27,104 bases of DNA, taken from assembly GCA_016937995.1 (NCBI GenBank), contig JAFGVM010000087.1, positions 1 through 27,104 on the forward strand, given 5' to 3'. The notes below the pieces were generated by a model. That model did not search any database. It had not been told where the DNA came from and saw nothing but the letters and a program-made list of their open reading frames with translations. Positions within the stretch are counted from its first letter, which is position 1; every line of letters begins with the position of its first letter. Of the stretch, positions 1-27,104 are shown one piece after another. This stretch comes from Candidatus Delongbacteria bacterium (GTDB taxonomy: Bacteria; UBA4055). A program made the translations under genes and the position numbers.

Positions 1-1
1 G

Positions 2-154
2 GGTAGAACTGTTGCTAAACTGGTTGACGGAAACCTTTCTAAAGGTTCTCACAAAGTATCTTTCGATGCTTCTAACCTGGTAAGTGGTGTTTATTACTAC
101 AACCTAAAATCAGGTAACGTGAACCAAACTAAGAAAATGATGCTTATCAAATAA
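2..154 (+). CDS. C-terminal end of a T9SS-sorted secreted protein (partial)
   Basis: This is the last 50 codons of a gene that begins before the window; the frame is open from base 2 and stops at TAA 152-154. The product has the beta-strand pattern of a type A T9SS C-terminal sorting domain: a TVAKLVDG segment, a KGSHKVSFDAS segment, then SGVYYYNL and a basic end KKMMLIK. It matches segment by segment the end of the next gene (VVAKLVDG, GYHSVEFNAS, SGIYYYSM, HKMMLLK). In the FCB group such domains send proteins through the outer membrane by T9SS, after which the domain is removed or used for attachment. It uses more C-ending codons (AAC, TTC, TAC) than the next gene, which may point to high expression. 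The functional part of the protein lies outside the window. Confidence 0.85.
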   Translation, partial: GRTVAKLVDGNLSKGSHKVSFDASNLVSGVYYYNLKSGNVNQTKKMMLIK

Positions 155-181
155 TTTCACAACATTTTCTTTACCATAAAG

Positions 182-209
182 CCCGGCATTCTTGTCGGGT
201 TTTTTTTTC
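182..209 (+). terminator. Rho-independent terminator after the partial T9SS gene
   Basis: A 7-bp stem, CCCGGCA (182-188) with TGTCGGG (193-199) including one G-T pair, has a TTCT loop and is followed by about nine T residues. It begins 28 bases after the stop codon. A nearly identical element follows the next T9SS gene at 4185-4211. Confidence 0.9.
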
Positions 210-240
210 TTTACTAAGATATTATTAATTTGTATTTTAT
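210..240 (+). promoter_or_regulatory. Sigma70-like promoter for the large T9SS gene
   Basis: A -35-like TTTACT (210-215) and a -10-like TATTTT (233-238) are separated by 17 bases. The same pair with the same spacing occurs before leuS (4228-4258), and the bases TTTACTAA and TTTGTATTTTAT are shared. The element lies directly after a terminator and about 40 bases before the start codon, as expected for a promoter starting a new transcription unit. Confidence 0.6.
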
Positions 241-279
241 CCCTGAAAAGAAATCTATCTAATTAATGGAGGAAGTTTG

Positions 280-2151
280 ATGAGGAAAATTTTAGCCCTG
301 ATGTTGGCACTGTTTGCTGCAAGCATCTTTGCTGCTGACTGGCATTCCAATGCAGAAAGAATGGAAATTAAACCAAGAATTGCAAGCAAGGATACAGTTT
401 GGTATAGTTATGCGCAATCCGGCTCTGGATGGGTAATGCAGGTTCCGATGGAAAGAGCAACGTATTATCAAATTGATGATTTTACAATTGAGTATCCCTC
501 GATTCTTCATGGTGTTGACACTTATCTTTTTGACATCGGAGAAGAATTCACTTACAAAGTTTACGCTAAGGATGGTGTAACATTATTATGGGAATCTGCT
601 GTTGTTTCTTCTGTGGAAGGATATAACGAAGTGCTACTTGACACACCGATCGTTATGACAGATGATTTCTGGCTTTCAATTGCTCCCGTAACCGGAGGAT
701 ATCCAAGACAGTTCGCTCAGGACCAGGTTGAACCTTGTCACAGTTATTTAAGTGACGGTGCAGGTGGATGGGATCAATGGACTGCTACAGGTGGTAAATA
801 CTACGAAAATTTCAATTATGTATACCTGGAGCCTTACTCAGGTGCAGATATTTATCCTCCGAATGCAAGAGACTTAACCGGAACTGATTGCTTTCAGGAC
901 TTTGATATGAACCTTACTCTCACAGTTCATGATCAGAATCCGGTGACTTCACCAATGTCCTCCCAATATTCTCTTGACGGCGGATCAACATGGACTGATT
1001 TCAATATGATCTCAGCTAAAGGCAGTTATACATTTACTGGTACTATCCCCGGTCAGCCCGATGGAACAACCGGGATTGTAAAGTTCAATCTGGATGATGG
1101 GATCAATACACCAGTATGGTCAAATAACTACAATATCATGTGGTCTAAAGACCTGCCTTTATTTGTTGAGGATTTTGAAAATACTTCTTTCCCTCCAAGT
1201 GGATGGACATTAGTTACAACAGGAGCTGGCTGGGTCGAAGGTTCACCTGTTACCGGAGGATTTGCTCATAGTGGTTCAAAGTCAGCTACTCATTTGGATG
1301 ATAGCGGTGCACAGGATGACTGGTTAATAACTCCTGTGATATCTATTCCTCCTGATCCTTCTGCTACTTTAAATTTCTGGGAAACTGTTTATTGGACACA
1401 GTATATGAACGGTATTAATGAGATCTGTGTAACGGTAGATGGCGGAGCAACTTTTACTCAGATATGGGCTGAAGATGCAGCATTTGTGGCTGCAAATATA
1501 ATTGATGGTGATTTCTATTACAGATCAGCGACATTGTCGGCTTATGCCGGCCAGGATATTCAATTAGGTTTCCATTATACAGGTGATTACGGTTGCCAAT
1601 GGTATATAGATGATATAGAGGTTCTTTATGATTATGAAGCTCCTTCTATAACTTCAATTATTGCAAATGAAGCTCTATCCCCGGTTGTGGGTGCATATCT
1701 TAATAATGATATGTTGATAATACTCGATATTTATGACGTTACCGGAGTAGCTTCAGTTGTTGGACATTATACATTTGACGGTGGAACTACTATAGTTGAT
1801 GTGGATTTTTCTCAGTCAAAAGGTGGAACTGAATACTGGACAGGAACTATCCCGGCAATGGCTTCAGTATCTTCAGGAACAATAAATTTTGATCTTACTG
1901 ATATTGGAGGTTTATCAGGCACGAGTACGGATTATAACATTGAATTCGTATATGATGACGGAATACCTGTAATTAATCTATTCGATTATGGAGATCCGGT
2001 ATTTGTGACTGATGACATGAATTTAAAACTATACTTTTCTGACGAATCCGCAATATCTAGTTGTACGGGTTATTACAGTAAAGATGATTTTGCAACTTCA
2101 GTTCCTGTAACAATGACTCCTTCAAAAATCAATGATTATATGTATGTATGA
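280..2151 (+). CDS. N-terminal part of a large T9SS-sorted multidomain protein, ended by an in-frame TGA
   Basis: The start chosen is ATG 280, with GGAGG at 268-272 seven bases upstream; a TTG at 277 is less likely. The first ~20 residues are a signal peptide (RKILALMLALFAASIFA, then ADW). After ~270 residues of beta-rich sequence comes a choice-of-anchor-J/MAM-like module (about 1153-1632), with the usual DFEN...GW start, the DDWLITP motif and the final WYIDDIEV. Repeated Ig-like units of ~100 residues follow, each with a Y.(L/F)DGG strand and a TGTIP or TIP strand. The frame stops at TGA 2149-2151 inside the third such unit, then stays open in the same frame to 4161. This is therefore the front of one 1293-codon gene rather than a complete protein. 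If translation ends here, the product would reach the periplasm without its T9SS sorting domain. The role is probably adhesion or binding at the surface; no catalytic motif was seen. Confidence 0.8.
   Translation: MRKILALMLALFAASIFAADWHSNAERMEIKPRIASKDTVWYSYAQSGSGWVMQVPMERATYYQIDDFTIEYPSILHGVDTYLFDIGEEFTYKVYAKDGVTLLWESAVVSSVEGYNEVLLDTPIVMTDDFWLSIAPVTGGYPRQFAQDQVEPCHSYLSDGAGGWDQWTATGGKYYENFNYVYLEPYSGADIYPPNARDLTGTDCFQDFDMNLTLTVHDQNPVTSPMSSQYSLDGGSTWTDFNMISAKGSYTFTGTIPGQPDGTTGIVKFNLDDGINTPVWSNNYNIMWSKDLPLFVEDFENTSFPPSGWTLVTTGAGWVEGSPVTGGFAHSGSKSATHLDDSGAQDDWLITPVISIPPDPSATLNFWETVYWTQYMNGINEICVTVDGGATFTQIWAEDAAFVAANIIDGDFYYRSATLSAYAGQDIQLGFHYTGDYGCQWYIDDIEVLYDYEAPSITSIIANEALSPVVGAYLNNDMLIILDIYDVTGVASVVGHYTFDGGTTIVDVDFSQSKGGTEYWTGTIPAMASVSSGTINFDLTDIGGLSGTSTDYNIEFVYDDGIPVINLFDYGDPVFVTDDMNLKLYFSDESAISSCTGYYSKDDFATSVPVTMTPSKINDYMYV
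2149..2151 (+). other. In-frame TGA interrupting the T9SS gene
   Basis: The TGA sits in YMYV*IIPAEA. Aligned with the earlier units of the same protein (TFTGTIPGQ, EYWTGTIPAM), it falls on the glycine of TGTIP, so one base change from GGA would explain it. TGG to TGA is also possible. TGA serves as a normal stop for the TolC-like gene (19310-19312), so the codon is probably a true nonsense mutation or a sequencing or assembly error rather than a reassigned codon. Confidence 0.8.
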
Positions 2152-4161
2152 ATTATTCCGGCTGAGGCTACCGAAACTTTCGCAGAAGTTGCTTTCTCAG
2201 TAGCTGATGTTGAAGGTAATATCACAAACTCTGAAGAATATCAGGTCAAATGGCTTGACGGAGCTATAGTTTTCTTTGATGATTTTGATGCTAACTATGA
2301 TCCTGCTAACTGGATATATCCTTCAGGAACAACATGGGCTGTAACTGATGAAACTTCTTATTCTCCTACTCATTCAATGACAGATAGTCCCGGAGGCAAC
2401 TATGATGATCAGGTAATAAGTTCATTATGGACTAAAGCTATTGATCTAAGTAGTGCAGAAGCAGCTACAATGTTCTTTTGGGCAAAGATAGATCTTGAAA
2501 AAGATTTTGATTATGTTTATCTGCAGGCTACACCTGATAACGGTATGACATGGATACAGGTCGCTGTATTTAACGGAGAAGGTGGTGACTGGGAATTCCA
2601 GACAATTAATCTTGGTGCTTTGGCACATGAGGCAGCAGTTCAATTCAGATTCTATTTTGTTTCTGATCTTTATGTCACAACTGATGGTATGCATATAGAC
2701 GATATTAAAATTGCTTCTTATAATCAGGACTATTCATGGCCAATTCCTTACTATGAGACAGGTCCTTTAGTTGTTGGTACTGATCCGTATGTAGTGACTG
2801 TAGATCTTCAAGATCCTTCTGGAATCAGTGAAAGTAAGCTTATATATTCTGTTGATGGTGGACCTGAAATGGAAGTAATATCTGACCCTGCATCCGGTGC
2901 TAGTGGTATGTACTCATACACGATACCTGCTCAAGCACCTTACTCAAGAGTATCATATAAAATTACAGCGTTTGATAATTCGCCTTATCTTAATTACATG
3001 GAAACTAAAAACTATGAGATAATCTTCGGTAATTACCTATATTATGAGAATGGAGATGAATATACAGATTATCTTGATATCATAGGTTCTGATGTAACTG
3101 CTTCGGCTTACGCTATCGCAAAACGAATTACAATGGGACCACTTGAAACAAAAGACCATTACAAAGCGGATCTTGTTGGATTCACAATTGCAAATTACAT
3201 ATCTGAAGAATACCCTAGTGACCCGTTATATGCTCATGTGTGGGAAGATACAGGTAACGGACCTGGAGAAGACCTCATACCACCAATTTACATGGTGCAA
3301 GGTGCAACGTTAGAAGATTCGTATGCTCTTACATGGGTCGATCTAACATCATATTCGGCTGAATTGTCTGATCTTGAAGGTGATGTGTATGTGGGTTATA
3401 CTTCAGCCGGAACTGCTACTAATATACTTTATGAAGTTGTTTCCAGTCATACAGGAGAACCGGGTTATACTGCTTTTAAAAGATCTTGGTTGGGTATTGG
3501 AAATGATGCAGGTGTAGTATGGTCTCTTGATCAGGCAAATGTATACCATATCAGTGCAATTACCGGACCTTATACACTGGTCGATGCACCATTAGCTCCT
3601 CTTGGGCTGACGGGTAGAGGCGGTGAAGGCAACATTATCTTAGAATGGATCCCTGGAGTTGAAGATGATATTGACTACTATAATGTATATAGAGGTCTTA
3701 CAGAGGATTTTACTATCGGAACTCCAATAGGAACTGTTCTGGCTACTGATCCAGCTACTTATGTAGATGTTGCTCCTACAGGAACTATTGATGGTTATTA
3801 TTATTATAAAGTTACTGCTGTTGATGTTGATTCGAACGAAGGATCTGCTTCTAAAGAAGTAAAAATCAATCCAACAGGTATAGATGGTAATATTCCTTTA
3901 ATTACAGCTCTGGAGCAGAACTACCCAAATCCATTCAATCCTGTTACTACTATTAATTTCAGTACAGCAGTTGAAGGAAATGTTAATTTAACTGTTTACA
4001 ATACTGCAGGTGCGGTTGTTGCAAAATTAGTTGATGGAAGAATGGACAGAGGTTATCATTCTGTTGAATTTAACGCTTCAAGTTTAGTAAGTGGTATCTA
4101 TTACTATTCTATGAAACTCAATGATAAAGTGTTCACACACAAAATGATGCTTCTTAAATAA
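2152..4161 (+). CDS. C-terminal part of the same T9SS protein (MAM-like, FnIII, sorting domain)
   Basis: The frame is continuous with the preceding piece; the first internal ATG is at 2377, has no ribosome binding site and lies inside a domain, so this is not an independent gene. Order: the end of the interrupted Ig-like unit; a second MAM/choice-of-anchor-like module (about 2275-2715, starting FFDDFD and ending DGMHIDDIKI); another Ig-like unit with DGGPEMEV and YTIPAQA; a ~190-residue beta-rich region; a fibronectin type III domain (about 3590-3870, LEWIPG...YYNVYRG...YYYYKVTAVD); and a type A T9SS sorting domain with NYPNPFNP at 3919-3942 and the basic end HKMMLLK. The domains indicate a large extracellular or surface protein exported through T9SS. 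It can be made as one protein only if the TGA is read through or is an error. Confidence 0.8.
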   Translation: MIPAEATETFAEVAFSVADVEGNITNSEEYQVKWLDGAIVFFDDFDANYDPANWIYPSGTTWAVTDETSYSPTHSMTDSPGGNYDDQVISSLWTKAIDLSSAEAATMFFWAKIDLEKDFDYVYLQATPDNGMTWIQVAVFNGEGGDWEFQTINLGALAHEAAVQFRFYFVSDLYVTTDGMHIDDIKIASYNQDYSWPIPYYETGPLVVGTDPYVVTVDLQDPSGISESKLIYSVDGGPEMEVISDPASGASGMYSYTIPAQAPYSRVSYKITAFDNSPYLNYMETKNYEIIFGNYLYYENGDEYTDYLDIIGSDVTASAYAIAKRITMGPLETKDHYKADLVGFTIANYISEEYPSDPLYAHVWEDTGNGPGEDLIPPIYMVQGATLEDSYALTWVDLTSYSAELSDLEGDVYVGYTSAGTATNILYEVVSSHTGEPGYTAFKRSWLGIGNDAGVVWSLDQANVYHISAITGPYTLVDAPLAPLGLTGRGGEGNIILEWIPGVEDDIDYYNVYRGLTEDFTIGTPIGTVLATDPATYVDVAPTGTIDGYYYYKVTAVDVDSNEGSASKEVKINPTGIDGNIPLITALEQNYPNPFNPVTTINFSTAVEGNVNLTVYNTAGAVVAKLVDGRMDRGYHSVEFNASSLVSGIYYYSMKLNDKVFTHKMMLLK

Positions 4162-4184
4162 TACTTGCTTTAATAATGAAAAAG

Positions 4185-4211
4185 CCCGGCATACTTGTCG
4201 GGTTTTTTTTT
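4185..4211 (+). terminator. Rho-independent terminator after the T9SS gene
   Basis: The stem CCCGGCA (4185-4191) pairs with TGTCGGG (4196-4202), with a TACT loop and a nine-T tract. It differs from the terminator at 182-209 by one loop base and starts 23 bases after the TAA. Confidence 0.9.
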
Positions 4212-4227
4212 ACTTTTGAAAAATATC

Positions 4228-4258
4228 TTTACTAAAAACCAATAATTTTGTATTTTAT
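4228..4258 (+). promoter_or_regulatory. Sigma70-like promoter for leuS
   Basis: TTTACT (4228-4233) and TATTTT (4251-4256) are 17 bases apart, copying the arrangement at 210-240. The predicted leader before ATG 4294 is about 30 bases. Confidence 0.6.
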
Positions 4259-4293
4259 GCACGCTTGATAAACATTAATAAAAAGGTAAGATT

Positions 4294-6753
4294 ATGGCAT
4301 ATCCATTTAAAGAGATAGAAAAGAAGTGGAGAAAATATTGGGAGGATAATAAGATCTATTCTACTGATATGAACTCAGATAAACCAAAATATTATAACTT
4401 ATGTATGTTTCCTTATCCATCCGGAGATAAATTACATCTTGGGCATTGGTTTAATTACGGTCCATTTGATGCACATTCCAGATTTATGAAAATGAGAGGA
4501 TATAATGTTTTATCACCTGTCGGTTATGATTCATTCGGCCTTCCAACAGAAAATTACTCATTAAAAAACAATATACATCCGGCTGAAGCAACAGAGATCA
4601 ATATTAAAAAATTTACAGAACAGTATAAGGGCATTGGTGGAATGTATGACTGGGATCATTATCTAGCGACCAGTGACCCTTCATATTATAAATGGACTCA
4701 ATGGCTATTCCTTACATTATACAAGAATGAACTGGCTTATCAATCTGATGGTATGATCAATTATTGTCCTGAATGTGCAACCGTAGTTGCGAACTCTGAA
4801 GTATTTGCTGATGGATCTCACGAACGTTGTGGTACAATTATTGAGAAAAAATCAATAAAAAGCTGGTATTTCAAAACTACGAAATATGCTCAAAGACTTT
4901 TAGACGACCTTGATAAAACTGATTATCCTGATAAAACAAGATTAATGCAGACTAACTGGATAGGCAGATCTGAAGGTGCTATTATAAATTTCAAAGTTGT
5001 TAATACAGATAAGTCATTTGATGTTTTTACAACAAGACCTGATACACTTTACGGAGCAACCTATTGTACATTAGCCCCTGAATCACCTCTGGTAATGGAT
5101 ATCGTGACCGATGATCAAAAAGAAGATGTATTAAATTACATTGAGTCAATAAAATCTTTATCTGAAATTGACAGACAGTCAACGGTTAGAGAGAAAACAG
5201 GTGCGTTCACAGGAGCTTATGCAGTCAATCCTATTAATGGTAATGAAATACCTGTATGGATCTCTGATTATGTTCTGTTATCTTACGGTACCGGTGCTGT
5301 TATGGCTGTTCCAGCCCATGATACTAGAGATTTTGAATTTGCTGCAAAATTCAATATTCCTTTAAAAGTAGTGATCAAACCTTTCGATAGAGAATTGAAT
5401 GATAATAATATCACAGAAGCTTATACCGAAGAAGGTATAATGGTTAATTCTGCTGAGTTTACAGGTATTAACTCAAAGGAAGGCATTACTAAGGTAACTG
5501 AAAAACTTGCTTCTGAAGGAAACGGAAAGAAGCATATTTCTTATAAACTAAGAGACTGGTCAATATCAAGACAGAGATATTGGGGAGTTCCAATTCCTAT
5601 TATCTACTGTGATGATTGTGGAACGGTCCCGGTTCCTGAAAAGGATCTGCCTGTATTACTTCCTATGGATAAGAACATGGATATTAAACCTAAAGGCCAT
5701 GCTCCTCTATCACTGGTTGATTCATATATGAATACTACATGTCCAAAATGCGGTAAACCTGCTAAAAGAGATCCTGAGACTATGGATACTTTTGTATGTT
5801 CAAGCTGGTATTATTTAAGATATGTTAACACAAAGCTTGACAATAAACCTTTTGACAAGGATGAACTTTCCAAATGGATGCCCGTAGATGCATATATAGG
5901 TGGAACTGAGCACGTTAACGGACACATGATATATTCCAGATTTGTAACTAAAGCTCTTTTCGATCTTGGATACCTAACCTTTGATGAACCATTCTATAAA
6001 GTAATTCATCAGGGCATGATCACCAGGGATGGTGGAAAAATGTCTAAGAGTAAAGGTAATGTTGTATCTCCTGATGAATTTGTTGATCAGTATGGTACTG
6101 ATGTTTTCAGATTATATATGATGTTCATGACAAATTTCAGAGATGGTGGTGACTGGTCTGACGATGGAATTGCGGGTGTTGACAGATTTGTGAACAGGAT
6201 CTGGCGTTTAGTTTACGAAAATGATATTAAGAACACGGGTAATAAAGTTATTGATGCAGATCTTAATTACAGGTTAAACTATACTATCAAGGAAGTTACC
6301 TCAAGTGTAGAGGATTTCTATTTCAACACATCTATAGCAAGATTAATGGAGCTGTTCAATGAGTTGTCGGCTTACCAGAAAGATGAAAAGAGATTTAATC
6401 CTGATTTCTACAATGAAGTGGTCGAGAAATTTATCATTATGCTTTCTCCGTTCACTCCGCATATCGCGGAAGAACTTTGGGAGATATTTGGGAACAAACC
6501 ATCTTTATTCAACGCACCATGGCCTCAGTTTGATCAGAGTGCAATGGTAAAGCAAAACCAGACAATCACAGTTCAGGTAAATGGGAAAGTAAGAGCGAAC
6601 ATTGAAGCTCCTGTTGATATTGATGACGAGGCGATAAAAGAACTTGTTTTTAATGATGAAAAGGTAATAGCTCACATGAGTGGTAAACAACTTGTTAAAA
6701 CAATTGTAATAAACGCGAAATCAGGTAAAATGGTTAATCTGGTTTTAAGATAA
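4294..6753 (+). CDS. leuS: Leucyl-tRNA synthetase (class I)
   Basis: The enzyme charges tRNA-Leu with leucine using ATP, in the cytoplasm. The 819 residues match the bacterial LeuRS length. Visible motifs: the class I HIGH signature as HLGH (residues 48-51) after PYPSG; a Cys cluster (CPEC...ERCG) in the zinc-containing region; the CP1 editing domain with TTRPDTLYGAT and GTGAVMAVPAHD; a second Cys pair region (CDDC...CPKCG); the KMSKS loop (582-586, starting at base 6037); and a C-terminal tRNA-binding region ending in VNGKVRA...KTIVINAKSGKMVNLV. ATG 4294 follows AAGG (4283-4286) with a 7-base gap. It has its own promoter and is closed by a bidirectional terminator, so it seems to be a single-gene unit. 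Nothing in it looks degraded, and it contains no internal TGA. Confidence 0.98.
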   Translation: MAYPFKEIEKKWRKYWEDNKIYSTDMNSDKPKYYNLCMFPYPSGDKLHLGHWFNYGPFDAHSRFMKMRGYNVLSPVGYDSFGLPTENYSLKNNIHPAEATEINIKKFTEQYKGIGGMYDWDHYLATSDPSYYKWTQWLFLTLYKNELAYQSDGMINYCPECATVVANSEVFADGSHERCGTIIEKKSIKSWYFKTTKYAQRLLDDLDKTDYPDKTRLMQTNWIGRSEGAIINFKVVNTDKSFDVFTTRPDTLYGATYCTLAPESPLVMDIVTDDQKEDVLNYIESIKSLSEIDRQSTVREKTGAFTGAYAVNPINGNEIPVWISDYVLLSYGTGAVMAVPAHDTRDFEFAAKFNIPLKVVIKPFDRELNDNNITEAYTEEGIMVNSAEFTGINSKEGITKVTEKLASEGNGKKHISYKLRDWSISRQRYWGVPIPIIYCDDCGTVPVPEKDLPVLLPMDKNMDIKPKGHAPLSLVDSYMNTTCPKCGKPAKRDPETMDTFVCSSWYYLRYVNTKLDNKPFDKDELSKWMPVDAYIGGTEHVNGHMIYSRFVTKALFDLGYLTFDEPFYKVIHQGMITRDGGKMSKSKGNVVSPDEFVDQYGTDVFRLYMMFMTNFRDGGDWSDDGIAGVDRFVNRIWRLVYENDIKNTGNKVIDADLNYRLNYTIKEVTSSVEDFYFNTSIARLMELFNELSAYQKDEKRFNPDFYNEVVEKFIIMLSPFTPHIAEELWEIFGNKPSLFNAPWPQFDQSAMVKQNQTITVQVNGKVRANIEAPVDIDDEAIKELVFNDEKVIAHMSGKQLVKTIVINAKSGKMVNLVLR

Positions 6754-6774
6754 TTTCAAAAATGTTATCAAACG

Positions 6775-6804
6775 AAAAAAGACGCTTTGAAGCGTCTTTT
6801 TTTT
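6775..6804. terminator. Bidirectional terminator between leuS and the ABC operon
   Basis: GACGCTT (6781-6787) pairs with AAGCGTC (6790-6796), extended by an A tract (6775-6780) and a T tract (6797-6804). It therefore works from both sides of these convergent genes. The T tract overlaps the TAA (6803-6805) of the ABC permease gene on the other strand. Confidence 0.9.
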
Positions 6805-7543
6805 ATACTTCGGTACTTTCTATTTTATTAGAAACTTTATTTAAGCAATATCTCGATGATATTAATATTATAAAATATACTGAAAATACCGAGACGTAGG
6901 TAATATTGGACAGATCGTAATATTTTATGGAATACGCAGTTCCATAAATGTAAATGATCGGTAAAATTATAGTGATAATCGCCACCATCAGGCTTATCCC
7001 GCTTATAAATGTTAAAGCCAGCAACTTTTTAACTCCAAGTATAAAACCGTTATAATGGAAAGAATTATCCAGAACGAAATATGAGCTGAAAACAGTGATA
7101 CTCATAGTAGTGAATAATAATACAAAAGAACAATAAAATAAAAACCTCATTTCAATACTGTCCTGAAATCTGTTTAATAATACAAAAGTCCAGTAAAAAG
7201 GCTGAGTTATTAATACTAATGTCAAATTTGTCAATAATACTTTACTCTTAATAAATTTTTTAACTCCGGATGTAGTTGATCTCGCAAATAAAAAATTCTC
7301 TTTTTCCTTTGTGAACTGATTTATTGTTTGTAAAAAATTGGATAAGAAAACGAGTGTGAAAATAATGATCATAATTTTACTTAAAAATATATACACTCCC
7401 TCAGGAGAGTTCAAATATATTTTCATTAATGTATTTGTACTGGTATAATAAATTAAGATCATCTGGAAGATCAAAATAAAGATCAGGCTTAGAACTGCAT
7501 ACTTGTCCTTAAGTAGTAATTTTATATCTTTTAATATCAACAA
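6803..7543 (-). CDS. ABC transporter membrane subunit (ABC-2-like)
   Basis: The 246 residues are very hydrophobic, with about six predicted membrane helices (roughly residues 17-33, 52-72, 104-125, 131-153, 172-197 and 209-227) and short polar ends. I recognise no specific substrate family. The gene starts 15 bases after the stop of the ATPase gene 7559-8197, so the two should be made together and form a small exporter or membrane-associated ABC system. The start is TTG (7541-7543), with another TTG directly after it; AAAGG near the ATPase stop is the only ribosome-binding-like sequence, so the exact start is uncertain. It is the last gene of the M42-S4-ABC operon and ends within the bidirectional terminator. 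Confidence 0.75.
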   Translation of the reverse strand: MLILKDIKLLLKDKYAVLSLIFILIFQMILIYYTSTNTLMKIYLNSPEGVYIFLSKIMIIIFTLVFLSNFLQTINQFTKEKENFLFARSTTSGVKKFIKSKVLLTNLTLVLITQPFYWTFVLLNRFQDSIEMRFLFYCSFVLLFTTMSITVFSSYFVLDNSFHYNGFILGVKKLLALTFISGISLMVAIITIILPIIYIYGTAYSIKYYDLSNITYVSVFSVYFIILISSRYCLNKVSNKIESTEV

Positions 7544-7558
7544 AACAGTACCAGCCTT

Positions 7559-8197
7559 TTATGTATCCAAAGAACCATCTTTGATGTGGAGATTTTCTTT
7601 TATAGTAAGTTCTTTTATGTATTGCAGATGAGATGATGTAAAAATGATCGTAACTTCCCGCTCTGATAAGACCGTAAATATACTCTTTATAATATCTATA
7701 TCTCCAGAACCCAGTCCGGTAAACAATTCATCGATAATTAAAATAGACGGTGAGTGCAATAATGATAGAAATAATTTAATAAATTGTAGTTCGCCGGTAG
7801 AGAATGAGAATATTTTTCTTCGAAGATCACTGTTTATTTTAAAATACTGATCGAACCAGCTGATCTTGGCATTGATCTCATTATTATTTATCTTAAACTC
7901 TGATGCGAGAAATTTTATATGATCGTTAAGAGTCAGACCATCATAAAGAACATTTGTACTTGGAATATATGACAATAGTTTTTTCTGGTAACTTTCCAGG
8001 CTCACCATACCATATTCAATTTGACCATCATATTTTTTATGAATACCTGAAAGGATCTTGGTCAGAAGTGTTTTTCCTGAACCTACACCTCCATAAATAC
8101 CAATGATATCTCCCTTTGAAATATCTAATTCAGCACATTTTATGCTAAAATCACCGAATTGTTTATATATCTTGTTCAGATTTCTAATTTTAATCAT
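7559..8197 (-). CDS. ABC transporter ATP-binding subunit
   Basis: This cytoplasmic ATPase probably drives the adjacent permease. In 212 residues it shows Walker A GGVGSGKT (36-43), an ABC signature written FSTGE (132-136) instead of LSGGQ, Walker B ILIIDE (152-157) with catalytic Glu157, a D-loop-like GLGSGD, and the H-loop His190 (FTSSH). The Q-loop Gln is absent: the usual Y(L/I)PQ is YIPS (77-80). A degenerate signature plus a missing Q-loop Gln suggests altered coupling between ATP hydrolysis and transport. The ATG (8195-8197) overlaps the end of the S4 gene by 8 bases, indicating translational coupling. Confidence 0.85.
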   Translation of the reverse strand: MIKIRNLNKIYKQFGDFSIKCAELDISKGDIIGIYGGVGSGKTLLTKILSGIHKKYDGQIEYGMVSLESYQKKLLSYIPSTNVLYDGLTLNDHIKFLASEFKINNNEINAKISWFDQYFKINSDLRRKIFSFSTGELQFIKLFLSLLHSPSILIIDELFTGLGSGDIDIIKSIFTVLSEREVTIIFTSSHLQYIKELTIKENLHIKDGSLDT

Positions 8198-8600
8198 TGT
8201 TCATGTACTTGTATTTATTCAATATCCTTCTTTCTTTTTTGTTCGGCTTGCCTTTCATTTTAGCTTCTTTCAGGTCAAGGGCATTTTGCTCATCGATGAT
8301 CTTTGTAAGTTCGGTCGTTTTTTTGGACGGTTCAGGTTTGTTCAGCTCCTCATACAAACCTTTTGCAAGTTCTGCACTGATCGATCTCTCTGAAATTCCT
8401 ATGATCTTATAGTCTGAGTATTTTGAAGCTTTCTTAATGGTTAGAATATCACCTATCTTTATTATTTTGGATGGTTTTACCCTTTCACCATTAACTTTTA
8501 CTTTTGCACTCTCAACAGCATCTGCAGCAGCAACTCTCTGCTTATAGAATCTTGCTATCTTAAGCCATTTATCTATTCGTAATGATTGTAGATCTGTCAT
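8190..8600 (-). CDS. hslR: S4-domain RNA-binding protein, Hsp15 (HslR) family
   Basis: Hsp15 binds 50S subunits that carry a stalled nascent chain and helps ribosome rescue. The 136 residues begin with an S4 RNA-binding domain (residues ~8-60: LRIDKWLKIARFYKQR, then AVESAKVKVNGERVKPSKIIKIGDIL), close to the HslR pattern. They end with a charged tail containing KGKPNKKERRILNKY, as in HslR proteins (GRPTKKDRR). The gene starts six bases after the M42 peptidase stop and overlaps the ABC ATPase start, so it is in the middle of an operon. Other small S4 proteins such as RqcP are shorter and lack this tail, so HslR is preferred. Confidence 0.8.
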   Translation of the reverse strand: MTDLQSLRIDKWLKIARFYKQRVAAADAVESAKVKVNGERVKPSKIIKIGDILTIKKASKYSDYKIIGISERSISAELAKGLYEELNKPEPSKKTTELTKIIDEQNALDLKEAKMKGKPNKKERRILNKYKYMNND

Positions 8601-8606
8601 TATTTA

Positions 8607-9662
8607 TTATTCCAAGGGTTTTAAATTTTCTTTTCCGGTCAATCCCATGATCATTTCAACAAGAAGATCGATCTCCTTATCAATTTCCTTAAGGCTTACA
8701 GTTTCTACAGGAGAATGCATATACCTGATAGGGAGAGATACACAGGCAACAGGTACTCCGTCACCTGTATATTTTATTCTGTCTGCATCTGTACCTGTTC
8801 TTTCAGGTGTAAGTTCATACTGTAATTCCATCTTTAATTTCTTTGCGGCTTTTTCCAGATATGTATTTATCTTTGAATTTATCGGAGCACCTTTTGCAAG
8901 AACAGGTCCGCCTTCCAGAGAATAGTCACCATATTTTGAAGTATTTACACCGGGATAATCGGTAGCAAAAGTTACATCACATGCAATAGCCATATCAGGT
9001 TTAATGACAGCTCCGGCCGAATATGCTCCTTGAAGACCTGCTTCCTCACTAACTGTACTAACAGCGTATACACCGACCTTGGGTTTTTTCTTTGCTAATT
9101 TTTTAATTACTTCGGCTACAATGAAACTTCCGGTCTTATCATCCATACCTTTACATGAAATTCTATCATTTCTCAATTCAAGTATTCCTGATCTATAAAC
9201 AGCAAAATCTCCGATCTGAACCATTTTAGATATTTCTTTTTTAGTCTTTGCACCGCAATCAATGAAAAGGTCCTCATAACTGATCTTTTCTTTTAATCCT
9301 CCATGATGCTCAGCATTAACACCTATAACTCCGGATATTTTTCCCCCGTGACCGAATACATCAACCTGCATTCCTGGTGCTATTTTAGCGTTAATGCCAC
9401 CTACAGAAGTAAACAGCAGATAACCGTCATCATCGATCTTATTTATAATAAATCCGATCTCATCACAATGACCTGCAAGTAAAACTCTGAATTTAGCTTT
9501 AGGGTTAATAATTGCTATTGCATTTCCCATGATATCAGATTCAACTTTATCTGCAAATTGCTTTGTATACTTCATCCATTTTAGTTGTATTTCTTTTTCC
9601 ATTCCAGAAGGAGAAGGAGTATTTAAAAGTTCGCATAGAAAATTCTTTGAAGACTTGTTCAT
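8607..9662 (-). CDS. M42-family metallo-aminopeptidase
   Basis: This is a cytoplasmic, probably dodecameric, two-metal aminopeptidase of the FrvX/YsdC/PepA (glutamyl aminopeptidase) group, which degrades peptides. The 351 residues are typical. Expected metal and catalytic positions are present: His65 and Asp67 in AGHCDEIGF, Asp174 in CKGMDDKTG, Glu206-Glu207 in VSEEAGLQGA, Asp229 in ACDV, and the late His in RYMHSPVE. RTGTDADRI precedes the last motif. The start ATG (9660-9662) has GAGG upstream with a 6-7-base gap, and a promoter lies at 9698-9726. It is the first gene of an operon with the S4 protein and the ABC pair. The peptide specificity cannot be told from sequence. Confidence 0.92.
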   Translation of the reverse strand: MNKSSKNFLCELLNTPSPSGMEKEIQLKWMKYTKQFADKVESDIMGNAIAIINPKAKFRVLLAGHCDEIGFIINKIDDDGYLLFTSVGGINAKIAPGMQVDVFGHGGKISGVIGVNAEHHGGLKEKISYEDLFIDCGAKTKKEISKMVQIGDFAVYRSGILELRNDRISCKGMDDKTGSFIVAEVIKKLAKKKPKVGVYAVSTVSEEAGLQGAYSAGAVIKPDMAIACDVTFATDYPGVNTSKYGDYSLEGGPVLAKGAPINSKINTYLEKAAKKLKMELQYELTPERTGTDADRIKYTGDGVPVACVSLPIRYMHSPVETVSLKEIDKEIDLLVEMIMGLTGKENLKPLE

Positions 9663-9697
9663 ATATTACCTCACATTTATTAAACAGCTAAGGCTTC

Positions 9698-9726
9698 AAT
9701 ATATCTTTTTGAAATAAATTTTGCAA
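9698..9726 (-). promoter_or_regulatory. Sigma70-like promoter of the M42 operon
   Basis: Read on the - strand, TTGCAA (9726-9721) and TATATT (9703-9698) are separated by 17 bases, placing the transcription start about 30 bases before the ATG. The strong match and normal leader make this the best promoter on the - strand. Confidence 0.6.
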
Positions 9727-9750
9727 CGATAATTTATTAGCATAATTTTT

Positions 9751-9774
9751 AGGGTCACGATGAATCGTGCCCCT
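9751..9774. repeat. GTAGGG-family intergenic palindrome, copy 1
   Basis: AGGG (9751-9754) and CCCT (9771-9774) enclose CACGAT (9756-9761) and ATCGTG (9764-9769), with one mismatch and a two-base loop. On the - strand it reads TAGGGGCACGAT. It lies between the last RND gene and the M42 promoter. Confidence 0.7.
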
Positions 9775-9804
9775 AAAAGTCAACATATTTGTAACGGTAT
9801 TATT

Positions 9805-12800
9805 TTAAAATAATTTTGATCGATTCGAAAACAAATCCCTAGCAACTATCTTACCTCTCTCAAAGAACGCATACATCACAGGAACTACTGTTAAAACAAA
9901 TATCGTGGAAGCCGTAAGTCCTCCAATGGTTGTAACTGAGAAAGAATACCAGAAATTCTTCTCTGAATCAGAATTAATGATCAAAGGTAAAACACCCAGG
10001 ATCGTAGTTATTGAGGTCATAAGCACCGGTCTTACCCTTTCTGATGTCCCTAACACAATAGCATTCATCAGATCAAGACCCTGTTTTCTTTTTGTGTTTA
10101 TATGATAGATCAATATGATAGAATTGTTTACTACGATACCCTCCAGAAGAATAACTCCCATATAAGCATCCTCTCCAAAATGTTCTCCGAGAACAAGAAA
10201 GATCAGGAACACACCTGCCAAGCTTAAAGGAATGCTCAGAATTATCACAAATGGATGCAGCAGGGACTCAAACAAGGATGCTGTTACCATAAAAACAAGT
10301 ATGATCGCCAGAAGAAGTAATCCCATTACCTCTTCTTCTTCTTCATCTGTCATAAATCTATCATCCGTAGTATCGAATTCGTATCCGGCCGGTAAAGGAT
10401 AAGTTTCTTCTATGGAAGTTTTAAATTGCTCAACCTGCTTTGATGAGGAATTGTAATCATACCTGATGTACCTCGTATAACTCTGATCCTCTTTTTCAAT
10501 TTCACTCATTACAGGAAATTTTTTTATCTCAGCGATCTCTTTGACCCTGAAACCTCTTCCCTGTGAATAAATAATCTTATCCATAAGATCTTTAATATTG
10601 AACTCATCATAATCGGAATACTTGATATTCATTTCGATCTCTTCCTCATTGAACAGAATACTTCTTCCTCTGCTACCGCTTGATGCAAGGATCTCAAAGA
10701 CCAGATCTCGGATATTTATATCATAATCAGCAAGCTTTCTTCTATTGATATTTATCGTGTAGTTGAACATGTCGGATGATCTCCACCATCTGTTCGTTGC
10801 AGCGATATCTACTTCACTGACCCTTCTGTCAGACAGTAGATATTTCTCAAGTTTTAATGCTTCCTCTTTTAATCCTTCGTAGCTAAAACCTTTTAAACGT
10901 AAAGTTGAATTATATGACTTTGATGTAGTTCCTCCTGATCTGTAGCTGCTTGATGAATTAAGAGGGTTATAAATTGATATAAATGGTCCCTGAAAATTCA
11001 CAGCCATTGACACCATTTCATTTTCCATGTCAAAAGGAGCGATCGAATAGAATTGTTCTTCTGTATAATTAACTTGTAAACTAACATATGTAGGGTAAAT
11101 ATCAGTTGTGAAAGACTTATATCCTCCCACTTCAAGAACTCTTTTTTCGAATTTTTCAATGATCTTTTCTGTCATATCGATAGTTGATCCAACAGGCATA
11201 TGAATTCTGAGATATACTGAGTTTTCGGGATTCCAATTGAACCTTCTACCCTGATCAACATAGTTTTGAAACAGGAAATATGAAAGATAAAATATAACTC
11301 CGGTAAGTATCAGAACTATCTTTCTGTTGTTAATAAATACAGTAAGGAATTTTTTGTAACCTTTAAAACTACCGTTCACTTTCTTCATAGCTTTATTACG
11401 GTACTTTTCAGTAAGGAATATCCTTGTTAAGATCGGTATGAATGTTATAGATACCAGCAATGATGATAATAAACTTGTCCCGACTGCCACTGCCAGTGGT
11501 ATCCAGTACAGTCTTCTTTCTCCGGACATATAGAGGAACGGTATAAATACCACTAAAGTCGTTAAAGTTGAACTTACAACAGGTAAAATGACCTCTTTTG
11601 TTCCTTCAATGGATGCTCTGACCTTATCCATTCCTTCATTGAAAAGCCTGATAATATTTTCCAGAACAACAACTGAATTATCCACCAGAAGTCCGAAACT
11701 AAGTATTAATCCGGACAAAGTCACAATGTTCAAAGAATAGTTAGCAAAATACAGCAGAAAACCGCTCATTAAAAGACTTAAAGCAACTGATATTATAACT
11801 ACAATTGAAAGTTTTACATTTAACAGGAATATCATTAGAACGAGCATTATGACGACAATACTGAATAATGCTCTCACTTTGATATCGTCAAGTTCCTCCC
11901 TGATCGTTTCTGTCGAATCAAAATTTACTTCTGCCTCAATTGAACCGTCATTGTGTTTTTCCCTAAAATTCTGAACTGCCTTATCAACAAGATCGGCAGT
12001 TGTTATGGCATTTGCACCAGGTTCTTTCATTATAACCACATTGACAGATGCTTTACCGTTTATCCTGTTTATACTTGTTGGATCTTTTTTTGCGATCACA
12101 ACTTCAGCAATATCAGATATTTTGATAGGAATACCATTCCTGTAATCCACAACAGCATTATTAATATCGTTAAGGTTTTTGAATTTATTATTTATCGTAA
12201 CTGAAAATTCATAGTTCTTATCATTGCCCTCAACCGTTCCGGCATTCGTTGTGTTATCAAGCTGATAGAGAATATAATTCAATACGGATGTGCTTATCTT
12301 ATAGAATTCTGCTTTTTCTCTATCTACCAGTACTCGTATCTCGTTTTCCGGGATACCGTTTATTTCAACACTGTTTATACCTTCTATCGACAGTATTTCA
12401 TTCTTTAATTCATTCTCTATGATCATTCCTGTTTCATCAAGAGAAAGATTACCGAAAATATTATAGCTTACAAGCTCACGGCTTTCATCAAGTTCATCCC
12501 TTGGAACATATTTCATAATGAACACAGAGTTTCTAACTGCTTCAGGAAGATCTTTTCTTACCTGAAATAATTTTTCATTCAAAGCGAGATAGGCGAAGTT
12601 CATATCAGTATCTCTTTTATACTCGATAGTGATCGTACCTCTACCGCTTTCAGAGCTGGATGTTACTTTATGAATATTCTCCAGAGTATATACCTGAGAT
12701 TCTACCGGGGAGATAACTTTTGTCTCCATTGTTTCAGGAGATACATTATTCCATCTTGCATAAACTTTCAGGTTGGGATATTGTGTATCCGGTTTTAATT

Positions 12801-12897
12801 CCAGAGGAATATTATAAAATGATATCAGGCCGAGTATCACTATACTAATGAAGAACATTATGATCGTGACCGGTCTTTGTAAAATTTTATCTAACAT
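9805..12897 (-). CDS. RND efflux transporter, inner-membrane subunit (1030 aa)
   Basis: This is a proton-driven pump of the resistance-nodulation-division superfamily (Pfam ACR_tran), working with a periplasmic adaptor and an outer-membrane channel. The length is normal for AcrB/MdtB-like proteins. It has TM1 (residues ~9-29), a first periplasmic domain, TM2-6 (from ~340), TM7 (~525-545), a second periplasmic domain, and TM8-12. TM4 carries GLLVDNSVVVLEN with Asp406 and Asn407 where AcrB has two Asp. TM10 reads GIVVNNSIILIYHIN, without the Lys of the AcrB-type relay (AKN). The cell substrate cannot be inferred. ATG 12895-12897 has GGAAGG upstream (12905-12910). It is the last gene of the TolC-MFP-16778-RND-RND cluster, 109 bases after the larger RND gene, with palindromes and a tandem repeat in the gap. 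Confidence 0.9.
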   Translation of the reverse strand: MLDKILQRPVTIIMFFISIVILGLISFYNIPLELKPDTQYPNLKVYARWNNVSPETMETKVISPVESQVYTLENIHKVTSSSESGRGTITIEYKRDTDMNFAYLALNEKLFQVRKDLPEAVRNSVFIMKYVPRDELDESRELVSYNIFGNLSLDETGMIIENELKNEILSIEGINSVEINGIPENEIRVLVDREKAEFYKISTSVLNYILYQLDNTTNAGTVEGNDKNYEFSVTINNKFKNLNDINNAVVDYRNGIPIKISDIAEVVIAKKDPTSINRINGKASVNVVIMKEPGANAITTADLVDKAVQNFREKHNDGSIEAEVNFDSTETIREELDDIKVRALFSIVVIMLVLMIFLLNVKLSIVVIISVALSLLMSGFLLYFANYSLNIVTLSGLILSFGLLVDNSVVVLENIIRLFNEGMDKVRASIEGTKEVILPVVSSTLTTLVVFIPFLYMSGERRLYWIPLAVAVGTSLLSSLLVSITFIPILTRIFLTEKYRNKAMKKVNGSFKGYKKFLTVFINNRKIVLILTGVIFYLSYFLFQNYVDQGRRFNWNPENSVYLRIHMPVGSTIDMTEKIIEKFEKRVLEVGGYKSFTTDIYPTYVSLQVNYTEEQFYSIAPFDMENEMVSMAVNFQGPFISIYNPLNSSSSYRSGGTTSKSYNSTLRLKGFSYEGLKEEALKLEKYLLSDRRVSEVDIAATNRWWRSSDMFNYTININRRKLADYDINIRDLVFEILASSGSRGRSILFNEEEIEMNIKYSDYDEFNIKDLMDKIIYSQGRGFRVKEIAEIKKFPVMSEIEKEDQSYTRYIRYDYNSSSKQVEQFKTSIEETYPLPAGYEFDTTDDRFMTDEEEEEVMGLLLLAIILVFMVTASLFESLLHPFVIILSIPLSLAGVFLIFLVLGEHFGEDAYMGVILLEGIVVNNSIILIYHINTKRKQGLDLMNAIVLGTSERVRPVLMTSITTILGVLPLIINSDSEKNFWYSFSVTTIGGLTASTIFVLTVVPVMYAFFERGKIVARDLFSNRSKLF

Positions 12898-12910
12898 GTT
12901 TTTTCCTTCC

Positions 12911-12936
12911 GGTCGTACACATCAGTACGACCCTAC
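12911..12936. repeat. GTAGGG-family intergenic palindrome, copy 2
   Basis: GGTCGTAC (12911-12918) and GTACGACC (12925-12932) form a perfect 8-bp stem with a six-base loop, followed by CTAC. On the - strand it starts GTAGGGTCGTAC and ends 13 bases before the RND start codon. The stem is identical to that of copy 3 (17972-17997), which sits in the same place relative to the next gene. Confidence 0.85.
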
Positions 12937-12965
12937 GGTTTTGTTTGTCGTGGTTTGTGGTTTCG

Positions 12966-12983
12966 GGTACAAGATCTTGTGCC
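12966..12983. repeat. Near-perfect palindrome GGTACAAGATCTTGTGCC
   Basis: The two 9-base arms pair fully with one G-T pair and no loop. It touches the heptamer repeat at 12981-13022. It resembles the other intergenic palindromes in position but does not carry the GTAGGG head. Confidence 0.6.
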
Positions 12984-13022
12984 ACTTGCCACTTGCCACT
13001 TGCCACTTACCACTTACCACTA
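12981..13022. repeat. Heptanucleotide tandem repeat (GCCACTT-like, six copies)
   Basis: The units are GCCACTT four times (12981-13008), then ACCACTT (13009-13015) and ACCACTA (13016-13022), followed by a weaker ATCACTA. The repeat runs into the 3' end of the larger RND gene: the last codons (GKW) and the TAA stop are made from repeat units. Confidence 0.9.
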
Positions 13023-16000
13023 ATCACTATCTTTTTCTCTTTCTTCAAAGCCTCGAATACAACAGGTAAAATTATCAATACCAGCATTGTAGCAGCAGAA
13101 AGTCCGAAAATAACGGTTATAGCCAAAGGTTTTCTTATCTCTGATGATCCACCCCAGCCAATTGCCATAGGGATCATACCGAATACAGTGGAAACAGTTG
13201 TCATTAATATCGGCCTTAATCTCTTCTTACTTGCCTCAAGTATAGCATCTCTTATCGAGAGACCTGATTTTACTCCGTTCTCTATAAAATCTATCTTCAC
13301 GATCGCATCATTCACAACTATACCTATCAGCATTATCATTCCTATTCCTGAAAGTATGTTAAATGATTGACCTGTTACAAATAGTCCGATAGTTACACCT
13401 ATAAAAGCAAAAGGTACACTGAAGACAATTATGAAAGGGCTTAATAAAGATTCGAACTGTGAAGCAAGGACCATATAGACCAGGACAAAAGATAACAGGA
13501 ACATGAAAATGATCTGCTTCATTGATTCTTCCATTTCACTATTTTGGCCTCCTATTACAATCCTCATACCCTTGTATAGCTGAACGTTTGCCAATTTATT
13601 TTCAACATCTTTTATGACCTTGTCAAACCTGCCCTCCACAATATTTGCTGTGATAGTGAAAACTCGGTTCTGACTTTCATGTTTAATCGTCTCAGGTCCG
13701 TTCACAAAATCTATTGTTACTATTTTATCCAGCGGAATTACAATATCACCCTTTCTGTAAACAGTTTTGATCACATTTTTAATATTCTGACCCAATTCAT
13801 CCGCAGTTCCTACAATAATATCCACTGGTTTGTTATTCTCGGTTATCTGAACTGCTGTTTCCCCCTTTATCATTGTTTTGATAAAATTTGAAACTTCCAT
13901 CTTGGAAAGATTATAATCTTCCAGTAATTTCGTATTGAACTCTATCTGTATCTGAGGTTTATTTCCAGAGTAATCAGTCTTTATCTCACTTAAATTATCG
14001 ATCTGCTGCAGATCTTCCATAACCTTCTCAGAAATTTCAATTAAATTGGAGAGGTTACTTCCTGATATCTTAACACTGATATCCCCTTCCTCAGGTTTTA
14101 TCATTTCACCCAGAATTGAAACATCTGTATTTATGTTAAGCTTGATGTCTGATTCAAGACTGGAATTATATTTTGTAATATCAGCTCTCAAATTCTTTAC
14201 AAATTTTTTGGTTGAAATATTACTTTTCAGTTTTACCTGAATATCACCTTTGTAAACTGTAGCCCCGGTAAGCAAAGATTTCTCATCATAGACACCTCCG
14301 GTCGAGAACACCGAAATTACACCGTCAAGTTTTTCGATCATCTTCTCATAATCTGTTATTATATTTTCTGTTTTAAAAATGCTAGTACCCGGATTAAGTT
14401 CGACCGAAAGAATGAATTCATGACTGTCAACATCAGGCATCATCCTTTTTTCAATCCCTAATGATATCAGTAATGAGAGCAACAGAACTCCAACTGCCAT
14501 TGTTAAGGTTATTTTTTTATACTCAAGAGCTTTTAAAAGCACAATATGATACTTTTCCTCGAACCATTCATATGATCTGTCAAATACTATCAATATCGGT
14601 TTTGAGATTATAAGAACGAATTTTATAAATGCTTTTCCCCAGAAGATGAATAATCCTATCAATACTGCAACTGACCCGAAGATAACTAATTTTAAAAATT
14701 TTCTGATCCTCGTTAAAAAGAATACTTCCCTTACTATTTTTTTATCAACTTTGTAAAACCTTGCCGGGTTGAAGATACCGAATAAATTGAGCACAAAGAC
14801 TATTCCTCCAAGAATATATGCATAAAGCATAAATCCGTTCGTACTTAATTCTTCTTCATATGGCTGGAGTATATCATTTATGAATGTTGATATATCATAC
14901 AGAAAATTATCTACAGTACCTATGAGGAATGAAAAATTTGAGAAGGAGATCAGTTGTTGAATAGGTTCAAAATAATCGATCTTGGTAATAAATGCAGCAG
15001 GTATACTGAGAAGCAAGATCACAGTAAACCAGATAAAATTTATAAGATAGAAGTTGAATTTATCCTTAAAATGCAGATCCTTATTTTTCCTTTGACTTAC
15101 GAAAAACTCAATTGATTTTAATACCGGATCTGTTATAATCGCAAGAAATAGAATATAGACCAATGCATGTTCATCTATTGGTATTTTACTTATTTTAACT
15201 ATTCCGAAATATACTGCTGTCATAACGGCCCAGTATATTCCGGTTTTGAATATAATTCCGTTATCACTTGTAATACTCTTATCCTCTTTCTCAATTACTC
15301 TTTTCTCGATAGAGAATTTAGAATATAACACTGGGACAAGTGTCAGTGACACAAATAAAGAACTTATCAAAGCGAAAGCTACAGAGATAGACTGATCTTT
15401 GAACAGAACCCCTGCGGCACCTGATACGAATACTACAGGCATGAAAACAATGATCGTAGTAAATGTTGACGCTGACACAGGAAGAATAACTTCTTTGACA
15501 CCATCATAACATGCATCAAAAATACTTTTACCCATATTTCTGTGCCTTGTAATATTTTCCAGTACTACAATGGAGTTGTCAACGAGCATACCTATTCCAA
15601 GTGCAAAACCGGATAAAGACATCAGGTTCAGAGATATTTTTGAAAAATATAACAAAGAGAAAGTTGCAAAAATACTTATCGGCATTGCCAATGAAATGTT
15701 CAATGGCGACTTGAAATCTCTGAGAAATAGAAATAATGTAAGGAAAGATAATATTCCTCCCAGTAATATAGCAGATACCACGTTACTGATCGACTCCGAG
15801 ATAAAATCCGACTGGTCGTAAACTATGTTCAGATTCACATCGAGATTCCCTTTGAATTCCTCCATAACGTCCTTAACGAGTCCTGATACAAGTACAGCAT
15901 TTGCATCACCGTCTTTCCTTATCAGAATTCCTGTAGAATTGTCTCCATTATATCTTGTAAATGATTTTTTTTCTTTATCTGAATAACCGACAGATGCCAC

Positions 16001-16756
16001 ATCTTTAATATAAATATTTCTCTTGTTCGACAATTGTTTTATGAGTGTGTTCTCAATGTCAGATAGGTCTGCAATCTCTGATGAAATAACAAGATCGTAA
16101 ATATAAACATCATCTCTTACTGTACCACCTGATGAATTGGTATTGGCACTTTTTACGGCATTTGTCAAAGTATTGAATGATATTCCGAAAGTATTAAGTT
16201 TATCAATGTCCGCTTCTATCCGTATCTCTGTCTCCTCACCACCGATGACATCAGCCATTGCAACACCATCGATCTGCTCGATACGCTTCTTTATAATATG
16301 TTCCGCAACATCCCTTGTGGTTTTAGGATCTTTTCCTGTTACAGCTAGGATCATAATAGGCTTTTGTCCAGGATCTATACGGAGAATGTTTGGTCTTTCA
16401 GCAGTTTCCGGAAGACTGACAGCATCAAGTTTCTCACGAAGATAAAGAACTGTAAAGTCCATATCTGTTCCCCAGACAAAATCTATCGTTATAAGACTGA
16501 TGTCTTCTTTTGACTCAGATTTTATGCTCTTAATACCCGAAAGACCTGCAATAGAGGCTTCAAGTGGTTCAGTAATAAGTCTTTCTATCTCTTCAGGGTT
16601 ACTTCCTTCATGCTCTGTCCATACGGTCACAGATGGATACTTAATATCGGGTAATAGGTTTACCGGTAATTTATTATATGATATTATTCCGAACACTGTG
16701 ACAGCAGTGAATATCATTATGATCGTTATAGGTCTGAGTAGTATATTTTTAAGCAT
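13007..16756 (-). CDS. RND efflux transporter with an extra transmembrane block (1249 aa)
   Basis: This is a second RND pump subunit of the HAE-1/ACR_tran type. Residues 1-485 are standard: TM1, periplasmic porter region, TM2-6 with GMLVDNSIVVLEN (Asp393, Asn394) in TM4. From about 745 it is standard again: TM7, the second porter domain, and TM8-12 with GIVVNDAIVKIDFIE in TM10. Between TM6 and TM7, where a short cytoplasmic link is usual, it carries about 240 extra residues (~495-735) with about five or six hydrophobic segments (around 505-521, 532-545, 569-590, 641-662, 688-706 and 709-725). The total is therefore ~200 residues above the usual ~1040. ATG 16754-16756 has AGAGGA upstream. It starts 21 bases after the zinc-ribbon/methyltransferase-like gene, so it belongs to the same operon. 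The stop codon lies in a tandem repeat. Confidence 0.9.
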   Translation of the reverse strand: MLKNILLRPITIIMIFTAVTVFGIISYNKLPVNLLPDIKYPSVTVWTEHEGSNPEEIERLITEPLEASIAGLSGIKSIKSESKEDISLITIDFVWGTDMDFTVLYLREKLDAVSLPETAERPNILRIDPGQKPIMILAVTGKDPKTTRDVAEHIIKKRIEQIDGVAMADVIGGEETEIRIEADIDKLNTFGISFNTLTNAVKSANTNSSGGTVRDDVYIYDLVISSEIADLSDIENTLIKQLSNKRNIYIKDVASVGYSDKEKKSFTRYNGDNSTGILIRKDGDANAVLVSGLVKDVMEEFKGNLDVNLNIVYDQSDFISESISNVVSAILLGGILSFLTLFLFLRDFKSPLNISLAMPISIFATFSLLYFSKISLNLMSLSGFALGIGMLVDNSIVVLENITRHRNMGKSIFDACYDGVKEVILPVSASTFTTIIVFMPVVFVSGAAGVLFKDQSISVAFALISSLFVSLTLVPVLYSKFSIEKRVIEKEDKSITSDNGIIFKTGIYWAVMTAVYFGIVKISKIPIDEHALVYILFLAIITDPVLKSIEFFVSQRKNKDLHFKDKFNFYLINFIWFTVILLLSIPAAFITKIDYFEPIQQLISFSNFSFLIGTVDNFLYDISTFINDILQPYEEELSTNGFMLYAYILGGIVFVLNLFGIFNPARFYKVDKKIVREVFFLTRIRKFLKLVIFGSVAVLIGLFIFWGKAFIKFVLIISKPILIVFDRSYEWFEEKYHIVLLKALEYKKITLTMAVGVLLLSLLISLGIEKRMMPDVDSHEFILSVELNPGTSIFKTENIITDYEKMIEKLDGVISVFSTGGVYDEKSLLTGATVYKGDIQVKLKSNISTKKFVKNLRADITKYNSSLESDIKLNINTDVSILGEMIKPEEGDISVKISGSNLSNLIEISEKVMEDLQQIDNLSEIKTDYSGNKPQIQIEFNTKLLEDYNLSKMEVSNFIKTMIKGETAVQITENNKPVDIIVGTADELGQNIKNVIKTVYRKGDIVIPLDKIVTIDFVNGPETIKHESQNRVFTITANIVEGRFDKVIKDVENKLANVQLYKGMRIVIGGQNSEMEESMKQIIFMFLLSFVLVYMVLASQFESLLSPFIIVFSVPFAFIGVTIGLFVTGQSFNILSGIGMIMLIGIVVNDAIVKIDFIENGVKSGLSIRDAILEASKKRLRPILMTTVSTVFGMIPMAIGWGGSSEIRKPLAITVIFGLSAATMLVLIILPVVFEALKKEKKIVISGKW

Positions 16757-16777
16757 GTTTATCCTCTGAATAAAATA

Positions 16778-17956
16778 TTAACCGAAAATCTTTCCCAAAA
16801 CTCCAGGTATTGATAAAAATAGAGTTATCAACAAAATAATTCCTACAAGAACTCTCTTTGGCAAACTTGCATTAGCTTCCATATATGCATATCCTGCGAG
16901 CATGAGCAAACCAGGGAAACCAATAACCAATAATAATGGCAGAGCTATTAACCAGTGAAATAATACCATAAATGGTGTAAATGATATAGTTGACATAAAT
17001 ATTGCCCAACTTACCCAATACATCGTCAAGCCGACTATGGTAACAAACAACATATATAAAGCATTATTCTTATTCTCTTTTCTCTCGCTAACCTGACTAC
17101 CTAGATATTCAATTTTTTTCTTCAAGATATCAGGTATCTGTAAGAATATCACATATATCATGTATTTAAACGTACTCTTCCTGCTTGAACTGAAATGTTC
17201 ATTAATTGCTTCATCTAAAATATCGTTGTAATTTTTGATAACAGGAGGCGGATCTTTGTATCCAAGATAGAATTTGCAATTATCGTATACTGTTTCCAGA
17301 GGAATATCTTCTAATCCTAGTTCAAAATCATACTCAAGTACATCCAGTCCATGATCTTTAAGAACTTTTGTATAGTCCTTCCCAAATCTTCTATAATTTC
17401 CGAGTATACCGTACAACTTAAATCTATCATTATATGAAGTGATCGGCATTTCATAAGTTGTTTCTCTATTCTCATCGATATTAGCCTGTAGGACTATAAA
17501 ACCATCAAATGTAATGATCCGGTTCAACTCTTTGATCACCATTTTATAGGATGGTAATTTTTCCAGAACATAATTACATATTATTACATCAAAGTGATCA
17601 TTCGGATATTTACCCTTTAACTCTTCATCCCTGATGGAAAAATCTCCGGTCGAATTGAATATCTTAACTTCCGTATTAGGAAAATTCTTAAAATATTCAG
17701 TGATCTCGTTCTTTTCGCTGATGACAAGAATTTTTAATTCCCCTTTCAGCAGTTCAGTTCTTGACTGTAAAAATAAAAGAAGTGTTCGCTCTTCTTTTGA
17801 AGAGGCACATATCGGACAGTAATTACTTTTACCTCCGTCTTTTCCGTAAGTAGCCATCCTGTAGAATCTGCCGCAGAACGGGCAGTATAATTCATTACCC
17901 GCAAAGTAATGAGACTTATACAGTACGTAATCTTCTTTTATCTTTTCAAATGCCAT
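16778..17956 (-). CDS. Zinc-ribbon / methyltransferase-like protein with C-terminal membrane helices
   Basis: In 392 residues three parts are visible. First, an N-terminal zinc ribbon with CPFC (25-28) and CPIC (47-50). Second, a Rossmann-like domain (~70-235) resembling class I SAM-dependent methyltransferases through HFDVIICNYVLEKLP and LNRIITFDGFIVLQ. Its motif I is ILVISEKNEI, with no glycine-rich loop, so SAM binding may be lost or changed. Third, a membrane region with about three helices (~300-325, 327-356, 367-390). The zinc-ribbon plus methyltransferase pairing recalls proteins from polysaccharide clusters; the membrane extension and the location between MFP and RND genes are unusual. 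It lies 21 bases before the 1249-aa RND gene. Function is unknown; it might modify or assemble the pump or its substrate. Confidence 0.7.
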   Translation of the reverse strand: MAFEKIKEDYVLYKSHYFAGNELYCPFCGRFYRMATYGKDGGKSNYCPICASSKEERTLLLFLQSRTELLKGELKILVISEKNEITEYFKNFPNTEVKIFNSTGDFSIRDEELKGKYPNDHFDVIICNYVLEKLPSYKMVIKELNRIITFDGFIVLQANIDENRETTYEMPITSYNDRFKLYGILGNYRRFGKDYTKVLKDHGLDVLEYDFELGLEDIPLETVYDNCKFYLGYKDPPPVIKNYNDILDEAINEHFSSSRKSTFKYMIYVIFLQIPDILKKKIEYLGSQVSERKENKNNALYMLFVTIVGLTMYWVSWAIFMSTISFTPFMVLFHWLIALPLLLVIGFPGLLMLAGYAYMEANASLPKRVLVGIILLITLFLSIPGVLGKIFG

Positions 17957-17971
17957 ATGTTATTCCCGTTT

Positions 17972-17997
17972 GGTCGTACATTTGGGTACGACCCTAC
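17972..17997. repeat. GTAGGG-family intergenic palindrome, copy 3
   Basis: GGTCGTAC (17972-17979) and GTACGACC (17986-17993) have an ATTTGG loop and are followed by CTAC. The stem is identical to copy 2 while the loop differs. It ends 15 bases before the start codon of the gene at 16778-17956. Confidence 0.85.
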
Positions 17998-18000
17998 ATT

Positions 18001-18028
18001 TGTCATCCTCGTGCTTGACACGGGGATA
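18001..18028. repeat. TGTCAT-family palindrome, copy 1
   Basis: After TGTCAT, CCTCGTG (18007-18013) pairs with CACGGGG (18019-18025) around CTTGA, with one G-T pair. The layout and loop match the copy at 20675-20701. A run of T follows, but it would only act as a terminator on the + strand, where no gene ends. Confidence 0.7.
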
Positions 18029-18040
18029 TTTTTTTTAACT

Positions 18041-18063
18041 GGCGAATGTTGATTCGCCCCTAC
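18041..18063. repeat. GTAGGG-family intergenic palindrome, copy 4
   Basis: GGCGAAT (18041-18047) pairs with ATTCGCC (18052-18058) around GTTG, followed by CCTAC. On the - strand the element starts GTAGGGGCGAAT. It lies 33 bases after the stop codon of the membrane fusion protein gene. Confidence 0.8.
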
Positions 18064-18095
18064 TTCATCATTGGATATTCCGTGTTGAATATTGA

Positions 18096-19313
18096 TTATT
18101 CTATTACCTTTACATCCGCATCATGTGCCAATGTGTAATTATTCGTTACAACAACATCATCTCCTAACTTCAACTTCGGATCTTTCTCATCAAGAATGAT
18201 CTCTGTATAATTAAAATTTGAAAGTCCTGTGTTGACATATATCCATTTGGCTTTCTCATCCTGAACAATAAATACAAGTTTTCTGTTGTCCCTTGTCAGG
18301 ATCGCTTCATTCGGTACTATTATTTTATCAAAGTAGATCTTACTCTCTATCTTAACATTTCCCCTCATTCCTGATTTAATTTTAAGATCATCGTTGGGTA
18401 TATTGACCAGTATCTTACATGTACCTGATGCCTGATCTATTATCGGAGAAATAGTTTCAATTGTTCCGTTGAATACAATATCCTTCAATGCTTCAAATTT
18501 CACCTCCACCTTTCTACCGTCAGTAAGATCACCCACCTCACTTTCAAGTACAGGTATCTCCATTTCTATCATCTTATAATCAACAATTGTCATGGATCTG
18601 CTGCCGGTATTTAAATACTGACCTTCAACAAGATTCAAATTCGCAACATAACCTGATGATGGTGCTCTTACAGTTGCATACTCATAATCCAGTTTGGCTT
18701 TTTTATAGCTGATCATTGCCTGAGTTAAACCTGTAGAAGATTTCAATACTTCAACACTTCCACCCTGGTTAAAAATAAGGTCAACTTCAAGCTCAAGTTT
18801 TTTATCTTCAAATTCTTTTTCACTGATCTTTCCTGTTCTTCTCTGCTCATTCAATTTATTTATAGCTTCATCAAATTTTTTATCATTGGCTGTTGTACTT
18901 TGATCTTTTATTTCATTTTTCCTTATACCGTAAGCTATCTTAGCCTTCAAAAGATTATCCTTTTCCCTTTCAAGGTTAAGCAGATATTGTTCATTATCCA
19001 GAGTGAAAATAAGATCACCCTTGGATACGTAGGAATTTTCTGAGACATATACTTTTTTTACAAAACCACTTACCTGAGGATAAATATCAACTGACCTTTC
19101 AGCTTTAGCAGTTCCGGTAGTATTGATATACATTATCAAATTCTGTTTGGCCAGTTTAACTGTCTTGACCTTTACAAAAGATTTTACCTCTTTTGCCTGA
19201 TCCTTCAGCTCTTTCATCTTGGCATCTTTATCTTCAGCCTTAGGTTTCATTATTAGATATGTTATTACTGCTATGATAATTACTGTCAGAATTATATACG
19301 TTTTATTCTTCAC
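18096..19313 (-). CDS. RND periplasmic adaptor (HlyD/MFP family)
   Basis: This adaptor bridges the RND pump and the outer-membrane channel. The 405 residues have an N-terminal membrane anchor (~5-23) and no lipobox. A first lipoyl half follows (~78-110, SGFVKKVYVSENSYVSKGDLIF), then a long charged alpha-hairpin (~110-215), a second lipoyl half (TVRAPSSGYVANLNLVEGQYL), a beta-barrel region and a C-terminal membrane-proximal domain. The hairpin is longer than in AcrA. The start is GTG (19311-19313), overlapping the TGA of the TolC-like gene as GTGA, which implies translational coupling. Downstream comes a 139-base gap rich in palindromes and then the zinc-ribbon membrane protein gene. Confidence 0.92.
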   Translation of the reverse strand: MKNKTYIILTVIIIAVITYLIMKPKAEDKDAKMKELKDQAKEVKSFVKVKTVKLAKQNLIMYINTTGTAKAERSVDIYPQVSGFVKKVYVSENSYVSKGDLIFTLDNEQYLLNLEREKDNLLKAKIAYGIRKNEIKDQSTTANDKKFDEAINKLNEQRRTGKISEKEFEDKKLELEVDLIFNQGGSVEVLKSSTGLTQAMISYKKAKLDYEYATVRAPSSGYVANLNLVEGQYLNTGSRSMTIVDYKMIEMEIPVLESEVGDLTDGRKVEVKFEALKDIVFNGTIETISPIIDQASGTCKILVNIPNDDLKIKSGMRGNVKIESKIYFDKIIVPNEAILTRDNRKLVFIVQDEKAKWIYVNTGLSNFNYTEIILDEKDPKLKLGDDVVVTNNYTLAHDADVKVIE

Positions 19314-20569
19314 TGTTGTCTCCCTACTGAATTATAAAGATCATATTTCGAAATAATAAAATTGTACAGATAATTAATTTTTCTGTTCTTTGCACTGATA
19401 AAATCATTTCTTGCTTTCAGATAATCTGATACTGATTTATCACCGATTGCAAAAAGTTTTTCGGCCAGTTCCAGATTTTTCTGAGCAAGCTCGATATGTT
19501 TATCTGCCAGCTCCAGATTGTTCTTCTGATTTTGCAGGTCTAATAGCTTTGTTGTGATCTCATTTTTCACTTCCAATATCTTGGATTCCAGAGAAAGCTT
19601 ACTTTTTTTCACTTCAACTTTATTTTTATCTATTCCATTTAAGTCTGAATAGCTTAAGTTAATTGAAAGACTCAAAGATCCAGTAATAAGATCAGATACC
19701 CCTTCGAATGGTTTACCAACAGGTGATGTTTTGTCATAGCTCAATACATCAGTAATACCATAATCATAAGCTAATACTCCTGACAATGAAGGTAAATAAT
19801 TGTCATACTGCATCTTTAGCATAAGATCCTGCTGACCGAGATAGTTCTGATATTTTATTATGTCAGGTCTGTTTTTCAAAGCTTCTTCTATCAGTTCTTT
19901 TTTATCGAAATCAAATACTGTATCCAGTTCTTCTTTGTATTCAATGTCAAATTCGTCATTCTGTATCTGATAGTGCATCAGGTATAATAAATTTTGCTTT
20001 TGTTTTACAAGATCAGATTCTTTATTCTTAAGATCTATAGTATCTTCCGACAGAGTTACTTCGAAGCTTAACAGGTCTGATTGAGACATATTACCCATTG
20101 AAAATCTAAGCTGTGCTTCTTCAAACTTTTTCTGACTGTATTCCAGCTTGTCTTTTTGCAGTTTAAGATTCTCTTTTGCTATCAGTACTCCAAAAAATGC
20201 TGCTGTAACATAATTTTTCATATTGTTCACATTATCAGTGTAATCCAGCGATGTATTGACAGAAGAAACTTTACTGTACTTGTAGTTGTGGATTAGACCA
20301 GGGCTCAAAGTTCCGGATACACCGACTGATGAACTTAAATTCGATCCTAAATTATCTTCATCATCTCCCGACAAGCCGTAACTTCCGTTAGCACTGATAT
20401 CAAAGAATCTGTTCCTTGCATCTTTGACGTTCATATCAGAGATCTGTTTCTGATAATCTGATATCTGTATGCTTTTGTTATTCTTCTCTGCGTAATCCAA
20501 ACACTGGTTTAGATCAAATGTTACAGCATTTGCCAGTTGGAACGCTAAAAGTAAAATTAAAATTCTCAT
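19310..20569 (-). CDS. TolC-family outer-membrane efflux protein
   Basis: This is the outer-membrane channel of the tripartite exporter, first gene of its operon. The 419 residues begin with a signal peptide (MRILILLLAFQLANA, cut before VTF), then the typical start LNQCLDYAEKNNKSIQ. It has the internal OEP duplication: long coiled-coil helices around residues 125-180 and 330-395, with short beta-barrel segments between. ATG (20567-20569) has AGGA upstream. The gene ends in TGA (19310-19312) overlapping the GTG of the adaptor, which also shows that TGA is a normal stop codon in this genome. The upstream region (20570-20751) is filled with dispersed palindromes, and no clear promoter was recognised there. 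Confidence 0.92.
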   Translation of the reverse strand: MRILILLLAFQLANAVTFDLNQCLDYAEKNNKSIQISDYQKQISDMNVKDARNRFFDISANGSYGLSGDDEDNLGSNLSSSVGVSGTLSPGLIHNYKYSKVSSVNTSLDYTDNVNNMKNYVTAAFFGVLIAKENLKLQKDKLEYSQKKFEEAQLRFSMGNMSQSDLLSFEVTLSEDTIDLKNKESDLVKQKQNLLYLMHYQIQNDEFDIEYKEELDTVFDFDKKELIEEALKNRPDIIKYQNYLGQQDLMLKMQYDNYLPSLSGVLAYDYGITDVLSYDKTSPVGKPFEGVSDLITGSLSLSINLSYSDLNGIDKNKVEVKKSKLSLESKILEVKNEITTKLLDLQNQKNNLELADKHIELAQKNLELAEKLFAIGDKSVSDYLKARNDFISAKNRKINYLYNFIISKYDLYNSVGRQQ

Positions 20570-20591
20570 ATTTATTCCTATATTTTATTTT

Positions 20592-20627
20592 TGTCTTTGC
20601 GAGGATTGTTTACAATCCGTGGCAATC
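20592..20627. repeat. TGTCAT-family repeat, copy 2 (TGTCTT variant)
   Basis: GGATTGT (20603-20609) pairs with ACAATCC (20612-20618) and is followed by GTGGCAATC. Bases 20594-20627 match 21951-21984 at 30 of 34 positions without gaps. It begins about 23 bases upstream of the TolC-like start codon. Confidence 0.75.
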
Positions 20628-20647
20628 TTTCTTTTTCTATGCGGGTT

Positions 20648-20674
20648 AAAGGGCTTGAAACCCCTTGCTCACAA
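20648..20674. repeat. CAAGGGG/CCCCTTG palindrome, copy 1 (degenerate)
   Basis: AAGGG (20649-20653) and CCCTT (20662-20666) flank CTTGAAAC. Together with the following TGCTCACAA it matches the block at 21922-21948, and in both places the next bases are TGTCAT. Confidence 0.65.
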
Positions 20675-20704
20675 TGTCATACTCGGGCTTGACCCGGGTA
20701 TCCA
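20675..20704. repeat. TGTCAT-family palindrome, copy 3
   Basis: TGTCAT is followed by a 9-bp stem, ATACTCGGG (20679-20687) with CCCGGGTAT (20693-20701), around CTTGA. The loop is the same as in the copy at 18001-18028. Confidence 0.75.
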
Positions 20705-20712
20705 AGGGTTGT

Positions 20713-20736
20713 GGACGTTATAAATAACGCCCCTAC
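20713..20736. repeat. GTAGGG-family intergenic palindrome, copy 5
   Basis: GG-A-CGTTAT (20713-20721) and ATAACG-C-CC (20724-20732) pair around AA with one mismatch, followed by CTAC. It ends 15 bases from the stop of the propeller lipoprotein gene. Confidence 0.75.
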
Positions 20737-20751
20737 TCCCTATACCCTGAT

Positions 20752-21903
20752 TTAATAATCATAAACATCTATTGTCAATTTTTCCACGTTCATTACATAG
20801 AGCCTGCTTCCGATAAAAAATTCTGATTGTTTCATTGTACCAAGAACACCGATAAACGACTTATCAACTACATTAAAGTCAACTCTGTTCAAAAATTGTC
20901 CGTCTTTAAATATATCAATATAGGTTCCTTCCTGATCCAGGCTTCGGTCAATACTCGGTACAACTAAAAGTCTTCCGTATTTATCTGTATAAATATTGCT
21001 TATGGCTTTTTTAAAATTACTTACCTTAATATTTGGGATTCCCTGTGTCATTTTTTTCATTTCTTCTCTGTAAGTACCTTTCTCAGCTTTACCAAGTCTT
21101 ACTTTTTTAAAACTTTTTCTTATCTCGGATCTCTTTTCTCCATTATAATCATAGCAGAATATTCTATATTGTGCATCCGTATTTTCAGATATATATATCA
21201 TATCATTACCCGGTGTGAATGGTATCAATATGTCATTAAAATCAATTTTACCTGACATTAGGTCCTGAACTGAAATTATTTCTTTGTTTAGAGTAGCATC
21301 AGCTTTTATACTGTCTTTATCAAAAACTACCAGAGAAAATTCAACATCAGGTTGAGCACCTTCTTTAGGTATCTGTTCTGCGATATAAGTTACTATCTTG
21401 TTGCCGTCAGGAGATATTTTTGTATTTTGCAGCTGTAATTGATCCATAGTAATATCTTTATAAAAGTTTCCATCAAGATCGAACTTGGAAATTTTACCTG
21501 ATGCAATGCTCATCACGTTCAAAGTGTCATTATCAATGTACATCACAGATGGATAGAACAATTCTCCCGGTCCTCTTCCCTGTCTGCTGATACTCTTTAT
21601 GAACTGTCCTTTATTATCAAACTTTTTAACACTCATTGAAAGGAGATCCAGAATGAACAAGTTCTCATTCTTATCAACTGATAAAGCTATCGGCCTTTTG
21701 AAAAATGCGCTTGAATCTGCCTGATCATCAGTTGTGATCGTATATAATTTTTTAAGATCAAGTTTAGCTTTTGGATCTGCCGGTATATCAGAATTAATAT
21801 ACTGAGTTACCCCGTTTACAACCTTCACCTCCATTGCACCTTGCTTTCCACAAGAGATCAGAACAAGCATTGCTACTATTAAAATTTCTGTTATTCTCTT
21901 CAT
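20752..21903 (-). CDS. 6-bladed beta-propeller lipoprotein (first paralog)
   Basis: The start chosen is ATG 21901-21903, with GGAG (21911-21914) seven bases upstream; an in-frame TTG at 21924 lies inside a palindrome. The 383-aa product begins MKRITEILIVAMLVLISC, a lipoprotein signal with lipobox LISC and Cys18, so it is predicted to be lipid-anchored. The rest is the 6-bladed beta-propeller family frequent in Bacteroidota (DUF5128/NHL-like), with repeated strands such as FILDLLSMSVKKFDNKGQFI and QGRGPGELFYP and the end TIDVYDY. Such proteins are thought to bind ligands at the cell envelope; their roles are mostly unknown. Related proteins lie at 23921-25051 and 26602-27063. A CAAGGGG palindrome sits about 8 bases before its ribosome binding site. 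Confidence 0.85.
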   Translation of the reverse strand: MKRITEILIVAMLVLISCGKQGAMEVKVVNGVTQYINSDIPADPKAKLDLKKLYTITTDDQADSSAFFKRPIALSVDKNENLFILDLLSMSVKKFDNKGQFIKSISRQGRGPGELFYPSVMYIDNDTLNVMSIASGKISKFDLDGNFYKDITMDQLQLQNTKISPDGNKIVTYIAEQIPKEGAQPDVEFSLVVFDKDSIKADATLNKEIISVQDLMSGKIDFNDILIPFTPGNDMIYISENTDAQYRIFCYDYNGEKRSEIRKSFKKVRLGKAEKGTYREEMKKMTQGIPNIKVSNFKKAISNIYTDKYGRLLVVPSIDRSLDQEGTYIDIFKDGQFLNRVDFNVVDKSFIGVLGTMKQSEFFIGSRLYVMNVEKLTIDVYDY

Positions 21904-21921
21904 TTGTTTTCTCCTTTTTTT

Positions 21922-21941
21922 CAAGGGGCTGAAACCCCTTG
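21922..21941. repeat. CAAGGGG/CCCCTTG palindrome, copy 2
   Basis: CAAGGGG (21922-21928) and CCCCTTG (21935-21941) form a perfect 7-bp stem around CTGAAA. It lies in the leader of the propeller gene. Confidence 0.8.
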
Positions 21942-21948
21942 TTCACAC

Positions 21949-21984
21949 TGTCATTGCGATGATTGCTTACAATACGTGGCAATC
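21949..21984. repeat. TGTCAT-family repeat, copy 4
   Basis: TGTCATTGCG is followed by GATTGCTTACAATACGTGGCAATC; GATTGC and GCAATC can pair. The element matches 20594-20627 (30 of 34). It directly follows the CAAGGGG block, as in the other mosaic. Confidence 0.75.
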
Positions 21985-21997
21985 TATCTTTTAATCT

Positions 21998-22023
21998 GGG
22001 AACAGTTTGAAACTGCTCCCTAC
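21998..22023. repeat. GTAGGG-family intergenic palindrome, copy 6
   Basis: GGGA-A-CAGTTT (21998-22008) pairs with AAACTG-C-TCCC (22010-22020) with one mismatch, followed by TAC. It has the same architecture as copies 1 and 5, with a completely different stem. Confidence 0.75.
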
Positions 22024-22376
22024 GAATGATTATATATCAATTCTACCTAAATGTTAATTTAATTACGATGAAGTGTACTTTTTCAGGGACAAATTACTGT
22101 TTTGCTGCTTGAATGATCCATCTGATTTACAACCTGTTTACTTATATCAATGTTATAGACAAAATGTTTCAATAATAGTTGTCTTAATATTCCTTGATCA
22201 TTAAAATATATTTCGACAGATATTTAATGATTTTTCAGCTACATTAATTAACTTGGTTAAAATAAGTAATTTATTATTAAAAAGAAAGTGTTATAAAATT
22301 TATTTAGCTATTTAGTTTTTATGGAGAATTACCTTATACCTGCCTGATTTAGCGTTTCAGGGAAAAAAATAAATAG
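22024..22376. other. Intergenic stretch without a supported gene
   Basis: This AT-rich stretch separates the first propeller gene from the AbiEii-like gene. It holds one copy of a 42-bp direct repeat (22276-22317). On the - strand an open frame of 46 codons without a start codon (22083-22223, ending QMDHSSSKTVICP) may be a leftover of a gene, but I recognise no family. No promoter or RNA was identified. Confidence 0.4.
22276..22317. repeat. 42-bp direct repeat, copy 1
   Basis: It aligns without gaps to 23511-23552 with 37 of 42 bases identical, including ATTAAAAAGAAAG and TTTAGCTAT. The two copies flank the AbiEii-type pair and lie 1235 bases apart. Confidence 0.75.
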
Positions 22377-23015
22377 TTAAGAATAATTCTTACTTACTTC
22401 ATAGTTAATCTTTTTCTTTACCTCACTCCAAATGATACTTTTTTCTAAAATTATTGGATCGGGTTCACATTCTGCATCAATGAAATATGTTAAACTTTTA
22501 ATTATATGAAATTGATTGATATTTGGAAATTTATGATGAAATAAATCCATCATCTCTGTCAATGAAAATCTTTTAAGAATATAGTAAATATCATAAAAAT
22601 CTTTTTTTGAACCTCGATTTGCAATTGCCGATAGTTTCATTGGTATAATATCTTCAATATCAAAAAGTCTAATACCTTCTATTTCAATAATAGGTTTCAA
22701 TTTAGGATATGAATATTTTATTAGGTCAAGTTTTATGGTATTCTCTGATTTCAAAGGATATTCTACCGAAAGATTTAATGCATTTACTTCTATTGAAATA
22801 TCGGTAATTGTATATTTTTTCTCTAGCAATTCTAACAATTCATCCTTGTTAAATTCTTTATTAGTAAAAAGATCAAGGTCAATTGAAATTCTATGCCCTA
22901 ATTGCAAGGCTAATGCAGTACCACCGACTAGAGCGAAATCATAAAGTTCGGGTATTTGCATCAATTGCTTTAGTAATTCCAGAGTTCTTTTATCGATTGT
23001 TCTGTATTGAAGCAT
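22377..23015 (-). CDS. AbiEii/AbiGii-type nucleotidyltransferase (putative toxin)
   Basis: This is a nucleotidyltransferase of the AbiEii toxin family (Pfam PF08843), known from abortive-infection and type IV toxin-antitoxin systems. The 212 residues show the core LVGGTALALQLGHR (Gly31-Gly32), the DxD metal motif ISIDLDLF (Asp46, Asp48), the strand IKLDLIKY, and the C-terminal MKLSAIANRGSKKDFYDIYYIL block with the conserved KDFYD. The catalytic residues look intact. ATG 23013-23015 lies inside the end of the upstream partner gene (46-base overlap), so the two are translated as a pair. The pair lies between two copies of a 42-bp direct repeat, suggesting acquisition as a module. Whether it acts against phages or stabilises the locus cannot be told. 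Confidence 0.85.
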   Translation of the reverse strand: MLQYRTIDKRTLELLKQLMQIPELYDFALVGGTALALQLGHRISIDLDLFTNKEFNKDELLELLEKKYTITDISIEVNALNLSVEYPLKSENTIKLDLIKYSYPKLKPIIEIEGIRLFDIEDIIPMKLSAIANRGSKKDFYDIYYILKRFSLTEMMDLFHHKFPNINQFHIIKSLTYFIDAECEPDPIILEKSIIWSEVKKKINYEVSKNYS

Positions 23016-23260
23016 CTAAATTTTTCTTTTTTTATTTTGAATAATGAAGCTAAAAAATTAAAAGTTAATTTATCTAAATATCTAATATTAACTACTTCTG
23101 ATTTTATTCTATCTACACCATAATATTTTTTTAATATAAACCAATCCTTTAAATTTCCGCGAGTTACAACTCGTTCAATAACAAATTTAACATTTATATC
23201 AAAATCAATGCTGTCGTATTCTACATCCCAGAATAGTTTTTTATTAAAATTTGGTTTCAT
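22970..23260 (-). CDS. DUF6922-like small protein, putative antitoxin partner of the AbiEii protein
   Basis: The 96 residues have the pattern of the small proteins usually encoded just before AbiEii toxins: FWDVEYDSIDFD near the start, FVIERVVTRG, DWFILKKYYG and the end KIKKEKFRCF. From memory this corresponds to DUF6922. No DNA-binding motif is obvious. It is encoded directly before the nucleotidyltransferase and overlaps it by 46 bases; gene order, small size and overlap fit a toxin-antitoxin pair with this as the antitoxin. The start ATG (23258-23260) lacks a clear ribosome binding site, and a possible promoter lies only ~15-40 bases upstream, so its leader is very short. Confidence 0.75.
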   Translation of the reverse strand: MKPNFNKKLFWDVEYDSIDFDINVKFVIERVVTRGNLKDWFILKKYYGVDRIKSEVVNIRYLDKLTFNFLASLFKIKKEKFRCFNTEQSIKELWNY

Positions 23261-23273
23261 ATAGCTACAAGAG

Positions 23274-23301
23274 ATATTATCATTTTCTCATTACACAACA
23301 A
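23274..23301 (-). promoter_or_regulatory. Possible promoter of the AbiEii-type pair
   Basis: On the - strand, TTGTTG (23301-23296) and TAATAT (23279-23274) are 16 bases apart. Transcription would start less than 10 bases before the ATG. The match is moderate and the DNA is AT-rich. Confidence 0.35.
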
Positions 23302-23302
23302 T

Positions 23303-23359
23303 TTAAAACTTTATATCATCTATATCAATATAATTTTCTTTTAATTTTCGAAATGCCAT
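23303..23359 (-). pseudogene. 18-codon frame resembling the start of the zinc-ribbon membrane protein gene
   Basis: The frame MAFRKLKENY... is preceded by AGGATAGG and stops after 18 codons. Its first ten residues fit the start of the protein at 16778-17956 (MAFEKIKEDY), and bases around both start codons agree at about 26 of 33 positions. The simplest reading is a leftover 5' end of a second copy, cut off by rearrangement; a coincidence in such a short stretch is possible. Confidence 0.35.
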
Positions 23360-23368
23360 AACCTATCC

Positions 23369-23394
23369 TGTCATCCTGAATTTATTTCAGGATC
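23369..23394. repeat. TGTCAT-family palindrome, copy 5
   Basis: TGTCAT leads into ATCCTGAA (23373-23380) paired with TTCAGGAT (23386-23393) around TTTAT. Confidence 0.75.
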
Positions 23395-23414
23395 TTGTTT
23401 CAACTCTCCATATA

Positions 23415-23435
23415 CAAGGGGTTAAAACCACCTTG
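23415..23435. repeat. CAAGGGG/CCTTG palindrome, copy 3 (degenerate)
   Basis: CAAGGGGTT (23415-23423) pairs with AACC and CCTTG (23426-23435) apart from one bulged A, and is followed by TTCA as in copy 2. Confidence 0.6.
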
Positions 23436-23510
23436 TTCAAATATATTCTACTTCGAATCTTCCTGTAATAACTTTTTATCCTTACATTAAATGAAAGTAA
23501 GATGTTTAGG

Positions 23511-23552
23511 ATTAAAAAGAAAGAATTATAATATTTTTTTAGCTATGTAGTT
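23511..23552. repeat. 42-bp direct repeat, copy 2
   Basis: It matches 22276-22317 at 37 of 42 positions. It overlaps the 3' end of the truncated C39 peptidase frame and contains that frame's TAA (23539-23541), so the repeat marks the point where the transporter gene is cut. Confidence 0.75.
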
Positions 23553-23868
23553 GGGGAAAGTTAAAGCTTGTTTTGTCAACTATCTTATAAACAACAAAAT
23601 GATTTTGACTCCAGCGAACAATATAAGGTAACTGAGAACTTTGTTTTAAAGAATCATAGCTGGGCTTAACATCTCTTGTACGAAATCCAATTGTTCCAGC
23701 AACATTGCTGATGCTCAACAAAGAAACACCTTCTCTAGTTGTAAAAGCTTTTTCTCTAAGAGTTTCAAGTGTGTAACTTTTCTTATAATATTTCGCTATG
23801 ATCCGCAGACAAGTAGCACCACAGTCCATAGAATCAAGTTGTTTGTAGAAATGGAATTTATTTAGCAT
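23539..23868 (-). pseudogene. Truncated C39 peptidase domain of a bacteriocin-type ABC exporter
   Basis: The 109 residues match the N-terminal C39 peptidase domain (PF03412) of peptidase-containing ABC transporters, which cut the leader at a double-glycine site and export the peptide. Visible are QLDSMDCGATCLRIIAKYY, with Gln10 and catalytic Cys16, and NHFVVYKI, with His90. The sequence leaves the family pattern just after VYKIV: the conserved Asp a few residues later, the membrane domain and the ATPase domain (about 600 residues in a complete exporter) are absent. The stop lies in a 42-bp direct repeat, so the rest was probably lost in a rearrangement. The frame starts 52 bases after the propeller lipoprotein gene. 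Stand-alone C39 proteins exist, but the missing Asp argues for a remnant. Confidence 0.75.
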
Positions 23869-23920
23869 TTACTTAATATTTTTGATTATTATGTATTTGC
23901 TCCTAAACAACGAAGTTAAA

Positions 23921-25051
23921 TTAAAAGAAATCGTAATCAAAAACCTTCACTATAGAATTATCTAGATCAATAGCTATCAATTTATTTTTATCGAAAGTCA
24001 ACCATTTAAAACTGTCAGGAAGAGGTAATTTTATTCTTTTCATAAAAACTCCTTCTGAATTGAATATATCATAATATTGATGATCCAATTCCAATCCTTC
24101 TACAGCCGGTTTTATCCACAAATTTTCATTTTTATCTATATACATACTCTGAATCTGTTTCTCGAAATCGGCAACAACTTTTACCATCGGATTGCGGAGA
24201 TCGATTTCATGTGCTTTCTTTTTAATTTTATCTGAGCAATGGATCCTTCTGGATTTTTTTTCTATCCTTCTGATCTTAACGCCTTTCAGATCATAAACAT
24301 CAACAGCATAGACTAAGGAGCTAAGATCTTCAAAATATATCCTACCATTAACAAAACTACACTGGCGTTTTTCATTAGTAACACGGTAATTAAAATTATT
24401 AAGATCCTCCGTTGAGTTTACTTCAAAAATCTTTGAATAATTCTCTAGATTATATTCATCAAGCTGATATACACATAGAGTTGTAAATTGTTTTTTCTTC
24501 TCCATATCTGGAACCATGTTTCTGTTATAACAAATAATTGTATCGTTGGAATTCATAATTTTCTGATATGTATATTTACCTTCAAAGAGTCTGTACTGCC
24601 TGATAAAATTACCTTCTTTTGTAAAGATCGAAGTTTTTCCATATTCACCGAAAATATATACAGAATCTTGCATGACTTTGATATCGTTGATGATAATACT
24701 TTCTCCAGGACCCTGACCTTTTCTGTAGAAGTTGAAAACATAATTACCCTTTCTATCCACTTTGTAGACAACACAATTTCTAAAATCAGAGATGTAAATA
24801 TTACCATCATGATCCAAAGCAGCTCTGGAAAACGATTTGATAGCCGGGATACTGTCTGGAAGCACAAGCATATCAAGAGATATTTCACTTATCAGTTTTA
24901 AATTAAGCTGTAAGTCTGGTGATGATTCTATGTTTTTGTTGGAAACAATCTCTACACCGTCTTTGACTTCAATAATATAATTCTTATCTTTTCTACAACT
25001 TATCAATATCAGTATGCAGAGAAGAAAAGTAGTAAATTTAATTTTGGACAT
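23921..25051 (-). CDS. 6-bladed beta-propeller lipoprotein (second paralog)
   Basis: The 376-aa protein starts MSKIKFTTFLLCILILISC, a lipoprotein signal with lipobox LISC and Cys19. The mature part follows the 6-bladed propeller family: NYIIEVKDGVEIVSNKN, ALDHDGNIYISDFRNCVVYKVD, the RKGQGPGES turn also found in the first paralog (RQGRGPGEL), and the end IVKVFDYDFF. ATG 25049-25051 has GGAG upstream with a six-base gap. It begins 18 bases after the stop of the broken maturase gene and precedes the C39 remnant, so all three probably formed one operon. Propeller proteins of this type are often found next to peptide-maturation clusters in Bacteroidota; the role there is unknown. This gene itself looks intact. 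Confidence 0.85.
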   Translation of the reverse strand: MSKIKFTTFLLCILILISCRKDKNYIIEVKDGVEIVSNKNIESSPDLQLNLKLISEISLDMLVLPDSIPAIKSFSRAALDHDGNIYISDFRNCVVYKVDRKGNYVFNFYRKGQGPGESIIINDIKVMQDSVYIFGEYGKTSIFTKEGNFIRQYRLFEGKYTYQKIMNSNDTIICYNRNMVPDMEKKKQFTTLCVYQLDEYNLENYSKIFEVNSTEDLNNFNYRVTNEKRQCSFVNGRIYFEDLSSLVYAVDVYDLKGVKIRRIEKKSRRIHCSDKIKKKAHEIDLRNPMVKVVADFEKQIQSMYIDKNENLWIKPAVEGLELDHQYYDIFNSEGVFMKRIKLPLPDSFKWLTFDKNKLIAIDLDNSIVKVFDYDFF

Positions 25052-25069
25052 TATTACTCCTTATTGCTA

Positions 25070-25624
25070 TTAACCAATTTTACAAAGATTATATTGACCT
25101 ATGAGAAGTTCGTAATCTGATATCGGAGGACATAATTCCTGAAAACAACATTTATTACATGGTTTGACTTTACTTCTAGTTAAAAACCAGTTACTTGTTT
25201 CTTTTCATGCATTTATTAAGATCGAAACAAAGTTCTGGTCAATTCTTCCAATAGTTTTCTTGTCAAACACTGAAGTTTTAATAGACTTATCAGGAAGTAC
25301 ATATAAATTGCCATAGGAATTTCGATTCAAAGTTCGATTAGCGAAGATATCTTTACGCTTTGTTGTTGTACCAGCAAAATCGCAAGAATCAAGATACACA
25401 CTATTTTTAAAGAAATCAATATTCTTATTATTATAAATTGGCTTAAATCTATAGTTATCAATATTATATTTTTTTATTACTTTGTTGAAGGACTCTTTCC
25501 CATTGTGGAATTTTCTATAAGAATTTGCATATCTATTCCCGTCAAGGCTTATTAAAATTCTAAAATCATTTTTCACTAGAAATTCCATATATTTATCTAA
25601 TAATACTCCTTTCTTATGACTCAT
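25070..25624 (-). pseudogene. Remnant of radical-SAM/SPASM and pseudo-radical-SAM peptide maturase genes, with internal TGA
   Basis: The frame from ATG 25624 reads to TGA 25205-25207 and then continues in frame to TAA 25070-25072. The first ~45 residues (VLLDKYMEFLVKNDFRILISLDGN, NSYRKFHNGKESFNKVI) match the middle of radical-SAM maturases of the GG-Bacteroidales peptide system. The rest (KPIYNNKNIDFF, KRKDIFANRTLNRNSYGNLYVLPD, then after the TGA WFLTRSKVKPCNKC, LCPPISDYELLIGQYNLC) matches the C-terminal half of the companion pseudo-rSAM/SPASM protein. The N-terminal half with CxxxCxxC is absent; a TAA lies directly before the ATG. The gene is thus broken at the front, probably fused by an internal deletion, and interrupted by TGA. 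Family names are from memory (TIGR04148, TIGR04150). A cluster for modified-peptide production probably existed here; no precursor peptide was found. Confidence 0.7.
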
Positions 25625-25646
25625 TTATTTACGAGGTAATATATTA

Positions 25647-25675
25647 TTGTAACAACGAAAAATGTTTCATATATT
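25647..25675 (+). promoter_or_regulatory. Promoter of the second nucleotidyltransferase pair
   Basis: TTGTAA (25647-25652) and TATATT (25670-25675) are 17 bases apart. The predicted transcription start coincides with ATG 25682, so the mRNA may be leaderless, in line with the absence of a ribosome binding site. Confidence 0.55.
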
Positions 25676-25681
25676 TCTTTT

Positions 25682-25870
25682 ATGAAAAAAAGCCTGAAAA
25701 TAGTAAAAAAAGGACATGATGAGAGCAATCTAATATATTGGTTGTCACTTAGTTATAAAAATAGATTGATAAATCTTCAAAAAATGCGAGAAGAAGTAAA
25801 TGAAAGATTCTATCCAGATCAACAACGATTTCAAAGAGTTTGCAGAATTACTAGAAAAAAACAAAGTTAA
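25682..25870 (+). CDS. Small protein paired with nucleotidyltransferase, putative antitoxin
   Basis: The 62 residues (MKKSLKIVKK at the start, NLIYWLSLSYKNRLINLQKMREEV in the middle, RFQRVCRITRKKQS at the end) follow the pattern of small proteins often encoded just before a single-domain nucleotidyltransferase in Bacteroidota and related phyla: YW followed by a helix with RL..L..MR, then the basic QRV.RI motif. It overlaps the next gene by 71 bases in another frame, typical of this pair. The arrangement is toxin-antitoxin-like, but this subfamily's activity is not something I can confirm. No ribosome binding site is visible; the start may be leaderless behind the promoter at 25647-25675. Confidence 0.65.
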   Translation: MKKSLKIVKKGHDESNLIYWLSLSYKNRLINLQKMREEVNERFYPDQQRFQRVCRITRKKQS

Positions 25871-26282
25871 ATATCTTATAATTGGTGGCTTTGCAGTCAA
25901 TTTTCACGGTTATCCCAGGTACACAAAAGATATTGACATTTGGTTAATGGTAGATCCCTCAAATATTGATAATTTCTTAAAAACTCTTAAAGAATTCGGA
26001 TTTGAAAGCCTAGGTTTGAATGAAAAAGATTTTTCTGATAAGGATAATATAATTCAACTGGGTTATGAACCTAATAGAATTGATATTCTTGTATCTGTTG
26101 ATGGATTGGAATTTCAAAAAACCTATGAAAACAGATTAGATTATAAATACGATGATATTTGCTTGAACTTTATTTCAATAGATGATTTAATAATTGCAAA
26201 ACAGACATCTGGAAGGCCACAGGACTTAGCTGACGCAGACATTTTGTTAAAAATAAAAAATCGTTCAAAACAAAGTATTTAG
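25800..26282 (+). CDS. MNT/DUF6036-like nucleotidyltransferase (putative toxin)
   Basis: The 160 residues form a minimal nucleotidyltransferase: YLIIGGFAVNFHGYPRYTKDIDIWL with Gly29-Gly30 and the metal-binding Asp44 and Asp46, then IDILVSVDGLEF carrying the likely third carboxylate, and the C-terminal ISIDDLIIAKQTSGRPQDLADADIL block common to these proteins. The sequence is distinct from the AbiEii-type protein at 22377-23015, so the window contains two unrelated nucleotidyltransferase modules. ATG 25800 lies inside the partner gene; AGAAG upstream is a weak ribosome binding site, and translational coupling is likely. It ends in TAG 12 bases from the convergent small membrane protein gene, and the pair starts just where the broken maturase gene loses its N-terminal half. 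Confidence 0.8.
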   Translation: MKDSIQINNDFKEFAELLEKNKVKYLIIGGFAVNFHGYPRYTKDIDIWLMVDPSNIDNFLKTLKEFGFESLGLNEKDFSDKDNIIQLGYEPNRIDILVSVDGLEFQKTYENRLDYKYDDICLNFISIDDLIIAKQTSGRPQDLADADILLKIKNRSKQSI

Positions 26283-26294
26283 AATTCACATCAT

Positions 26295-26591
26295 TTACAC
26301 AACTTCCGTAAAATCCGGTAACACAAAATACATTAACGTGTAGAATATCAATATAAACCATCCGAAAATAGGAATCGTTTTACCTTCGAGGAATGAAGCC
26401 CACCCAGCAGCCAGCCATCCAACTATGGTTCCTCCATAGTTATCCATGAACCATTCTCCAAACCAGATCAAAGCTAGTGGACCTAAAAGAGTTAAGGTTA
26501 CATCTAACACATCCTCTCTTTTCAGCATAGATACAATAGCTACAAATATCAATGCATATATAATTGAAATTATTTTACTTTTATTTATCAT
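26295..26591 (-). CDS. Small membrane protein of unknown function
   Basis: The start ATG 26589-26591 (MINKSKII) has AAGGA upstream; earlier in-frame starts overlap the preceding gene and lack such a site. The 98 residues contain three hydrophobic segments (about 6-22, 31-48 and 74-92), with GPLALIWFGEWFMDNYGG in the middle and a tryptophan- and glycine-rich loop (TIVGWLAAGWASF). I do not recognise a characterised family. It follows the broken propeller frame by 10 bases, so both were probably in one transcript. Confidence 0.6.
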   Translation of the reverse strand: MINKSKIISIIYALIFVAIVSMLKREDVLDVTLTLLGPLALIWFGEWFMDNYGGTIVGWLAAGWASFLEGKTIPIFGWFILIFYTLMYFVLPDFTEVV

Positions 26592-26601
26592 GTAATTTTC
26601 C

Positions 26602-27063
26602 TTATTTAAATTCATAATCATATACTTCAATGATATCATTTCCATAATCTATCAAATAGAATTTGTCTTTTAAGTAAATTGCTTTCTCATGTTTTTCTTT
26701 TGAAGGATTTACCAATACGAAGTTAGCAATCAGTTTATCATTACTAAAGATATCGAATACCATATCCTTGCCAGAAAATCCACCATCAATAAAAGTCCAC
26801 AAATAACCATTTTTATCCGTCATAATATCATACATTGCCAGTTTATAATCATATATTTCATCAGCGTCTTCAGGTTTACCATCCTTAAAGATCTCATCTA
26901 ATTCCTCTTTGGTAAATCGTTTTTTAGCATAATTTTTTCGTATTTTCCCTTTCCATTCTCCAGAATGCGAATAAACATCAACCTTATATTCCGATTTGTT
27001 TCTCAAAGTTACAAAAATAGGTGTAATGGTCAAAAAGTGGGTGCTATTTAGATAATAAATAAT
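26602..27063 (-). pseudogene. C-terminal fragment of a third 6-bladed propeller protein
   Basis: The frame is open from 27063 to TAA 26602-26604, with only a TTG (27031-27033) as possible start and no ribosome binding site. The ~150 residues match the last blades of the two complete paralogs: KVDVYSHSGEWKGKI, the acidic Lys-rich insert, YDIMTDKNGYLW, VFDIFSNDKLIANF and the end IIEVYDYEFK. Signal peptide, lipobox and about 200 residues are missing. A TAG stands at 27064-27066, and the codons before it in the same frame read VSKNIES, like VSNKNIES near the N-terminus of the paralog at 23921-25051. That would mean a large internal deletion plus a stop codon, but the match is short. Confidence 0.6.
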
Positions 27064-27104
27064 CTAGAATTTTAAACTTTCTATGTTCTTTGAGACCTGC
27101 ATGA

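Follow-up and report, generated by a model that had tools for sequence, protein, structure and literature searches.

A conserved transmembrane insert ahead of Ialpha in an RND permease of Candidatus Delongbacteria

The stretch of Candidatus Delongbacteria DNA analyzed here (27,104 nucleotides; GenBank assembly GCA_016937995.1, contig JAFGVM010000087.1; hereafter the window) encodes a TolC-MFP-RND-RND exporter with two RND permease subunits. The first of these, RNDlong, departs from the canonical 12-span RND architecture with a short TM6-TM7 link in that this link holds approximately four extra spans. The insert responsible was already in place before the sampled genera of Delongbacteria diverged and is under purifying selection. 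Of the explanations considered, the likeliest, to which we assign a probability of about 0.4, is that the insert serves as a built-in accessory module in the membrane with its site of action at Ialpha and TM7.

The RNDlong open reading frame is uninterrupted on the minus strand, and the plus strand across the same interval (13007-16756) is full of stops. The encoded protein scores 741.5 bits against the Pfam profile ACR_tran (PF00873; gathering cut-off 28), with both halves matched: residues 2-481 correspond to profile positions 2-489, and the match restarts at residue 724 with profile position 504. Between these stretches, just ahead of Ialpha, lies the insert (residues 482-723), in which 242 residues stand in place of 14 profile positions, a net gain of ~228 residues. 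This break in the profile match confirms the claim of a preliminary description that the protein carries ~240 extra residues between TM6 and TM7, and the bounds given there (~495-735) are close to those derived from the profile. The remaining full-length RND genes of the same genome are without a comparable break. In AcrB, Ialpha is the amphipathic helix that joins TM6 to TM7 and links the two repeats of the transmembrane domain (TMD), which shift as rigid bodies (PMC8277102). The features of the locus are listed in Table 1. At the 3' end of the gene, a heptamer tandem repeat (TGCCACT, 6 copies, at 12980-13028) overlaps the last RNDlong codons and the stop; similar stretches are found in eight further places in the genome.

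Table 1. Features of the exporter locus and of RNDlong, with positions in the window.
Feature	Position	Strand	Evidence
RND permease subunit 2 (RNDshort, S), 1030 aa	9805..12897	-	Pfam single full-length match
RND permease subunit 1 (RNDlong, F), 1249 aa	13007..16756	-	ORF and translation; Pfam ACR_tran E 1.8e-222 in two stretches
C-terminal RND half, residues 724-1249 (Ialpha, TM7-TM12, periplasmic subdomains)	13007..14587	-	ACR_tran profile 504-1019
Ialpha, residues 727-746, standard RND element, retained	14519..14578	-	alignment to AcrB Ialpha
Insert, residues 482-723, between TM6 and Ialpha	14588..15313	-	profile break 489/504; alignment of 11 full-length family members
Pre-Ialpha hydrophobic/amphipathic helix (segments e/f), residues 687-726	14579..14698	-	hydropathy; AF2 helix 685-744; hhalign; hmm matches
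Insert span d, residues 641-662, out to in	14771..14836	-	hydropathy, loop charges, AF2 helix 640-662
Insert periplasmic loop, residues 591-640, acidic	14837..14986	-	alignment, charges; AF2 helices 597-606, 609-637 (low confidence)
Insert span c, residues 569-590, in to out	14987..15052	-	hydropathy, loop charges, AF2 helix 563-590
Insert span b, residues 530-550, out to in	15107..15169	-	family alignment, hydropathy, loop charges, AF2 helix 529-555
Insert span a, residues 501-521, in to out	15194..15256	-	hydropathy, loop charges, AF2 helix 502-522
N-terminal RND half, residues 1-481 (TM1-TM6)	15314..16756	-	ACR_tran profile; relay-residue alignment
Methyltransferase-like protein, C-terminal hydrophobic segments	16778..17956	-	Pfam Methyltransf_23 E 1.7e-5, below cut-off
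Membrane fusion protein (HlyD/CusB-like)	18096..19313	-	Pfam HlyD_D23 E 2.1e-26
Outer membrane factor (TolC-like)	19310..20569	-	Pfam OEP E 1.4e-54
Six-bladed-propeller-like protein, frequent first operon gene	20752..21924	-	neighbourhoods; weak NCBIfam ScyF match

The insert is present at the same site, in one copy per genome, in all 13 sampled Ca. Delongbacteria genomes (7 genera), and this occurrence in every sampled genome of the phylum shows that it is real and not an assembly error. Two of the 13 copies run off contig ends; the 11 full-length proteins, including that of the window, have 1237-1249 aa, and the TM6-TM7 link has 238-244 residues in the members measured. The insert is the fastest-evolving part of the protein: between genera, it is 39-54% identical, compared to 60-79% for the rest, and in the two genera most distant from the window protein, the respective values are 26-28% for the insert and 57-59% for the N-terminal half. 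Nevertheless, 32 insert columns, clustered at span ends and in the periplasmic loop, are invariant over these 11 divergent members, and dN/dS of the span region (485-665) is 0.067 and 0.105 in the pairs with unsaturated dS.

Hydropathy analysis detects five clear hydrophobic segments in the insert (residues 501-519, 531-549, 572-590, 644-662 and 687-705) plus a sixth that is amphipathic and less pronounced (707-725, muH 0.41) and that among the ten family members scored exceeds the KD threshold of 1.3 only in RNDlong of the window and in L022. The preliminary description had counted five or six. The first four are well-supported spans with both ends of the array in the cytoplasm, a topology that fits the charge pattern as well as hydropathy: mean K+R in the successive cytoplasmic, periplasmic, cytoplasmic, periplasmic and cytoplasmic loops is 4.0, 0.8, 5.4, 2.0 and 5.8 (11 members), and this positive-inside pattern, with K/R-rich cytoplasmic loops, holds across the 11 members. 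Span a opens with a conserved 'GxxFKTGIYW'-like motif, D543-P544...K547 is conserved in span b, and the ~49-residue periplasmic loop contains on average 8.4 acidic residues (11 members) and the invariant F596-E597-P598 and E634-E635. The pre-Ialpha helix that follows is aromatic and amphipathic and continues into Ialpha; we read it, with some uncertainty, as a surface or tilted helix, which leaves four spans, whereas a hairpin of segments e and f would make six. As either number is even, the C-terminal half of RNDlong keeps its orientation, in agreement with the loop charges and with the even span count that the preliminary description had demanded of a genuine insertion. AF2 draws helices at 502-522, 529-555, 563-590, 609-637, 640-662 and 685-744 in a model of the insert alone (pLDDT 58) and the same helices in a model of residues 50-1249 (pLDDT 52), the last running as one helix into Ialpha in both (low confidence); the underlying alignments have only 11 rows, so that both models are weak and, at pTM 0.32-0.43, too weak for packing.

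For all 11 inserts, Pfam returned only sub-threshold matches (EBP, M56); NCBIfam gave no match, a PDB sequence search yielded none below E 0.69, and Foldseek with a weak model none below E 1.4. No free-standing homologue of the four-helix module was found in 386 genomes, and the single match in G186 (E 8.7e-4, columns 84-194) was judged to be due to chance given the unrelated ORF and neighbourhood. Among the papers searched, none was found to describe such an insert, and none of the solved RND structures listed (1031-1069 aa) has one.

The whole-protein profile also finds RND permeases of other families whose match is split at the same site as that of RNDlong. Although the insert itself stands, a long hydrophobic link is not confined to this protein; links of this kind (60-327 residues) characterize a clade of RND permeases separate from MdtB/MdtC, most of them encoded by the leading RND gene of a two-RND operon. 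The measured TM6-TM7 links comprise 327 residues in L091, ~226 in L092, 138 in L102, 132 in L095, ~108 in L093, 106 in L058 and L059, and 62-89 in several others, compared to 0-22 in ordinary RNDs; long ORFs were one basis for selection in this survey beyond Delongbacteria, which does not amount to a census. A sample of 31 families chosen with less bias shows split matches at the site in G018, G070 (the chosen centre) and G031 (two genes), so that such matches are uncommon. The permeases of L058, L059, L091-L097, L100 and L101 resemble RNDlong in possessing a hydrophobic or amphipathic linker at the same site and mostly in being the first of a tandem pair, but their linkers range from 60 to 327 residues and their upstream content is unrelated to the RNDlong module. 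Where tested, in L058, the pre-Ialpha and Ialpha stretch is shared: hhalign aligns insert columns 226-264 with the L058 linker (probability 90%, E 1.6e-6), and only these last ~40 residues, that is, the end of the pre-Ialpha helix and Ialpha, are homologous to linkers from other phyla. The same method detected no homology between the four-span module and the long linkers of L091 (G070) and L102 (G067). Judging from these comparisons, the four-helix module looks specific to Delongbacteria; the ancestral linker in this RND clade was probably shorter and amphipathic, with the module added in the Delongbacteria lineage.

The second permease, RNDshort, has a TM6-TM7 link of 9 residues by the measure on which AcrB scores 20 and directly follows RNDlong wherever the contig extends that far, all these adjacencies in Delongbacteria representing one inherited operon. 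The usual gene order is propeller-like protein, TolC, MFP, RNDlong and RNDshort, with local variation. A six-bladed-propeller-like gene also adjoins RND operons of the F2 type (see below) in other families (L057 2526-3680; L098 8120-9244). The methyltransferase-like gene lies between the MFP and RNDlong genes only in the genus of the window (G000-G002), occurs elsewhere in the operon region in G005 and G006, and is absent from the remaining stretches read. The proposal that the insert binds this adjacent membrane protein is therefore unsupported, the neighbour not being conserved as a partner. Binding to the second RND subunit, the other partner proposed in the preliminary description, is possible. 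Farther away, a short ORF (22377-23015) resembles an AbiEii-type nucleotidyltransferase, as judged by eye from its sequence only.

In phylogenetic trees built with the linkers cut out, the first subunits of tandem operons form one clade (F; support 97/95) that includes two well-supported subclades, and in one of these, F2 (100/100), most members have linkers of 60 residues or more. The second subunits form two S clades of their own; the deeper fork that unites these has weak support (88/80) and includes two single RNDs from the window genome as well. MdtB and MdtC, each the sister of the other (100/100), are placed elsewhere in the tree than the long and short RNDs of the window, which belong to different clades, so that this pair did not arise by one recent duplication. 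Tandem pairs split between separate clades in this manner are found in the window (9805-16756), L058, L059, L091, L093-L096, L100 and L101. The Delongbacteria genomes G004 and G007 carry both types of pair, and in L098 and L108 both RND types occur in one cluster with other genes between them. According to a survey of 920 genomes, tandem RND genes are restricted to the MdtBC clade and go back to one duplication event (PMC10872679). This scheme does not accommodate the tandem pairs described here; from their tree positions, the F/S pairs away from MdtB/MdtC possibly represent a second lineage of heteromeric RND pumps.

RNDlong shares with the HAE1-type RNDs (PF00873; AcrB, MdtB/MdtC, CmeB) both halves, the TM4 Asp, the TM11 Arg and Thr, Ialpha, and the MFP and TolC partners, but differs from them in the net extra residues, the four spans before Ialpha, and N at the positions of AcrB D408 and K940. 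The NCBIfam scores stay below the cut-offs for MdtB and MdtC (PRK10503, 375 vs 1584 bits; PRK10614, 381 vs 1774 bits) and for the heavy-metal RNDs CusA/CzcA (TIGR00914, 437 vs 701 bits). The window operon is similar to those of MdtBC and MuxBC in having two tandem RND permease genes after the MFP; however, MdtB and MdtC, which are ~50% identical (PMC10872679), lack the insert.

The proton-relay Asp of TM4 is D393 in RNDlong (AcrB D407), and AcrB R971 and T978 are conserved as well; AcrB D408 is replaced by N394 and K940 by N, substitutions shared by most of the RNDs aligned from the wider group. The F2 subclade has a TM10 motif, 'GIVVND.I.K.DFI', with a lysine five residues past the K940 position, which is itself N; this residue is K1154 in RNDlong (window 13295-13297, minus strand) and is replaced by A in the genus of G006/G010/G012. 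From its position, the lysine is possibly a relocated relay charge. Two other permeases, L102 3736-7152 (G067) and L117 6692-9835 (from the window's own genome, C37), have T for the TM4 Asp and A for T978 and possibly are not proton-driven in the usual way. The 138-residue linker of L102 contains four hydrophobic segments.

If the insert is an accessory module, its four helices would pack into a small membrane bundle alongside TM6 and TM7, tethered via the pre-Ialpha helix to Ialpha, which links the two transmembrane repeats as they shift relative to each other in the proton cycle, and a neighbour would be contacted through the acidic periplasmic loop. Such a module may, in the manner of AcrZ, modulate coupling or substrate range or, alternatively, fix the arrangement of the long and short subunits. 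AcrZ binds the transmembrane portion of AcrB and alters resistance to a subset of substrates (PMC7267776). The parallel is one of analogy only, namely extra transmembrane material at the RND transmembrane domain: AcrZ is a separate single-span small protein, and no homology is claimed. Several observations count against the accessory module, namely AF2 models too weak for packing (pLDDT 52-58), the lack of an informative relative, the faster evolution of the insert, as a passive peripheral element could show, and the fifth hydrophobic segment, which leaves four versus six spans.

Rather unlikely, in our estimate, is that the insert mediates specificity or assembly in a heteromeric RND trimer, serving as the interface through which the long subunit would recognize the short one and fix the stoichiometry as in MdtB2C. 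The constant position of RNDshort behind RNDlong, the broad congruence of the separate F and S clades, and the fact that S-clade second subunits never have a hydrophobic linker (links of 41 residues or less, the longest being hydrophilic) are consistent with such an interface, and MdtBC provides an example of two RND subunits with divided roles in a B2C complex (PMC4338810). However, there are long linkers without an adjacent second RND (L057, L092, L102, L114 and L115) and tandem pairs without linkers, and L107, a second-position RND outside the S clades, has a 70-residue link. The raw counts across phyla (17 with linker and first of a tandem, 6 with linker and not first, 7 first without linker, 32 neither) suggest a strong association, but it is lost once phylogeny is taken into account (independent-pairs sign test, median p = 1, at most 7 pairs) and was rejected as functional evidence, being a clade effect. 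What is observed here is gene adjacency, and the reviewed protomer-protomer contact of the AcrB TMD is TM1-TM8, not Ialpha (PMC8277102).

Still less probable is a lateral gate or lipid-handling element, in which the helices and the membrane-surface helix would shape the entry of hydrophobic substrates from the inner leaflet or the cytoplasm. The location of the insert, which adjoins TM7 and the cytoplasmic face of the membrane, and the character of the pre-Ialpha helix are compatible with this role, but no conserved substrate-biosynthesis gene was found in the operon neighbourhoods of Delongbacteria. An equally low probability attaches to a lineage-specific, near-neutral membrane anchor or spacer, kept since it is harmless. 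The high evolutionary rate of the insert would suit a spacer of this kind, as would the related linkers, which vary widely in length and whose presence changes at least 7 times on the RND tree; the low dN/dS (0.07-0.11), the invariant columns and the nearly constant length across genera argue against it. An assembly or annotation artefact (chimeric contig, missed frameshift) is practically negligible given 13 independent genomes with the same site and length and neither stops nor frameshifts: close homologues, which an artefact would have left without the insert, carry it throughout, and together with purifying selection and the consistent topology this bears out the original view of a structured insertion.

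Beyond the accessory module, we tentatively consider, as a doubtful but broader reading, a class of exporters with, at its core, an ancient pair of dissimilar RND subunits that did not arise from the MdtBC duplication and of which only the first carries a membrane module at the hinge; in Delongbacteria, this module would be a four-helix domain, producing a 16-span RND that regulates or organizes the hetero-oligomer. The 12-span design of RND pumps is usually regarded as fixed. A conserved four-span module at Ialpha would mean that transmembrane additions can be accommodated and retained by the core at the very point through which proton coupling passes, and an insert at this position is a natural test of the role of that link. 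The linker-bearing clade, in turn, points to two-RND operons outside the MdtBC lineage.
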